The notes below the pieces were generated by a model. The model worked only from the letters and a program-made list of their open reading frames with translations. It searched no databases and was not told the DNA's origin. A stretch of DNA of 64,000 bases from a bacterium. Its GTDB lineage: Bacteria > CLD3 > SB21. Shown here piece after piece: positions 1-64,000 of this stretch. The position numbers were made by a program, and so were the translations under genes. Where the stretch lies: contig JABWCP010000001.1 in assembly GCA_013360215.1 (NCBI GenBank), positions 281,225 through 345,224 of the forward strand, read 5' to 3'. Numbering within the stretch: position 1 is the stretch's first letter; every line of letters begins with the position of its first letter.

Positions 1-996
1 CGATTTGATCAGACACAAAATGCCGGCTATTATTACATTGACTCGATCGAAGGTGTATGGAATCGTGGCCGCGATGAAAACCCCAATTTAGGTTACAAGA
101 TTAGAAACAAAGAAGGTTACTTCCCCGTTCCCCCGGCTGATCAATTTCAAAATATGCGTAATGAAATGATAATGATCATGCACGAATGCGGGCTTCACGT
201 CGAACGTCAACACCACGAAGTCGCAACGGCCGGTCAAGCAGAAATTGATTACAAATTTAACAGCCTTGTTCGTTCCGGTGACGATCTTATGCTTTTCAAA
301 TACATCGTTAAAAATGTAGCCTGGAAGTACGGTAAAACGGCTACCTTTATGCCAAAACCTATTTTCGGCGATAACGGCTCGGGTATGCACGTTCACATGA
401 GCCTTTGGAAAGCAGGACAACCTCTTTTTGCCGGCAATCAATATGCAGGACTGAGCGAGCTCGCACTGTACTTTATTGGCGGTATTCTAAAACATACCAA
501 AGCACTCAACGCCTTGGCAAACCCTACGACGAACTCCTACAAGCGTCTTACGCCGGGATTTGAAGCACCTGTCAATCTCGCCTATTCACAAAGTAATCGT
601 TCGGCGGCTGTACGCATACCGATGTATTCCAATAGCCCTAAAGCGAAACGTGTAGAATACCGTTGCCCCGATCCGAGTTGCAATCCCTATCTTGCGTTTG
701 CAGCCATGATGATGGCCGGTCTTGATGGTATTCTCAATAAAATTCACCCGGGTAATCCCCTAGATAAAAACATCTACGACCTTGCTCCGGACGAATTGGC
801 CAAAGTACCTTCGACCTGCGCATCGTTGGATGAAGCATTGCGTGCATTAGAAAACGATCATGACTTCCTTCTCAAAGGCGATGTCTTCACAGAAGATGTG
901 ATCAAATCTTGGATCAGCTATAAGTATGAAAACGAAGTAAACCCCATGCGTCTGCGTCCGCATCCGTATGAATTTGCTTTGTACTACGATATGTGA
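1..996 (+). CDS. glnA: Glutamine synthetase, type I (5' end outside window)
   Basis: ATP-dependent glutamate + ammonia to glutamine, the cytoplasmic entry point of nitrogen assimilation. The reading frame is open from base 1, so the N-terminus lies upstream; 331 residues are visible. Landmarks are the NGSGMHVH metal/substrate motif, the [10 protein letters not shown] segment, the arginine-rich NRSAAVRIP stretch and the C-terminal [10 protein letters not shown] block. NIYDLAPDE sits where enteric GSI carries its adenylylated Tyr, so that regulation is possible but not shown. The C-terminus (YYDM) looks intact. A hairpin plus T-run follows directly, so the gene appears to end its transcription unit. 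Confidence 0.95.
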
Positions 997-1017
997 TCGT
1001 TTGAACTCCACTCTGTT

Positions 1018-1048
1018 AAAAAGCCGGTGCTCACGCATCGGCTTTTTT
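1018..1048 (+). terminator. Rho-independent terminator after glnA
   Basis: An 8-bp stem GCCGGTGC / GCATCGGC with one G-T pair and a TCAC loop, flanked by A-rich sequence and followed by six Ts, lies 20-50 bases after the glnA stop codon. Confidence 0.85.
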
Positions 1049-1117
1049 ATTTTTGACTTTTCTGAGCGAATTGGTTAATTTCGCACGCATTTTTTTAACC
1101 ATAGGAATCATACTGCC

Positions 1118-2228
1118 GTGATTGAAATTTCCGACATCGAAAAAAAACTCGAACTCGCTCAATTTAAAATTTCAGAATTGCGGAGGTTTCTTTGACGTCG
1201 ATCAACGTGATCAAAAAATAGCCAACCTCGAAGCCCAGACCACCGTTGAAGGTTTTTGGAATGACAATCAGCGTGCGCAACAGATCATGCAACAGATTGC
1301 CTCTGAGCGCGCATGGGTCGATCAATGGAAAAAGCTGGATGCGCAATGCGAAGATCTGAATATGCTTTTAGAGATCGCTGAAGAGGAAAATGACGAAGCT
1401 ACAATCAAGTCCATTGATACCGAACTGACCGAACTCGAAAAGGCGCTTGCACACCTGGAGTTGCGCGCTTATTTCACTAATCCGGAAGATAACAAAAGCA
1501 CTGTTCTTACGATTCACCCCGGTGCCGGCGGAACAGAGTCCCAGGATTGGGCGGAGATGCTTATGCGCATGTACCAACGCTGGGCCGCCAATCGCGGCAT
1601 GCAGTGCCAGATTCTTGATATTCTTGACGGTGATGGTGCAGGCATTAAGAGCGTGACGATGGAAATTTCCGGTGAATTTGCATTTGGTCTGCTCAAATGT
1701 GAAAGCGGCGTACACCGTCTGGTGCGGATATCCCCTTTTGACTCCAACGCACGCCGTCACACGTCATTTGCGTCAGTATATGCTTATCCAGAAATGGAGG
1801 AAGTCGAAGCCAAGATCGAAATTAATCCCGCGGATATCAAAATGGATACGTATCGCTCTGGGGGTAAAGGTGGCCAAAATGTAAACAAAGTAGAAACAGC
1901 CGTGCGACTGACGCATATTCCTTCCGGCATTGTCGTGGCGTGTCAGGTAGAACGTTCACAGCATAAAAACCGCGATCTGGCTATGAAGCTTCTGATCTCC
2001 AAGCTTTATCAAATGCGTAAAAAAGAAGAACAAGATAAATTAGACAAACTTGAGAGCGCCAAATCCGATATCGCATGGGGCAATCAAATCCGTTCTTACG
2101 TTTTTCATCCGTATAATCTCGTAAAAGATCACCGCACCGATACCGAGACAAGCAACGTGCAGGCTGTCATGGATGGTGATATTGATATGTTTATCGAAGC
2201 CTGCCTCAAACAAAAAGTCGTTCAATAA
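1118..2228 (+). CDS. prfB: Peptide chain release factor 2, with programmed +1 frameshift
   Basis: RF2 recognises UGA and UAA stop codons and releases the finished peptide. The gene is in two frames: GTG at 1118 (AGGA about 11 bases upstream) reads 25 codons to CTT at 1190-1192, then meets in-frame TGA at 1193-1195. Shifting +1 gives GAC at 1194 and an open frame to 2228, about 369 residues in total, the normal length for RF2. The shift site has the classic parts: SD-like GGAGG (1182-1186), three bases, then CTT TGA C. The body has the RF2 specificity tripeptide SPF and the catalytic GGQ in [13 protein letters not shown]. Low RF2 slows termination at the UGA and raises frameshifting, so the gene is autoregulated (established for E. 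coli). A TTG-start single-frame reading from 1122 gives a non-homologous N-terminus and is not the gene. Confidence 0.95.
1182..1196 (+). promoter_or_regulatory. prfB programmed frameshift signal
   Basis: GGAGG, a TTT spacer, slippery CTT, stop TGA and a following C. The spacing of SD-like element to slip codon is three bases, as in E. coli prfB. Confidence 0.93.
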
Positions 2229-2234
2229 TAAGTC

Positions 2235-3932
2235 ATGAAAAGTTACCTCGAACAACAGCTCCACTCCGCTTTAAAAGCATTAAACATAGTGCCCGATTGT
2301 GAAATAATTTTCACTAAAACAAAGGATGAACGTTTTGGTAATGTGGCGACAAATTTGGCAATGAATCTCGCCAAAACTCAAAAAACGAATCCTCGCGAAT
2401 TGGCGCAAAAAATTGTTGACCATCTCCAGCTTGATTCATCCTTAGTCACCAAAGCGGAAGTTGCCGGTGGCGGATTTATCAATTTTTTTTTCAGCCCCAA
2501 TTACCTTTTTGCTCAACTCAAAACTATACTGCTGCAAAGTGAAGAATATGGTCGTCATCGTTTTGGGACGAATCAACGGGTTGATGTCGAATTTGTCAGC
2601 GCAAATCCAACAGGTCCTTTATCTATAGGTCACGGGCGTCAGGCGGTGCTCGGCGATGTTCTTTGCAGATTATTATCCAATGCCGGTTATCAAGTTACAC
2701 GCGAATATTATTTTAATAATGCCGGTGTTCAGATGAAAAAATTAGGCGAATCCGTACGCCTACGGTATTTGGAATTGTTGGGTGAGAACATCACTTTTCC
2801 TGAAAAACATTACGAAGGCGAATATATACGCGACATCGCTGCCGATATAAAATCACAATACGGCGAATCCTGGAAATCTTATGATTTCGAACCCTTCAAG
2901 TCCTTTGCCGAGGATGTATTATTTGCCAATATCAGAAAAGTCTTAGGTCGCATCGGACTAAAATTTGACGTTTATTACAATGAAGACTCCTTGTACAAAG
3001 ATGGAAAAATCGAAGCTTTGCTCAAATCGTTTGCGGCTAAAAACCTAACCTATGTCAAAGAAAACGCTACCTGGCTAAAAACTTCCGAATTTTCTTATGA
3101 TCACGGACCTAAACCCGAAAATGATAAAGTCATCGTAAAATCAACCGGCGAGCCAACTTATCGTTTGCCGGATATGGCCTACCATGTTACCAAATTTGAG
3201 CGCGGCTTTGATCATATCATTGACATTTTCGGCGCGGATCATATCGCCGAATACCCCGATGTATTAGCCGGACTTAAGGCCTTAGGTTATGACACCTCGC
3301 ATGTGCGCGTTCTCATTCATCAGTTTGTGACATTGATGAAAGAAGGAGAAATCCTCAAAATGTCCAAACGTAAAGCTAATTTCGTAACTATTGATGAATT
3401 AATTGATTTGCTTGGGCCTGATGTGTTTCGTTATTTTCTCATCATGCGCAGTCACAATTCGCATCTTAATTTTGATCTCGAATTGGCTCAAAAGCAGTCT
3501 ATGGAAAATCCCGCGTATTACATACAAAATGCCCACGCGCGTATTTGTTCAATTGAGAAAAAAGCCGGTGAACGCGGCATTTTGTTCTCTGTTTCCAATG
3601 AAATTAAATTGGATCTATTGAAAGCAGACGAGGAAACCACCATCATTGAAAAACTTCTACAATTTCCGGAACTCACTGCGCGGCTTGCTAAAAATCTCGA
3701 ACCGCATCCGCTCACTACGTATCTTGAGGAATTGGCCGGTGTATATCACCATTATCAGACGGCAGGCAAGAAAAATCCAGACCTGCGTGTTATCACAGAG
3801 GATAAAGCTTTATCTGAAGCACGTCTTGCTTTATGTATCGCCGTTCGCATCGTTTTACGTCGAGGTCTTGATATTTTAGGCATCCATGCTCCGGAATATA
3901 TGGCGCGTGATCAGGTTGATGAAACAGTTTGA
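2235..3932 (+). CDS. argS: Arginyl-tRNA synthetase
   Basis: Class I aminoacyl-tRNA synthetase that charges tRNA-Arg. It has 565 residues, the usual size. The N-terminal Arg-specific domain (about 1-100) is followed by SANPTGPLSIGHGR, containing the HIGH-type signature. The KMSKS-type loop appears as LKMSKRKAN, and a C-terminal DALR anticodon-binding domain follows. It starts 6 bases after the prfB stop, so the two are probably co-transcribed. The end (ARDQVDETV) differs from the usual MPERM-type terminus but the domain is complete. Confidence 0.96.
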   Translation: MKSYLEQQLHSALKALNIVPDCEIIFTKTKDERFGNVATNLAMNLAKTQKTNPRELAQKIVDHLQLDSSLVTKAEVAGGGFINFFFSPNYLFAQLKTILLQSEEYGRHRFGTNQRVDVEFVSANPTGPLSIGHGRQAVLGDVLCRLLSNAGYQVTREYYFNNAGVQMKKLGESVRLRYLELLGENITFPEKHYEGEYIRDIAADIKSQYGESWKSYDFEPFKSFAEDVLFANIRKVLGRIGLKFDVYYNEDSLYKDGKIEALLKSFAAKNLTYVKENATWLKTSEFSYDHGPKPENDKVIVKSTGEPTYRLPDMAYHVTKFERGFDHIIDIFGADHIAEYPDVLAGLKALGYDTSHVRVLIHQFVTLMKEGEILKMSKRKANFVTIDELIDLLGPDVFRYFLIMRSHNSHLNFDLELAQKQSMENPAYYIQNAHARICSIEKKAGERGILFSVSNEIKLDLLKADEETTIIEKLLQFPELTARLAKNLEPHPLTTYLEELAGVYHHYQTAGKKNPDLRVITEDKALSEARLALCIAVRIVLRRGLDILGIHAPEYMARDQVDETV

Positions 3933-3938
3933 AATAAA

Positions 3939-3967
3939 TTGACTTTCCGTGGTGCGTTGTATACATT
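3939..3967 (+). promoter_or_regulatory. Possible promoter for the PfkB kinase gene
   Basis: TTGACT and TACATT are separated by 17 bases in the argS-kinase gap. The -10 match is partial. The element resembles TATATTGCG upstream of the cyclophilin gene, which supports but does not prove use. Confidence 0.4.
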
Positions 3968-4002
3968 GCGCCGCATTTAATTGAAAATTTCAGGAGAAAA
4001 AT

Positions 4003-4911
4003 GTGGATATATTGGTTGTCGGTTCGGTCGCTTTAGATTCAGTAGAAACACCTTTTGGTAAAGTCGAAGACGCCGTCGGAGGTTCTGCTACTTTTTTCAG
4101 TGCAGCGGCCAGTTATTTTGCTCCGGTCAATCTTGTGGCGGTCGTCGGTAACGACTACCCTATGCATGCTATCGAATATCTTAAATCACGCCGTGTTGAT
4201 TTTAAAGGATTACAAGTTGAACAAGGCGAGACATTTCGCTGGGCAGGTCGTTATAATTATGATCTGAATCAACGCGACACAATCTACACCCACCTCAATG
4301 TATTTCAAAACTTCAAACCACATATTCCCGATGCTTATAAATCATCACAATATGTGTTTTTAGGCAATATCGCTCCTGAATTACAGTTTGATGTGTTGGA
4401 TCAAGTCCAATCGCCTAAATTAGTCGCTTTAGATACAATGAATTTTTGGATTGAAGGCAGTCAAAAAGCATTACGCAAAGTTCTTGAACGCATTGACATC
4501 TTTATTCTCAACGACTCCGAAGCAAGACAACTGGCCAATCAACCCAATTTGATAAAAGCCGCCAAAGAAATTTTTAAAATGGGTCCTAAAGCGATTGTGA
4601 TTAAAAAAGGTGAATACGGCGCAGCACTCATAACACCTGATGCACAATTTAATGTGCCGGCTTATCCTTTGGAAGACGTGTATGATCCGACCGGTGCCGG
4701 AGACACCTTTGCCGGTGGTTTCATGGGTTATATCGCTAAAACAGATGATGCATCATTTGAAAATCTCAAGCGTGCCGTAGTCTATGGCAGCGCGATGGCC
4801 TCATTTTGCGTACAAGACTTTAGTATCAATGCCTTAAAGGAGCTTTCCGAAGATAAAATTTTTGATCGCGTTCTTGCATTCAAACAACTCAGCCATTTTG
4901 AAGAAAAATAG
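4003..4911 (+). CDS. PfkB-family (ribokinase-like) sugar/nucleoside kinase
   Basis: Cytoplasmic ATP-dependent kinase of 302 residues. The anion-hole/catalytic motif DPTGAGDTFAGGF near residue 230 has the catalytic Asp in GAGD; the N-terminal glycine-rich VGGSATFFS block is also typical. Start is GTG at 4003, set by AGGAG at 3992-3996; an ATG at 4001 is out of frame. The substrate cannot be read from sequence; adenosine- or ribokinase-type activity is possible. It lies 15 bases before a PTS IIA gene. Confidence 0.88.
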   Translation: MDILVVGSVALDSVETPFGKVEDAVGGSATFFSAAASYFAPVNLVAVVGNDYPMHAIEYLKSRRVDFKGLQVEQGETFRWAGRYNYDLNQRDTIYTHLNVFQNFKPHIPDAYKSSQYVFLGNIAPELQFDVLDQVQSPKLVALDTMNFWIEGSQKALRKVLERIDIFILNDSEARQLANQPNLIKAAKEIFKMGPKAIVIKKGEYGAALITPDAQFNVPAYPLEDVYDPTGAGDTFAGGFMGYIAKTDDASFENLKRAVVYGSAMASFCVQDFSINALKELSEDKIFDRVLAFKQLSHFEEK

Positions 4912-4926
4912 AGTGGATATTTTTGT

Positions 4927-5394
4927 ATGAAACTGAGCGAAATTCTTAACGCCAAACTCATTCGTATCCCGCTACTCCAATCTAACAAGCAGGATATTAT
5001 TTTAGAAATGCTGGATGTTTTGGTTGCGTCCGGAAAAATAAGCAATCGGGAAAAGGTATTACAATCCGTTCTTGAACGCGAACAAATGATGAGCACCGGC
5101 ATAGGTAACAGCGTTGCTATCCCGCACGGGAAATCCTCCGGCGTGGAAGAACTGCAAGTAGCTTTGGGAATCACGGCTCAGGATATCAATTTTGACGCAT
5201 TAGACGGCAAACCTGTACGTATCATATTTATGCTCGTCGGACCCGAAAAGGCTTCCAGTCTGCATATCAAAATGTTATCCCGCATTTCGCGGTTGCTCAA
5301 TCAAGCACCATTTCGGAAAAAACTGACCGATGCCCAATCGGCCGATGAAATAATGCAAATCATTTCAGATGAAGAAAAACTTTTGGAAGGTTAA
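4927..5394 (+). CDS. PTS fructose/nitrogen-type EIIA protein
   Basis: A single EIIA domain of 155 residues, of the mannitol/fructose/Ntr class. The phospho-accepting His is in VAIPHGKS. No EIIB or EIIC is adjacent, so a regulatory (PtsN-like) role is more likely than sugar uptake. It follows the kinase gene closely (operon) and overlaps the convergent yhbY gene by 4 bases at their 3' ends. Confidence 0.85.
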   Translation: MKLSEILNAKLIRIPLLQSNKQDIILEMLDVLVASGKISNREKVLQSVLEREQMMSTGIGNSVAIPHGKSSGVEELQVALGITAQDINFDALDGKPVRIIFMLVGPEKASSLHIKMLSRISRLLNQAPFRKKLTDAQSADEIMQIISDEEKLLEG

Positions 5395-5690
5395 TCCGGA
5401 AGCGTAATGATTGGTTTTTCGTGGTGGCATTTATATAGCAAAATATTATTGCCGATAATCTGAACAATTTGTGACTGTGTCCCCTCGCTGATCATTTCAG
5501 CTACTTCTTTCTTATCCAAATCACAGCCGTCTTGCACTTTGACCTTGATCAATTCTTTGGTATTAAAACCGTTATTGACGGATAAGTACGTGTTATCCGT
5601 AATACCGGATTTTCCTACCGAAATGGTTGCTTTAATGGCGTTTCCCAAGCCACGTAAAAAACGTTTTTGTTTTCCTGTTAATTCCGACAA
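5391..5690 (-). CDS. yhbY: YhbY/CRM-domain ribosome-assembly RNA-binding protein
   Basis: Small RNA-binding protein of the CRM fold, associated with large-subunit assembly. It has the family opening LTGKQKRFLRGLGN and the GKSGIT loop. I place the start at TTG 5690 (99 residues, family-typical), where TGAGGA supplies both the stop of the upstream gene and a Shine-Dalgarno element. A longer reading from 5738 would overlap the upstream gene by 41 bases and add unconserved residues. Confidence 0.85.
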   Translation of the reverse strand: MSELTGKQKRFLRGLGNAIKATISVGKSGITDNTYLSVNNGFNTKELIKVKVQDGCDLDKKEVAEMISEGTQSQIVQIIGNNILLYKCHHEKPIITLPD

Positions 5691-5697
5691 ATGATCC

Positions 5698-6273
5698 TCA
5701 ATCGTTGGGCAATTTTCTGTGCTTATACCAAGCTGCACAGACCAGTATAATGCCCGACACTACAAATGTCAACGGCCAATACGTACGGATGATAAATACC
5801 CAATCGTATGGAAACATATAAAAATTACGTGAAATATGAATTCCTCCAAAACCGATCAGAGAAAGTCCTGCAACCAACGAAAACCAGCGTCGCATATTGA
5901 AGAAAAAATTGATGACAAAAGCGATACCGCTTATCAGAAAATATACGGGCCATAGCGTACGCATGGCGAGTCCTTCCTGTGTGTCAAGGTACAAGTGGAA
6001 TACCCCGATCAACAATAACGTCAGGCCAAAAAACACATAATATTTTTTGGTTACGATCGTCTTGATTATGCTCACGCCACCGATGATAATCAATCCGTAA
6101 CGCTCCATCCAACCCCAGCTCAGTACATTCATATTCCATAGTATCCAAAACGTACCGATCACAATAAGCCATAAACCTGTAAACAGATACTTCTTATTGC
6201 TGTCAGATGCGCTATCGGACTTCACATCTGATACCGCGGCGTCTGATGCGTTGTATTCGCTTTCCGTTTGCAT
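5698..6273 (-). CDS. LiaF-like multi-pass membrane protein (DUF5668-type)
   Basis: 191 residues. After a polar N-terminus of about 30 residues come repeated short hydrophobic units with LxxIGxxxLxxN/W character, about seven membrane segments, each pair resembling the LiaI/LiaF transmembrane region. It lies between a PspC-domain gene and yhbY in the same direction, so PspC and this protein probably form an envelope-stress or membrane-sensing pair. Exact role unknown. Confidence 0.7.
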   Translation of the reverse strand: MQTESEYNASDAAVSDVKSDSASDSNKKYLFTGLWLIVIGTFWILWNMNVLSWGWMERYGLIIIGGVSIIKTIVTKKYYVFFGLTLLLIGVFHLYLDTQEGLAMRTLWPVYFLISGIAFVINFFFNMRRWFSLVAGLSLIGFGGIHISRNFYMFPYDWVFIIRTYWPLTFVVSGIILVCAAWYKHRKLPND

Positions 6274-6282
6274 AACGATCTC

Positions 6283-6957
6283 CTATAATTTCTTTTCCGA
6301 TGCGGCGCCAAAAACTTTTTGATCTTTGTCATCCGGTGTCAGAAGTCCTACGAGCGCATACGCGATCAAGCCGACGGGAAATGCAATAATCGTGATAAGC
6401 ACCCATGCGATACGCACAATCGAAACATCAAGATTCCAGTGTTTAGCAGCGCCGGCACAAACGCCGAATATTTTTTTATTTTCAGACGCACGACGAAATG
6501 TACTTTCACTTGTTTTATTAAAAAATCCGACTGAACCGGCAAACCGGTTACGCGATGCTATCAAAAGAATTCCGGCAATAATAAATACCGTCGGTACTAA
6601 AAATTTCCATCCAAAGTGCCTCCAGAAAAAATGGAAATTAAAAAGATTCATCGTATCAAGGAACATTATCGCACCAATCAATATCAATATGGCGCCCCAG
6701 AAAAAACCATGGTTTACAGCACTTCGTTTTTCTATCAATTCCATATCAGGATCCTGCGTCAAACTGACGGGCTCGCGGGGTACAAGAACCATCGCCGTAA
6801 TATAAGCCACCACACTAATACAATCCACAAACGCAAAAACAACAAACAAAAGTCTCACTAAAGCTACATTCACATTAAAATATTCGGATAGACCTGCACA
6901 CACGCCGTCCACCATTTTATCACGACGCGACTTAAAAAGTTGCTTTGTTGTTTCCAT
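6283..6957 (-). CDS. Protein with two PspC domains
   Basis: 224 residues from the ATG at 6957, chosen because GGAG lies 6 bases upstream. Two PspC modules are visible: KMVDGVCAGLSEYFNV at the N-terminus and KKIFGVCAGAAKHWNLDV in the C-terminal third, each followed by membrane helices, with two further hydrophobic segments between them. PspC proteins sense or buffer inner-membrane stress. It is 9 bases upstream of the LiaF-like gene, so they are likely co-transcribed. Confidence 0.82.
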   Translation of the reverse strand: METTKQLFKSRRDKMVDGVCAGLSEYFNVNVALVRLLFVVFAFVDCISVVAYITAMVLVPREPVSLTQDPDMELIEKRSAVNHGFFWGAILILIGAIMFLDTMNLFNFHFFWRHFGWKFLVPTVFIIAGILLIASRNRFAGSVGFFNKTSESTFRRASENKKIFGVCAGAAKHWNLDVSIVRIAWVLITIIAFPVGLIAYALVGLLTPDDKDQKVFGAASEKKL

Positions 6958-7062
6958 GGTATCTCCTGATTCAAAATAATGTCCATAGATAAGAACGTGT
7001 ATCTTCCAAAAATGTTGCATTTTTTAGTTAATTTGTTTAGTTCCAATGCGAGGAGATTTGCT

Positions 7063-7965
7063 TTGAATAATATACTACTACTCGGTATTTGTTTTATTTT
7101 GGGTATCGGCTTGCGTAAAAGTGGACGTTTCCATGAAAAAACGGCGGTCGTGCTTAATGCTTTTATTATTCACATCGCCCTACCAGCCTTAACATTACTA
7201 CATGTCCACACTTTAAAAGTAAGTGCTGATATATGGCTCCCCGCCAGCATGGCATGGTTTTTCTTTGCAATTTCTGCTGTAACTTTTTATGGGCTCAGCC
7301 ATTTACTCCATTGGGATAGAAGCACTACCGGCTGTATGATGCTTGTCGGCGGCCTTGGAAATACCTCTTTTCTTGGTGTCCCGATGATTGAAACGTTTTT
7401 CGGAAAAGAAGGCATTCCGATCGGGCTTGTCGTGGACCAACTCGGCTCATTTCTTGTTATATCAACCTTGGGTATTTGGACAGCCAATTATTACCAGGGT
7501 CAAAGCGTCGCGATGAAATCGTTAATCAAACGCGTCATCGTTTTCCCGCCATTTATAGCACTCATGCTTGCTGTAGCACTCATACCTTATGAATTTCCCG
7601 TACCCTTGACCTATACGCTAGATCGGCTTGGACAAACTTTGGCACCGCTTGCGCTGTTCTCTGTAGGTTTCCAGGTTCGTTTTTCTAAAATAAATTCACT
7701 TCGTACACCGCTTGTTTTAGGTTTGAGCTTCAAATTGCTCATCGCGCCGGCTATGCTTTTTATTTTGTATAGCGCGCTAACGGCCGATCGCGATTTGCTT
7801 TTTGACATTACGATTTTTGAAGCTGCGATGCCGCCTATGATCACGGCGGCTATTTTGGCCACAGAGCACGATCTGCGACCTGAACTGGCCTCCCTGATGG
7901 TAGGTATAGGTATCATCGTATCCATGTTTACGTTACCATTTTGGTGGGTACTTCTCACTCTCTAA
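7063..7965 (+). CDS. AEC-family (auxin efflux carrier-like) transporter
   Basis: Inner-membrane carrier of about 300 residues with roughly ten membrane helices and a two-repeat layout. The central NTSFLGVPM is a conserved AEC motif. Start TTG 7063 is preferred because AGGAG lies at 7051-7055; the frame stays open to ATGs at 6979 and 7012, which would add a non-hydrophobic leader and bring the gene close to the divergent PspC gene. Substrate unknown; family members move organic anions such as malate. Confidence 0.85.
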   Translation: MNNILLLGICFILGIGLRKSGRFHEKTAVVLNAFIIHIALPALTLLHVHTLKVSADIWLPASMAWFFFAISAVTFYGLSHLLHWDRSTTGCMMLVGGLGNTSFLGVPMIETFFGKEGIPIGLVVDQLGSFLVISTLGIWTANYYQGQSVAMKSLIKRVIVFPPFIALMLAVALIPYEFPVPLTYTLDRLGQTLAPLALFSVGFQVRFSKINSLRTPLVLGLSFKLLIAPAMLFILYSALTADRDLLFDITIFEAAMPPMITAAILATEHDLRPELASLMVGIGIIVSMFTLPFWWVLLTL

Positions 7966-7972
7966 ATCCCGC

Positions 7973-8000
7973 TTGTAAAAAAAGACTTTTTTATTATATT
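7973..8000 (+). promoter_or_regulatory. Possible promoter of the cyclophilin gene
   Basis: TTGTAA and TATATT are 16 bases apart in the gap after the AEC gene, 24-50 bases before the ATG. A good ribosome site (AAGGAG) follows. Confidence 0.45.
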
Positions 8001-8023
8001 GCGACCAAAATTAAGGAGATCCT

Positions 8024-8500
8024 ATGCCAGACACGATCATCGTTTTAGAAACCACGCAAGGTACAATCGAAGTAAAACTATTTCCTGACATTGCTCCCAA
8101 AGCTTCGGAAAATTTTGAGCAGCTTGTCGAAAAGGGCTATTATGACGGGATTATTTTTCATCGCATCATTAAAGATTTTATGATACAAGGCGGTGATCCT
8201 ACAGGTACAGGGCGCGGCGGCCAATCCGTGTGGGGAATGCCTTTTGATGACGAATTCAGTTTCAAGGTTCAATTTGATAAACCGGGTATTCTTGCCATGG
8301 CTAATGCCGGCCCGCGCACCAACGGAAGCCAGTTCTTTATTACGACAGTTCCCACACCGTGGCTCAATAACCGTCATACGATTTTCGGTGAAGTGATTAG
8401 CGGGTATGATGTAGTAAAGAAATTGGAAGGGGTTAAAACTAATCCGATGGATAAACCGTTACAAGATCAAAAAATCACCAAAGCCTATAAGAAAGCTTGA
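8024..8500 (+). CDS. Cyclophilin-type peptidyl-prolyl cis-trans isomerase
   Basis: 158-residue single-domain cyclophilin that speeds proline isomerisation during folding. It has [15 protein letters not shown] (catalytic Arg in FHRI), NGSQFFIT and the [12 protein letters not shown] end block. There is no signal peptide, so it is cytoplasmic. It starts with AAGGAG at good spacing and is followed 7 bases later by trhO. Confidence 0.94.
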
Positions 8501-8507
8501 TCGGCAC

Positions 8508-9467
8508 ATGATGCCCTATCGCATACTTTTATATTATAAATTTACTGAAATATCGGATTACGAAAAATTTGCGGCCGAGCATCTTGCGTTATGCCAATCG
8601 CTCGGCCTTTTGGGGCGGATCATCGTTGCTCCGGAAGGTATAAACGGTACGGTTTCAGGTACGGTAGAACAAACCGACATTTACCAAAAAACAATCCTGT
8701 CGGATCCGCGTTTTTCGGATATGGTTATTAAGTCCGATCCATCCGATAAACATGCTTTTCGCCGCCTTTCAGTCAAAGCTCGCACAGAAATTGTTACATT
8801 AGGCCCGGATAATGTCAATCCGGTCGAAAAAACAGGTCGCTATTTAGAACCACCTGATTTTTATGCCGCGATGCAAGAACCGGATGTTGTGATCATCGAT
8901 GCGCGTAATGACTACGAGTACGATATGGGTCACTTTAAAGGGGCAATACGACCTGATGTAAGTAACTTCAAAGAATTTCCCGCGTGGGTTCGCCAAAACC
9001 TCAGTTCTTATCGTGATAAAAAGGTTCTTACGTATTGTACCGGCGGCATTCGCTGTGAAAAATTTACCGGTTTGCTAATCAATGAAGGATTTAAAGACGT
9101 CTATCAACTGCATGGCGGCATTGTAATGTACGGCAAGCATCCTGATACGCAGGGCAGAGACTTTGAAGGCAAAATGTATGTGTTCGATGAACGCATCGGC
9201 GTCGAAGTCAACCATACAGAAACAGCGTCCATCATTACTCGGTGTTTATACTGTGAAGCTGTGACAGACCACTTTGTCAACTGTGCACACTTGGACTGTC
9301 ACAAAAGTTTTTATATATGTGCCGCGTGTGACCGCGCCAACCAACGCAGTTGCTCCGAAGCCTGCAAAAATGCAGAACATCATGAATACCGTGTACTCGG
9401 CGACGCACTTTTCGAAGCCCCCTTAACACCGCGCGGCTTATTTAAATCCATATTGCCAACTTCCTGA
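8508..9467 (+). CDS. trhO: tRNA uridine(34) hydroxylase, rhodanese-family TrhO
   Basis: 319 residues. The N-terminal acylphosphatase-like region (about 1-95) carries the EGINGTVSG motif, then a rhodanese domain with active-site Cys in YCTGGIRCEKF, then a cysteine-rich C-terminal zinc-type segment (CLYCEA, CAHLDCHKSFYICAAC). This order is that of YceA/TrhO, which makes 5-hydroxyuridine at the tRNA wobble position. Two tandem ATGs (8508 and 8511) are equivalent starts. Confidence 0.92.
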   Translation: MMPYRILLYYKFTEISDYEKFAAEHLALCQSLGLLGRIIVAPEGINGTVSGTVEQTDIYQKTILSDPRFSDMVIKSDPSDKHAFRRLSVKARTEIVTLGPDNVNPVEKTGRYLEPPDFYAAMQEPDVVIIDARNDYEYDMGHFKGAIRPDVSNFKEFPAWVRQNLSSYRDKKVLTYCTGGIRCEKFTGLLINEGFKDVYQLHGGIVMYGKHPDTQGRDFEGKMYVFDERIGVEVNHTETASIITRCLYCEAVTDHFVNCAHLDCHKSFYICAACDRANQRSCSEACKNAEHHEYRVLGDALFEAPLTPRGLFKSILPTS

Positions 9468-9511
9468 ATTGTCGCCCAAATTCATTGCATTTCAATCCTA
9501 TATTCTATAGG

Positions 9512-9535
9512 TTATACGTAACATATTACGTATAA
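9512..9535. promoter_or_regulatory. Perfect 24-bp palindromic operator upstream of the MarR-GNAT gene
   Basis: TTATACGTAA - CATA - TTACGTATAA is a perfect 10-bp inverted repeat ending 12 bases before the MarR-GNAT start codon. Its size and place fit autoregulation by the MarR domain encoded next to it. The link is inference. Confidence 0.7.
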
Positions 9536-9547
9536 ATAGAGTCAATT

Positions 9548-10495
9548 ATGGATACAGTAAAACACTTGGGTGAGCTTGCCATCGGAAGCAGACTTCGCCG
9601 ACTCAGTGACCGACTTTTAGCCAATGTAAATCGTATCTATCAGGAACACGGGTTAAATTTTGAAACGCGTTGGTTTTTGATGTTTTACCAATTGCATCTC
9701 AAGTCGCCCATGTCTATTACAGAGATTGCGGCAGCTACCGGTTTTACACATCCGGCTATTATCCAACTATCGGATGAATTAATTAAGGTTGGATTGATCG
9801 CATCCGTTACCGATACCACAGATAAGCGTCGCCGTCTGATTTCTTTGTCGGCCAAAGGCATCGAAATGCTGGGTCATTTGAAACCGGTATGGCATCAAAT
9901 CGAAGAAGCGCACCGCCAGATCAGTCGCGAAATCGGTATGGATCTACTTTCCACGCTTGAGCGCTACGAAGAAATACTTGATGAACGTGACATCTATGAG
10001 CGTGTCACCCACGCGACAAAAGTTTCTTCTGCCTCTGATATTGTAATTCATACGTATGCACCGCGTTTCAAAAAATATTTCAAATCGCTCAATATCGAAT
10101 GGTTAAAAAAATTTTTTACAATTGAGCCATTGGATCGAAAAATACTATCCCATCCCGAAACCATCATAAAAGACGGCGGTGAAATATTTTTTGCCGAGTG
10201 GAATGGAAAAATCGTTGGCACTTGCGCTGTACTAAACAATAAAGCCGGAATTTATGAACTAGCCAAAATGGCTGTAACCGAAAAAGCGCAAGGTAAACAC
10301 ATCGGATGGAAACTCGGATCGCATGCGATCACGTGGGCACAGAAAAGCAAAGGTAAAACAATGGTTTTAGAAACAAGTCGAAAATTGGATGCCGCGTTAG
10401 CCTTGTATCGCAAATTAGGTTTTGTATTGGTTGCTAATCCCGAGCCATCCAAATATGAACGTTCCACGATCAAAATGGAGTTGCGATTGAGGTAA
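9548..10495 (+). CDS. MarR-type regulator fused to GNAT acetyltransferase
   Basis: 315 residues with two parts. Residues about 1-145 are a MarR winged helix (SITEIAAATGFTHPAIIQL recognition region, wing with DKRRRLI). Residues about 155-315 are a GNAT fold with the acetyl-CoA region AQGKHIGWKLG and LYRKLGF near the end. Such fusions are known; the substrate is unknown, and they may couple ligand sensing to acetylation. The gene sits alone behind a palindromic operator and converges on the DUF58 gene with a 2-base gap. Confidence 0.88.
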   Translation: MDTVKHLGELAIGSRLRRLSDRLLANVNRIYQEHGLNFETRWFLMFYQLHLKSPMSITEIAAATGFTHPAIIQLSDELIKVGLIASVTDTTDKRRRLISLSAKGIEMLGHLKPVWHQIEEAHRQISREIGMDLLSTLERYEEILDERDIYERVTHATKVSSASDIVIHTYAPRFKKYFKSLNIEWLKKFFTIEPLDRKILSHPETIIKDGGEIFFAEWNGKIVGTCAVLNNKAGIYELAKMAVTEKAQGKHIGWKLGSHAITWAQKSKGKTMVLETSRKLDAALALYRKLGFVLVANPEPSKYERSTIKMELRLR

Positions 10496-10497
10496 GA

Positions 10498-11394
10498 TTA
10501 TCCTCCGATTTTAGACCGTTTTGCGATATACTCCCTCAAGGCCACATCAAAGGGCGTTTTAGTATCCAGCAAAACGTAATCGACCCGGCTTTCTCTGCAC
10601 CGGCGGCGATAATAATCACAAAACGATTCTACTTCTTGAGCGTAGGCTTTGCGAATGTGCCAAGGCTGCGTTGCCAATTGTTCTCCGGTTTCCAAGTCAT
10701 CAAAAACCACATCGCCTTCAAAATCCAGAGTGCGCTCCGCATGGTCCAGCACATGAAACACGATCACTTCATGGCCGTCATGACGAAAGTGCCGTAGTGC
10801 GTGCACGACATCCTCCGCTTCATCCAAAAGATCGCTTATCAGAATTACAAGCCCTCGCCGTTTGATGCGTTCGGCTACGGCATGAAGATTCTCCGCAATG
10901 CGCGTAGTTTCGTGATATGATATATTCTGCAAAGCCTCTTCGATCGTTTTGATATAACCCAGCGTTGCACGGGGGGGCAAATACTTACGCAACACTTTAT
11001 CAAAAATGGCAAGCCCGGCAGCATCTTTTTGATGAATCATCAAATACGCCAGCGAAGCCGCCAGATATCCGCCATATTGAAGCTTATTCACCTCGCCCGT
11101 TCCAAACGTCATGGATGCACTTGTATCAAGCACAATATGGCATTTGAGATTCGTCTCCTCCTCAAACCGCTTCACGTAATACCGCGAAGTACGGCCGTAC
11201 ACTTTCCAATCTATCGAACGTATTTCGTCACCGGGCATATATTGCCGGTGCTCCGCAAACTCAACGCTGAAACCGTGATATGGGCTTTTATGGAGTCCCG
11301 TAATAAATCCTTCGACTACGAAACGCGCAATCATCTCCAGGTTGGCTAGGCGTGCAACCACATCGGGTTGCAAATATTTTTTAAAGTCTGTCAT
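10498..11394 (-). CDS. DUF58 protein with vWA-like domain
   Basis: 298 residues. The DUF58 signature region (GDEIRSIDWKVYGRTSRYYVK) is followed by a vWA-like part with a MIDAS-type DTSAS motif. DUF58 proteins normally sit beside MoxR ATPases; here the MoxR gene is about 10 kb away (21659-22648) with DUF4129 and DUF4350 genes. The two may still form one functional unit in envelope or chaperone-like work; this is inferred from the family. Confidence 0.88.
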   Translation of the reverse strand: MTDFKKYLQPDVVARLANLEMIARFVVEGFITGLHKSPYHGFSVEFAEHRQYMPGDEIRSIDWKVYGRTSRYYVKRFEEETNLKCHIVLDTSASMTFGTGEVNKLQYGGYLAASLAYLMIHQKDAAGLAIFDKVLRKYLPPRATLGYIKTIEEALQNISYHETTRIAENLHAVAERIKRRGLVILISDLLDEAEDVVHALRHFRHDGHEVIVFHVLDHAERTLDFEGDVVFDDLETGEQLATQPWHIRKAYAQEVESFCDYYRRRCRESRVDYVLLDTKTPFDVALREYIAKRSKIGG

Positions 11395-11400
11395 GTGTTA

Positions 11401-11429
11401 AAAAAATAATCCCGCACAGGGCGGGATTA
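11401..11429 (-). terminator. Terminator after the protease-propeller-barrel gene
   Basis: On the minus strand TAATCCCGC - five-base loop - GCGGGATTA (9-bp perfect stem) is followed by six Ts, just past the stop of the 11452-14835 gene and before DUF58. Confidence 0.85.
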
Positions 11430-11451
11430 TGATACTCAATGTTTTTCTAAA

Positions 11452-14400
11452 TTAAAAATCCGATCCTATCGAAAAATAATGTTTGGCATTATCACCACGA
11501 AAACGCGGGTTTCGAATATTCCAAGCCAGATCGTAGCGCAGGATAAAAAATCCTACGAACGCACGTATACCGAAACCATAACCTATGCGAGCATCCTGAA
11601 ATACGGGGTTCCCTTCACCTTGCAAGGTCTGACCCCAGTTAAAGCGGCCTTTGTTATACACAATTTTTCCATTTCGGTCTATATAACGGTAGTTTGCTCT
11701 TGTGGAATCACCCGTAATAGGATCAACAAATGTCCGATTTTTACCTCCCCAAGCCGCACCAAAATCAACAAAAGTCACGCCGCGTATTTGTTGGAGGAAC
11801 ATGGGAAGGGGAAAACCCAACTGCATGAAGTGAACGAGTGGGAAACGAAACTCAAAATTGGTGATAAAATATCGTGTACCCTGAAGTTCATAATAATTAC
11901 TTCCGCGCAGCGGGGAAACATACGTGGCAAGAAAGTCTTCAAACGTATCCACTAAAATATCACCGTTATTAAATCGGGGAAGAATCCAATTATCCAATCC
12001 ACCTACAAAAAAGCGTTGCGGATCACGTCCAAATGTTGCACCAGCACTAGCACGGGTCGCAATCGCATAAAACTTTTTGAACCAAAAATACTTCCTACCA
12101 TCTACGGTAGCTGTTACGAAGCGAAGTCCATTTTGCCCATATCCCGGGCTAGCCGTCAATGATATTTGAGCACGTTGGCCGTCAAAAGGACCGAAATATG
12201 TGTTAAGAGCATTATCATTGACCAGTGACAAAGAAAAAACCGTGTTATTGGACTGTCGCGACGATCCTAAGCCTGTAGTATCTTTTCGAGGCATATCATA
12301 ACGATCTCGCGCATTCCACGATGTCTCTCGCGCCAGAACGATCTGCGTTGCTGAAAAATCGACCCGATTAAACTTATTAATAGGACGCGAGGCATTTAAT
12401 CCAAGACCATAAAAACGAAAACGCACAAAACTATCGTAAATACCATCGGGGCGATTATAGATAGGGTATCCCGTTATCGGATCGGCAGATAACTCATCTA
12501 CGTAATCCGTCGCAAAAGCATACGCTGAATGAAAGGCTGTAATACCATAATCCGTACGATTGGCTAAATAGTAGTATGAACCGGTAAAGCTACTGTTTTT
12601 GAGATCAAAAAATAAATTAGTTCCCAACAGAAGCCTGTGATCACCCAGCATATCACTAAATGCAAATTGTGTTACACCTTGAAAACCAGTCATCGTATTG
12701 AATCCGGCGGTACCATATACCATATCCGGTGAAAATTTTACGCGATAACGTCGAACACGGTAATCACCTTTTTCGTTTTTATAAACATTTTCCGGTAACT
12801 CCACAGCTTCTTCCGGTTCTTCTTCATCCTTAACGGAGGAACTATTATTTTCATCTTCTAGTCCGGCAAATACGAAGTTTCGATAAGATACCTGCGATTC
12901 TTGTATTTTCAAAGAATCAACTTTGGGGTCCGTCACCGTTGAAGACTCCCCTTCATTGGATGAAACTAACTTGTCATGTTTTTTAATACCAATTTCATCC
13001 GCTAAAGTTTCAGGTAAATCATGATCTTTACGAAATTTTTTCATCGAAATCGTAATCGGCAGTTCTACAGGTTTCATTTCAAACGGGTTCTTCAACGTAT
13101 AAACATCGAACCCACTTCTATTGAAGCCTGAGAATGTCAAAAATTTACCATCTTTGCTGAGAGAAGGTTGGAAAATACCACTTAAGTTATTGGTAATAGC
13201 GTAATTTTTTTTCTCTTTGAGATCAGCAACGTAAATATTGCTTACACCATTTCGATCCGAAGTGAAAAGAAGTTTACTATTATCCGGGCCCCACTCCGGC
13301 CATGAGTCATTCATTTCATCCGTCGTAATGCGCTCCATACCCGAACCATCCGCATTCATCACGTAGATATCTGTTTGACGGTACTCAAAATTGATCATTT
13401 TAAAACCGTCGGGTTGTTTACCCAGAATATCACGTCGGTCCGATACAAAAGCGATTTTACTGCCATCGCGACTATAAACCGCACGACTATCACTAAACAC
13501 ATCGTCTGTCAGTTTAGATAATTTACCGCTCGCCAATTCAAACTCAAAAACATCGCTTTGGCCAAAACGCATTCCGGAAAAGGCGATTTTTTTTCCATCC
13601 GGGCTCCACGAACCGCCAAATACGCCTTCTAGATCCGGCCAACTATATTTTGTAATATCTCCCGTCATCACATCTACGACCAGTAAGGCGTCATTATCGC
13701 TGGCTTTCGCTGCAAAGACCAATTTTTTGCTGTCCGGTGACCAGCTCATACCCGGACTGAGCCAATGTAATTCTTCAAGGTTAGGTGTTTTTTCTCCGGA
13801 CACGAGCTTTTTCAACGGCATGCCGTCGTATGCTGAAATTAACATAATATCCGCGTAACCCGATTTATCCGTAAGATATGCGATTTTATCACCATTCGGA
13901 GAAATCGTAGGCGTCATGTTATAGAAATTTTCGTCCTTTAAGTGATTGGTCAACGCTTTACCGATTTCTTTTACTGAAACCATCTGTGAAATATCAGGAT
14001 AATAAATTTTACGCTGATACGTCGCCCACTTATCGGAAAACTCTTCTTCTTTCATACCGAAGGTAGATTCAAATGTAGCATTGGGTGTTCCTGCAACACG
14101 CAGTTTGGTCATAAATTCAGCTACTTTTTCTCGCCCGTATTTTTCCTCCATATATCGAAAAACGGTCGGTCCCGCCGTATAAACAGCATAACCACCCATT
14201 TGATTCAATGGCGGTAAGTAAGCTTCCATCACTGCATCGCGTACAAACATATCCGATTGGGTATTAAATGCACCATAACGCGACGAGTACTCTGCAAGAC
14301 CTTCGGCGACCCACAGCGGCACCTGCACGCGAATCCGGCCGGAAATAATACCTTGGATCGAACCACCGTACATATAATCATTCATCACCCCGTGTACCAA

Positions 14401-14835
14401 CTCGTGGTGGATCACGTGACGAAACTGTTCGTAAGAGCCTTCAAACGGAATGACGACCCGATTTTTAAATAATTCCGTAACACCGCCGATGCCCTCGGAC
14501 ATATATTCGTCCAGGACGTTGGTTTGTTGAAATTGGTTATGCGAGTTATAAACAACCAAAGCGATGCGGCTTTGAATATCATAATTGCGAAAGCACTCTT
14601 TAATATGAACGTATGCGCTTTCGGCAACTTCGGCCGTAAAACGCGCAATGTCCTCGCCGCCTTTGTAATAATAAATGTCAAAGTGCTTGGATTGAATGTA
14701 ACGCCAGTTGAACTCCTGATATTGTACCTTATTCTGGCCAAACCATTTTTGCTCTTCCTGGGCTGCGACTTTGCCGGTCAATAAATAGACGGTCAACATG
14801 ATAAAACCAACGGGGAGCCTGAAAAAACTCCGCAT
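11452..14835 (-). CDS. Secreted peptidase-MA / PD40 propeller / BamA-like barrel protein
   Basis: 1127 residues from ATG 14835, chosen because AAGGAGG precedes it and the protein then begins with a signal peptide; the open frame extends to 15048 but would overlap ndk. Order: signal peptide (1-25); gluzincin-type metallopeptidase domain with HELVH at residues 144-148 and downstream WVAEGLAEY as likely third ligand; about six TolB/PD40 propeller blades (SPNGDKIAYL, SPDGKKIAF, SRDGSKIAF types); an acidic linker; then a C-terminal outer-membrane barrel with D15-like features ending in Phe. Related proteins occur in FCB-type bacteria and are poorly understood. Likely located in the outer membrane with protease and propeller in the periplasm. 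Substrate unknown. Confidence 0.82.
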   Translation of the reverse strand: MRSFFRLPVGFIMLTVYLLTGKVAAQEEQKWFGQNKVQYQEFNWRYIQSKHFDIYYYKGGEDIARFTAEVAESAYVHIKECFRNYDIQSRIALVVYNSHNQFQQTNVLDEYMSEGIGGVTELFKNRVVIPFEGSYEQFRHVIHHELVHGVMNDYMYGGSIQGIISGRIRVQVPLWVAEGLAEYSSRYGAFNTQSDMFVRDAVMEAYLPPLNQMGGYAVYTAGPTVFRYMEEKYGREKVAEFMTKLRVAGTPNATFESTFGMKEEEFSDKWATYQRKIYYPDISQMVSVKEIGKALTNHLKDENFYNMTPTISPNGDKIAYLTDKSGYADIMLISAYDGMPLKKLVSGEKTPNLEELHWLSPGMSWSPDSKKLVFAAKASDNDALLVVDVMTGDITKYSWPDLEGVFGGSWSPDGKKIAFSGMRFGQSDVFEFELASGKLSKLTDDVFSDSRAVYSRDGSKIAFVSDRRDILGKQPDGFKMINFEYRQTDIYVMNADGSGMERITTDEMNDSWPEWGPDNSKLLFTSDRNGVSNIYVADLKEKKNYAITNNLSGIFQPSLSKDGKFLTFSGFNRSGFDVYTLKNPFEMKPVELPITISMKKFRKDHDLPETLADEIGIKKHDKLVSSNEGESSTVTDPKVDSLKIQESQVSYRNFVFAGLEDENNSSSVKDEEEPEEAVELPENVYKNEKGDYRVRRYRVKFSPDMVYGTAGFNTMTGFQGVTQFAFSDMLGDHRLLLGTNLFFDLKNSSFTGSYYYLANRTDYGITAFHSAYAFATDYVDELSADPITGYPIYNRPDGIYDSFVRFRFYGLGLNASRPINKFNRVDFSATQIVLARETSWNARDRYDMPRKDTTGLGSSRQSNNTVFSLSLVNDNALNTYFGPFDGQRAQISLTASPGYGQNGLRFVTATVDGRKYFWFKKFYAIATRASAGATFGRDPQRFFVGGLDNWILPRFNNGDILVDTFEDFLATYVSPLRGSNYYELQGTRYFITNFEFRFPLVHFMQLGFPLPMFLQQIRGVTFVDFGAAWGGKNRTFVDPITGDSTRANYRYIDRNGKIVYNKGRFNWGQTLQGEGNPVFQDARIGYGFGIRAFVGFFILRYDLAWNIRNPRFRGDNAKHYFSIGSDF

Positions 14836-15036
14836 ACGAAACCTCCTTACAAAGGAATATTTTAACCTGGAAATGACTAAGAGATATACGCAGTAAATGA
14901 TTAAAGGTTTAACGGCACAGCTACAAAAAATGATTTGCCAGAAACGAGTCAAACCGCTATATTCCGCGCGCTTATTAAATAGTCTATACAAAAAGACAAC
15001 AACATTCAAGCATAAACACGACCCGAGGAGTACCGC

Positions 15037-15462
15037 ATGAGCCGCCATACGTTGGCCATTCTAAAACCCGATTGTGTACGTAACAATCAACAAGGCGCCG
15101 TGATCGCCGAAATCCAGAAAGCCGGATTCAAAATCATCGCGATGAAACAGACTCGTTTGACGAAAGCCCAAGCTGAAGGCTTTTACGAAGTGCATCGTCA
15201 GCGTCCTTTTTTCGGTGAACTCACCGAGTTTATGAGCTCCGGCCCTTGCGTGCCGATGGTCTTAGAAAAAGACAATGCCGTTGCGGCATTTCGTACAACT
15301 ATAGGCGCTACAGATCCCAAAGAAGCGGCTGAAGGCACGATTCGTAAACTATTTGCATCCAGCAAAGCGGAAAATGTTATCCACGGCTCCGATTCAGATG
15401 ATAATGCAAAAAATGAAATCGCATACTTTTTTGCCCACAGCGAATTGATCGCGATACGCTAG
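15037..15462 (+). CDS. ndk: Nucleoside diphosphate kinase
   Basis: 141-residue NDK that balances NTP and dNTP pools through a phospho-His. Active-site His is in NVIHGSDS. The N-terminal [11 protein letters not shown] is typical. GAGGAG lies upstream of the ATG. It is divergent from the barrel protein and followed by a hairpin. Confidence 0.96.
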
Positions 15463-15480
15463 TTGTCATAGAACATTTTT

Positions 15481-15525
15481 ACAGCGCAGGGTTCCGGTAT
15501 AAACCGTTAAGCCTTGCGCTGTTTT
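15481..15525 (+). terminator. Terminator after ndk
   Basis: ACAGCGCA (15481-15488) pairs with TGCGCTGT (15515-15522), extendable with a bulge, and is followed by TTT. A smaller CGGT/ACCG hairpin sits in the loop. Confidence 0.65.
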
Positions 15526-15541
15526 ACTTTGAGGACACACT

Positions 15542-16813
15542 ATGAATGCAGAAATCCTTGTCATCGGCGATGAAATCCTACTCGGATTGATAACGGATAC
15601 CAACTCCGCTTATATCAGTCGTCGTCTTGCTCAATACGGTGTCGCCGTCACGCGTATTACCAAAGTCGGTGATCAAACAGAAATTATCACGGATGCGCTC
15701 CATGCATCATCAAGTCGAGCCTCTTTGGTTATCAGTTGCGGCGGTTTAGGTCCAACCCACGACGATAAAACGCGGGATGCGGCTGCTTTATTCCTCAACG
15801 TACCTCTGCAACTCAATGAAAGCGCATTAAAAGAAATAGAAACCCTGTATGTCAAAGCAGGGCGTACCATGAGTGCTACGAACCGTGTGCAAGCGATGAT
15901 TCCCGAGGGTGCGATGTATCTGAGTAATGAACGCGGCACCGCGCCGGGTCTTCACTTTATCAAAGGCGATACCGCGTTTTTTTGTTTTCAAGGCGTCCCC
16001 AAAGAAATGGAATGGATGACCGAAAACTATCTTATTCCATTTGTACAAAAAAAGCCGTCATCGCACGTGGTTCGCTACAAAACCATTCGCACGACCGGTA
16101 TTCCCGAATCGAATTTGTTTGAAACCCTGCGTTCGCAGGTGCAATCTTATCGTGAACGTTTGGATATCGCTTTTCTCCCCAAACTCACCGTGGGTGTAGA
16201 TTTACGATTTACAGTCCAGAATATGACGGCTGAAAAGGCCGATTCGCTCTTGAACGAGACGGAAAAAGCTTTTCGTCAAACGATCGAGTCGGCCTATCCG
16301 CATGGCGTCTATGGTGAAGGAACGATTTCCCTTGAAGACGTTGTCGCCGATTTACTTTTTCGTCACAATCTGACCATCGCCACTGCCGAATCCTGCACCG
16401 GCGGCTTGATCGCTCACCGCTTGACCAATGTACCGGGCAGTTCCCGATATTTTATGCAAGGTATCACGACCTATAGCAATGCCGCAAAAGTGCAGCATGT
16501 AGGCGTTACCCAGACGCTGCTGGATGAACATGGCGCCGTAAGTGAACCCGTTGTCCGTGCCATGGCCGAAGGTATGCGCCGCGTTGCACAAACCGATATC
16601 GCGATCGCTACAACAGGAATTGCCGGCCCCACAGGTGCGACCGAAACCAAACCGCTCGGGCTGGCGTACATCGCGCTGGCGACCGCCTCGGGCACGCATG
16701 TTTTCAAACATAGCCCGCTTCCCTTTTCCATCGAACGTCTTGCTTTTAAAGAACGATTATCCCAATTTGCGTTGGATCGTTTACGTCATTACTTGATCGG
16801 TTTATCAGTATGA
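15542..16813 (+). CDS. cinA: CinA-family protein (nucleotide-damage/NMN deamidase type)
   Basis: 423 residues: N-terminal MoaB/MogA-like domain (GDEILLGLITDTNS start, CGGLGPTHDD) and C-terminal CinA domain (TAESCTGGLIAHRLT, TTGIAGPTGATETKP). Full-length CinA combines ADP-ribose pyrophosphatase-type and NMN deamidase activities. GAGG precedes the ATG. Its stop overlaps the start of the EutN-like gene (ATGA), so the two are translationally coupled. Confidence 0.94.
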   Translation: MNAEILVIGDEILLGLITDTNSAYISRRLAQYGVAVTRITKVGDQTEIITDALHASSSRASLVISCGGLGPTHDDKTRDAAALFLNVPLQLNESALKEIETLYVKAGRTMSATNRVQAMIPEGAMYLSNERGTAPGLHFIKGDTAFFCFQGVPKEMEWMTENYLIPFVQKKPSSHVVRYKTIRTTGIPESNLFETLRSQVQSYRERLDIAFLPKLTVGVDLRFTVQNMTAEKADSLLNETEKAFRQTIESAYPHGVYGEGTISLEDVVADLLFRHNLTIATAESCTGGLIAHRLTNVPGSSRYFMQGITTYSNAAKVQHVGVTQTLLDEHGAVSEPVVRAMAEGMRRVAQTDIAIATTGIAGPTGATETKPLGLAYIALATASGTHVFKHSPLPFSIERLAFKERLSQFALDRLRHYLIGLSV

Positions 16814-17079
16814 TCATTTGCAAAGTCACAGGCTCTGTTGTTTCGACACATAAAAACGAGCATTTGCACGGTCATAAAATCATGGTCGTACAACCTGTGG
16901 ATCTCGAAAAAAATCATATCGGCAGTGATATGCTTGCTCTGGACGAAGTCAGTGCCGGTGTCGGTGACCTTGTTCTCGTTATGCGTGAAGGCGGTTCTGC
17001 GCGTATTGTTTTCGGTCAAAAAAAACTTCCCGTACAAGCTGTTATCGTCGGCGTGATTGACGATTACGACTATCGCTAA
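16810..17079 (+). CDS. EutN/CcmL-family microcompartment vertex protein (orphan)
   Basis: 89 residues matching the pentameric BMC vertex family: MIICKVTGSVVSTHK opening, central MVVQPVD, ALDEVSAGVGDLVLVMREG, and IVGVIDDYD end. Vertex pentamers cap icosahedral shells, but no hexameric BMC-domain shell gene or cargo enzyme is in this window. It overlaps cinA by 4 bases. It may serve a shell encoded elsewhere or act alone as a pentamer. Confidence 0.88.
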   Translation: MIICKVTGSVVSTHKNEHLHGHKIMVVQPVDLEKNHIGSDMLALDEVSAGVGDLVLVMREGGSARIVFGQKKLPVQAVIVGVIDDYDYR

Positions 17080-17104
17080 ACACACCTCCTTGTCCCCTAT
17101 TTCG

Positions 17105-17133
17105 TTGAAGTTAGCTCTGAAATTTCCTATCCT
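17105..17133 (+). promoter_or_regulatory. Possible promoter of murA
   Basis: TTGAAG and TATCCT are 17 bases apart in the 100-base gap between the EutN-like gene and murA. Confidence 0.35.
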
Positions 17134-17179
17134 TGTCCTAACACTTTACTTTATTCAATTTTAACTCACCTCTATAGTT

Positions 17180-18469
17180 ATGGAAAAATTCATAGTCGAA
17201 GGTGGTCATCGTCTTAGCGGCACCTTTCAACCTGCAGGAAATAAAAATGAAGCGCTGCCGGTTATTGCCGCGTGTATGCTGACGGACGAACCGATCATTT
17301 TAAAAAATATGCCGGATGTCAGCGATGCGCGCCACATGCTGGATATTGCAGCCAATATCGGCGCTGAAGTAACCCGGCTTGGCCCGTCGGAATGGAAAGT
17401 ACAAGCTAAAAACATTCGCACGCACGAACCCGATTATGCGCTGGCGTCGGAAATCCGAGGTTCATTTTTATTTGCCGGATCGCTACTCGGTCGTCATGGC
17501 CGCGTGAGTTTACCTTCACCCGGCGGCGACAAAATAGGACGACGACGCCTTGACACGCATATCCTGGCTTTGCAAAAACTCGGCGCACACATGGATTTGG
17601 GAAGAAAGTTTTATACGATGGAATCCCGCGGCCGATTAATCGGCGAGGATATTTTCCTCGATGAGGCCAGCGTGATGGCTACGGAAAATGCCGTACTGGC
17701 CGCGGTATTAGCCAAAGGCACCACGATACTCAATAATGCCGCCGGTGAACCGCATGTGCAGGGCCTTTGCCGAATGCTCAATGCGATGGGCGCAAAAATA
17801 AGCGGTATCGGAAGCAATATACTCACCATCGAAGGGGTAGATAAGCTGCACGGTTGCACCCATACGATCACCAACGATCACATTGAAATCGGCAGTATCA
17901 TCGGTTTAGCCGCGGCGACCAAAAGTGAAATTCTTATCAAAAATACGACACCCCGCAATCTGCGCATGATACTTTTGGTATTTGAACGCCTCGGCGTGCG
18001 CGTCGAAATTCGCGGCGAAGATTTATTTATCCCCGGCGGACAAGAGCCTGAAATCATGTCCGACATGGATGGCGCCATCCCCAAAATTGATGATGCTCCC
18101 TGGCCGGGATTTCCTGCCGATCTTACGAGTATCATGGTTGTTACGGCCACTCAGTGCAAAGGTATGGTACTGATATTTGAAAAAATGTTTGAAAGCCGGT
18201 TATTTTTTACAGATAAACTTATCTCAATGGGCGCTCGTATCGTCTTATGCGACCCGCACCGTGCCGTTATCAATGGCCCTACACCGTTGCATGGCGAGCT
18301 GATAACCAGTCCGGATATTCGTGCCGGTATGTCACTTCTGATCGCCGCGCTTTGTGCCGAAGGCACTACCACGATCCAAAATATTCGCCAACTGGATCGC
18401 GGGTATGAACGGATTGATGAGCGACTCAATGCACTGGGAGCACGTATCGAACGACGCAAAGATGCTTAA
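17180..18469 (+). CDS. murA: UDP-GlcNAc 1-carboxyvinyltransferase with Cys-to-Asp active site
   Basis: 429 residues. Transfers enolpyruvate from PEP to UDP-GlcNAc, the first committed step of peptidoglycan synthesis. K22-N23 and the Asp in GFPADLTS match essential residues. The active-site loop reads [11 protein letters not shown], with Asp117 where E. coli has Cys115; Asp at this position is known in Mycobacterium, Chlamydia and Borrelia and blocks fosfomycin adduct formation. RRRLDTH also departs from the usual RPVDLH, so this is a divergent but complete MurA. Confidence 0.9.
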
Positions 18470-18478
18470 CCTCGAACT

Positions 18479-19315
18479 ATGGATCCATCTGCGCGACTTA
18501 TACATACATTAATACGCCAGCGCTCCGTGGTGGACGCCGTGGATGCCGGTTTGGCTTTGTGCCGTAATCGTTATTACGATTTATGTATCACCACGTTGAT
18601 CGTGTTCGTACCGCTTTATTCCCTGAAATACGTTCTTTTCGTGTTGGATTTAATTCCTTTTGAACGCGTCTTCAATTCGTTCGGCTTTTTCTATGTTCAA
18701 TCGTACACACCGGCCAATATCATGGTATGGCTTTTGGACAGCGCTGCCAATACGCTATGCGGTGCTGCAATCTGCCGTTATGTGACGATGATGGCCGAGT
18801 CGCATACTTTACCGATCCGACATACCAAACTTTTGCCGTGGGGTGAATTATGGCCGCTCCTGTTTAATACGTTTATAGCGGAACTAATCATTATCATCGG
18901 ATTTGGCTTATGTATTTTACCCGGCATTTGGACCGGGGTGATGTTTATGTTTGTGACGCCTCTGATCACATATGAAAAACTAACTTCTTTTTCAGATATT
19001 TGGACGCGTTCAAAATATTTGTCGCAGAACGACTGGTGGCGAATGCTTGGATTTTTATTGCTCACGTTTCTTTTACTTGCGATACTCGGTTTATCTTTGA
19101 CTTACCTTTTTGCTGCCGTGTATCAGTTGGTTCTCGGTCAGTTAGCCTGGCTTAGCGGTCAAACAGCCGATGAGAACCTGCTAACTATGATCGGCGGTGC
19201 CGTCGTATCCGTACTGCTGTTGCCGATGCAAATGGTATTTACCGTTGTTTTGTATTTTGACATCCGTGCACGCCGTGAAGGTTTAGACATCGAACGAATG
19301 GTTCAAAAACTATGA
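18479..19315 (+). CDS. Multi-pass membrane protein, unknown
   Basis: 278 residues with about six hydrophobic segments, a cytoplasmic N-terminus and a CILPGIWTGVMFMFVTPL stretch reminiscent of YciC-type or glycerophosphodiester-phosphodiesterase membrane domains. It starts 9 bases after murA and overlaps the DUF4129 gene by 4 bases, so it belongs to the murA-DUF4129-DUF4350-MoxR transcription unit. Function not recognised. Confidence 0.7.
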   Translation: MDPSARLIHTLIRQRSVVDAVDAGLALCRNRYYDLCITTLIVFVPLYSLKYVLFVLDLIPFERVFNSFGFFYVQSYTPANIMVWLLDSAANTLCGAAICRYVTMMAESHTLPIRHTKLLPWGELWPLLFNTFIAELIIIIGFGLCILPGIWTGVMFMFVTPLITYEKLTSFSDIWTRSKYLSQNDWWRMLGFLLLTFLLLAILGLSLTYLFAAVYQLVLGQLAWLSGQTADENLLTMIGGAVVSVLLLPMQMVFTVVLYFDIRARREGLDIERMVQKL

Positions 19316-20415
19316 AACATATTTTTATTCTTTGGATATTAGCCGGTACGATGGCCGCACATGCCGGCGCAATGCAATCCGATACGATACAGCACATCGG
19401 AGCGGAAGCCTATCAATTGAAAATGCAGTCCATTTATCAAGCGGCTGATTCGTTGTATCGCATAACCGGCTCAGATACAGAAAACCCTGCCATACAAATC
19501 ATGCGCCAAGCCGAAGACGAATTACCAGTTCACTATGCCGTCGTATATAGCTACCGTATGCGTATGGGCGGCGATTCACTTTATACCGGCATCATGCGCG
19601 TTGACAACCGTTATTTGAAGCGTTTGATGCAACAAAGTATCAAACCCGACGGAACCAGTTATCGCGATGCATTGCGAACAGAGTTGCTCGACCGCCTGTA
19701 TGCTTTGGACGAACTGGCTGAAAACGGAATTATTTTGGATAGCACCGATTACCGTGTAGTCGCTTTGCGAATCGCCGCGGACAAAGATTTCCAACCTGAA
19801 CAAAAAACCAATGTCTTTTCATATTTCATTGATAAATTTTTTGAATGGTTGCGTCGCCTCTTTCCTGGCAATCCCGATACACCGGAAACAAAAGAACAAA
19901 CCAACAACGCCGACTACGGATGGCTGGCTACGATTTTGCTGTACAGCATCTATGCGATCGGTTTAGCTTTGCTAGTCTATATTATTTATTGGGCGTATAA
20001 ACAATACCGCCGTAATACAACGGCCGATGAAATGTTACCGGCCACGGCGACACATAGCATCATCGAACCCGGCGAATCTACGGATTACGAGGTACATGCT
20101 TCATTGGCAACACAATATGCGGTTTCCGGAGATTACCGAAAAGCAATCCGCCACTTATATATTGCTTTGATTTTGGAACTTGACGCCCGATTGATTTTAC
20201 GGTTTGATAAAGCCTACACGATCAACGAATATCTTACTTTTGCCAAAAACCAATCCATCATGCCGGAACTTTTACGGTTGTTGATTCAATCCAGTGCACA
20301 ATTTGAGTACTCCTGGTACGGCCATCAAATAACGGATCGCGCTGATTTTGAACGTTTGTTACTATGGTATAACGAAGCAAGGAATTTATATAATACGGCA
20401 AGCCATGGCAAATAA
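19312..20415 (+). CDS. DUF4129-domain membrane protein
   Basis: 367 residues: signal peptide or N-terminal anchor, a long extracytoplasmic part, one membrane helix near residues 203-228 and a C-terminal DUF4129 domain with SGDYRKAIRHLYIALI and TINEYL. DUF4129 proteins travel with DUF58, DUF4350 and MoxR, a module thought to act at the membrane. Overlaps both neighbours. Confidence 0.83.
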   Translation: MKHIFILWILAGTMAAHAGAMQSDTIQHIGAEAYQLKMQSIYQAADSLYRITGSDTENPAIQIMRQAEDELPVHYAVVYSYRMRMGGDSLYTGIMRVDNRYLKRLMQQSIKPDGTSYRDALRTELLDRLYALDELAENGIILDSTDYRVVALRIAADKDFQPEQKTNVFSYFIDKFFEWLRRLFPGNPDTPETKEQTNNADYGWLATILLYSIYAIGLALLVYIIYWAYKQYRRNTTADEMLPATATHSIIEPGESTDYEVHASLATQYAVSGDYRKAIRHLYIALILELDARLILRFDKAYTINEYLTFAKNQSIMPELLRLLIQSSAQFEYSWYGHQITDRADFERLLLWYNEARNLYNTASHGK

Positions 20416-21649
20416 TCGTTTATTCTTGAGCCTCAGCATTTTTTGCGGCCTAGCTATTTTGCTTCTTCTTTTTTTTTCCGACCCGGGCGCCACTATACAT
20501 ACCGATTCCCCTACAAGTTATTCTGTTCAACCGGGCGGCACAAAAATATTTTACAAGCTTCTTACCGACAACGGCTACAACGTTGAGCGTTGGCGAAAAA
20601 AAATAAACTCGGTACCTGTAGCACAGGAAGCGCAATCCATAATAATGATCGCGCCGAGTGACGCCCTTTCGTCGCAGGAAACGGATTTTTTAATATCGTT
20701 TATTCATCAAGGCCATACCGCGTTTCTTTTTTATAGCTCGGCTTTGGATGATTTACTTCAAAAACTGCACGTCCGTTGTAATACCGATTCGTCCATGATT
20801 TCTTTTCCGTCGGGCTATCTGGGAAATACCGTTAGCGGCGACACATTGCATCCTCACATAATAACCTCCGATTCGACGACGCACGCCCGTTTTGACGACG
20901 AATACGTCTATTTTAATTCAGATTCGTCGGCCATCATGCCGCTTTACAGCACATTAAACGGTCATACTGCTCTTGAAATACATCATGGACAAGGAAAGCT
21001 AATTATTTTCAATTCACCGAATTATGTAACTAACGCCGGTTTGCAACTGCGGCATAATGCCGATATTATTTTTAGAATCTTGGAAGTAGATCCCGGTGGA
21101 AACCAACGTGAACCGGGTATCATTTATTGGGATGAATATCATCACGGCTATAAAGACTACGAATCCCTCGTCGCGGCTCTGGACACCTGGCCGATCAAGT
21201 GGGGCATGATCCTCAGTACGATCAGTCTTTTGTTGTGGGTGCACGCACGCGCCAAACGTTGGGGTCGCCCCGTACCGGTTATCACTTCGTCACGACGTGC
21301 TTCGATAGATTACGTGCACTCCGTGTCCGGCGTATATCAAAATTCGTCCGCGCATACGCTCGCACTTCATCATTGGTACCAGTGGGTTATGGCCGATCTG
21401 CAAAGGCGCTATGCCACACGCGATCCGGACAAACTCGCGCTCATTCTCCACCGACGATTTGCACTGGATATTCAAAAAACAAAAAAACTTTTCGCCTGGA
21501 TCGAACGTAAAACGATCGTCGTCAAATCGCCCGACCTCAAAAACGATCCCGTACAAAAACGAGAGGTAAGCATTGACGATGAAGAATTGATCGCCGGTGC
21601 AAAACAATTGGATCACATCTATTTTTTACATTATCCAACCCAATCTTAA
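20405..21649 (+). CDS. DUF4350-domain membrane protein
   Basis: 414 residues from ATG 20405, which starts inside the end of the DUF4129 gene; an upstream ATG at 20348 would add a non-hydrophobic leader with a 68-base overlap. N-terminal helix, then an extracytoplasmic GATase-like domain (SVQPGGTKIFYKLL, then MIAPSDALSSQE), a second helix near residue 280 and a cytoplasmic tail. Family partner of MoxR and DUF4129. Confidence 0.82.
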   Translation: MANNRLFLSLSIFCGLAILLLLFFSDPGATIHTDSPTSYSVQPGGTKIFYKLLTDNGYNVERWRKKINSVPVAQEAQSIIMIAPSDALSSQETDFLISFIHQGHTAFLFYSSALDDLLQKLHVRCNTDSSMISFPSGYLGNTVSGDTLHPHIITSDSTTHARFDDEYVYFNSDSSAIMPLYSTLNGHTALEIHHGQGKLIIFNSPNYVTNAGLQLRHNADIIFRILEVDPGGNQREPGIIYWDEYHHGYKDYESLVAALDTWPIKWGMILSTISLLLWVHARAKRWGRPVPVITSSRRASIDYVHSVSGVYQNSSAHTLALHHWYQWVMADLQRRYATRDPDKLALILHRRFALDIQKTKKLFAWIERKTIVVKSPDLKNDPVQKREVSIDDEELIAGAKQLDHIYFLHYPTQS

Positions 21650-21658
21650 GGATATACC

Positions 21659-22648
21659 ATGTCCGATTTGACAGTAACACCCCATAGCGATGCACCGCTC
21701 AATGACGCAGCCGATTTGTATCGGCAGATTTCGGCCGCTCTTGATACTACCGTCATAGGCCAGTCGGAGATCAAACGCGAAATGATCATCGCACTGCTGA
21801 GCGGCGGTCATATCTTGATGGAAGGTGTACCCGGTATAGCCAAAACGCTGCTAGCCAAAACGTTAGCCAAAGCGTTGTCTTGTGAATTCAAGCGTATTCA
21901 GTTTACGCCTGATCTGATGCCGTCCGACGTGATCGGAACCAATGTTTTTGATCCAAAATCCAATCAGTTTAATGTCAAACGCGGTCCTATTTTTACCCAC
22001 ATTGCGCTGATTGATGAAATCAATCGCGCACCGGCTAAAACGCAATCGGCATTACTGGAAGTAATGGAAGAGCGACAAATTACGATTGACGGCACGCGTT
22101 ATCTTTTACCGGAACCTTTTATGGTGATGGCTACACAAAATCCTATCGAATACGAAGGGACCTATCCTTTGCCTGAGGCGCAGCTTGATCGTTTTATGTT
22201 TAAGCTTATTGTGCCGTATCCCTCCGCCAGTGAGGAAGAGCAAGTGCTTCGCGCATACCACGGCGGCTTCGATGCGCATCAGATAGACCAAATAAAAATA
22301 GAAAACCCGTGTACACCGGAAATGCTCGCACGGACACGTCATTTGATACGACAGATCGTGGTGGATGACGGAATACTAAAATACATCACAGAGGTTGTTC
22401 GCAAAACGCGCGAAACCTCCGGCATCATGGTCGGCGCAAGCCCACGCGCTACGATCAACTTGCTTTTGGCCGCGAAAACGCAGGCCGCGTTGGCTAATCG
22501 CACCTTCGTCATACCGGATGACGTCAAAGATCTGGCGCCTGCCGTACTGCGTCATCGCCTTGTGCTACAACCGGAAACCGAAATGGAAGGTCTGCGCCCC
22601 GATGACATAATTCGGGACGTACTCAATACTGTTCCTGTACCCCGCTAA
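21659..22648 (+). CDS. MoxR-family AAA+ ATPase
   Basis: 329 residues. Walker A EGVPGIAKT, Walker B ALIDEINRAP, sensor ATQNPIEYEGTYPLPEAQ, and the C-terminal lid with ASPRATINLL. MoxR ATPases act as chaperones for vWA-domain partners; DUF58 at 10498-11394 is the likely partner. AAGGA precedes the start, and its TAA overlaps the nhaA ATG by one base. Confidence 0.94.
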   Translation: MSDLTVTPHSDAPLNDAADLYRQISAALDTTVIGQSEIKREMIIALLSGGHILMEGVPGIAKTLLAKTLAKALSCEFKRIQFTPDLMPSDVIGTNVFDPKSNQFNVKRGPIFTHIALIDEINRAPAKTQSALLEVMEERQITIDGTRYLLPEPFMVMATQNPIEYEGTYPLPEAQLDRFMFKLIVPYPSASEEEQVLRAYHGGFDAHQIDQIKIENPCTPEMLARTRHLIRQIVVDDGILKYITEVVRKTRETSGIMVGASPRATINLLLAAKTQAALANRTFVIPDDVKDLAPAVLRHRLVLQPETEMEGLRPDDIIRDVLNTVPVPR

Positions 22649-23832
22649 TGAAAGTAAAATCTGACAACATGAAAAAAATATTAAACCCCATTCAGGAATT
22701 TATTCACTACGAACAGTCGTCTGGAATAGTCCTTATTTTTTGTACGATTGTCTCTTTGGCTTTAGCCAATACGCCTCTCAACGAGCCCATCTATCAATTC
22801 TGGCACACACGTATCGGATTTGCTACAGAAAATATTGATCTCCATAAAACCATTCTGCACTGGGTCAATGACGGATTGATGGCGGTGTTTTTTCTGCTGG
22901 TAGGTCTTGAAATCAAACGCGAAATCGTGAGCGGCGAGCTTTCCTCTCTGCGTCGGGCCAGTCTGCCACTCTTTGGCGCAGTCGGTGGGATGCTTGTACC
23001 GGCATTAATTTATGTAAGCTTCAATCAGGGTACGATATATGAAAACGGTTGGGGTGTCCCGATGGCCACTGATATCGCCTTCGCGTTAGCCATACTCGGA
23101 TTATTGGGTTCTCGCATACCTGTGTCGATAAAAGTTTTCCTCACGGCGCTTGCGATAATCGATGACCTTGGCGCGATCATAGTGATCGCCCTGTTTTACT
23201 CATCTACATTATTTTTAAACTATAAAGCGGCGGCTTTAGTGACTGTACTTGTTTTGATTTTGATAAATCGATTAGGCATACGCTCTCTTGCAATCTATCT
23301 TGGATTGGGAATTCTGCTTTGGTACTTCGTACTCAAGTCGGGTATTCATGCAACCATCGCCGGAGTCATTTTAGCCATGACCATACCGTATTCCAAAGAT
23401 GAGACATCTTCCCCGTTACTTGCGCTGGAGCACGCACTGCACAAACCGGTTCAGTTTTTTATCATGCCTATTTTTGCACTAGCTAACACCTTAATTGTCA
23501 TGGATGCATCGGTATGGGCCGCACTTTTTTCAACGCTAAGCATCGGTATTTTTACAGGTTTGTTCTTTGGCAAAGTTTGCGGCATTCTGATGTTTTGCTG
23601 GATCGGTACAAAACTTAATCTGGCTGCATTGCCCGACGGTGTCACGTGGCATCACTTGATAGGTACGGGTTTTCTGGCGGGTATCGGTTTTACAATGTCT
23701 ATATTTATCGCAGTATTAGCTTTCGAGAATCAGGAAGGCATACAAACTACAGCGAAAGCGGCTATTTTGGCGGCATCTATCGTTTCAGGGCTGACCGGTT
23801 TTATGATACTGCGCCGAACAATAAAAACCTAA
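22648..23832 (+). CDS. nhaA: Na+/H+ antiporter NhaA
   Basis: 394-residue inner-membrane antiporter exporting Na+ for protons. The transport aspartate pair lies in TALAIIDDLGAI and the discontinuous-helix region in MATDIAFALAILGLLG. A second ATG at 22669 is an alternative start. Last gene of the murA-MoxR run; its end overlaps the convergent pirin gene by 4 bases. Confidence 0.96.
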   Translation: MKVKSDNMKKILNPIQEFIHYEQSSGIVLIFCTIVSLALANTPLNEPIYQFWHTRIGFATENIDLHKTILHWVNDGLMAVFFLLVGLEIKREIVSGELSSLRRASLPLFGAVGGMLVPALIYVSFNQGTIYENGWGVPMATDIAFALAILGLLGSRIPVSIKVFLTALAIIDDLGAIIVIALFYSSTLFLNYKAAALVTVLVLILINRLGIRSLAIYLGLGILLWYFVLKSGIHATIAGVILAMTIPYSKDETSSPLLALEHALHKPVQFFIMPIFALANTLIVMDASVWAALFSTLSIGIFTGLFFGKVCGILMFCWIGTKLNLAALPDGVTWHHLIGTGFLAGIGFTMSIFIAVLAFENQEGIQTTAKAAILAASIVSGLTGFMILRRTIKT

Positions 23833-24539
23833 AAATTCATCGGCACTTCGATAAGCAATATATGCGACGGTTGCCGTATTATTAAATTACAATCGCCGGC
23901 CGGGTGTATCCCGATCGCATCGCGACGATCAAGAAGTTGACTCTCATATTGCGCATTGCCGTCGATCATAAAAATATAAATACCGTTTTCTTTGAAACGC
24001 GGCGTGTATGAAATTTCGCCGCTTTCAACCTCGGCTAACGATAATACAGCATCCTGATTGATCCAGAGCGATTCCGCATTCTCGTCCGGCGCCACGACAG
24101 TAACCCATTGATTTTTTCGTGAAGCAAGGTCAAACGTTTTTTGATCATAGCGCGGCTCGATATTTCTGCGTTTGGGGTAAATCCACAATTGAAGGAAATT
24201 AACAGGCGCACTGGCGCTGTGATTGTATTCCGAATGCGTCAAACCTGAACCGGCGGACATGATTTGTACATCGCCCGTACGAATAGCTTTTTCGCTGCCG
24301 GTACTGTCGGCATGCGCGAGCGTACCCTCCAGCGGGATCGAAATAATTTCCATATTATCGTGCGGGTGCTCACCGAATCCCGATCCCGGACGCACCGTGT
24401 CATCATTGAGTACACGCAGCAAGCCAAAATTCATCCGCTTCGGGTCATGATAACCCGCAAAACTAAATGTATGATACGAACGGAGCCAGCCGTGATCGGC
24501 AAACCCGCGCGATTCTGCTTTGTGAAACACCGTCGGCAT
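23829..24539 (-). CDS. Pirin-family (YhhW-like) bicupin protein
   Basis: 236 residues. The metal-binding N-terminal cupin contains HPHDNMEIISIPLEG, and SAGSGLTHSEYNHS supplies further His/Glu ligands; a C-terminal cupin follows. Family members act as quercetin dioxygenases or redox-linked regulators; the role here is open. It lies 13 bases after the Rrf2 gene, at the tail of the suf operon, which suggests a link to oxidative or iron stress. Confidence 0.88.
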   Translation of the reverse strand: MPTVFHKAESRGFADHGWLRSYHTFSFAGYHDPKRMNFGLLRVLNDDTVRPGSGFGEHPHDNMEIISIPLEGTLAHADSTGSEKAIRTGDVQIMSAGSGLTHSEYNHSASAPVNFLQLWIYPKRRNIEPRYDQKTFDLASRKNQWVTVVAPDENAESLWINQDAVLSLAEVESGEISYTPRFKENGIYIFMIDGNAQYESQLLDRRDAIGIHPAGDCNLIIRQPSHILLIEVPMNF

Positions 24540-24552
24540 AAGGAATACTTAT

Positions 24553-25020
24553 TTAAGTGGTAGATACGAGCGTGGAAGGTATTTTAATTTCCGTAATCGG
24601 TTTTTGTGCAGGATGCACAAGATCTTGAAGGGTCAGTCGCATCAACACATCGTCCACCGCCGTTTGTACGGTTTGCCAAACATGGCGCAGCGTGCAGTCC
24701 GTACCGTGCGAACAAATATTTTCTTCCCCTGCATGTTTTTCACAAAACTCATGATCAAACAAACGCCCGCCCAATACCGTAAGCACGTCACCGATACGAA
24801 TCTGATCGGCCGTCCGCGCTAAACGATAGCCGCCTTCATGACCCCGCGCGCTTTCGATAATACCGCCCATACGCAGGATACGTAACATTTTGGCAACGTT
24901 GGCTTCCGAAAGACCTTCCGCCTGACTGATCTGCGGAATCGTCATACCGTTTTTATTCGTACTGCGGGCGATCTGCAAAAGGCATCGCAATCCGTATTCT
25001 TCTTGTGTACTGAACTTCAT
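24553..25020 (-). CDS. Rrf2-family (IscR/SufR-like) regulator
   Basis: 155 residues. N-terminal winged helix (MKFSTQEEYGLRCLL, IPQISQAEGLSEANVAKML) and three cysteines at 93, 103 and 109 able to hold an Fe-S cluster; the C-X9-C-X5-C spacing differs from the C-X5-C-X5-C of E. coli IscR. Encoded at the end of the suf operon, it probably controls the operon through the half-sites upstream of sufB (inference). Confidence 0.9.
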   Translation of the reverse strand: MKFSTQEEYGLRCLLQIARSTNKNGMTIPQISQAEGLSEANVAKMLRILRMGGIIESARGHEGGYRLARTADQIRIGDVLTVLGGRLFDHEFCEKHAGEENICSHGTDCTLRHVWQTVQTAVDDVLMRLTLQDLVHPAQKPITEIKIPSTLVSTT

Positions 25021-25035
25021 ATTTTTTCCGTATCG

Positions 25036-25365
25036 TTACATCATACCCAGTTCGAGGCGTGCTGCTTCGGTCATGCGGGTCGGGTCCCAGGGCGGTTCCC
25101 ACGTCAATTCCAATTTTACATCCGTGATACCGGGCACGGCGCGTGCTTTGGATTCGACCTCCGGAGGCAAACTTTCTGCCGCAGGGCAACTCGGCGAAGT
25201 CAGCGTCATCAGAATAGACGCCACTCCGGCCGCATCCACTTTCACTTCGTAGACTAAACCGAGATCATAAATATTCACCGGTATCTCGGGATCATAACAC
25301 GTACGAATCGCTTCGATCACTTGTATTTCCATGCCGGTCGGGCCGAGTTTGGTTTCTTCGATCAT
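25036..25365 (-). CDS. sufT: SufT/PaaD-like MIP18-family Fe-S assembly factor
   Basis: 109-residue DUF59 protein with the family Cys in LTSPSCPAAESLP and the terminal WEPPWDPTRMTEAAR block. These proteins assist Fe-S cluster maturation. It sits between sufU and rrf2 with gaps of 3 and 15 bases. Confidence 0.9.
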   Translation of the reverse strand: MIEETKLGPTGMEIQVIEAIRTCYDPEIPVNIYDLGLVYEVKVDAAGVASILMTLTSPSCPAAESLPPEVESKARAVPGITDVKLELTWEPPWDPTRMTEAARLELGMM

Positions 25366-25368
25366 GGT

Positions 25369-25821
25369 TCACTCCGTAGAAACGATGGTCGTATCATTGG
25401 CAATCGCAGCATGCATCGTGTGCCAGGCCAAACTCGCACACTTCACGCGGGCGGGAAATTCGCGTACGCCGGCAAATACGGCTAACTTACCCAACGATTC
25501 TTCATCCACGGTCGTACTCATATCGGCCGTTACCAAATCATGAAACCGCTTAAATAAAACTTCGGCATCCGACTTCGTTTTGCCTTTGAGCACAGTGGTC
25601 ATCAGGGATGCGGATGATTTGGAAATAGCACAGCCATTTCCTTCGAAGCTTACGTCTTGGATCACATCACCATCCAGCTTGAGATAAAGATGCAAATGGT
25701 CACCGCACAACGGATTAAAACCTTCTTTGACAATATCCGCATTTTCCATAACGCGAAAATTTCGGGGGTTCTTATTATGATCAAGAATCACTTCCTGATA
25801 CAATTCACGCAAATCCGACAT
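25369..25821 (-). CDS. sufU: SufU-type sulfur-transfer protein
   Basis: 150 residues. Ligands C39 and D41 (NPLCGD), C64 (GNGCAIS) and C128 (RVKCASL) match the zinc site of SufU, which accepts persulfide from SufS. The stretch between C64 and C128 carries the SufU-specific insertion relative to IscU. Overlaps sufS by one base. Confidence 0.93.
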   Translation of the reverse strand: MSDLRELYQEVILDHNKNPRNFRVMENADIVKEGFNPLCGDHLHLYLKLDGDVIQDVSFEGNGCAISKSSASLMTTVLKGKTKSDAEVLFKRFHDLVTADMSTTVDEESLGKLAVFAGVREFPARVKCASLAWHTMHAAIANDTTIVSTE

Positions 25822-27071
25822 CAGCGAAACATCTCCATTGTTTTGTGAATGGCTTTCACCAGCGTATCTATTTCATCGTGCGTATTATAAAATGCCAGCG
25901 AAACGCGCGACGTCGCAGGTACTTTAAAAAACTGCATTACCGGCTGCGTACAATGATGTCCGGTGCGTATGGCTATTCCTTCCTGATCCAGCATCGTACC
26001 TACGTCGTGCGGATGTACGCCGTCCAATATAAACGAAATCACGCCGGCTTTATTTTGCGCCGTACCGATAATATGCAAACCCGAAACGGCGCTCAGTTTT
26101 TCCGTTGCATAGTCCAGCAATACTTTTTCATACGCTGCAATACGCTCCAAACCGATACCTTGCAAATAATCAACGGTATCACCTAAAGCGATACCGCCTG
26201 CGATATGGGGCGTGCCGGCTTCAAATTTGTGCGGCACGTCGTTGTACGTTGTTTTTTCAAACGTCACCGAACGAATCATATCCCCTCCGCCTTGATACGG
26301 CGGCATGGCGTCCAGCCACTTCTTTTTTCCGTAGAGAATACCCACGCCGGTCGGTCCGAACATTTTGTGGCCTGAAAACGCATAAAAATCACAATCCAAA
26401 TCTTTCACATCCACGGGCATGTGTTGCACCGCTTGGGCGCCATCTATGATCACGGGAATATTTTTGGCATGTGCAAGTGCTATCATTTCTTTGACAGGAT
26501 TGATTGTACCGAGCGAATTGGACACATGCACGATCGCAACGATTTTCGTTTTTTCGGTGAGCATCGTTTGATACGCGTCCATGCGCAGTTCGCCACGTTC
26601 ATTCATCGGAATGACACGCAGTTTGGCACCGGTCTGCTCGCAGAGCATCTGCCAGGGTACGATATTGGCATGATGTTCCATCGCCGAAATGAGCACTTCA
26701 TCATCACGTTGGATATACGTTCGCCCGTAGGATTGCGCTACCAGATTGATGGCTTCGGTCGTGCCCCGTAAAAATATAATCTCATTGTCGGAGGGCGCAT
26801 GGATTAATTTTTGAATTTTCTTCCGCGCGTTTTCGTATGCGATCGTTGCCTGCGCACTCAAATAATGCACGCCGCGATGAATATTGGAATTTTCACGGCT
26901 ATAATAACGCGCAATGGCATCAATCACTTGCTTCGGTTTTTGTCCGGTTGCACCGTTATCTAAATAAACCAGCGGCTTTCCGTGAACGTGTTCGCACAAT
27001 ATGGGAAAATCCCGTCGCATAGCGGCCACCTCCGCATCGGAGAATGGTTTTATTTGTTCGGTACTGTTCAT
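25821..27071 (-). CDS. sufS: Cysteine desulfurase SufS
   Basis: 416-residue group II PLP enzyme that takes sulfur from cysteine. PLP Lys in SGHKMFGPTG, active-site Cys in RTGHHCTQP, cofactor His in AMEHHANIVPW. It ends one base from sufU and starts directly after sufD. Confidence 0.96.
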   Translation of the reverse strand: MNSTEQIKPFSDAEVAAMRRDFPILCEHVHGKPLVYLDNGATGQKPKQVIDAIARYYSRENSNIHRGVHYLSAQATIAYENARKKIQKLIHAPSDNEIIFLRGTTEAINLVAQSYGRTYIQRDDEVLISAMEHHANIVPWQMLCEQTGAKLRVIPMNERGELRMDAYQTMLTEKTKIVAIVHVSNSLGTINPVKEMIALAHAKNIPVIIDGAQAVQHMPVDVKDLDCDFYAFSGHKMFGPTGVGILYGKKKWLDAMPPYQGGGDMIRSVTFEKTTYNDVPHKFEAGTPHIAGGIALGDTVDYLQGIGLERIAAYEKVLLDYATEKLSAVSGLHIIGTAQNKAGVISFILDGVHPHDVGTMLDQEGIAIRTGHHCTQPVMQFFKVPATSRVSLAFYNTHDEIDTLVKAIHKTMEMFR

Positions 27072-28394
27072 TTATTCAAACTTCATGTTAAGCCGTTCGT
27101 GCAACATCGTATCCAGGCGTTTACGCAGTGCCGTATGACGAATGCGCGACACGATATCTTCAGCAAACGCCAAAGTCATGATGCTGCGCGCTTCGTCGTA
27201 TCCGATACCGCGTGAGCGAAGATAAAACATCCCTTTTTCTTCCAGTCTCCCGATCGTCGCGCCGTGCGTACACTTCACATCGTCGGCAAATATCTCAAGC
27301 TGCGGTTTGGTATTGATCGTCGCGTCTTTGGATAAGAGCAAATTATTATTCGATTGTTTAGCATCCGTTTTTTGCGCATCGGGATGAACAAATATTTTGC
27401 CGTTGAAAACTGCCGTCGCATGGTCATCCATAATGCCTTTGTACAATTCGTGGCTGTTACAGTGCGGCTTGGCATGATGAATGATGGTGCGGTTATCGGT
27501 ATGCTGACGACCTTTGGGCATGTATAATCCGTTAAGCGTAGATTCGATGCCTTCGCCATCCAAATGCGCGATCGTCAGATTGCGGGACAACGCCGCACCG
27601 AACGTAATATTGGTCGTCATAAAATTACTGCTGCGCGCTTGCCGCAGGCGTGTCAGGCTGATATGGTATCCTTTGACGGATTCATTTTGAATGCGTGCAT
27701 GATCCACTACGGCATTTTCGGCTACGATGATTTCAGTCCGTGCATTAGTGAGAAACGGCTTTTCTCCGACGGTTTTGTAATCTTCGATCACCGTACATTG
27801 GGCGTTTTTTTCCACGCGTATGAGCGTCAATGGTTGCGTCATCGGAGCCGATTCTTCGGCAACGGTGAAGTATTGGATATGAACCGGTTTACCGATCACT
27901 GCACCACCGGCCACATCTATCACCACACCATCGGATACCAGTGCCATGTGCATGGTATTAAACACCGATTCATCCGTTTCCGTTGCCAGCGCACGCAAAA
28001 TGCCGGCCTTTTCTTCATCGCTGCATTGCGACAGCAATCGAATTTGTAAACCTTTTTCCGGTGCGTTTATCGTCGAACGCTTGGCATCGTAATATCCATT
28101 CACAAAAACAACCGTGTACGCCTCTGTATCCAGCGTCAAGTCATCCCGTATGTCGAGCGCATGCGACGCACTATCCGCCGGTGAAGCGAGGTGCAGTCCG
28201 TGGGTAAAGAGGGATTCTAGATTCGTATATTTCCATTCTTCATGACGCATCGTGGGAAATTCCGACGCCTGAAAGCGTGCCATCGCATCGCGTCGCAGTG
28301 CATGGGTAACGCCGGATTTTTGCCCGTTTAGTGCGGATTCAAAACGTGCAAACTGATTTTGAAACCAGTTCTTAGCTTCGGTTTGGTTGATCAT
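27072..28394 (-). CDS. sufD: SufD, Fe-S scaffold subunit
   Basis: 440 residues. Parallel beta-helix scaffold partner of SufB in the SufBCD complex. C-terminal KCTHGATIGRL and the ARSIMTLAFAEDIV end match the SufB/D core domain. It overlaps sufC by one base. Confidence 0.94.
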   Translation of the reverse strand: MINQTEAKNWFQNQFARFESALNGQKSGVTHALRRDAMARFQASEFPTMRHEEWKYTNLESLFTHGLHLASPADSASHALDIRDDLTLDTEAYTVVFVNGYYDAKRSTINAPEKGLQIRLLSQCSDEEKAGILRALATETDESVFNTMHMALVSDGVVIDVAGGAVIGKPVHIQYFTVAEESAPMTQPLTLIRVEKNAQCTVIEDYKTVGEKPFLTNARTEIIVAENAVVDHARIQNESVKGYHISLTRLRQARSSNFMTTNITFGAALSRNLTIAHLDGEGIESTLNGLYMPKGRQHTDNRTIIHHAKPHCNSHELYKGIMDDHATAVFNGKIFVHPDAQKTDAKQSNNNLLLSKDATINTKPQLEIFADDVKCTHGATIGRLEEKGMFYLRSRGIGYDEARSIMTLAFAEDIVSRIRHTALRKRLDTMLHERLNMKFE

Positions 28395-29152
28395 CAGGCT
28401 ACCACTCCGTCATGTTCTTTGATCCAGTCATAACCGCGATCTTCGAGGGTGAGCGCCAGCTCTTTGCCACCGGACTTGACGATACGTCCATCCATCAGCA
28501 CATGCACAAAATCCGGCACGATGTAGTTTAGCAAACGCTGATAGTGCGTCACGACGATGGTCGCATTATCACCGGAGCGAAATTTATTCACGCCGTTTGA
28601 AACGATTTTGAGTGCGTCAATGTCGAGACCTGAATCGGTTTCATCCAGAATCGCTAATTTCGGATTGAGTACGGCGAGTTGAAATATCTCATTACGTTTT
28701 TTCTCACCGCCGGAAAAACCTTCATTCACGGGGCGCTTGAGCAGGTCTTCATCCATTTCGACAAGCTTCATTTTTTGTTTTACAAGACTCAAAAAATCCA
28801 TCGCGTCCAAAGGCTCTTCGCCGCGGTATTTGCGAATGGCATTGAGCGCCGCTTTGAGGAAATACGTATTATTGACGCCGGGAATTTCAACCGGATACTG
28901 AAACGCGAGAAATACACCTTCTGCCGCGCGATCTTCGGGATCAAGTTCCGTGAGGCTTTTTCCGTTAAAAATGATCTCGCCTTGCGTGATTTCGTAATCC
29001 TCTTTACCGGCTAAAATGTGAGCCAAAGTGCTTTTGCCGGAACCGTTGGGTCCCATGATCGCATGCACTTCGCCCGCTTTGACGGAAAGATTGATTCCTT
29101 TGAGAATCGGGTTACCGTCAATGGTTGCGTGTAGATTTTTGATTTCGAGCAT
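28394..29152 (-). CDS. sufC: SufC, ABC-type ATPase of the SufBCD complex
   Basis: 252 residues. Walker A MGPNGSGKST, signature GFSGGEKKRNEI, Walker B LAILDETDSGLDID. It drives conformational change in SufBD during cluster assembly. It begins about 40 bases after the preceding membrane-protein gene. Confidence 0.96.
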   Translation of the reverse strand: MLEIKNLHATIDGNPILKGINLSVKAGEVHAIMGPNGSGKSTLAHILAGKEDYEITQGEIIFNGKSLTELDPEDRAAEGVFLAFQYPVEIPGVNNTYFLKAALNAIRKYRGEEPLDAMDFLSLVKQKMKLVEMDEDLLKRPVNEGFSGGEKKRNEIFQLAVLNPKLAILDETDSGLDIDALKIVSNGVNKFRSGDNATIVVTHYQRLLNYIVPDFVHVLMDGRIVKSGGKELALTLEDRGYDWIKEHDGVVA

Positions 29153-29191
29153 GTCTTCTTTTCTCTGCTATAAATGATTATATGAATAAAT

Positions 29192-30235
29192 CTAAATACT
29201 TTGTTGCCAAAGGATGTTTCCGTTTTCCGTATCCAGCGCAACGGCAAAGCGGTATGTAAAAAAATAAAGTTTACCGTCTTCGACCAGATACGAACCCGGG
29301 TTTTCGCTGAAAAAAAACCGATCGTCTTTGATCTCAGGATGGATCTGATCGGCTGTTACGGTCCATTTTTTTTGTCCGTCCGCACGCACAGCAAATAATA
29401 CAAAGCCGTTTTCGGAAGCGCGTTTTTTGAGCGCACGTACGACTCCGGTTGAGGACGAATCAATCGTAAAATCGGCATACTCCGTAAACAGAGCAGGTCG
29501 TTTTTCATCGGTCCACGTCGTTTGTTTTTTATCGCGGGGATGTGTTTCGCCCGTGAGCACATCATAATAAAGCCCGGCCCCATCGGACAGGGTGAGTTCA
29601 AAATAAGGTATGGCTTCGTCCCACCCGGAGCCTGACATATCGGGCTTGAGCATCCATGAACGGTCGTATGTGATCTTATCTATGCGGTTTGCCAACTCCG
29701 GCATATCGGAACGCAGCTCACTCGATATAAAAAAACGATCAAATCGGGATACACGGGTATCAAAAATTGCGTACGATTTAGTGGCGATGGTCGGCACTAA
29801 AAATGCGCGCCGTTCGGCATAATGCGCCACCTGATAATCCTCAATGCGCTGCAGAATATTTCCGCTTTTTTTATCAAACACGAAGATTTTCTGCGCTTGT
29901 GTTGTCGTAGATGGGTCTTCACGAAATCCGGACGCGCTGCCGCGGCTGCTCCGGTATCCGGTATTGGTAAGTACGCCTTCTACCATCAACACATCATCCG
30001 CCGATATGATGCGCGTCACTTCACCCATACGCGAGAGCTGATGGTCATAATACACAAAAAAAATCGTATGTATCAGTAATGCCATCGCAGAAAAAGTAAT
30101 CCAGCGGTTGCGTTTCGTCACGATCTTAAAAAGCTTGACGATCATAAGTGTAAACACGACGATGCCGGGTAATACCAAAAAGAGATAACCCAAAAACCAG
30201 TCAAAGTATATGTTGAAAAAATCGCTCATCCTCAA
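29192..30235 (-). CDS. Unknown membrane protein inserted in the suf operon
   Basis: 347 residues: two membrane helices near the N-terminus (about 15-35 and 45-65), then a soluble domain with propeller-like beta-strand pairs ([33 protein letters not shown]). It looks like a short PQQ-type or PA2928-like protein, but I do not recognise it firmly. It overlaps the sufB stop by 4 bases (ATGA), so it is translated with the operon. SufB and SufC are normally adjacent; the insertion suggests either a suf-linked function or a recent insertion. Confidence 0.7.
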
Positions 30236-31680
30236 CCTACGCTGCCTTCGAGGCTTACGCCGAGCAGTTTCTGCGCTTCGACGGCAAACTCCATCGGCAG
30301 TTCTTTGAAAACTTCTTTACAAAATCCGTTGACGATCATAGACACGGCGTCTTCGGTAGAAATACCGCGCTGATTGCAGTAAAAAATCTGGTCTTCGCCG
30401 ATCTTCGACGTGGATGCTTCATGTTCTACCTGAGCGGTATTGTTCTTCACTTCGATATACGGGAAAGTATGCGCGCCGCACTGATCACCGAGCAGCATCG
30501 AATCGCATTGGGAAAAATTACGCGCATTCTCCGCGTTTTTGCCCACGCGCACCAAGCCGCGATAGGTATTTTGGCCATGGCCTGCGGAGATACCTTTGGA
30601 AACGATCGTGCTGCGCGTATTTTTGCCGAGGTGAATCATCTTCGTACCGGTATCGGCTTGCTGACGTTTGGCCGTGAGCGCGACGGAATAAAATTCTCCG
30701 ACCGAATTATCACCTTTCAAAATGCAACTCGGATATTTCCATGTGATGGCGGAGCCGGTTTCAACCTGCGTCCAGGAGATTTTAGAATTGTCACCCGCGC
30801 ACAAACCGCGTTTCGTCACAAAATTATAAATCCCGCCTTTACCGTCCTTGTCGCCCGGGTACCAATTTTGTATCGTTGAATATTTGACCTGTGCATTGGT
30901 ATGCGCATAGATTTCGACGACGGCGGCATGCAATTGGTTTTCATCGCGCATCGGTGCGGTACATCCTTCGAGATAACTGACGTAGCTGCCCTCGTCCGCC
31001 ACGATGAGCGTGCGTTCAAACTGGCCCGTACTGGCGGCGTTGATGCGGAAATACGTCGAAAGTTCCATCGGGCACCGTACGCCTTTGGGGATATAACAAA
31101 ACGAACCGTCGGTAAATACCGCGGAATTGAGCGCAGAGTAAAAATTATCCGTCGGCGGTACGACCGAACCGATGTATTGCTTGATCAATTCGGGATGTTC
31201 TTGCACAGCTTCAGAGAATGAACAAAAAATGATACCGAGTTCTTTGAGTTTGGTTTTGAATGTCGTCGCGACGGATACGCTGTCAAATACGGCATCCACA
31301 GCCACTCCCGCGAGGGCAAGGCGTTCATTGAGCGGAATGCCGAGCTTCTCGTACGTTTTCAGCAATTCCGGATCCACTTCGTCAGCACTTTTTTTCTTTT
31401 GTTTCGGCGCGCTATAGTAGATGATATCCTGATAGTCCACTTTGGCGACATGCACATTTTGCCATGTAGGCTCGCCTTCTTCGCACATTTTGAGCCATTG
31501 TTTGTACGCTTTGAGTCGCCACTCCAAAAGCCATTCCGGTTCATTTTTCTTTTTGGAAATGAAGCGTATAATGTCTTCGTTAAGCCCTTTGGGGGCGGCA
31601 TCGGCTTCGATATCCGTTACAAAGCCGTACTTGTATTCGCGGTCAGCCAGTTGTTGCAGTTCACTGGTTTCGGTATTCAT
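30232..31680 (-). CDS. sufB: SufB, Fe-S scaffold subunit
   Basis: 482 residues from ATG 31680, chosen because AGGAG lies 7 bases upstream; the frame extends to 31722 without a ribosome site. Landmarks: [45 protein letters not shown], and the terminal [21 protein letters not shown]. Cluster assembly takes place on SufBCD. First gene of the operon. Confidence 0.96.
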
Positions 31681-31729
31681 AAAACTCCTATTGTTGACTC
31701 TAACACGCGAAAGATTAAACAATCTGTAC

Positions 31730-31772
31730 TATACTGTCAAGTATAAATTGATTTTTTTGTCAAGTATAAATT
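31730..31772 (-). promoter_or_regulatory. Tandem IscR-like half-sites / promoter upstream of sufB
   Basis: Read on the minus strand, ATACTTGAC occurs twice, 23 bp apart (+ strand 31736-31744 and 31759-31767), within a repeated 15-base unit. ATACTTGAC fits the left half of the E. coli IscR type 1 consensus (ATASYYGAC). The downstream copy also forms a perfect palindrome TATACT-TGAC-AGTATA (31730-31745), and each copy contains the -35-like TTGACA. Control by the Rrf2 protein of the same operon is inferred. Confidence 0.6.
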
Positions 31773-32277
31773 TTCATGCAATTCTTGCAAATCTTGATCT
31801 GTATCTTAGAAAGGTAAGGTAAAGAAGTTCAAGCGGTTGGATCATATTTCGCAAGGTCTCTGCAATGCGAGCTTTCTAAAGACCTTGTTGATAGAGACTC
31901 ATTCGACCATGAGATGACCTGCATAGGTCATTTCCGGTTACGCTATAGCCAGCCTGTTTTTTGATTAGCCGCCACGTTTCGCTATGAATACAACGGGGCA
32001 AAAAAAATAGCGCGCTGTAGATTATACAAGTTACACTAATGACCAAAAGAATATTAAGCTTGATTCTGAGTAAATTTCTCGGAAAAAGCATCTATTGAAA
32101 TGATGGAACGCAGTTACCGAAAATGATATAATTCGGCAACGCGTGCGATCCGCACCACGTTACACTATTGCCTGGAATATCTGCTAATAAGAATACTCAT
32201 TCTTATAATGCTTCCGTAATCAAGACGTAACACATATAAAGCATTATTACGGCAAGACTAATTTAGAGAAAACCGGA
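31773..32277. other. Intergenic region between sufB and the chemoreceptor gene
   Basis: About 500 bases without a convincing gene. It contains an 8-bp inverted repeat CAAGGTCT...AGACCTTG (31852-31859 / 31880-31887) and the palindrome TAAGAAT-ACTC-ATTCTTA (32188-32205). The latter overlaps TATAAT (32204-32209), a possible -10 for the chemoreceptor gene with no clear -35. Confidence 0.5.
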
Positions 32278-34383
32278 TTGTTACATTTTATAAATAACCT
32301 CTCTCTACGAAAAAAATTTATTGCAGTCAGTTTATGCTTTGTCACCCCGATGATCATCATGTTGGGATTCATCATCTGGGAAAAAATAGAATCCGTCCAA
32401 TTGACCAATCTTAAGCTCTACGGGCTGAACCACCTGCATGTTGTCCTGAAGTTTCAGTCATCCATGCATCGTTACACGCTTTTGCGAATTGAACATGGAA
32501 CGACAACTTCAGAGGGTTCTGAGGAACTTCAGGATATCCTCGAAACCGACAAAGAAAGGCGCTTTCAATCCTCTGCTGAAACCTCATACCAAACATTGGC
32601 TGAACGATGGAAAGAGTATTCGTCACTAGACCCTACCACGTCAGCGGATGCGGTGCATAATTACCATACCTATCTTGCGGAACAATCGTTTCTGCCATAC
32701 CTCAACGAAATCGGTGCGATAGCGCAACTTTCATCGGATGCGGAGGCCGATATTCAGATGGCCGCAACGAATCTCATGCAGCATCTTCCGAACCTAATGT
32801 ACAGCATCACGGATGCCTGTTTATTGGAACAGCGGCGATCCGGAAAACCACTCTCAGCCGATATTCAGAAAATCGGCCTTCTATGCGGACGTTTGCGCGA
32901 CAATATGGCTAAAGTCGAACGGGATGCTGAAAAAATCGCATCAACCAATGAATTAATAAATCAGGATCCGCTGCTTGCCCGTGTCAAGGAGCTGCGTTCC
33001 ATGATCAGTGATATGGTTGAAATTTTAGAAAGCCAGTTGAATCCGGCCGAAAACCGCGAAGCGAACCCTGCAGAATTTGCACTCCTTTCTCGTCGGACCT
33101 TGGCAACGGCATCGGTTTATGAAGACGTTGTGTATCGATACCTCCAAGATACGCTTGCCCGCCGCGCGGATGAATTGAATATGAGCGCATGGGTCATCAC
33201 TATCGTCGCTCTGGCATCGACGCTTATCCCGGTATTTCTTGGGCTTTATTTGTTTGGTTCTGTATCAAATCCCATTCGGATGATGGCCGGGATCATGGAG
33301 CATGCTGTTCTAGATACACGCATCAGACTTTCCCGCAAGGACGAAATCGGACGAATGGCAACAGCTTTTGACCGGTTCCTTGATACGACCAAGGCCGCAC
33401 TCAAAGAAGCCGCGCAAAGTTCTCACCAAGCCGTGATCATCGCGCAAAAAATGACGGAGAGTTCCCGCACGATTGCGGATGAATCCTTATTACAGAACAA
33501 ACAAAGTTCGGCCTCTTCCGCCAGTATGGATTATCTGCAGACCACCGTACATCTTATTGCTGAAAACGCACTTAATGCGCGGCATTTAATCACGGACGTC
33601 GAGCGTCGCGTTTCGATCGGACAACAGACTATCAATCATTCTATCGAAGGAATCAGGCATCGAGCCGACATCATTTCTGTATCCTCTAAAAAAATCGAAG
33701 ATCTTCATATTGCCAGCCGCAATATCGGCAAAGCGCTACATCTTATACGTATCATAGCCAAACAACTTAACTTGCTGGGTATCAATGCGTCTATCGAGGC
33801 GTCAAAAGCCGGCAAACACGGCAAGGGATTTGATGTCGTTGCTGAAGAAATAAGAGCTTTGGCCCTGCGCGCCGATAAGACGACCCACGACATTGATGAA
33901 ATTGTAAAATCCATACAAATCAACGTAAACGAATCGGTAGACCTTATTCACGGCGTACAAAGTGAGGCGGCCGCGAGCACCGGACAGATGGATGAATTGC
34001 AAAAGAGTCTGGGCAATATCGCGACGGAATTTCTCGCTGTCACCGATCACGTACACAAAATCGTGGACGCAACATCGCGCCATGCGGCTGCGGCCAACGA
34101 AGTCGAAGAACGTATCCGCATGATAGACCACTCATCCAAACGGATTTTGCAAGGTACCCAAGAAATCAATAGCTCCACGGATTACTTTTTGCAAGTTACG
34201 CGCGGATTGCAAGAAATGCTCATGCCTTTTAAAATGAATGAAACGGAGGAATCTCAAAAAACGACGCCACAACCGTCAAATCACAGCCATTCAAATCCCA
34301 CTGCCCTATCTACGAAAAACGATCCGCCGCATCAAAATGCATTTGACTTAAAGACCAACGACCTCATCTCCAATGTAAATTAA
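32278..34383 (+). CDS. Orphan methyl-accepting chemotaxis-type receptor
   Basis: 701 residues. TTG start; no strong ribosome site. Membrane helix about 13-35, extracytoplasmic four-helix-type sensor of about 265 residues, second helix about 303-325, HAMP (NPIRMMAGIMEHAVLDTRI), long coiled coil and a signalling tip IAKQLNLLGINASIEASKAG. The canonical tip is IAxQTNLLALNAAIEAARAGE; the T-to-L, A-to-G/I and R-to-K changes are unusual. The C-terminal tail is polar and Asn/Pro-rich with no NWETF-type tether. No che genes are nearby. Confidence 0.85.
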   Translation: MLHFINNLSLRKKFIAVSLCFVTPMIIMLGFIIWEKIESVQLTNLKLYGLNHLHVVLKFQSSMHRYTLLRIEHGTTTSEGSEELQDILETDKERRFQSSAETSYQTLAERWKEYSSLDPTTSADAVHNYHTYLAEQSFLPYLNEIGAIAQLSSDAEADIQMAATNLMQHLPNLMYSITDACLLEQRRSGKPLSADIQKIGLLCGRLRDNMAKVERDAEKIASTNELINQDPLLARVKELRSMISDMVEILESQLNPAENREANPAEFALLSRRTLATASVYEDVVYRYLQDTLARRADELNMSAWVITIVALASTLIPVFLGLYLFGSVSNPIRMMAGIMEHAVLDTRIRLSRKDEIGRMATAFDRFLDTTKAALKEAAQSSHQAVIIAQKMTESSRTIADESLLQNKQSSASSASMDYLQTTVHLIAENALNARHLITDVERRVSIGQQTINHSIEGIRHRADIISVSSKKIEDLHIASRNIGKALHLIRIIAKQLNLLGINASIEASKAGKHGKGFDVVAEEIRALALRADKTTHDIDEIVKSIQINVNESVDLIHGVQSEAAASTGQMDELQKSLGNIATEFLAVTDHVHKIVDATSRHAAAANEVEERIRMIDHSSKRILQGTQEINSSTDYFLQVTRGLQEMLMPFKMNETEESQKTTPQPSNHSHSNPTALSTKNDPPHQNAFDLKTNDLISNVN

Positions 34384-34820
34384 AAAGCGTGCAATTGCCG
34401 CGACATCGTTCCTATGATCACTTGACGAACGTGCCGTACGGTGTTACCGCGCCCCCAATTATTTCCTTCTGATACACCTCCATTTCGCCGAGACTTGCCG
34501 ACAAAAAATTACCATTCCCTTTTTTCAAAAAACCGAAACAGCGCCAAGGCGGCGGCGATATTGCTTCGCTTACGTCAAAAATGACGAAGGGCATATTCAA
34601 TACGCGCGTATGAACAGATACAATGAACCTAATTGCTGTTTCGAAGTACCTGCGTGAATCACGGCGGGTACGATGACTCGGTTCGATTTTGATCATAAAG
34701 TAAAATCTTTGGACACAATGCTAATAAATCCGAAATAATGATTTAACATTTGCCTCCTATCATTACATCCAGTCGGGGCCAATTGGCTACTGATATTGAT
34801 CACATTAAAACCTGCGAGTC
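34384..34820. other. Intergenic region before the polysaccharide locus
   Basis: About 440 bases. A minus-strand open frame at 34418-34696 (92 codons) has no ribosome site and no family I recognise; it may be a gene remnant. No hairpin terminator stands out after the chemoreceptor gene. Confidence 0.35.
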
Positions 34821-35906
34821 ATGTTGCATAGAAAAAAAATCTTATTTATCGGAGGTTCTTACAATCAATCGACGATGATGTTCGCAATCTCCCAATATCT
34901 TAAGCACTACGAATGTTATTTTACCCCTCACTATTGCGATGGTGTACTTGATCTTTTTGCTAAAGCGGGTATGCTTGATTTTACGCCGATCGGTGGGATT
35001 CATAAGAAAGTAACAGAAGAGTTTTTTAGTCGGATGGGAGTAGCGGTTGATTACAAAGGCCTTCTCTACGACTATGATCTAGTAGTGACATGTTCCGATT
35101 TGATCATACAAAAGAATATCCGCACTAAAAAAATCGTATTGGTCCAGGAAGGCATGACCGACCCTGAGAATCTCATGTATCATCTTGTTCGTACCTTACG
35201 GCTTCCCCGATTTCTGGCCAGTACTTCGACCAATGGTTTGTCCGATTCTTACGAAATGTTCTGCGTCGCCTCGCAGGGGTACAAAGATTTTTTTGTACGA
35301 AAAGGAGTGCGTCCTGAAAAAATAGCGGTAACCGGCATACCAAACTACGATGATCTCGCGCGCCACACAGAAAACAACTTTCCGCATCATCACTTTGTTT
35401 TGGTGGCGACCTCGGACGCTCGGGAAACCTATAAACTGGATAACCGAAAAAAATTCATCCGCAAATGCGTCGCGATCGCAGCCGGACGGCCATTGATATT
35501 CAAATTGCACCCCAATGAAAATTTTGCCCGTGCGAAGCGCGAAATCGAAACTTACGCGCCCGGTTCCAAGGTTTATACGGACGGGGATACGATGGCGATG
35601 ATTGCAAACTGCGACGTATTGATTACCCAATATTCGACCGTGGTTTATGCCGGGATTGTATTCGGAAAGGAAGTGCATTCATATTTTGATCACGACACAT
35701 TACATCAGATGGCGCCGATGCAAAACGGCGGCGACTCCGCACGCCGTATCGCATTGATCTGCGAATCGGTTCTTCATCGTTCTCCAAAATCAAACGGCAA
35801 AACCCGCTATCCTGCTTTGCTTAGTTCGGGACGCTCCGTCTACGCCAAAGCGGTAAAGCGGTTAGCCTCGATCATGAATAAAACATTGATATCATGCACA
35901 TCGTAA
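34821..35906 (+). CDS. GT-B-type putative glycosyl/polyol-phosphate transferase
   Basis: 361 residues. N-terminal KILFIGGSYNQSTMM begins a Rossmann-like domain; RPLIFKLHPNENF and DVLITQYSTVVYAGIVFGK are typical of the C-terminal donor-binding half of capsule-polymerase, CDP-glycerol and sialyl/Kdo transferase-like GT-B enzymes. No signal peptide. It overlaps the SpsF-like cytidylyltransferase gene by 13 bases, so it may transfer the CMP-sugar made by this cluster (inference). Confidence 0.65.
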   Translation: MLHRKKILFIGGSYNQSTMMFAISQYLKHYECYFTPHYCDGVLDLFAKAGMLDFTPIGGIHKKVTEEFFSRMGVAVDYKGLLYDYDLVVTCSDLIIQKNIRTKKIVLVQEGMTDPENLMYHLVRTLRLPRFLASTSTNGLSDSYEMFCVASQGYKDFFVRKGVRPEKIAVTGIPNYDDLARHTENNFPHHHFVLVATSDARETYKLDNRKKFIRKCVAIAAGRPLIFKLHPNENFARAKREIETYAPGSKVYTDGDTMAMIANCDVLITQYSTVVYAGIVFGKEVHSYFDHDTLHQMAPMQNGGDSARRIALICESVLHRSPKSNGKTRYPALLSSGRSVYAKAVKRLASIMNKTLISCTS

Positions 35907-36700
35907 CGATTGTTCAAGCCCGGTTATCCTCGACGCGATTACCAGGCAAAGTTCTGCTCCATGCCGCCGGCCAGCCTCTTCTAGGTCATATTGTTCGTCG
36001 TATCCAATCTAGTCGATATGCCGGCACAGTCATCGTCGCTACTACCAGCAATGAGTCCGACGATCCGATAGAATTCTTTTGCCAAAAAGAAGGAATTCAA
36101 TGTTTCCGCGGACATCCGACCGATCTTTTAGACCGACATCTGATGGCTGCGCGCCTATATCGTGCGCAAGCCGTTGTCAAAATTCCCTCCGACTGCCCGC
36201 TGATTGATCCGGCGATCATTGATCGCGTTATTGAATACTATCTTGCACACTCCGATCAATACGACTACGTGAGTAATTTGCATCCGGCGACATACCCGGA
36301 TGGCAATGACGTCGAAATCATGAACATTGCCGCTTTGACCACGGCATGGAAAGAGGCGCACCGTCCCATGGAACGCGAACACACGACTCCGTTTTTTTGG
36401 GAGAATCGCGAGCGATTTCGGATCGGTAATGTGGCTTGGGAATCGGGGTTAGATTATTCCATGTCGCACCGTTGGACATTGGACTATGCGGAGGACTACG
36501 AATTAATTTGCCGGATATACGACGCCTTATATAAAGAAGACGAGGTGCCTTTTACTATCGCACAAATTCTGACTTTGCTTGAAACCCGACCAGAATTGGC
36601 CACAATCAATCAACGCTATTTGGGCGTGAACTGGTATCGTCATCATTTGGATGAATTGAAAACAGTCACTTCCAAAAGCACCAATCCAACTTTTCTATAG
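35894..36700 (+). CDS. SpsF-like cytidylyltransferase (CMP-sugar activation)
   Basis: 268 residues. Opens with VTIVQARLSSTRLPGKVL, the nucleotide-binding signature of the SpsF/NeuA/KdsB group; KIPSDCPLIDPAIID contains the metal-binding region. It would activate an ulosonic acid with CTP, consistent with the NeuB-like and KdsC-like genes downstream. Confidence 0.85.
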   Translation: MHIVTIVQARLSSTRLPGKVLLHAAGQPLLGHIVRRIQSSRYAGTVIVATTSNESDDPIEFFCQKEGIQCFRGHPTDLLDRHLMAARLYRAQAVVKIPSDCPLIDPAIIDRVIEYYLAHSDQYDYVSNLHPATYPDGNDVEIMNIAALTTAWKEAHRPMEREHTTPFFWENRERFRIGNVAWESGLDYSMSHRWTLDYAEDYELICRIYDALYKEDEVPFTIAQILTLLETRPELATINQRYLGVNWYRHHLDELKTVTSKSTNPTFL

Positions 36701-36708
36701 GAATCGTT

Positions 36709-37566
36709 ATGCGCCGACTCGCACTGGACGAACTGCCCATCATCGCACAAAATGTGCGCGAACACATATTGCGTATGTCCACCGACGGCGGATGTTTTAC
36801 CGGCGCTTCCTTGTCGTGTACCGATCTGATCGTCTACTTGTATACACGCTTTTTAAATGTCTCTATTGATAATCTCTTTGATCCGGATCGCGATTATTTT
36901 TTTCTATCCAAGGGTCACGATGTCCCTGCTCTCTATGGGACGCTGGCAGAACTTGGATTTATCGCACGCGCTCGTCTTAGCAATCACTTGTCGAGTCATG
37001 ACACAATATACTGGCATCCCAACCGAAACATCCCCGGCATCGAATTTCACAGCGGATCGTTAGGGCACCTGATTTCCGTCGCGGCTGGAGTTGCATTGGA
37101 TTGCAAGCTTCATTCGTCACCATCACGAATCGTCGTGGCGTTAGGCGACGGTGAACTTAACGAAGGATCGGTTTGGGAAGCGTGCTTGGTGGCTCAGGCC
37201 TACCGTCTTGATAATTTGATCTTGTTGGTAGATCGCAATGCATTTCAGGCCAACGTGCGCACTGAATCTTTAATTCCGCTAGAACCTCTCGAAGACAAAT
37301 TTTCAGCGTTCAATTTTTCCGTAACCTCTATTGACGGCCATGATTTTGAGGCCATGGAGGAAACCTTTGCCCGTATTCCGATGGCAGATGGTAAACCAAC
37401 CGCCATCATTGCACATACCGTTCGCGGCAAGGGCGTCCCCAGCATCGAAGCGAGAGCGGATCGTTGGTTTTGCAATTTTTCTCATGACGAGGTACAGCAG
37501 TTGATCAATGAACTTCATACCAACCAATCGGCGGAACTAACTAGTGACACCTTATTGGTCCGGTAA
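36709..37566 (+). CDS. Transketolase, N-terminal (TPP-binding) subunit
   Basis: 285 residues. Thiamine diphosphate site GDGELNEGSVWEA...N, preceded by GSLGHLISVAAGVALD. Split transketolases differ from the fused core-metabolism enzyme and often serve specialised sugar pathways. Ribosome site AGGAA lies before ATG 36709. It pairs with the C-terminal subunit about 100 bases downstream. Confidence 0.9.
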   Translation: MRRLALDELPIIAQNVREHILRMSTDGGCFTGASLSCTDLIVYLYTRFLNVSIDNLFDPDRDYFFLSKGHDVPALYGTLAELGFIARARLSNHLSSHDTIYWHPNRNIPGIEFHSGSLGHLISVAAGVALDCKLHSSPSRIVVALGDGELNEGSVWEACLVAQAYRLDNLILLVDRNAFQANVRTESLIPLEPLEDKFSAFNFSVTSIDGHDFEAMEETFARIPMADGKPTAIIAHTVRGKGVPSIEARADRWFCNFSHDEVQQLINELHTNQSAELTSDTLLVR

Positions 37567-37664
37567 CAATTACGTTGATTAGATAACATTTCTGCTTTCT
37601 CCATAAAGAAACTTCTACATCGGCATAATCTTAGCGCTACAATTGAAGGTTATCTTTACACATC

Positions 37665-38588
37665 ATGAAAATTAAAATCAATGAAACCTACGAAGATATC
37701 CTGACCGATCTAGTCCATCAAGACAATCGGTTTATGGCGCTAACTGCAGAAAATCGAGCGCCGATTCGAGGAATACCGGATCGCATCGGTTCGCGTTTTG
37801 TAGATACCGGCATCACCGAACAAACGTTGATCGGTATGGCCGCCGGTCTGGCATTGCGCGGACGCATCCCCGTCGCGCATGCGCTAGCTTCATTTCTTAC
37901 CATGCGCGCATTCGAATTCATTCGCACGGATGTTGGCATTGGAGCACTCCCGGTCAAAATGGTAGGGTACATACCCGGGATATTGTCGGACGCCAATGGG
38001 CCCACCCATCAGGCCATCGAAGATGTAAGCATCATGCGCACTATTCCTCCCGTCGGTATTTTCTGTCCCGCTGATATTGATGATCTTTTGATCGGCATTC
38101 GAACGGTATTGACTGATCCACGGCCGTTTTATATCCGTTACAATCATCGACCGGCCAATTATGTACATAGTGATCAATTTGCCATCGGAAAGGCCGAAGT
38201 CATCAAAACCGGTTCGGATATAGCTATTTGCACATACGGCGCTTTATTCAATGAATGCCTTCAAGCCTCGACTATACTTGAAGATGAAGGTATCTCCGTG
38301 CGACTAATCAATTTGCGAACGCTTAAACCTATTGACAAGGAAGCCCTGCTGTGCGCAATGCGTGAAACATCGCTTTTGGTAGCCGTTGAAGATCACTTTG
38401 AGACGGGCGGGCTATCTACCATTCTATCCGAAATTATGGTTCAGGAGACCATGACGTATCCCCCGCTGTTATCTATCGCATTTCCGACTTGGTTCAAACC
38501 TGGTTTGCTCAATGACGTACTCGAGCATGAACGGATGACCGGCGAACATATTGCCCAGCGTATTCTCACTCGTTATAACCAAAATTAA
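37665..38588 (+). CDS. Transketolase, C-terminal (Pyr/transketolase_C) subunit
   Basis: 307 residues. Pyrimidine-binding domain with RFVDTGITEQTLIGMAAGLA (catalytic Glu in the TEQ motif) and a C-terminal domain with RLINLRTLKPID. It completes a heteromeric transketolase with the upstream gene. A 98-base gap separates them, with no clear terminator. Confidence 0.9.
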   Translation: MKIKINETYEDILTDLVHQDNRFMALTAENRAPIRGIPDRIGSRFVDTGITEQTLIGMAAGLALRGRIPVAHALASFLTMRAFEFIRTDVGIGALPVKMVGYIPGILSDANGPTHQAIEDVSIMRTIPPVGIFCPADIDDLLIGIRTVLTDPRPFYIRYNHRPANYVHSDQFAIGKAEVIKTGSDIAICTYGALFNECLQASTILEDEGISVRLINLRTLKPIDKEALLCAMRETSLLVAVEDHFETGGLSTILSEIMVQETMTYPPLLSIAFPTWFKPGLLNDVLEHERMTGEHIAQRILTRYNQN

Positions 38589-38604
38589 CGCGTAATAACA
38601 CTCT

Positions 38605-39954
38605 ATGACCATGACATCACATCCCCTCAATATTGCGAACTCGGAAAAATACTATCAAAGAGCTTTGCCGCTTATTCCGGCGGGAACGCAAACGCTGGCC
38701 AAAGGACCGGGTCAATATGTGAACGGTTTTGCCCCCAAATATCTCGATCGCGGAAAAGGTGCGCACGTGTGGGATGTGGATGGAAATGAATTTATTGATT
38801 GGACGATGGGCGTAGGGCCGCTATCCCTCGGGTATGCATACCCTGCGGTAGATCGCGCGATATCCGATCAACTGAGAAAAGGAATCACTTTTTCGTTGAT
38901 GCATCCATTGGAAGTCGAAGTCGCTGAGTTAATACACGACGTGGTGCCCAATGCCGAATGCGTACGATTTAGTAAAACCGGGGCCGATGTAACAAGTGCC
39001 GCAATCCGACTTGCCCGCGCTTATACCGGGCGCGACAAGGTATTGTGTTGCGGATATCATGGATGGCACGATTGGTATATCGGCGTGACAGACCGTCACC
39101 TCGGAATACCTGACGCGGTACGCGCGATGTCGTTCACGTTTGCGTATAATGATATCGCGTCGGTCGAGGCCTCTATAGACGAAAACACGGCGTGTGTCAT
39201 ACTCGAACCGATCGTTTTTGAAGAGCCTCAAGACAACTTTCTGCATAAACTGCGTGCATTATGCGATCGCCACGGGGTACTGCTCATTTTTGACGAAATG
39301 TGGACCGGTTTTCGTATCGCCATTGGCGGTGCTCAAGAATATTTTGACGTCCATGCCGATCTCGCTTGCTTTTCCAAAGCTATCGCTAACGGCATGCCTT
39401 TGTCGGTGTTAACGGGGCGCGCCGATATCATGCGGCTTCTAGAAAAAGATGTTTTCTTCTTTACGACATTTGGCGGTGAAGCGCTCTCCCTAGCGGCCTG
39501 CAAAGCAACGCTGGCCGAGTTGAGCATCCATGATGTGCCGTCTTATCTCAGGTCGATGGGTATAAAAATCAAAGACGGTTATAACCAAATCGCACAGGAC
39601 ATGAACTTAGCCTTTACCAAGTGCGTCGGCTTGCCATTTCGAAGTATGGTGACATTTGATCCAGCGGCCGGCAACCCTCTTGAGATGAAATCATTGCTAC
39701 AACAGGAGTTGATTCGACGCGGTATCTTGTGGGGCGGATTTCACAATATGAGTTATGGTCATTCGGAAGCAGATATTCAAACCACACTTGCGGCTTATGC
39801 GGAGTCTCTGGAAATATTGGGAAAAGCCGTCGGTGATCATACCGTGCGTGAAAAACTTGCCGGACTACCCATCGAACCGGTATTTCGAAAAACTACAAAT
39901 TTTAACACTAAGCCGGCTGTATCACTCACAAAACCGGATGTTACTACGAAATAA
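38605..39954 (+). CDS. Class III aminotransferase (GSA-aminomutase-like)
   Basis: 449 residues. PLP Lys in CFSKAIANGMPLSVLTG; FDEMWTGFRIA and GVGPLSLGYAYPAVD are fold-type I landmarks. Similar to glutamate-1-semialdehyde aminomutase, but its place among sugar genes argues for transamination of a keto or aldehyde sugar. The C-terminus has a polar extension of about 25 residues. Confidence 0.85.
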   Translation: MTMTSHPLNIANSEKYYQRALPLIPAGTQTLAKGPGQYVNGFAPKYLDRGKGAHVWDVDGNEFIDWTMGVGPLSLGYAYPAVDRAISDQLRKGITFSLMHPLEVEVAELIHDVVPNAECVRFSKTGADVTSAAIRLARAYTGRDKVLCCGYHGWHDWYIGVTDRHLGIPDAVRAMSFTFAYNDIASVEASIDENTACVILEPIVFEEPQDNFLHKLRALCDRHGVLLIFDEMWTGFRIAIGGAQEYFDVHADLACFSKAIANGMPLSVLTGRADIMRLLEKDVFFFTTFGGEALSLAACKATLAELSIHDVPSYLRSMGIKIKDGYNQIAQDMNLAFTKCVGLPFRSMVTFDPAAGNPLEMKSLLQQELIRRGILWGGFHNMSYGHSEADIQTTLAAYAESLEILGKAVGDHTVREKLAGLPIEPVFRKTTNFNTKPAVSLTKPDVTTK

Positions 39955-39977
39955 TTAAACCGATCGTTAACAACACT

Positions 39978-40808
39978 ATGACATCTTCCGCTTCCAATAT
40001 GCCAGTTGATCTATTTTCACTGCAAGGCCGCGTGGCCATAGTTACCGGTGCGTTGGGGTTGCTCGGTCAACAGCATTGCCGCGCCCTGACCGAAGCGGGG
40101 GCATCGGTTGTCGTTTGCGACCTGGACGGCGACAAGTGCCGTGCTTTAGCCGAAACGCTGGGCCCCGGAGCGTTTGGTATTGGCGTCGACATCACAAATC
40201 CGGATTCGATCGGCACTCTCAAGGACGAAACTCTAAAGCGATATCAGAAGTTGGATATTCTCGTCAACAACGCGGCCATCAATGACGCCGTTGAGCATAG
40301 CGTTTCAAAGACGGACGTGTCGCAATTCGAAAACTATGCACTGAGTCACTGGAAAAAATCAATAGACGTCAACGTGACCGGCAATTTTTTATGCAATCAG
40401 ATTTTGGGAACGGAGATGACGCGTCGCGGTTCCGGAAGCATTATCCAGATTGCATCCACCTACGGCATCGTGGCACCGGATCAGCGGTTATATCGGGACG
40501 CGCAGGGAAAGCAAACCTTTTACAAGGCCGTATCGTATCCCGTTAGTAAAGCGGCCATCTTGTCCATGACACGTTATCTCGCGGCGTACTGGGGAGGTAC
40601 GGGCGTACGCATCAACGCGCTATCGCCCGGCGGCGTAGAAAACGGGCAAGATGATTTTTTTATCGCTTCGTACGCGGCACGAACGCCAATGGGACGAATG
40701 GCAAGGCCTACAGACTATAAGGGTGCGCTGATCTTTTTAGCGAGTGATGCATCCGGCTATATGAACGGCGCGAACCTCGTCGTCGACGGAGGATGGACGA
40801 TATGGTAG
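39978..40808 (+). CDS. Short-chain dehydrogenase/reductase
   Basis: 276 residues. Cofactor motif TGALGLLGQQH (GxxxGxG), NNAA, catalytic Ser region QIASTYG, and the K of the SDR YxxxK box in YPVSKAA. An insertion (YRDAQGKQTFYKAV) lies just before it. VVCDLDGD after strand 2 suggests NAD preference. Likely oxidises or reduces a sugar intermediate of this cluster. Confidence 0.88.
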   Translation: MTSSASNMPVDLFSLQGRVAIVTGALGLLGQQHCRALTEAGASVVVCDLDGDKCRALAETLGPGAFGIGVDITNPDSIGTLKDETLKRYQKLDILVNNAAINDAVEHSVSKTDVSQFENYALSHWKKSIDVNVTGNFLCNQILGTEMTRRGSGSIIQIASTYGIVAPDQRLYRDAQGKQTFYKAVSYPVSKAAILSMTRYLAAYWGGTGVRINALSPGGVENGQDDFFIASYAARTPMGRMARPTDYKGALIFLASDASGYMNGANLVVDGGWTIW

Positions 40809-41305
40809 ACAATGCGCCCCTGCGCGGACGCATCGCGCCCATCAAATTATTGCTGACCGACGTAGACGGCGTACTTACTGATAACGGCGTGTACTATACG
40901 GATCAAGGCGAAGCGGCAAAGCGATTTTCAATACGCGACGGCATGGGCGTGGATCGTTTGCGAAAACTGAGATCTGTCGAGACGGGAATCATCACCGGAG
41001 AAACTTCTGTTTCCGTCACTCATCGCGCCGCTAAGCTCGGTATTGTAGAATTACACATAGGCATATCCGATAAATACAACACCCTACTTCAAATACTTGA
41101 AAGAAGAAACCTGACCTGGGATGAAGTCGCTTATATAGGCGATGATTTCAATGACATTGAAGTGTTACGCGCGGTGGGTTTTTCGGCATGCCCGGCCGAT
41201 GCCATGCCGCCGGTCATCAATGTCTCACATTATTGGTGCCGACACAACGGCGGCCAGGGTGCCTTCCGCGAGCTGGCTGAGCTAATCATAGAATACAAAC
41301 CATAG
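40802..41305 (+). CDS. KdsC-like HAD phosphatase
   Basis: 167 residues from ATG 40802 (GGAGG at 40788-40792, 9 bases upstream); an ATG at 40793 touches that ribosome site and is less likely. HAD motif I is LLTDVDGVLTDNG, and motif IV YIGDDFNDIE. This C0-type family removes phosphate from Kdo-8-P or NulO-9-P. It overlaps the SDR gene by 7 bases. Confidence 0.9.
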   Translation: MVDNAPLRGRIAPIKLLLTDVDGVLTDNGVYYTDQGEAAKRFSIRDGMGVDRLRKLRSVETGIITGETSVSVTHRAAKLGIVELHIGISDKYNTLLQILERRNLTWDEVAYIGDDFNDIEVLRAVGFSACPADAMPPVINVSHYWCRHNGGQGAFRELAELIIEYKP

Positions 41306-41325
41306 ACCAATCGGAGTGAAATGTC

Positions 41326-42231
41326 ATGCGCAAGCGAGAAGTCAAAATCGGTAAATCAACCGTTGGCGACGGGCACCCCGTCTATGTAATCGCGGAAATA
41401 GGCATCAATCACAATGGCTCCCTCGACGTAGCCAAAAAAATGATTGACGGTGCCGTATTTGCCGGGTGCAATGCGGTTAAATTTCAGAAAAGAACACCTG
41501 AACTTTGCGTACCAAAAGATCAGTGGTACAGCGAGCGCGATACGCCGTGGGGACGCATGAGTTACATCGAATACCGTAATCGTATGGAGTTTACGTCGCA
41601 AGAGTACGCGCAAATTGATGTTTATTGCAGGGAAAAAGGGATTGACTGGTTCGCATCTTGTTGGGACGAAGAAGCCGTCGATTTTATCGACCATTTTGAT
41701 CCGCCGTGTTACAAAGTGGCTTCCGCAAGCTTGACGGATATCGCATTGCTGAAGCGCCTGGAAAAAACCGGAAAGCCGATTATTATTTCTACAGGGATGT
41801 CAACCATCCATGAGATTGAGACCGCGGTCGCGACAGTTCCGCACGAACAGTTATTGATCGCACACACGACCTCCGCCTATCCTTGTAAAGCCGAAGAGCT
41901 AAATCTTCGTATGATTCAAACGCTGCGTGAAAAATATCCTACGATCCCTGTCGGTTACTCGGGGCACGAAACTGGCTTGACGCCGACATGGTCGGCCGTG
42001 AGTCTGGGTGCCTGTTTTGTCGAGCGGCATATCACACTGGATCGCGCCATGTGGGGCACCGATCAAGCCGCTTCGGTCGAAATTATCGGATTGCACCATC
42101 TCGTGCGTGACATTCGCGATATCGAAAAAGCGCTCGGCGACGGCGTGAAGAAAGTCTATATGAGTGAAATTTCACCTATGCAGAAACTAAGACGTGTGCC
42201 GGCGTCCGCTATTAGTCAAAAGGCTGTCTAG
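41326..42231 (+). CDS. neuB: NeuB-family PEP-dependent ulosonic acid synthase, no SAF domain
   Basis: 301 residues. TIM-barrel NeuB domain: VIAEIGINHNGSLDVAKKMI, AVKFQKRTP, STGMSTIHEIE, VGYSGHETGL and HITLDRAMWGTDQAASVE. NeuB condenses PEP with an aldose or its phosphate. The usual C-terminal SAF (antifreeze-like) domain is absent: the protein ends about 40 residues after the barrel. With KdsC- and SpsF-like genes it indicates a CMP-ulosonic acid product. Confidence 0.88.
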   Translation: MRKREVKIGKSTVGDGHPVYVIAEIGINHNGSLDVAKKMIDGAVFAGCNAVKFQKRTPELCVPKDQWYSERDTPWGRMSYIEYRNRMEFTSQEYAQIDVYCREKGIDWFASCWDEEAVDFIDHFDPPCYKVASASLTDIALLKRLEKTGKPIIISTGMSTIHEIETAVATVPHEQLLIAHTTSAYPCKAEELNLRMIQTLREKYPTIPVGYSGHETGLTPTWSAVSLGACFVERHITLDRAMWGTDQAASVEIIGLHHLVRDIRDIEKALGDGVKKVYMSEISPMQKLRRVPASAISQKAV

Positions 42232-42235
42232 TCCT

Positions 42236-43003
42236 ATGTCTAATACCAGCCTGGCAGCAACCGTACTTGTACTTGTCGGCGCGGTGATCATTATTGGCCT
42301 TGAAAGAATCAAGCCCTACGATGCACGGCAGCATTTTTTTCGGCAGGAACTAGTGACGGATTTCTTTTACTACAACGCTTTTCAAAGTTTCATTCTCGGC
42401 CTCGTGATATCCGCCATAATTGGCTGGTTGGATACTGTTTGCGGCAGAATTCACATCCCATTCTTCTTAGCATGGCCGTTCCTAGGACAACTTGCATTTT
42501 TCCTGGTACTTCACGATTTCTATATTTATTGGTTTCATCGCTGGCAACACCGCATTACGATACTCTGGCGCATTCATGAAGCACATCACTCCGCACGCAG
42601 TGTGGACTGGGTCTCGGGTATGCGATCGCATGCATTAGAAATTCTGATTAACCAAACGATAGAATTTGCGCCGATCGTTTTACTTGGCGCTTCACCGGAG
42701 ATCATCGTCTGGAAGGCGGCCATTGACGCGATCTGGGGAATGTATATTCACTCGAATATCAACGTTAAGTCAGGACGTCTGCAATATTTGATCAACGGTC
42801 CTGAAATGCATCGCTGGCATCATGCTGTCCATGATACCCAGGCGTATAACAAAAACTTTTCTACAAAGCTGGCCATGTGGGATTGGATGTTCGGTACCGC
42901 ATTTTTTCCGAAAGATCGAAAGCCCGAAGCGTATGGTTTGGATCATTCACATTTTCCGAATGGTTTTTTTAGGCAGTTCCTTTATGCATTCAGAAAGTCG
43001 TAA
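42236..43003 (+). CDS. Fatty acid hydroxylase / sterol desaturase superfamily membrane protein
   Basis: 255 residues from ATG 42236, which directly follows the neuB stop. Several membrane helices and the di-iron histidine boxes HDFYIYWFHRWQH, HEAHH and HRWHH. Such enzymes hydroxylate or desaturate lipids or acyl chains; here it may act on a lipid carrier or acyl group of the surface glycan (inference). Confidence 0.87.
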   Translation: MSNTSLAATVLVLVGAVIIIGLERIKPYDARQHFFRQELVTDFFYYNAFQSFILGLVISAIIGWLDTVCGRIHIPFFLAWPFLGQLAFFLVLHDFYIYWFHRWQHRITILWRIHEAHHSARSVDWVSGMRSHALEILINQTIEFAPIVLLGASPEIIVWKAAIDAIWGMYIHSNINVKSGRLQYLINGPEMHRWHHAVHDTQAYNKNFSTKLAMWDWMFGTAFFPKDRKPEAYGLDHSHFPNGFFRQFLYAFRKS

Positions 43004-43006
43004 GTG

Positions 43007-43332
43007 ATGGCTTGGATTTATCTTCTCATTGCCGGTGTTTTAGAAATAGGATGGGTTATTTGCCTGCGTTTATCCGAGGGGTTCACACGCGTGATCCCGA
43101 TGATAGGTTACGCTGTTTTCGGGTTATTAGCCGCTTTTTCTTGAGCAAAGCACTTAAAACCATGCACGTAGGAACCGCGTATGCCATTTGGATGGGAATT
43201 GCCGTAACGGGAACGACGCTAACGAGTGTTCTTGTATACAAAGAGCCGACTTCCTGGATAAGAGTCGCATTCGTCGGATTAATCGTATTTGGAATTGTCG
43301 GCTTGCAACTTACTTCTCCACAAAAACCATAG
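43007..43332 (+). pseudogene. SMR-family (Gdx/SugE-like) exporter, frame broken at a T5 run
   Basis: ATG 43007 reads an SMR N-terminus (MAWIYLLIAGVLEIGW with the conserved Glu) to TGA at 43142-43144. The rest of the protein (LSKALKTMHVGTAYAIWMGI onward) is in the -1 frame to 43332. One extra T in the run at 43135-43139 would join them into a normal protein of about 108 residues with AAFFLSKAL at the seam. Either a recent mutation, an assembly error, or -1 slippage on the T-run. The intact family exports small cations such as guanidinium. Confidence 0.8.
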
Positions 43333-43341
43333 GCCAAAACC

Positions 43342-43794
43342 ATGGACGCCATCGATGTGAAACGACGGAATATTCTAATTTTCGTGATATCAGTTTTTGT
43401 ACTGCTCGTTGCAACCCATGACGGCGAATTTTGGCCATTTTCTATTTTTCCGATGTTCTCCAAAGCAGGACAACCTTGGCAACGCATCGTGATAAGGAAA
43501 GTAGAGGCCGCGCCTTCAAATGATTATTACGCACTTGATGAATTGCCGGGATTCCCGATTGCGTTGGATGCCTATGGTGTCGAAGCCATTGACGTTGCCG
43601 ATTTTGTTCGCCATACGACGCATTGGACACCGCAACGCCTTCAAGCATTATCTCATTTGTTACAATCGCGACCGAGTTCGCAGCAATGGCTTGTTATGCG
43701 AGTTGATGGCCAGAAGACCATCGATGGAATTCGTATTCAGGCTGTACCACTACTGCTCTTCAACGATAGCTCCGTTTTCGAGGTCACTCCATGA
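43342..43794 (+). CDS. Small membrane-anchored protein paired with an HTTM-like gene
   Basis: 150 residues with one N-terminal helix followed by the motif FWPFSIFPMFS, then a soluble domain. WPFS/PMFS-type proteins often sit beside HTTM or DoxX-like membrane proteins. It overlaps the next gene by 4 bases. Function unknown. Confidence 0.7.
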   Translation: MDAIDVKRRNILIFVISVFVLLVATHDGEFWPFSIFPMFSKAGQPWQRIVIRKVEAAPSNDYYALDELPGFPIALDAYGVEAIDVADFVRHTTHWTPQRLQALSHLLQSRPSSQQWLVMRVDGQKTIDGIRIQAVPLLLFNDSSVFEVTP

Positions 43795-44693
43795 ATCAAC
43801 TTTCAGCGCTACTATTTCAATCGTGGTATGCGTCGGATAACGACGAGAAATTTCATTTTCGCCTATTCGAATTTTTTGTTTTATCGGGCAGCATTTATTA
43901 TGCCTGGTCTTGGGCTGATTACATTCGCCAAATAAGCGACAATATACACCCACTAGGTATCGCGCAGCACGTGCCGATAGACTTCATGTATGGTAACATG
44001 ATTCCGCATTTATTTGCTATCGTGATAACGACATTGGCCTTTCTCATTTTTTTGGGACGCGCGCATCGCTACGCCCATGCAATAATTCTTGTGCTGTTGC
44101 ATTTATTACTCGTAGCGCGCGATGCGATGGGTGAAATCGGGCATAGCGCTAATTTCATCGGTCTGAGTGTTCTGGCTTTAGCTGTAGCCTATGCGTCTTG
44201 CGGCCAGGACGGCGAAAGACGACGCATGGCACTGGGACTGACTGTTTTTTTTATCGGACTGGGATATGTATCCGCCGCGCTATGCAAGCTGATTGCCACC
44301 GGCGTTTTTTGGCCTGATGGTATGCACCTCGCTCTGTGGATCGCAGAGAAAAAAATAGACACAATCGCCCGCACGGGCATTTACGAAGCTAATCCGCTTC
44401 AGCAAATGGTTTTGACACATCACAGTGCAGGTACGTTGATGCTTGGTTTCGGTCTCACTGCGGAATTGCTGGGGTTCCTTATTTGGTGGAAACGATTTCG
44501 CCCGTACATCACCCTCTTGCTTGTGGCCATGCACACCGGCATATCGCTTACCATGAATATCCGCTTTGACTCCTTCATTTTGCAACTCCTTATTTTAGGT
44601 TTACCTTGGCCGATTTGGAAAAACAAAATATTAGACTACATCTCAAAAGTAAGCGGGAGTCGCAAAATCCTTAACAAAAATGCATCCGTATGA
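43791..44693 (+). CDS. HTTM-like multi-pass membrane protein
   Basis: 300 residues with about seven to eight membrane segments. Layout and motifs (FFVLSGSIYYAWSWADYI, FIGLGYVSAALCKL) resemble HTTM / vitamin-K-carboxylase-like membrane domains without their catalytic extension. Overlaps both neighbours by 4 bases, so it is tightly coupled to the small protein before it and DUF3047 after it. Confidence 0.65.
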   Translation: MNQLSALLFQSWYASDNDEKFHFRLFEFFVLSGSIYYAWSWADYIRQISDNIHPLGIAQHVPIDFMYGNMIPHLFAIVITTLAFLIFLGRAHRYAHAIILVLLHLLLVARDAMGEIGHSANFIGLSVLALAVAYASCGQDGERRRMALGLTVFFIGLGYVSAALCKLIATGVFWPDGMHLALWIAEKKIDTIARTGIYEANPLQQMVLTHHSAGTLMLGFGLTAELLGFLIWWKRFRPYITLLLVAMHTGISLTMNIRFDSFILQLLILGLPWPIWKNKILDYISKVSGSRKILNKNASV

Positions 44694-45376
44694 TATTTAT
44701 TGTCGTGTGGTTATTGTTGGCATTTTGGCCGATGCAAAAAAATCTGGTTGTTGAAGATTTTGAATCCGATGCACTCGGCGGTATTCCCGCCCGCTGGTAT
44801 AATCGCGACGGTACAGGGCGTCCAAATTCCTATAGCGCGGATCTTCGCAGAGGTTACCAATACGAAGTTCTGTCGGAAAAGCCCGGCAACCAATTTTTAC
44901 GATACAATGGATACCACGCAAAACACCTCGCGTTCCACTTTGTCAAGGATAGACATTGGTCAATTAAGAAATATCCCGTATTGACGTGGCGGTGGCGTGC
45001 ATGGAAACTTCCGATAGGAGCCAATGAAGCCTTGGATGAAAAAAATGATGCCGTTTTGAGCGTGTATGTTGTTTTTGACAAAGGAAATTGGGTAAGGCCG
45101 CCGCAGGTCATTCGTTATGTATGGAGTTCGACACTCCCTATCGGAACCATACTTACAAAATCCTCCGGGCGTCAGAAGATCGTGGTCATTGCCTCGGGAA
45201 ACAGAGACCTCGGCCAGTGGATCAACGTCACGCGTTCGATCTCAGACGATTATCAAAGCCTGTTCGGACATGCTGAAGTTCCTGATCCGATCTCTCTCCT
45301 CCTATTAAGCGATGCCGATGATACGCAAACATGGGCCATTGGCGACTATGATGATTTCTCCATAGGCAGCTTATGA
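44690..45376 (+). CDS. DUF3047-family secreted protein
   Basis: 228 residues with an N-terminal signal/anchor (about 1-18). DUF3047 landmarks are VLTWRWRAWKLPIGANE, VYVVFDKG and WINVTRSISDDY. The fold appears to be a beta-sandwich; a carbohydrate-related role is plausible from context, not shown. It overlaps the GT4 gene by 4 bases. Confidence 0.8.
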   Translation: MIFIVVWLLLAFWPMQKNLVVEDFESDALGGIPARWYNRDGTGRPNSYSADLRRGYQYEVLSEKPGNQFLRYNGYHAKHLAFHFVKDRHWSIKKYPVLTWRWRAWKLPIGANEALDEKNDAVLSVYVVFDKGNWVRPPQVIRYVWSSTLPIGTILTKSSGRQKIVVIASGNRDLGQWINVTRSISDDYQSLFGHAEVPDPISLLLLSDADDTQTWAIGDYDDFSIGSL

Positions 45377-46518
45377 AGCCCAAGGTTCTTCACTTTAAGA
45401 CAAATTTTCTCAATCCATCAGAGACGTTTATCGAACGACTTGTTACCGGCCACCAGACCTATGAGCCTATTTGCGCTTGCGCTAATCGCCGAACGCTTGC
45501 CAACAGTATCCGAACGTATGTAATGCCAAAAGATGGTATGACGGGATTAGTCAATCGCTATGAATTGATGCTCAATCGGACACCCCGATTTCTGGATAGA
45601 ATATTTGAGGATGAAAAACCGGATATCATCCATGCACACTTCGGGTTAGATGCATACCGTATGGTACAAATATCCAAAAAAACAAAAACACCGTTGATCG
45701 TTGGGTTCTACGGATCGGACGTCACACGACTTCCCAGAGAATTTGGATGGGAACGGCGATACGCAAGACTCGCGGCGCATGCGGACCATAGTATAGCACT
45801 ATCTTCGCATATGCGTGATCAGCTGATTCAGCTCCGGTTTCCGCCCGACAAAATATCCGTGGTTTATTTCGGCTTAGATCTAAATCGTTTTATTCATCAT
45901 TTACGACCGCATGGAAATCGGATCATGTTGGTCGGTCGAATGGTGGAAAAAAAAGGGTTTTCGACCGCCCTTCAAGCTGCTCAGATACTAAAACAAGACG
46001 GCATACCGTTCGAAATGCACTTCTACGGAGACGGTCCATTGTTGTCTTCGTTGCAGTCCTTGGTCCGGGAACGGAGCTTGCAGGATCGCGTTTCTTTTCA
46101 CGGCTTGGTAAGCAATGAGCAAATACGCCTTGCGTTACATCAAAATCATATCATGATTGTGCCAAGCCGGCGTGCACGCGATGGCGATGAAGAGGGATTG
46201 CCTAATACGCTTATTGAAGCGATGGCTTCCGGTTTACCGGTTGTCGCTTCCCGACACGCGGCGATTCCGGAAGTGATCCGGCACCAAACGGACGGCCTAT
46301 TGTTTGATGAAAATGACGTCCAAGCGCTTGCACTACACTTGAAGTATTTACTTGGGGCGCCAGAAAAAATGAAGAGCCTTTCCGTCAAAGCACGCCAACG
46401 CATCGAACAACTCGGTTTTTCCATTGACACGACCGTTCAAAAGATCGAAGATATTTATTCACACGTTTTGCAAAGTAAAAAATCCAAAACTCGTGATTTC
46501 ACTTTCCGAGCGCAATGA
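45373..46518 (+). CDS. Glycosyltransferase family 4
   Basis: 381 residues, GT-B fold. MLVGRMVEKKGFSTAL begins the donor domain; GLPNTLIEAMASGLPVV holds the E-x7-E motif. FGLDAYRM early suggests the HFG acceptor-side motif. Last plus-strand gene of this run; its 3' end overlaps the convergent wzx gene by 20 bases. Confidence 0.88.
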   Translation: MKPKVLHFKTNFLNPSETFIERLVTGHQTYEPICACANRRTLANSIRTYVMPKDGMTGLVNRYELMLNRTPRFLDRIFEDEKPDIIHAHFGLDAYRMVQISKKTKTPLIVGFYGSDVTRLPREFGWERRYARLAAHADHSIALSSHMRDQLIQLRFPPDKISVVYFGLDLNRFIHHLRPHGNRIMLVGRMVEKKGFSTALQAAQILKQDGIPFEMHFYGDGPLLSSLQSLVRERSLQDRVSFHGLVSNEQIRLALHQNHIMIVPSRRARDGDEEGLPNTLIEAMASGLPVVASRHAAIPEVIRHQTDGLLFDENDVQALALHLKYLLGAPEKMKSLSVKARQRIEQLGFSIDTTVQKIEDIYSHVLQSKKSKTRDFTFRAQ

Positions 46519-47986
46519 ATGCACGTCTGATCGTTTCCCGGTGAACCAAACCAAACTTCCAGCTTAACAAAAAAAATACAATCGCATAAATGACGAAGGA
46601 AATCACAAACCCTGATGCATGCTGCGAAGCATCCAATACTCTATAGCGTATAAACCAAGTTGCCAGCCCTGACAGCGCCGCCAAGATCAGTACTTTCAGA
46701 TAGTGATGGAAAGGAATGACTTTGTAAAACGGCAACTTCATGTGATTTCCGATTCGCCGCAACGCCATGCACCAGGCGGCCATATTGGCCAGCCAGGCGG
46801 CCACAGCTGTCCCTGTAATACCCCACCAATACGTAAACGGAACGCACAATAAGGTGTTTGTGAGTACGAGAAATAACGACAGGAACAAAATTCCTCTTTT
46901 ATCACCGAATGCCTGCAACGCGCCGCCATAGGATGTGACACGGTGAAGCACGATCAAAGAAAACACTTGAAATGGAATAATAGACGCCATATAGGACGAG
47001 CCAAACATCAGGCAAATGAAATCTTGGGCTGAAGCGATAAAAAAAATCGTAATCGGGACGACGATCATCGTCACGTTGCGTATTGCACTATGCCACAATG
47101 CCGTTAAACGCTGCCGATCTTCATCCATAATATGACGTACAAATTGACCGATCAGTGCCGAACTCACCGCATAAGGTATCACCGCAACGATCGGAATTTC
47201 TTGCGCTCCAATATTGTATTCCGCCAAAGCCACCGGTGTTAAAATCGCCGCCACGATAAATTTGTCCACATGTTTATTGAAACGGCTGATCAACGACGCC
47301 GAGCCGATGATAACGGAAAATCGGATCTGCGCTATGACGGATCCTTTGGCCAAGGACTCACGATCGGGAGGCAAAATCAGGTCCATGAGATACCATGACA
47401 TGACAAAACGAATGAAGGCATATGCGGCAAGCCCATAAATAGCATAGGACAATGGAAATTTAAGAATCAGCGGGACTGCCAAAGCCAAAAGCGTCATGAT
47501 GCTGGTAATAATCTGATACCATGCTGCATAAGTTGTTCGAGCGAACGCAATAAGAATATTGGTTACCGGCCATGTCGGAACCTCCAGAATCATAACAAGA
47601 GACATCCAGGGCAAAAACTGTTTTAGATATTCAATCTGACTTTTTTCCCACTCTGCACTGAGAAACGACTCTATTATCAAGGGCAAAAAGCCTATTGCGA
47701 GCCCTACGACCAATGCCATCAGCCCTACAATAGTGAAAGTCTGAAGGACTAAAGCGCGGCGTGCCTGAATTTCAGTTCGTTCAAAAAAATAAAAAATGCT
47801 GTCCGGAAAACCCATGGTCGCAATAAAGCGACCTACCTGAAAAATCATAAGTAAATAGCTCATCACGGCAAAATCAGATTTATCCAGCAACCGAACGATG
47901 ATAATGGCTGTCAAAAGATCAATACCCGTAGTCACAATGCCGGCAGCGGTTACGACAAATGCCTTTTTTCCTAATGCAGATGACAT
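46499..47986 (-). CDS. Wzx-type polysaccharide flippase (MOP superfamily)
   Basis: 495 residues with about 12-14 membrane helices in the polysaccharide-transport pattern. Would move undecaprenyl-linked repeat units across the inner membrane. No Wzy polymerase is obvious in the window. It overlaps the upstream glycosyltransferase gene by 16 bases. Confidence 0.87.
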   Translation of the reverse strand: MSSALGKKAFVVTAAGIVTTGIDLLTAIIIVRLLDKSDFAVMSYLLMIFQVGRFIATMGFPDSIFYFFERTEIQARRALVLQTFTIVGLMALVVGLAIGFLPLIIESFLSAEWEKSQIEYLKQFLPWMSLVMILEVPTWPVTNILIAFARTTYAAWYQIITSIMTLLALAVPLILKFPLSYAIYGLAAYAFIRFVMSWYLMDLILPPDRESLAKGSVIAQIRFSVIIGSASLISRFNKHVDKFIVAAILTPVALAEYNIGAQEIPIVAVIPYAVSSALIGQFVRHIMDEDRQRLTALWHSAIRNVTMIVVPITIFFIASAQDFICLMFGSSYMASIIPFQVFSLIVLHRVTSYGGALQAFGDKRGILFLSLFLVLTNTLLCVPFTYWWGITGTAVAAWLANMAAWCMALRRIGNHMKLPFYKVIPFHHYLKVLILAALSGLATWFIRYRVLDASQHASGFVISFVIYAIVFFLLSWKFGLVHRETIRRAFIALGK

Positions 47987-49254
47987 AATGTACTTAATTG
48001 TTCTGCCAGCTTACTGGCGCCGTTCTCAGAGGAATATTTGTTTATTTGTTCAATCCGCGGATTGAATCTTAGAAGCTGATGGATAGCCGCGCCTTGCAAA
48101 ATTTGAAAGAGGCCATCAGCCGCGTCCTGCGGCGACAGCTGGATGCCGATGCCGGTATCATGCAAGATATGGCTGATTTCAGAATTCGTCGCTAGCGACA
48201 ACACCGGACGACCTATCGGCATGTAGTCCCACAGTTTCGCTGGAATAATGTCATTGCGCATTTCCGAGGCGCTTACAAGGAGAATATCATAGGTTAGCAG
48301 TTCATCAAGCATGGCATTACCATAGACGGGTTTGTGCACCTCAAAATGCGACAAAACGCCAGCGGATTCCGCCAATATACGGTCTTGATCCGTCAGGGGT
48401 GCAAAAGAAATTATTTTAACCGACGGGTTTATTCCGTCGTTGATTTCTTTTAAGCGTTTGAGCATGGCTATTACGGGAATGGCCGGGGACAACCATCGAA
48501 ATGCACCCAAAAAAACGATACGAATTTCATTCGCTGATGACTTATGCGGACGCTGGGTCATTTCTTCATAAACCATATTCTCAAAACCATTATAAATAGT
48601 GGACATGCGGGACGCGCTAGCCGGATAAAATAAGCGATATCGCTCCTCGGTAACACACGACGTAAAAATGATTTTATCAGCATCGTTAATCCATCGGCGT
48701 TCTATCCTGCGGTCATAGACTTGCGTCAGCCTGCTTCTGCGCTGATTGCGCACCGGGCATAGCATCCAGGGATCGCGAAAATCCGCTACCCACTTTACCC
48801 GTAAGGCCTTTGCAACGGTGCGTCCCAACCAATGCGAAGACCATGGATCAGCTGTGCTCCATACAACATCAGGATTAAACTGACGTGCGTAGGCTATGAC
48901 CGACCGACGATGCAACCACAGCAAAGGTAGCCATGTATCAATCGGAAACCACCGAGCTATAAATGAAAATGTCTCTTCTATACGATAAGAAGCCCCATGA
49001 TTTGTCCCTGATGTGGTGCGATCGAGAGGAGTTTTCAGGGAAAGTATCGGTATGCCCTCCAGCAAGGCTATCTCTTCCTCCCCCAATCGCGATGAAGAAT
49101 CGATGGTTACGATTGCCGGCTGCCAACCCAATGACTTCAACCGCACGGCCATTCGATACGGACGCTGGGACCCCACCCTCTTTCTTGGTGGAAAATATGG
49201 CGCTATCATAAGTATGCGATGTGCGTCTTTTTTCATGACGGTTTGCGATGCCAC
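47971..49254 (-). CDS. Glycosyltransferase, GT-B (family 4-like)
   Basis: 427 residues. Starts at GTG 49254 with GGAG a few bases upstream; a later ATG at 49236 is possible. ILMIAPYFPPRKRVGSQRP opens the acceptor domain, and the donor half ends with IPAKLWDYMPIGRPVLSLA. Sits between the flippase and a GT-A gene in one minus-strand run. Confidence 0.84.
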   Translation of the reverse strand: MASQTVMKKDAHRILMIAPYFPPRKRVGSQRPYRMAVRLKSLGWQPAIVTIDSSSRLGEEEIALLEGIPILSLKTPLDRTTSGTNHGASYRIEETFSFIARWFPIDTWLPLLWLHRRSVIAYARQFNPDVVWSTADPWSSHWLGRTVAKALRVKWVADFRDPWMLCPVRNQRRSRLTQVYDRRIERRWINDADKIIFTSCVTEERYRLFYPASASRMSTIYNGFENMVYEEMTQRPHKSSANEIRIVFLGAFRWLSPAIPVIAMLKRLKEINDGINPSVKIISFAPLTDQDRILAESAGVLSHFEVHKPVYGNAMLDELLTYDILLVSASEMRNDIIPAKLWDYMPIGRPVLSLATNSEISHILHDTGIGIQLSPQDAADGLFQILQGAAIHQLLRFNPRIEQINKYSSENGASKLAEQLSTLCHLH

Positions 49255-50177
49255 AACTTCTCCGAAAATTCATAGAATGGTTTTTTCTGATGCATCCAAC
49301 CAAAATGAAGCCAATACGGACATACGCTCATAACATCTGATTTTCCCGGCCAGATGGTATGCAGATTTAGTAGTAAATGTTGAAGGGATTCGTTTTGCAC
49401 GCCGCACAAGCGATGGACTTGCGGATCGGTATAATAACGGCATTGAACGTTTTGAAAATCAGCATCATGCTCGACCCAAGAAGCAATATAATCCATTTGT
49501 GGACTTTCATATCCATTCATCCATGGAAGCAATGGAATCCCCAATCGTGCCATTGCGATGGCAAAGCTCCATTCGCACGACTCCAAAGCCCGACCTCTTT
49601 CATAAAGCCGGCTTTGAAAGTGTGTCTCGTGCTTTCTTGCAAGCATTGCCTGTGCTTCCCGGCATACGCGTTCGGTTTGTTCTGCACTCGCTGCGTAGAT
49701 CATACCCGACTGAATACGCGGCAAATATCGTATTCCAAAGCGACCCATCGTTCGTCGTCTTCGATTTAGAAAAATATCGGCAAGTACGCCGAAATCTTTG
49801 GCCGCGCCAAAAAAATGATCCGCGCGGAGATTCCCGGTAATCGTAAATTCATAGCCCGACAGTGTTTTCCATAGACGGTCCGGATTGCGGCAACAAATCA
49901 TGTCACTGTCTAAAAACAAGTTGCGATCAAACGGCAAATACTGATGGATATGATGTTTGAACCCCACAATGGAACTGTGCTCGTCCGCAAGACGGTCCAT
50001 AATCGTAATCTTCAGCTCCGACGCGTGTTTTGCGGCCTCAGCCAAATGCGACTCCGAAGCGATCAACGCAACCGGCCTTGTCACATCGTAACGCCGAATC
50101 GTATGAATCGCCGTGAGTGCATGCCACACGTATTTTTCATCCCCGTATGAATGAAATACGTATCCCTCTCTGTTCAC
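49233..50177 (-). CDS. GT-A-type glycosyltransferase-like protein
   Basis: 314 residues. NLFLDSDMICCRNPDRLW contains the DxD motif of GT8-like enzymes. First gene of the minus-strand run GT-A, GT-B, flippase. Substrate unknown. Confidence 0.72.
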   Translation of the reverse strand: MNREGYVFHSYGDEKYVWHALTAIHTIRRYDVTRPVALIASESHLAEAAKHASELKITIMDRLADEHSSIVGFKHHIHQYLPFDRNLFLDSDMICCRNPDRLWKTLSGYEFTITGNLRADHFFGAAKDFGVLADIFLNRRRRTMGRFGIRYLPRIQSGMIYAASAEQTERVCREAQAMLARKHETHFQSRLYERGRALESCEWSFAIAMARLGIPLLPWMNGYESPQMDYIASWVEHDADFQNVQCRYYTDPQVHRLCGVQNESLQHLLLNLHTIWPGKSDVMSVCPYWLHFGWMHQKKPFYEFSEKLWHRKPS

Positions 50178-50460
50178 CTGCTGCTCCTCATATTTTGAAT
50201 CTGTTTCCTTTCAATGCAAATCATCTAAATAACAAAATAGTCCAATACAACGGCAAGCGCCGCAAGATTTTTCTTGCGCATGCAAGCACCGCATGGCATG
50301 AACATTTTTTTTCATCTATCCGTTACCGGCGCATAATACATCGTTCACAAAAAGCCTACTTTCTAATATCACCGTAACACGATTTTTGATTCATTTCGGC
50401 GTACTCTTTGCGTAGCAAATACTATGACAATTCATTAATTCATTTAAAGAAAGAAATGCC
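50178..50460. other. Divergent intergenic region between glycosyltransferase genes
   Basis: About 280 bases, AT-rich, separating minus- and plus-strand glycosyltransferase genes; it must hold promoters for both. I could not pick out a clear -35/-10 pair. No gene seen. Confidence 0.4.
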
Positions 50461-51675
50461 GTGCTTTCACGTTCAATGGTGTATCCGGTTACTTTTGAAC
50501 CGCCGCGTATCTCTCCGAAACCACAATTAAGGCTGGCCCTTTTTACGGGAAGTTACCAGTACATACGAGATGGTGTCGCGCTGACGTTGAACCGTTGGGT
50601 AAACTATCTTCTTTCACAGAATATCTCTGTGATGATATTCAGCCCCACGGCCAAACACCCGGCTCTGCATACAACCGGCCAACTCATTTCGGCGCCATCA
50701 ATCGCTTTACCCGGTAGATCGGAATACCGCATGGGTATTGGATTTTCGTCGTCCATGAAACGCGAGCTGGCACAATTCGACCCCAATCTCATTCACATCG
50801 CGACACCGGATTTGTTGGGAATTCGAGCGCTTGAATACGCAAAAGCTCAAGATATCCCGATGGTTATGTCATATCACACACACTTTACCGCTTATTTGAA
50901 ATACTACAGACTAAATATGTTCGAGGCATCGGCATGGAAATATTTGACATGGTTTTACGGACAAGCGCGTCGAGTTTACGTGCCTACACAGTCGATGGCC
51001 GAGACTTTGGTTGACCGGAGCCTTAGCGATAAAATCGAAATTTGGCCGAGAGGTGTAGATTCTGATTTATTTCGACCGGAGATCAGAGACAATGCCTGGC
51101 GCCGTCAAATAGGCATAAAGGATGATGAAATCGCTGTGCTTTTTGTATCACGACTAGTTGCGGAAAAAAATCTGAAATTGCTCGGGCAAATTTTAACGCT
51201 CGCCATGCAAATGAACCGACGCATTAGGCCTGTCATCGTCGGAGAAGGACCTGCCAGAAAAGAGCTTCAGAATACGTTGCCATCGGCCATTTTTTTAGGC
51301 CAACAAAATGGCAATGATCTGGCTAAGGTCTATGCGTGCTGCGACGTTTTTTTATTTCCCTCGGAAACGGAAACCTTTGGTAATGTCACACTTGAGGCTT
51401 TGGCGGCGGGCCTTCCGGTGATCGCCGCCGATGCGACCGGCAGCCGATCGCTGATCACCAACGAACATAATGGATTTCTTGCCGAACCCCTTGATGTGAC
51501 AGATTTCGCAGCCAAACTGAATTTAATTTCAGAAAACCGGCAACTACGAAAGCGAATGAGCGCTCAGGCCCGTCAAACAGCTTTGCTTCGCCCATGGTCC
51601 CAGATCCATCAAAGTCTTCTGCAAAGCTATTATGACGTCCTCGCAGAAGGATTTCGCGATGAGGCCGCAGCGTGA
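50461..51675 (+). CDS. Glycosyltransferase family 4 (mannosyltransferase-like)
   Basis: 404 residues; GTG 50461 start, alternative ATG 50476. LALFTGSYQYIRDGVALTLN, HIATPDLLGIRALEYAK, WPRGVDSDLF and the E-x7-E region SETETFGNVTLEALAAGLP resemble GDP-mannose-dependent alpha-mannosyltransferases. Overlaps the next transferase by 4 bases. Confidence 0.87.
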   Translation: MLSRSMVYPVTFEPPRISPKPQLRLALFTGSYQYIRDGVALTLNRWVNYLLSQNISVMIFSPTAKHPALHTTGQLISAPSIALPGRSEYRMGIGFSSSMKRELAQFDPNLIHIATPDLLGIRALEYAKAQDIPMVMSYHTHFTAYLKYYRLNMFEASAWKYLTWFYGQARRVYVPTQSMAETLVDRSLSDKIEIWPRGVDSDLFRPEIRDNAWRRQIGIKDDEIAVLFVSRLVAEKNLKLLGQILTLAMQMNRRIRPVIVGEGPARKELQNTLPSAIFLGQQNGNDLAKVYACCDVFLFPSETETFGNVTLEALAAGLPVIAADATGSRSLITNEHNGFLAEPLDVTDFAAKLNLISENRQLRKRMSAQARQTALLRPWSQIHQSLLQSYYDVLAEGFRDEAAA

Positions 51676-52805
51676 TTCGCCTGTTTTTTGTATCGCATTC
51701 CATTCCGCCGACGAATGATCTGCTCGAAAATATTGGCGGAATGCAACGTGCCAGCCTCCAATTGTTGGAAGCTCTGCGCAACGAAGTCCATTTTAATGTG
51801 TTGCCTTTTTTACTTATGTCGTCCTGGAGGTTTATCCACATTCAAACAGCCTTCTTTTTGATTAAGCTCATCTTTAGGCTTCCGATCGCAATACGTCGTC
51901 AACGTCCGGAAATCGTGTTGTTTTCAAGTATGGTTACTGCAGCCGTCATGCTGTTTATCAAGAAAAAAGGATCGTCACCCAAATATGTCGCGATCGCCCA
52001 CGGGCGCGACGTGACGCTCCCCAACCCGCTGTATCAGATTATTCTCAAGTGCGTATTCAAGAAACTGGATGGTGTTATTGCCGTCTCTTCGGCCACAAAG
52101 GCAAGTTGTATGGCGTGTGGACTCTCTTCAGATCAGGTTGTGGTTATCCCCAACGCCATACCTCCCGGTTATGATACGCTCCCGATACCGCCGAAGACCA
52201 TAGCCGATTTTCTTTTTCAAAATCATCATATTCCGCGCGAAGCTCGCCCCGTCTTACTGACCGTTGGTAGACTCGTCCTGCGCAAAGGTCACGCATGGTT
52301 TATCGAGCACGTGCTTCAAAGATTAGATCACGACGTGATCTATCTTATCGTCGGCGATGGCCCCGAATACGACACCATCCGCCAAACAATCGCGCGGTCA
52401 CCCAAACGTCACACCATCGCTTTACTTGGCAAAATGCCCGAAGACTGGCTGCTGGGATTGTATGAATACGCGGATATTTTCGTAATGCCCAATATTTCCG
52501 TACCCGGCGATATCGAGGGCTTTGGTATCGTCTTATTGGAAGCCAATCGCGCAGGACTACCCGCCGTGGTAACCGATATCGAAGGTATCACGGATGTAGT
52601 CACCGATGGATTAAACGGATATCGCGTCAAACAAAATGACGCCGCCGGATTTGCTAATAAAATCGATAGTTTGCTGAAAAAAAATATGAAACAAGCCAAG
52701 CCGCAAATCCAGCAACATGTCCGTGGTCATTTTATATGGCCGTGCGTGATAGAAAAATATAACCGATACTTTGCGTCGCTAAGCCCCCGCGCAACCCAAT
52801 CGTAA
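51672..52805 (+). CDS. Glycosyltransferase family 4
   Basis: 377 residues from GTG 51672, overlapping the upstream stop (GTGA). LTVGRLVLRKGHAWFIEHVL begins the donor domain; PGDIEGFGIVLLEANRAGLP holds the E-x7-E motif. Works with the preceding transferase on the surface glycan by context. Confidence 0.87.
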   Translation: MIRLFFVSHSIPPTNDLLENIGGMQRASLQLLEALRNEVHFNVLPFLLMSSWRFIHIQTAFFLIKLIFRLPIAIRRQRPEIVLFSSMVTAAVMLFIKKKGSSPKYVAIAHGRDVTLPNPLYQIILKCVFKKLDGVIAVSSATKASCMACGLSSDQVVVIPNAIPPGYDTLPIPPKTIADFLFQNHHIPREARPVLLTVGRLVLRKGHAWFIEHVLQRLDHDVIYLIVGDGPEYDTIRQTIARSPKRHTIALLGKMPEDWLLGLYEYADIFVMPNISVPGDIEGFGIVLLEANRAGLPAVVTDIEGITDVVTDGLNGYRVKQNDAAGFANKIDSLLKKNMKQAKPQIQQHVRGHFIWPCVIEKYNRYFASLSPRATQS

Positions 52806-52907
52806 TGTAGTACTGGCCAGTTTGATTGCACGGCAATACACTAAATTAGAATTACGGGTCTTGATAGTGAGAGACGGACTCTTAAAGTAAGCATGAAGCA
52901 TGCAGAT

Positions 52908-53429
52908 CTAAACTAACCACAGCGCCAGTTTGAAACTACTTAATCCTAGCACGGTACCGGCCAAAATATCCGTAGGATAGTGAACCCCTAAATATACCCT
53001 AGAAACCCCCACCATGCCGGCCCAACCAAAAACGAATGGCGCGGCTTCGGGGACCACATGCGCAATCAACGATGCCATTACAAAAGCGCCGGAGGTATGG
53101 CCGGATGGAAAGCTAAATTCATCCGGCGGAACAATTTTTTGAATGACAAGTACTCCCCCGGAACAAGGTCGCTTACGTTTCAGAGTTTGTTTGGATAGCT
53201 TGTAAATTGTGAGATTGATGGCAAAGGCCAATGCACCGATTTTCCAAATCGCCCCGGCGATAGCGGAATGTGTCCAGGATAGATATGCCGTAGCGAAAAT
53301 ATACGCGTGGCCGTCGCCCAACCGCGACATAGCATAAAACCACGCATGCAACACACGATGCGAAAACGTACGTGACGCGTGTATGACTAACCAATTGTCC
53401 CATTGCTGCAAGGTTTCTAATAATCGCAT
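52908..53429 (-). CDS. PAP2-family membrane phosphatase
   Basis: 173 residues with about five membrane helices. The three PAP2 motifs are complete: KQTLKRKRP, FPSGHTSG and SRVYLGVHYPTD. Likely dephosphorylates a lipid pyrophosphate such as undecaprenyl-PP, which would recycle the glycan carrier; alternatively phosphatidic acid. Stands alone, convergent with the last glycosyltransferase. Confidence 0.9.
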   Translation of the reverse strand: MRLLETLQQWDNWLVIHASRTFSHRVLHAWFYAMSRLGDGHAYIFATAYLSWTHSAIAGAIWKIGALAFAINLTIYKLSKQTLKRKRPCSGGVLVIQKIVPPDEFSFPSGHTSGAFVMASLIAHVVPEAAPFVFGWAGMVGVSRVYLGVHYPTDILAGTVLGLSSFKLALWLV

Positions 53430-53764
53430 ATGAAACTATAAAAAAGAATTACAACGCCATAATTATCGGCTTGTTTCGGTTCGATTATATCGCAAGGTTC
53501 TCCTGCAAAATTCAAGCGATTGTACGTATTACTGTTCCTCTTTGCCGAATCCGATGCCTATGTTCATTCACAATTCCTGTTGTGATCCGAAAACTATTAT
53601 TCGTCGGCCACATCGGTGACAGTGATATCATTCCATAATGTCATTGCAGATATGGGCATAGACAACCTAATCGTTATAGATCAATAATACAGACCTAACA
53701 CACCGACATTACTCTTAACGATAAACTAATAAACGATGAGAACCTAAATCGGAAGAAAACAATT
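53430..53764. other. Intergenic region upstream of the TonB receptor operon
   Basis: 335 bases with no gene. It has a 6-bp inverted repeat TCACAA-N6-TTGTGA at 53568-53585 and AT-rich sequence near the receptor start. I looked for a Pho box and found only single TGTCAT-like words, not the spaced pair. Confidence 0.4.
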
Positions 53765-56551
53765 ATGCGCCCCAAAGCATGCGTGCAACTTATAATGTTG
53801 ACTATTCTGGTGTTCCTGAGCGTTCCAGCTTATTCCCAAACTCGTACGGGCATGGTCGGTTTTGTATCGGATGAGGACGGCGGCTTCTATTTACAGGGCG
53901 CGCTTATTACGATAGAAGGAACGGCTTTTCGTGCTGTTAGTGATCGTCAGGGAAAATTCACAATGTCATTGCCCGCCGGCAACTATGTCCTGTTGGCAAG
54001 GTATCTGGGCTACGAAGAAAAGAAAATAGAATTTACCGTCACGGATGGAAGTTTGAAAATACTTGAGGTGAAACTCAAAGGGACTGCCGTGCCGTTTTCA
54101 GAGCAGATCGTAGAAGGTATACGCTTGGGACAAACCAAAGCGTTGAACACTCAAAAGAACAGCGACAACATAAAGAACGTCGTTTCCTCCGACTTAATTC
54201 AGCTATTCCCCGACCCAAACGCGGCCGAAGCGCTCCAGCGATTGCCGGGCCTTTCCATACAACGTGATCAGGGTGAAGGGCGTTATGTTTTGATTCGGGG
54301 AACGGAAGCGCGTCTAAACTCCATGATGATCAACGGTGAGAGGATCCCTTCACCCGAAGCAGAAGTGCGGAGTGTCGCACTGGATGCCATTCCGGCCGAC
54401 GCGATCGCTTCGATCGAAGTCACCAAAGCGTTGACACCGGATATGGACGCAGACGCCATCGGCGGATCTGTCAATCTCATTACAAAGAGCGCATTTGACT
54501 ATGACAAGCCGGTCATATTGGGTACCTTAGGAAGCGGATACAATAATCTCGTTACCGGCGGCGTATATCAGGGTGGTCTCACGTACGGTCGCCGCTTTGG
54601 TCCAGATAATAAATTCGGCCTTCTCCTCAGCGGAAGTTATTACCAAACAAATCGCGGTTCTGATAACAACGAATTCGACTACGACGATGCGGAAATCGGC
54701 GGCGGCGAAGAACAGGAAGTGCTCACCGAATACCAACTGCGCGACTATGTGATAGACCGAAAACGTATCGGAATCAGCGCCACATTAGATTATCGTCTTG
54801 ACGACCTTTCCCATATGTACTTCCGAGGCATTGTCAATGAATATAGCGATCAAGAGTATCGGCGACGCCTCATCTATGCCTTTGACGAAGGCGATTTTGA
54901 CGCTGCGACAGAGACCTCCGCGTCTATTTCGGGCGCCGAAGCGGTTAGAGAACTGAAAGATCGTTTTGAAAAACAATCCATCCGTAGTTTTGCCGTGGGC
55001 GGCAATCAACATTTCAATCTTATGGACGTTGATTACCACCTGTCATACAGTTTTGCGGAAGAAAAAGAACCTCATAGCCGCTACAGTACATTTAAATTCG
55101 AAGACGGCGTTGATTTCACGTACGATCTGAAAGATCATGATTTTCCAAAGATCAACATCACAAACAGTTCAGACATCTACGATCCAACCAAGTTTGAATT
55201 TGAAGAGTTTTCAACAGAAAAATATACGACCCAAGACAAAGACTACACCGGTTCTTTCAATATAAAAATCCCGTTTACGTTTAATGCTAAGTCCGGAATG
55301 TTCAAAAGCGGATTCAAATATCGCGGCAAATCCAAAGACCGTCATGTGGATATCCGCGTATATGACGGTTATTCGAGCGATTTGTATCTAGATGAAGTCC
55401 TTGGAAATTTTGAAGGAAAGGACTTCTTAAATGGAAAATACCGCGTAGGTCGCTTCCAGGACGCTAAAAAAATAAAGACGTTTTTCAACACGAATTCTGC
55501 CGGATTCGAAGAAGATTCGGACAAATCGCACGAAGAAACCGATGCGCAAAACTATGATGCGGAAGAACGCGTTTTGGCCGGATACGCGATGACAACTCTA
55601 AATGCAGGACCATGGTCTCTCTTAGCAGGATTGCGCGCTGAAAAGACCAATATTGACTACCGAGGAAACACCGTCGTATTTGACGAAGACGGTGACTATG
55701 AGTCCACCGTGGCTTCGAATGGAAAATCTGATTATCTCAACATGTTGCCGTCACTGCATGTCAAATATCGCATCGATCAGAATACTAATCTGAGAGCCGC
55801 TTACACCAATTCGATTGCGCGTCCCGACTATTATGATCTTGTTCCGTTTCAGTCCGTTTCCCGTGAAGATGAAGAAATTGCTTCCGGTAATTCGAATCTG
55901 AAGCCTACGGTTTCCAAAAATTTAGACCTCATGGTTGAGCGTTATTTTCAAAGTGTCGGCTTAATCTCCGGCGGATTCTTTTATAAAAAACTCAATGACT
56001 TTATTTATGCCAACGTGAGCGAGGTCTCCGGTGGTGCCTACGACGGTTACGAACAAACCGTTCCGGTAAACGGTAAAGCCGCAACATTGTGGGGCGTTGA
56101 AATGAACTGGCAACAGCAAATGACGTTTCTTCCTTCGTATTGGAGCGGTTTGGGTGTATATTTGAATTACACTTATACGCAGTCCGAGGCAGAATTTCCT
56201 ACGCGCGAAGCCGGTGAAGACAAGGCGACATTGCCCGGACAATCTGAGCATGTAGCAAATTTTGCAATTTCGTATGAACGCGGCGGTTTCAATGGCAGAA
56301 TTTCAGCTAATCTCCACGGAAAATATCTTGATGAAGTTGGCGAAACGAAGGCTGATGACATATTCTATGATCGTCATTTTCAGCTAGACGCATCCGCGAG
56401 CCAGCGATTGACGCACAACTGGACAGCCTATCTTGAATTATTAAACTTGACCAATGCCCCGCTTCGTTATTATCGCGGATCAACGTCCCGTCCTGTACAA
56501 CAGGAATTCTACTCATGGACCGGTAAATTAGGCTTGAAATTCACATTTTAA
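53765..56551 (+). CDS. TonB-dependent outer-membrane receptor
   Basis: 928 residues. Signal peptide (about 1-25), a CarboxypepD-regulatory-like domain (about 28-110), then a plug (NAAEALQRLPGLSIQR, VLIRGTEARLNSMMING, IPADAIASIEVTKALTPDMDA) and a beta barrel ending KLGLKFTF. Takes up a bulky ligand using TonB energy. The next two genes encode phytase-like and phosphatase-like lipoproteins, so the ligand is probably a phosphorylated organic compound or its product. Confidence 0.93.
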   Translation: MRPKACVQLIMLTILVFLSVPAYSQTRTGMVGFVSDEDGGFYLQGALITIEGTAFRAVSDRQGKFTMSLPAGNYVLLARYLGYEEKKIEFTVTDGSLKILEVKLKGTAVPFSEQIVEGIRLGQTKALNTQKNSDNIKNVVSSDLIQLFPDPNAAEALQRLPGLSIQRDQGEGRYVLIRGTEARLNSMMINGERIPSPEAEVRSVALDAIPADAIASIEVTKALTPDMDADAIGGSVNLITKSAFDYDKPVILGTLGSGYNNLVTGGVYQGGLTYGRRFGPDNKFGLLLSGSYYQTNRGSDNNEFDYDDAEIGGGEEQEVLTEYQLRDYVIDRKRIGISATLDYRLDDLSHMYFRGIVNEYSDQEYRRRLIYAFDEGDFDAATETSASISGAEAVRELKDRFEKQSIRSFAVGGNQHFNLMDVDYHLSYSFAEEKEPHSRYSTFKFEDGVDFTYDLKDHDFPKINITNSSDIYDPTKFEFEEFSTEKYTTQDKDYTGSFNIKIPFTFNAKSGMFKSGFKYRGKSKDRHVDIRVYDGYSSDLYLDEVLGNFEGKDFLNGKYRVGRFQDAKKIKTFFNTNSAGFEEDSDKSHEETDAQNYDAEERVLAGYAMTTLNAGPWSLLAGLRAEKTNIDYRGNTVVFDEDGDYESTVASNGKSDYLNMLPSLHVKYRIDQNTNLRAAYTNSIARPDYYDLVPFQSVSREDEEIASGNSNLKPTVSKNLDLMVERYFQSVGLISGGFFYKKLNDFIYANVSEVSGGAYDGYEQTVPVNGKAATLWGVEMNWQQQMTFLPSYWSGLGVYLNYTYTQSEAEFPTREAGEDKATLPGQSEHVANFAISYERGGFNGRISANLHGKYLDEVGETKADDIFYDRHFQLDASASQRLTHNWTAYLELLNLTNAPLRYYRGSTSRPVQQEFYSWTGKLGLKFTF

Positions 56552-56566
56552 TCGAGATGTAGGGTT

Positions 56567-57628
56567 ATGTTAAAAATAGTTTCAATTATGATGTTCGCCG
56601 TGTTGAGCGCTTGCTCAAAACCGCCCATGGCGCCGGTTTCCAAAGCGGTTCATCGACCGCTCATTTCTGAAACGTTCATGACCGATCGCAATGAAGCCGA
56701 CAACGTGGACGCTCCGGCGATCTGGCATGGCCCTCACGGCGAACACTGGCTCGTTGCCACGGCAAAAAAAACCGATGGTTTGATCATCAGTGACGCGGCG
56801 ACCGGAAAATTTATCAAACGCATCGGGGGCACTGGCGCCGAACCCGGCAAGCTGCGACGCCCCAATAATGCCCTCGTTTTGGACGACATGTTATTTGTAG
56901 TCGAACGCGATAACCACAGGGTGCAGGTTTTTTCATTACCTGAATTCAAAAGCATATTCGTATTTGGAGAGCAGGAATTGAAAAAACCTTACGGCATTTC
57001 GCTTTATAAATCATCGCCGGATAGCATTGTTTGTTATATCACGGATAATTACGAATTGACCAAAGACTCAATACCTCCGCCATCCATGCTGGGACAGCGC
57101 ATCCGGCAGTATCACATAACGATGCGCTCACGAAAACTGTCCGCGACACCCGTACGGGCGTTCGGCGATACGTCGGGAAGCGGCGTTTTGTATACGGTCG
57201 AGTCCATTTACGTCGATCCGGTCTATAATCGCATCCTCATCGCAGACGAGTACGAGAGACAAAATAATATAAAAATATATACGCTAGACGGCACGTTTAC
57301 CGGGCAAGTGATCGGCTATGGCCTGTTTAAAACCCAGCCGGAAGGCATTGCCTTGTGGACGTGCGGCGACAGTGCCGGGTACTGGATCACTACGGATCAG
57401 TCCCACACCGAAAATGTTTTCCATATATTTGACCGCCAATTCCTTCAACCTGTAGCGTCGTTTTGTGCTGTCAATATTCGAAACACGGACGGGGTCGCCC
57501 TTACAACCAGATCATTCGGACCGTTTTCAGCCGGTGCTTTCTACGCCGCGCATGATGACGGAAACATCGGCGCGCTGTCATTAAAGAGCATCCGTGATTC
57601 GACAAGGATACAATTCGAATGCCCCTAA
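56567..57628 (+). CDS. Phytase-like beta-propeller lipoprotein
   Basis: 353 residues. Lipobox LSAC puts a lipid-anchored Cys near residue 16. NVDAPAIWHGP and WLVATAKKTDGLIISD match the opening of beta-propeller phytases (DDPAIW, TDK-GL), and TQPEGIAL matches their EGL block. Calcium-site residues are only partly visible, so activity needs proof. It starts 16 bases after the receptor and overlaps the phosphatase gene by 10 bases. Confidence 0.75.
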   Translation: MLKIVSIMMFAVLSACSKPPMAPVSKAVHRPLISETFMTDRNEADNVDAPAIWHGPHGEHWLVATAKKTDGLIISDAATGKFIKRIGGTGAEPGKLRRPNNALVLDDMLFVVERDNHRVQVFSLPEFKSIFVFGEQELKKPYGISLYKSSPDSIVCYITDNYELTKDSIPPPSMLGQRIRQYHITMRSRKLSATPVRAFGDTSGSGVLYTVESIYVDPVYNRILIADEYERQNNIKIYTLDGTFTGQVIGYGLFKTQPEGIALWTCGDSAGYWITTDQSHTENVFHIFDRQFLQPVASFCAVNIRNTDGVALTTRSFGPFSAGAFYAAHDDGNIGALSLKSIRDSTRIQFECP

Positions 57629-58572
57629 TTTCGCACGTACGACACATGATCCTTATATCCGCACTGGTCACGGGCTCTGTGGAATGGGTCGGTTGTTTTA
57701 CAAAGCCATCTCCGGGATTTGATTCGCGCGAAACATTAGAATGCATCGTTCTGGGGGATTGGGGGCGGCAAGGCCAATTTGGGCAACAGGTGACAGCGAA
57801 CCGCATGGCCGAAGTAGCGCATACCATCGGCGCTGATTTCGTTATTTCGACCGGCGACAATTTTTACGATAACGGTGTGACGAGCGTGGATGATTCGCTG
57901 TGGTTCGCTTCATATGAAAATATTTATGCGCACAAGTCGCTGCAAATCCCATGGTATGTGGCGCTTGGCAATCATGACTACCGCGGGAATCCGCAAGCGC
58001 AGATAGAGTACTCTACCCGGAGCCGACGATGGCGCATGCCTTCGCGGTACTTCCATATAGATACCACGATCGGAGGCGCTTCGCTGCGGCTGGTGATATT
58101 GGACACCAATCCTTTTATTCATGAATACTACACCGACAAAAAATATCAATCCGTTTCCGGTCAGGACACGGCGGCGCAGTGGCGTTGGCTTGAAAATACG
58201 CTGGCAACTGCAACAAGTGATTGGACGATTGTGGTCGGGCATCACCCGGTATATTCCGCGGGTACTAAACATGGAAATACATCCGAATTGATTACGCGGC
58301 TTGAACCGATGCTCCAGAAATACCGCGTACCGATATACCTTGCGGGCCACGAACACGATCTGCAACACTTAAGTCATAATCAGATCAATTACTTCATATC
58401 CGGAGCCGGCTCTTCGCTGCGCCCGACCGGCACTTCAAACGAATCCGTTTTTTCTCTATCACAAAACGGTTTTCTACGCCTTTCTATTGCCAAAAAAAGC
58501 ATACGCGCCGCGTTTATAGATGTAAACGGGGCCATCGTCCATGAGGTTAGAATTTCCAACCCTGCTCATTGA
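57619..58572 (+). CDS. Purple acid phosphatase-like metallophosphoesterase
   Basis: 317 residues. Metal ligands in GDWG, STGDNFYDNG, GNHDY, VVGHHPVYSAG and GHEHDLQ follow the metallophosphatase order and resemble the tartrate-resistant acid phosphatase subgroup. N-terminal hydrophobic segment with WVGC suggests a lipoprotein; ATG 57646 could be the true start. Acts outside the cytoplasm, likely freeing phosphate from the phytase product. Confidence 0.88.
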   Translation: MPLISHVRHMILISALVTGSVEWVGCFTKPSPGFDSRETLECIVLGDWGRQGQFGQQVTANRMAEVAHTIGADFVISTGDNFYDNGVTSVDDSLWFASYENIYAHKSLQIPWYVALGNHDYRGNPQAQIEYSTRSRRWRMPSRYFHIDTTIGGASLRLVILDTNPFIHEYYTDKKYQSVSGQDTAAQWRWLENTLATATSDWTIVVGHHPVYSAGTKHGNTSELITRLEPMLQKYRVPIYLAGHEHDLQHLSHNQINYFISGAGSSLRPTGTSNESVFSLSQNGFLRLSIAKKSIRAAFIDVNGAIVHEVRISNPAH

Positions 58573-58666
58573 AGTTATTTCTATCCCTTGCAAAAATTCA
58601 TTCGTTTAACGAGATTGCCTATATGGTTATCCATCTTTTCTTACTCTTACTTGGGGATATTTTCTC

Positions 58667-61522
58667 ATGGCTTTCGATAAAGCGTTTGAATCCGTAAACC
58701 GTCTCGTGCAGGATTTTCGTGCGCAAGAAGCGTATTATCTCGACGCCAAATATCAGGAGCAGGAAGCGCGTAAGGATTTCATTGACAAATTTTGGATCGC
58801 TCTCGGGTGGGATGTCAATCATGAGATTCAAAAAAATCCGTACGAACAGGAAGTGCGCATCGAAAATGCCGTTCGCACCGGTGCTTCGCAGCGGCGCGCC
58901 GATTACGGTTTTTATCTCTCCCCCAATTTCCGCGACCCCAAGTTTTTCGTAGAGGCCAAAAAACCCTCACGCAGCATCGCCAATCCCGATGATTATTTTC
59001 AAGTCAATCGCTACGGATGGAGCCAGCAAACGCCCGTCGCCGTACTCACGGATTTTGAAGAATTGCATATCATTGACTGCCGATTTAAGCCGCATATCGG
59101 CACGGCACTGGATCGTAAGATCAAAGCCTTTCGTTATACCGACTATACCGATGCCGAAAAATTTGCCGAAATCTACTGGTTATTTAGCCGCGAGGCCGTC
59201 GCCACCGGATCACTGGAAAAGTACGCTGCCGCACTACCCCGCCCCAAAGGCAAAGCCGCACAAAAAGGTCTTTTCAAAGCGGGTGTACAGCCTATTGACG
59301 AAGCCTTTCTTGAGGAATTGGACGAATACCGCGTCATCTTGGCCAAAGCCTTCAAAAAATCCAATCCCGATCTTGAAGGCGAAGCGCTCACCGAAGCCGT
59401 GCAACGGACCATAGACCGTCTGGTGTTCATACGATTTCTGGAAGACAAATCCATCGAAGACTATGAAGTGCGACACTACGGCGACAGCGGTCATGCATGG
59501 AAAAAGTTTCTCGCCCACTGTCAACGGCTGGAGCCCAAATACAACGGCCTTGTATTCAAACCGCATCCCGTAATTGACGGCCGTGCGTTTCATGCACCGG
59601 ATGAAGAAGACTTCAAGGCGATTTGCGCCAAACTTTCCGATCCCCATGCCGTGTACGACTTTGATCAGATCCCTATCGCTATTCTCGGTAGTATCTACGA
59701 ACGCTTTCTCGGTAAAGTCGTCCACACGACCGCCAAACGCGCCGTCGTCGAAGAAAAACCTGAAGTGCGCAAAGCCGGCGGCGTGTACTATACGCCGGAG
59801 TATATCGTGCGCTACATCGTACAAAATACCGTAGGCAAACTGATCGAAGGCAAAACGCCGGAAAGCATCGCCAAAATGGCTTTTGCGGACATCGCATGCG
59901 GGTCAGGTTCGTTTTTGATCGAAGTCTATAGCGAACTGCTCGCCTACCACGAAAAATACTATCTGGATCATCCCGAAGCCGCCAAAGCCGGCGATACGCA
60001 GCTGCGCGACGGACGGATCGTACTCTCTCTCAAAAAACGTCAGGAAATTCTCAACAACAATATCTACGGCGTAGATATTGACTTCCAGGCGACAGAGGTC
60101 ACGCAGCTCTCGCTGTATCTGAAACTGCTCGAAGATGCGACGCGCAACGACGCCTATCAGTACGGCATGCTCAAAGAAAAAGTCCTGCCCGATCTCAAAA
60201 AAAACATCGTCTGCGGCAATTCGCTGATCGGCACCGATATACTCGAAGGCGATTTATTTGAACGCACCGAAGAAAAAAAACTTAAACCCATGGACTTTGA
60301 ATCCGCATTTCCCGAAATCATGAAACGCGGCGGATTCGATGCGATTGTTGGAAATCCTCCTTATGGCGCTGTATTTGCTGAAGTCGAAAAAAAATACATT
60401 CAAAACTTATATAAGTCATATAAATACAAATTCGACAGTTATATTTATTTCATTGAGAAGGGCATTACGTTAATTAAACAAGGAGGCTTTTTAGGATACA
60501 TTACGCCTGAGTTATGGCTTCATCTTGAGAATTGTGCTCCATTAAGAAAATTTGTTACAGAAACAATTAGTGTGGATAGAATAAAAATATGCGGTGAAAA
60601 TGTATTTTCTCAAGCTGTAGTAAATACAGTAGTACCTATATTTTCTAAAGTAAGAAAAAGTAAAAAAATACTGATTGAAAGAGAAGAAGATACTTGGGAA
60701 ATTGATTCCGACGGAATTGATTCGAATAATAATTACGTTTTTAATTATCGGTTAAAACCATTAGAAAGCCATCTAATTCTTAAAATAAAAGAAAAGCGCG
60801 CTACTGATTTAGCATCTCTTGGAGACGCAATTCAAGGGATAACGCCCTATGATCGATATGCAGGTCAAGATACAGATATAATTAAAAATCGAGCTTATCA
60901 CTTTAAAACTAAAAAAGATAAGTTTTGCGAGAAATGGATTGATGGGCAAGATGTTTCTCGGTACGCGTTAGGTTGGAGCGGAGAATGGTTAAGATACGGA
61001 AAATGGTTAGCTGCACCCCGCGATCCGAAATTTTTTAACGGTAAACGGTTATTATTTAGAGAGGTTCCAGGACAACAAAAAAGAATTCAAGCTACTCTGG
61101 CGCTTGAGACCCTTTACCATGGACATAGTATTACTCCCTTTAAATTATTTGATGAAACAAAATATGACCACTGTTACATTCTTGGCATAACAAATTCTAA
61201 ATTGCTAAGTTGGTATGGTGGCTTGATTCTACCAAATTTTGGAAAAAATATTTTTCCAAAACTTAACCCACAAGACATCAAAACACTCCCCATCCGCACC
61301 ATCAACTTCTCCGATCCCTCGGACAAATCACGTCATGATCATATCGTGAAATTGGTCGAGCAAATGCTTTCCGCGAAAGAAAAACTCGCTTCGGCCAAGC
61401 TCGAATCTGAGCGCGACCGGCTGGAGATGATGTGTGAAGCGCTGGACCGCCAGATAGACGACGCCGTCTATCAGCTTTACGGCCTGACGGAGGAAGAAAT
61501 CAAGATCGTAGAGGGAAAGTGA
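58667..61522 (+). CDS. Type IIG (Eco57I-like) restriction-modification enzyme
   Basis: 951 residues joining nuclease, methylase and specificity parts. N-terminal PD-(D/E)XK site: D79, then E96-A-K98. Methylase motif I is ADIACGSGSF (about 405-415) and motif IV NPPY at 563-566, an adenine-N6 type. Residues about 565-868 form the specificity region, and a coiled tail follows. From just after NPPY (about 60365) to about 61270 the DNA turns AT-rich: the line at 60601-60660 is 16/60 GC, against 34/60 at 59221-59280 and 34/60 at 61381-61440. This is the mark of an exchanged target-recognition module. Confidence 0.92.
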   Translation: MAFDKAFESVNRLVQDFRAQEAYYLDAKYQEQEARKDFIDKFWIALGWDVNHEIQKNPYEQEVRIENAVRTGASQRRADYGFYLSPNFRDPKFFVEAKKPSRSIANPDDYFQVNRYGWSQQTPVAVLTDFEELHIIDCRFKPHIGTALDRKIKAFRYTDYTDAEKFAEIYWLFSREAVATGSLEKYAAALPRPKGKAAQKGLFKAGVQPIDEAFLEELDEYRVILAKAFKKSNPDLEGEALTEAVQRTIDRLVFIRFLEDKSIEDYEVRHYGDSGHAWKKFLAHCQRLEPKYNGLVFKPHPVIDGRAFHAPDEEDFKAICAKLSDPHAVYDFDQIPIAILGSIYERFLGKVVHTTAKRAVVEEKPEVRKAGGVYYTPEYIVRYIVQNTVGKLIEGKTPESIAKMAFADIACGSGSFLIEVYSELLAYHEKYYLDHPEAAKAGDTQLRDGRIVLSLKKRQEILNNNIYGVDIDFQATEVTQLSLYLKLLEDATRNDAYQYGMLKEKVLPDLKKNIVCGNSLIGTDILEGDLFERTEEKKLKPMDFESAFPEIMKRGGFDAIVGNPPYGAVFAEVEKKYIQNLYKSYKYKFDSYIYFIEKGITLIKQGGFLGYITPELWLHLENCAPLRKFVTETISVDRIKICGENVFSQAVVNTVVPIFSKVRKSKKILIEREEDTWEIDSDGIDSNNNYVFNYRLKPLESHLILKIKEKRATDLASLGDAIQGITPYDRYAGQDTDIIKNRAYHFKTKKDKFCEKWIDGQDVSRYALGWSGEWLRYGKWLAAPRDPKFFNGKRLLFREVPGQQKRIQATLALETLYHGHSITPFKLFDETKYDHCYILGITNSKLLSWYGGLILPNFGKNIFPKLNPQDIKTLPIRTINFSDPSDKSRHDHIVKLVEQMLSAKEKLASAKLESERDRLEMMCEALDRQIDDAVYQLYGLTEEEIKIVEGK

Positions 61523-61531
61523 TCGCGTGCC

Positions 61532-62287
61532 ATGGCGTCAGACATGCCAATCAAATATTTTTTGTTTTTGGATGAATCCGGCGATCATGGTTTAGGAAAT
61601 ATTGATTATAGCTTTCCTGTGTTCGTTCTTTGCGGAGTCCTCATATCGGATAACGCCTATCAAAACATGGGCTCTCATATTTTAAAATTGAAAAAATATT
61701 TTTGGAATGATAAAAAAGTCATTTTCCACTCACGTGATATTCGTAAGTGCGAAGGTGAATTCAGTCTCTTTTTTGATCTATCGTTAAAAGAGGAATTTTA
61801 TAGACAGCTCAATGCGATTCTGATGGACAGCGATTATACTGTTATCTCCTCCGCCATTGAAAAAAACAATTTTTTAAAACAATATGGTAAACTGAGTAAT
61901 GACGTATACGAAATCGCGCTTTCGTTTATTGTTGAGCGTGCTGTGTTTTTCCTCGACGCAATACATCAACCGATTAAACTTCATGTTATCATCGAACGCC
62001 GTGGACGTCTCGAAGATAAAAAATTGGAAGAACACTTCCAGCGGCTGTGTGCAAACGGAACCTATTATGTCAACGCAGATAGGCTAAAGCAGTATGGTCT
62101 TGAGATCAGCTTCAAAAATAAGAAAGACGATATCCAAGGATTGCAGGTGGCTGATCTTGTGGCATATCCTACGGCCCGATATGTGATTGATCCAAATAGG
62201 GCAAACCCTGCATTTGACATCATCAAAGAGAAAATATATAAGAATAAGAAGAACAATAAGCTTTTCGGTTTAAAAATATTTCCATAA
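61532..62287 (+). CDS. DUF3800 protein
   Basis: 251 residues. FLDESGDHG opening and DIQGLQVADLVAYPTARY near the end hold the conserved acidic residues of DUF3800, a presumed RNase H-like fold common next to restriction systems and mobile elements. It starts 10 bases after the R-M gene and ends at a strong terminator, so the pair is one unit. ATG 61544 is an alternative start. Role unproven. Confidence 0.85.
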   Translation: MASDMPIKYFLFLDESGDHGLGNIDYSFPVFVLCGVLISDNAYQNMGSHILKLKKYFWNDKKVIFHSRDIRKCEGEFSLFFDLSLKEEFYRQLNAILMDSDYTVISSAIEKNNFLKQYGKLSNDVYEIALSFIVERAVFFLDAIHQPIKLHVIIERRGRLEDKKLEEHFQRLCANGTYYVNADRLKQYGLEISFKNKKDDIQGLQVADLVAYPTARYVIDPNRANPAFDIIKEKIYKNKKNNKLFGLKIFP

Positions 62288-62289
62288 GC

Positions 62290-62315
62290 AAAAAGCCCAG
62301 CAAGCTGGGCTTTTT
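62290..62315 (+). terminator. Strong terminator closing the R-M/DUF3800 unit
   Basis: AAAAAGCCCAGC / GCTGGGCTTTTT is a perfect 12-base inverted repeat separated by AA, three bases after the DUF3800 stop, with T5 on the plus strand. The A5 side lets it work on the other strand too. Confidence 0.93.
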
Positions 62316-62382
62316 ACCGACCGGGGACACCCCAATCCATTTCAAAGTTTTTCATACCGATCAGGAAAACCCCAATCGATTG
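62315..62382. repeat. Two imperfect direct repeats
   Basis: A unit starting TACCGA and containing CCCCAATC occurs at about 62315-62342 and again at 62355-62382, 40 bases apart, with several mismatches. The first copy includes GGGGACACCCC. Possibly a remnant of a mobile element end or a small repeat family. Confidence 0.45.
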
Positions 62383-62669
62383 GAACTGTACTAGTTCATA
62401 CATATCAATATAGTGTATGAATTGGAAACAACCAAATGAATTCTATATAAAATTCGGTCAAAATTTGAATGAAAATCATTCAAAATACCTATTACTTTAA
62501 TCATATGATTGAATCGGATGATTTTAAATTAATAAGGTAACCCAAAGAAGAGACTTTGGAAATATACGAATGCGGTATCTACTAATACCTCAGTTAAACA
62601 CTTGAAAATAAAATGTTTGATTCGTGATTGAAAAGCCTTGATTATATCTGTAAAAAACTTTACTTATAA
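62383..62669. promoter_or_regulatory. AT-rich palindromic region before the toxin-antitoxin-chaperone set
   Basis: No gene. It contains the perfect inverted repeat TTTGAATGA-AAA-TCATTCAAA (62464-62484) and the perfect palindrome AATCATATGATT (62499-62510). Both could be operators for the XRE antitoxin. They lie 160-205 bases before the first gene, farther than usual, so this is tentative. Confidence 0.45.
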
Positions 62670-63137
62670 GTGAATCCAAAGTATAAAATAGAATTATTAG
62701 CCGAAGGCCCAAAAGCACATATCTACACAATTCGCAACTTGGACTCTGAAATATCAGAGTTTGAAAGATTTGCTGATGAAGAAGATGTACGTTATGATCC
62801 CGGTTTTCAGGAAATATTAGCACGCATTGATGATATGGCCAATCGTCTTGGGTGCATTGACTCTTTTTTTCGTAATGAAAGCACACGTGACAATGCGATT
62901 TGTGCACTTTTTGCACCCGACGGAAAATTACGATTATATTGTATCAAAATGCGTTTTACTCTTCTGATCATAGGAGGCGGTGGCATAAAAAACACACGAA
63001 CCTATCAAGAGGATCCTCATTTGGATTCGTGCGTTACATTACTTGAAGACTTTTGGAAGCGTTTTGCACTATACGAGGACAACGGAGAGATAGAAATTAG
63101 CTCCGACGGAAAAATCACAGGAAAGGATAAGATATAG
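62670..63137 (+). CDS. Candidate RelE/HigB-like toxin
   Basis: 155 residues from GTG 62670 with no clear ribosome site. KAHIYTIRNL opens it; the core RDNAICALFAPDGKLRLYCI, then LLIIGGGGIKNTRTYQEDP, has the beta-strand pattern of small RelE/ParE-type toxins of a poorly described subgroup. It is followed 2 bases later by an XRE antitoxin gene, the toxin-first order of HigBA. Toxicity is inferred from shape and context only. Confidence 0.65.
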   Translation: MNPKYKIELLAEGPKAHIYTIRNLDSEISEFERFADEEDVRYDPGFQEILARIDDMANRLGCIDSFFRNESTRDNAICALFAPDGKLRLYCIKMRFTLLIIGGGGIKNTRTYQEDPHLDSCVTLLEDFWKRFALYEDNGEIEISSDGKITGKDKI

Positions 63138-63139
63138 AT

Positions 63140-63565
63140 ATGAGTTCTGTAAAAAATAAATTTCAGGAGCTTTTGAAACAGGTTCCCGATGAAGTGAAGC
63201 TCTATGTGCAAATGCAGGGAGATATAGCCATCCGCGTAGGCGAAATAATCAAAGAAAAACAATGGACTCAAAAGAGTCTGGCCGAAAAAATGGGATGGAA
63301 CGAGTCCCAAGTAACGCGCCTTTTGGCCGGACATGAAAATTTGACGCTAAAGACGATTGCCAAACTATCGGTCGTTTTGGAAGAGAATTTGATACAAACG
63401 CAACCAAGGGTCGTGTACATTCCCCTTTTCCCGTTGGATACACCGGCCAATGCGGCACTAAATCTTGGCGCCCTTCGCGCCGCATCATCCGTAGGCAATT
63501 TTTTTCCTCTTTCAACCAATAAAGTAACCAGTTTTATCAAAACAGAAGCCAAAGCGGTAGCCTAA
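63140..63565 (+). CDS. XRE/HigA-like antitoxin with C-terminal extension
   Basis: 141 residues. Helix-turn-helix at about 35-80 (KQWTQKSLAEKMGWNESQV, then TRLLAGHENLTLKTIAKL). The last 45 or so residues are not part of a standard HTH domain and end in a hydrophobic patch (GNFFPLSTNKVTSFI). In TAC systems the antitoxin has such a tail, which its SecB-like chaperone binds. Next gene starts 2 bases on. Confidence 0.78.
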   Translation: MSSVKNKFQELLKQVPDEVKLYVQMQGDIAIRVGEIIKEKQWTQKSLAEKMGWNESQVTRLLAGHENLTLKTIAKLSVVLEENLIQTQPRVVYIPLFPLDTPANAALNLGALRAASSVGNFFPLSTNKVTSFIKTEAKAVA

Positions 63566-63567
63566 TT

Positions 63568-64000
63568 ATGTCTGACTCTATCGAACAAGGTTTGGGACCA
63601 AGTTTCAAACTGACCGGTTTTGTTATAGATTCTTTTTCTTTGGAAAACGAAGCGCGCCACGTAGAAAATATAGACGCCGACATGTTGCTTTACCATCACC
63701 AAGGAAATGCAGAAATCATACCGCCCAAAAAACTTATCCGAATCAAACTTTCGGTAACGGCGGAGTATGAAGGGAAAACATTAGGAAAAATCGTGACGCA
63801 AACAGAATTTGAAATCATCAATTTTGAAATTTTCATCAACAACGAAATTTTAAATATCCCAGGAGAGCTCATGTCTATGCTCGTCGGGTTGGCATACTCT
63901 ACTACGCGTGGCGCACTTATCGCAAAAAGCGAAGGTACGGTTTTAGCAAAATTTCCCATGCCGGTTGTTTCGCCCTCTCGTCTCATCGGCATTGCACCGA
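63568..64000 (+). CDS. SecB-like chaperone (3' end outside window)
   Basis: 144 residues visible, no stop before the window end. The order of beta strands and the C-terminal half, MSMLVGLAYSTTRGALIAKS with the following FPMPVVSPSRL, matches the SecB layout in which a helix (AYxxxRG) precedes a proline-containing strand and loop. Immediately follows the antitoxin gene, as SecB-like chaperones do in TAC operons. The call rests on pattern, not strong identity. Confidence 0.6.
   Translation, partial: MSDSIEQGLGPSFKLTGFVIDSFSLENEARHVENIDADMLLYHHQGNAEIIPPKKLIRIKLSVTAEYEGKTLGKIVTQTEFEIINFEIFINNEILNIPGELMSMLVGLAYSTTRGALIAKSEGTVLAKFPMPVVSPSRLIGIAP

Follow-up and report, generated by a model that had tools for sequence, protein, structure and literature searches.

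The 3' end of the window, that is, the whole stretch of 64,000 nucleotides that was analysed, carries three genes that probably form a toxin-antitoxin-chaperone (TAC) operon, in which a toxin with a RelE/HigB fold is controlled by a helix-turn-helix (HTH) antitoxin whose C-terminal tail would make it dependent on a SecB-like chaperone, and in which the release of the toxin would most likely be triggered by phage and lead to abortive infection; we give this reading a probability of about 0.8. It is directly supported by the gene order, the HTH of the second protein (ORF2), the folds predicted for the first and the third (ORF1 and ORF3), the positions of the invariant residues of the toxin, and the association between the length of the antitoxin tail and the presence of the chaperone. 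The preliminary description had already suggested a probable TAC operon, and the present analysis supports that reading, with a function predicted from sequences and structural models. The TACs are chaperone-gated toxin systems able to sense phage structural proteins, and few toxin families have been characterised in them.

The operon and its 5' region comprise the following features:

62290..62315, no strand assigned: perfect 12-bp inverted repeat with runs of A and T, which separates the DUF3800 gene from the operon.
62316..62669, + strand: leader, AT-rich (31% GC, 46% across most of the window), with several small inverted repeats.
62464-62484, within the leader: example of one of these inverted repeats, TTTGAATGA...TCATTCAAA.
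62670..63137, + strand: ORF1, toxin candidate, 155 aa, GTG start, PADLOC PDC-M64B (6e-31).
63140..63565, + strand: ORF2, antitoxin candidate, 141 aa, ATG start, PADLOC PDC-M64C (4e-20).
63383..63562, + strand: C-terminal tail of ORF2, residues 82-141, about 60 residues past the HTH, of a length that tracks the chaperone in relatives.
63568..64000, + strand: ORF3, SecB-like chaperone candidate, 144 aa, ATG start, 3' end cut by the contig end, PADLOC PDC-M64C (2e-9).

The three genes had been described as lying two bases apart, and each intergenic gap is indeed of 2 nt. An in-frame TAA lies immediately 5' of the GTG of ORF1, therefore its start cannot be further upstream. At the other side, ORF3 lacks its last few codons because the contig (345,224 bp, with the window at 281225-345224) stops at the window end; its homologues extend about 0-30 residues beyond the cut point. 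The leader is a possible promoter and HTH operator, judging from its composition and repeats, and a sigma-70 scan found no sigma-70-like promoter on its + strand. The 12-bp inverted repeat looks by eye like a terminator-like boundary and is absent from the output of the terminator scan. Directly 5' of the operon there is a type IIG-like restriction-methyltransferase gene (58667-61522), followed after 9 nt by the DUF3800 gene (61532-62287); the two genes and the operon are possibly a small defence cluster.

Relatives were picked with a degenerate DNA pattern that represents the toxin motif R-L-Y-C-x10-G-x-G-x2-K-x5-Q-[DE], which was found in 3 viral and at least 119 genomic stretches. The resulting set of about 120 loci belongs mostly to Bacteroidota, and a sample of 386 genomes from across the domain yielded no relative. 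The preliminary description expected the genes to be conserved together, and the antitoxin gene follows the toxin gene in 119 of 124 loci, that is, in every intact one; among the other five, four are truncated at the stretch end and the fifth, L091 (Streptomyces), matched the pattern by chance. The SecB-like third gene is present in about a quarter of the loci (29 detected by profile and one, L017, by eye, which makes 31 with the window), and the carriers include Bacteroidota, Chlorobiota, Ignavibacteriota, Calditrichota and Balneolota. Given that the order toxin, antitoxin, chaperone recurs in about 30 loci of these five named phyla, the arrangement in the window is not due to chance. The gap between the antitoxin and chaperone genes of the relatives is mostly between -14 and +32 nt, and the same three genes are found in two plasmid loci, in Bacteroides thetaiotaomicron and Hymenobacter swuensis. 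Some relatives have restriction-modification genes as neighbours, and many others have an ordinary chromosomal context, next to housekeeping genes.

Several individual loci deserve a separate mention. In Balneola (L017:6754-7230, - strand, and the next genes) the third gene encodes a different, more SecB-like protein that the family chaperone profile missed, which suggests an independent recruitment of SecB within the same toxin family. In L081 the antitoxin gene is followed after 21 nt by another HTH gene of its family, perhaps as a result of a tandem duplication. Two records titled Staphylococcus (L099) and Pseudoflavonifractor (L119) carry toxins and antitoxins very like those of Bacteroidota, and are probably mislabelled or misbinned metagenome assemblies. 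In the viral contig IMG/VR 2703719087 (L013, 1839-3107) a TAC was observed by eye in the vicinity of capsid-type genes and of a tyrosine recombinase gene; hence, some copies of the family are phage-borne.

For the operon in the window, we infer an RNase activity of ORF1, which would most likely enter the ribosomal A site, cleave mRNA and halt translation, as well as its neutralisation by ORF2, which would bind the toxin and probably repress the operon. The tail of ORF2 would make this protein dependent on ORF3, which would bind the tail and block the aggregation or proteolysis of the antitoxin. Phage sensing would occur when a competing client, most likely a phage structural protein that has just been synthesised, occupies ORF3; the antitoxin would then be lost, and the freed toxin would cause the infected cell to cease protein synthesis, i.e. 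abortive infection. Chaperone addiction through the tail has been established for HigA1, and it can be transferred between systems (PMC5105189, PMC6377645).

The phage trigger is proposed by analogy with other TACs, and a phage role for the operon is supported by its PDC-M64 label, by the restriction-modification neighbours and by the TAC found in the viral contig. It is also possible, with a distinctly lower probability, that the operon is a TAC that serves a stress response or the maintenance of a genetic element (addiction), in which the chaperone would report the general folding or export load instead of a phage. In agreement with such a role, the M. tuberculosis TAC has been described as stress-responsive (PMC4257090, PMC5105189), one relative is on a Bacteroides plasmid, and many are found in ordinary chromosomal settings beside housekeeping genes. 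In contrast, the two TACs tested in one study, CmdTAC and MqsRAC, defend E. coli against phage (PMC9519451), HigBAC also protects E. coli (PMC11980606) and, according to work cited in the latter paper, senses a lambda tail protein; moreover, the trio figures in PADLOC as a candidate defence system, and restriction-modification genes neighbour some of the loci, including the IIG enzyme 5' of the operon.

Regarding the toxin, the preliminary description of ORF1 as RelE-like is borne out by structure and by profile comparison. The AlphaFold2 model, obtained with an alignment of 61 relatives as input (pLDDT 94.2, pTM 0.89), has a predicted BECR (RelE/HigB-like) fold with additions at both termini and a long C-terminal helix. 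The lists of fold matches from Foldseek and VIA-align are both headed mainly by HigB/RelE-type toxins. The top Foldseek matches are HigBA of S. pneumoniae and HigB of E. coli, with weak E-values (0.03 at best); the case for the fold rests on VIA-align, on the consistency of the family and on the profile match. With VIA-align, Z was 10.3 for the S. pneumoniae toxin-antitoxin module HigBA (6af4), 9.4 over 117 residues for HigB1, the toxin of the M. tuberculosis TAC (7awk), and 7.5 for the ribosome-bound RelE (4v7j). The profile of the ORF1 family matched that of Gp49/HigB proteins from other genomes with 89% probability (profile-profile comparison), and the controls reached 1.8% or less in 100 column shuffles and 0.1% against a SecB profile.

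The preliminary description also held that this toxin does not look like the described ones, which stands in the sense that it matches no Pfam or NCBIfam family, but not in the sense of an unrelated protein, given that ORF1 is distantly related to the HigB/Gp49 group, of which HigB1 is a member. Searches of Pfam, NCBIfam and PHROGs with the single sequence gave no match, and those of the PDB gave chance matches only. Neither the window toxin nor the families listed for any of the 62 members included a match to PF05973 above the gathering score, so ORF1 is considered related to HigB/Gp49 and is not filed as a member; a marginal match to an NCBIfam RelE/ParE family was obtained for two family members (E 0.026). 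The ORF1 family is thus an uncharacterised one outside all Pfam toxin families, and no clear non-toxin family claimed it.

In the alignment of 62 toxins the residues R88, Y90, C91, G102, G104, K107 and Q113 are invariant, in part by construction, since the search pattern retains only members that keep the R, Y, C, G, K and Q of the motif; nonetheless, all of them except C91 are also invariant in three proteins found without the pattern. R88 and K107 align with the conserved R and K of the Gp49 toxins in the profile-profile alignment, and they fall at the positions, on beta3 and after beta4, where the conserved basic catalytic residues of the RelE/ParE superfamily lie. They are 19 residues apart, as are R73 and K92 of S. 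pneumoniae HigB, and this spacing is close to that of R77/K95 of HigB1 and R61/R81 of RelE. R77 and K95 of HigB1 are catalytic and have been equated with these residues of RelE and S. pneumoniae HigB (PMC9098466). The correspondence covers two catalytic positions; neither counterparts of R68 and K58 of HigB1 nor a third basic residue were identified in ORF1.

These residues bear on the proposal that ORF1 could have the RelE fold and a different target, as is the case of ParE, which shares the fold and hits DNA gyrase. We consider this unlikely. In its favour, a shared fold is not enough to specify the target, the model is also matched by ParE structures with a lower Z (about 5.5 or less), and the family lies outside the Pfam toxin families; against it, ribosome-dependent RNases match best, and 62 of 62 aligned members have the R...K pair at the RNase catalytic positions, whereas ParE lacks the RNase catalytic residues (PMC11980606).

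The third protein had been described as SecB-like, and its AlphaFold2 model (pLDDT 88.7) indeed has the fold of SecB and Rv1957. The Foldseek E-values were 4.9e-5 for SecB and 3.2e-4 for Rv1957, and VIA-align gave Z 10.3 for E. coli SecB, 10.1 for H. influenzae SecB and 8.8 for Rv1957 with its bound antitoxin peptide (5mtw). At the sequence level the relationship is distant, with an identity to SecB of only about 10-15%, and single-sequence searches of Pfam, NCBIfam and PHROGs gave no match for ORF3. The family profile matched SecB with 81-85% probability. In a first column-shuffle control of this profile a spurious match of 99% appeared, which was put down to gap-rich columns, and once these were removed the shuffles gave 1.1% or less. 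In a search of the PDB with the chaperone profile, SecB ranked first (E 0.08). The Pfam SecB family (PF02556) was matched by 1 of 27 chaperone members (E 0.05) and not by ORF3, which in the lack of a match above the gathering score is termed SecB-like only. No solitary SecB was detectable with Pfam in the host genome, and a solitary SecB is usually missing in TAC carriers outside Proteobacteria (PMC4257090).

Among the three proteins, ordinary family libraries recognise only the HTH of ORF2, which is of the Cro/C1 (XRE) type and spans residues 35-81 (Pfam HTH_3, 2.4e-7; HTH_26, 2.6e-7). The preliminary description had noted an XRE antitoxin with about 45 extra C-terminal residues, and its tail is in fact about 50 residues longer than the typical tails of chaperone-less antitoxins (19-22 residues from the HTH anchor). 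From the comparison of the relatives, this tail is proposed to be a chaperone-addiction (ChAD-like) region. Tail length, measured as the number of residues past an HTH anchor, ranges from 47 to 104 in the presence of the chaperone (n=31, median 69) and from 19 to 110 in its absence (n=86, median 22), although the longest chaperone-less tail (L012) is in a stretch that ends there, with any third gene out of view. The difference persists in a set thinned to less than 75% toxin identity, with medians of 71 (n=25) vs 30 (n=36; Mann-Whitney p 1.2e-8). Some chaperone-less antitoxins have moderately long tails, of at least 47 residues in 10 of 36, and of at least 60 residues in 2 of 35 when L012 is left out. 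L081, L019, L069 and L092 form a subclade of toxins in which the chaperone is missing, and yet the antitoxin tails are moderately long.

Mapped on the best toxin tree, the presence of the chaperone changes 10 times, through gain or loss, and at least 5 of these changes are forced by well-supported branches. For the independent pairs on well-supported branches (n=5, a number that does not allow p 0.05 to be reached), the tail changed in the same direction in 3.3 and in the opposite direction in 0, and the sister pairs selected by eye show the same direction in 7 of 7. For instance, L076 has a chaperone and a tail of 66 residues and L014 has no chaperone and a tail of 22, and their toxins are 61% and their antitoxin bodies 65% identical; this pair, as well as L125 and L067, whose toxins are 70% identical, is close enough for tail-swap experiments. 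Aromatic residues represent 10.3% of the tails vs 6.0% of the remainder of the antitoxins (p 6e-7), and aromatic-rich tails agree with what is known of SecB clients.

At the level of sequences, the joint change of tail and chaperone is the pattern of chaperone addiction. The least probable of the alternatives is that ORF3 has the SecB fold without being the chaperone of ORF2, and acts, for example, as a co-repressor or as a further inhibitor in direct contact with the toxin. This could be argued from its low identity to SecB and from the predicted nature of chaperone binding, but all antitoxins that come with a chaperone have a long tail, which follows the gain and loss of the chaperone on the tree, and the same arrangement of tail and chaperone is established for Rv1957 and HigA1 (PMC5105189, PMC6377645).

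Returning to the TAC reading, within one toxin family the antitoxin tail and the chaperone come and go together. Laboratory grafting of tails had previously demonstrated chaperone addiction (PMC5105189), and it appears that nature repeated this grafting several times in this family. We consider it an even chance that BECR-fold toxins outside the Pfam families, in five phyla, have repeatedly moved into and out of chaperone addiction by the joint gain or loss of a SecB-like gene and a tail; if true, this repeated switching would be a natural experiment on the evolution of chaperone-sensing phage defence.

The trio is not an undescribed one, since it is already included in PADLOC-DB as the unnamed candidate PDC-M64. 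All three window proteins match the models of this candidate with the values given above, and 62 of 62 toxin relatives match its toxin-side models. In PADLOC it is an uncharacterised phage defence candidate with no mechanism, and it is not named in the literature that was searched. To this, we add the reading as a TAC with a BECR toxin, the finding that the majority of the loci are chaperone-less, an uncharacterised RelE-fold toxin family, a divergent chaperone, and a testable mechanism for PDC-M64. CmdTAC (PD-T4-9), an anti-phage system that senses the capsid protein of T4 (PMC11618068), has the same three-gene layout and a SecB-like chaperone; nonetheless, CmdT is an ADP-ribosyltransferase and CmdA has been described as two helices and a disordered tail, whereas here a RelE fold is predicted for the toxin, and the antitoxin carries an HTH. 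Among the fold matches listed for ORF1 there is no ADP-ribosyltransferase, and the identity with PD-T4-9/CmdTAC was set aside because the toxin fold differs (HigB/RelE). The HigB/Gp49 toxins (PF05973), such as HigB of S. pneumoniae, provide the best fold match of ORF1 and share with it the long C-terminal helix and an equal R-K spacing, in spite of the lack of PF05973 among the families listed for the 62 members. In comparison with HigB1-HigA1-Rv1957 of M. tuberculosis, ORF1 has additional strands at its N- and C-terminus and belongs to no Pfam family, ORF3 is outside Pfam SecB, and the toxin and the chaperone are only 7% and 6% identical in structural alignments; in contrast, both systems share the order of toxin, HTH antitoxin with a C-terminal tail and SecB-like chaperone, and the folds of the toxin and of the chaperone match.
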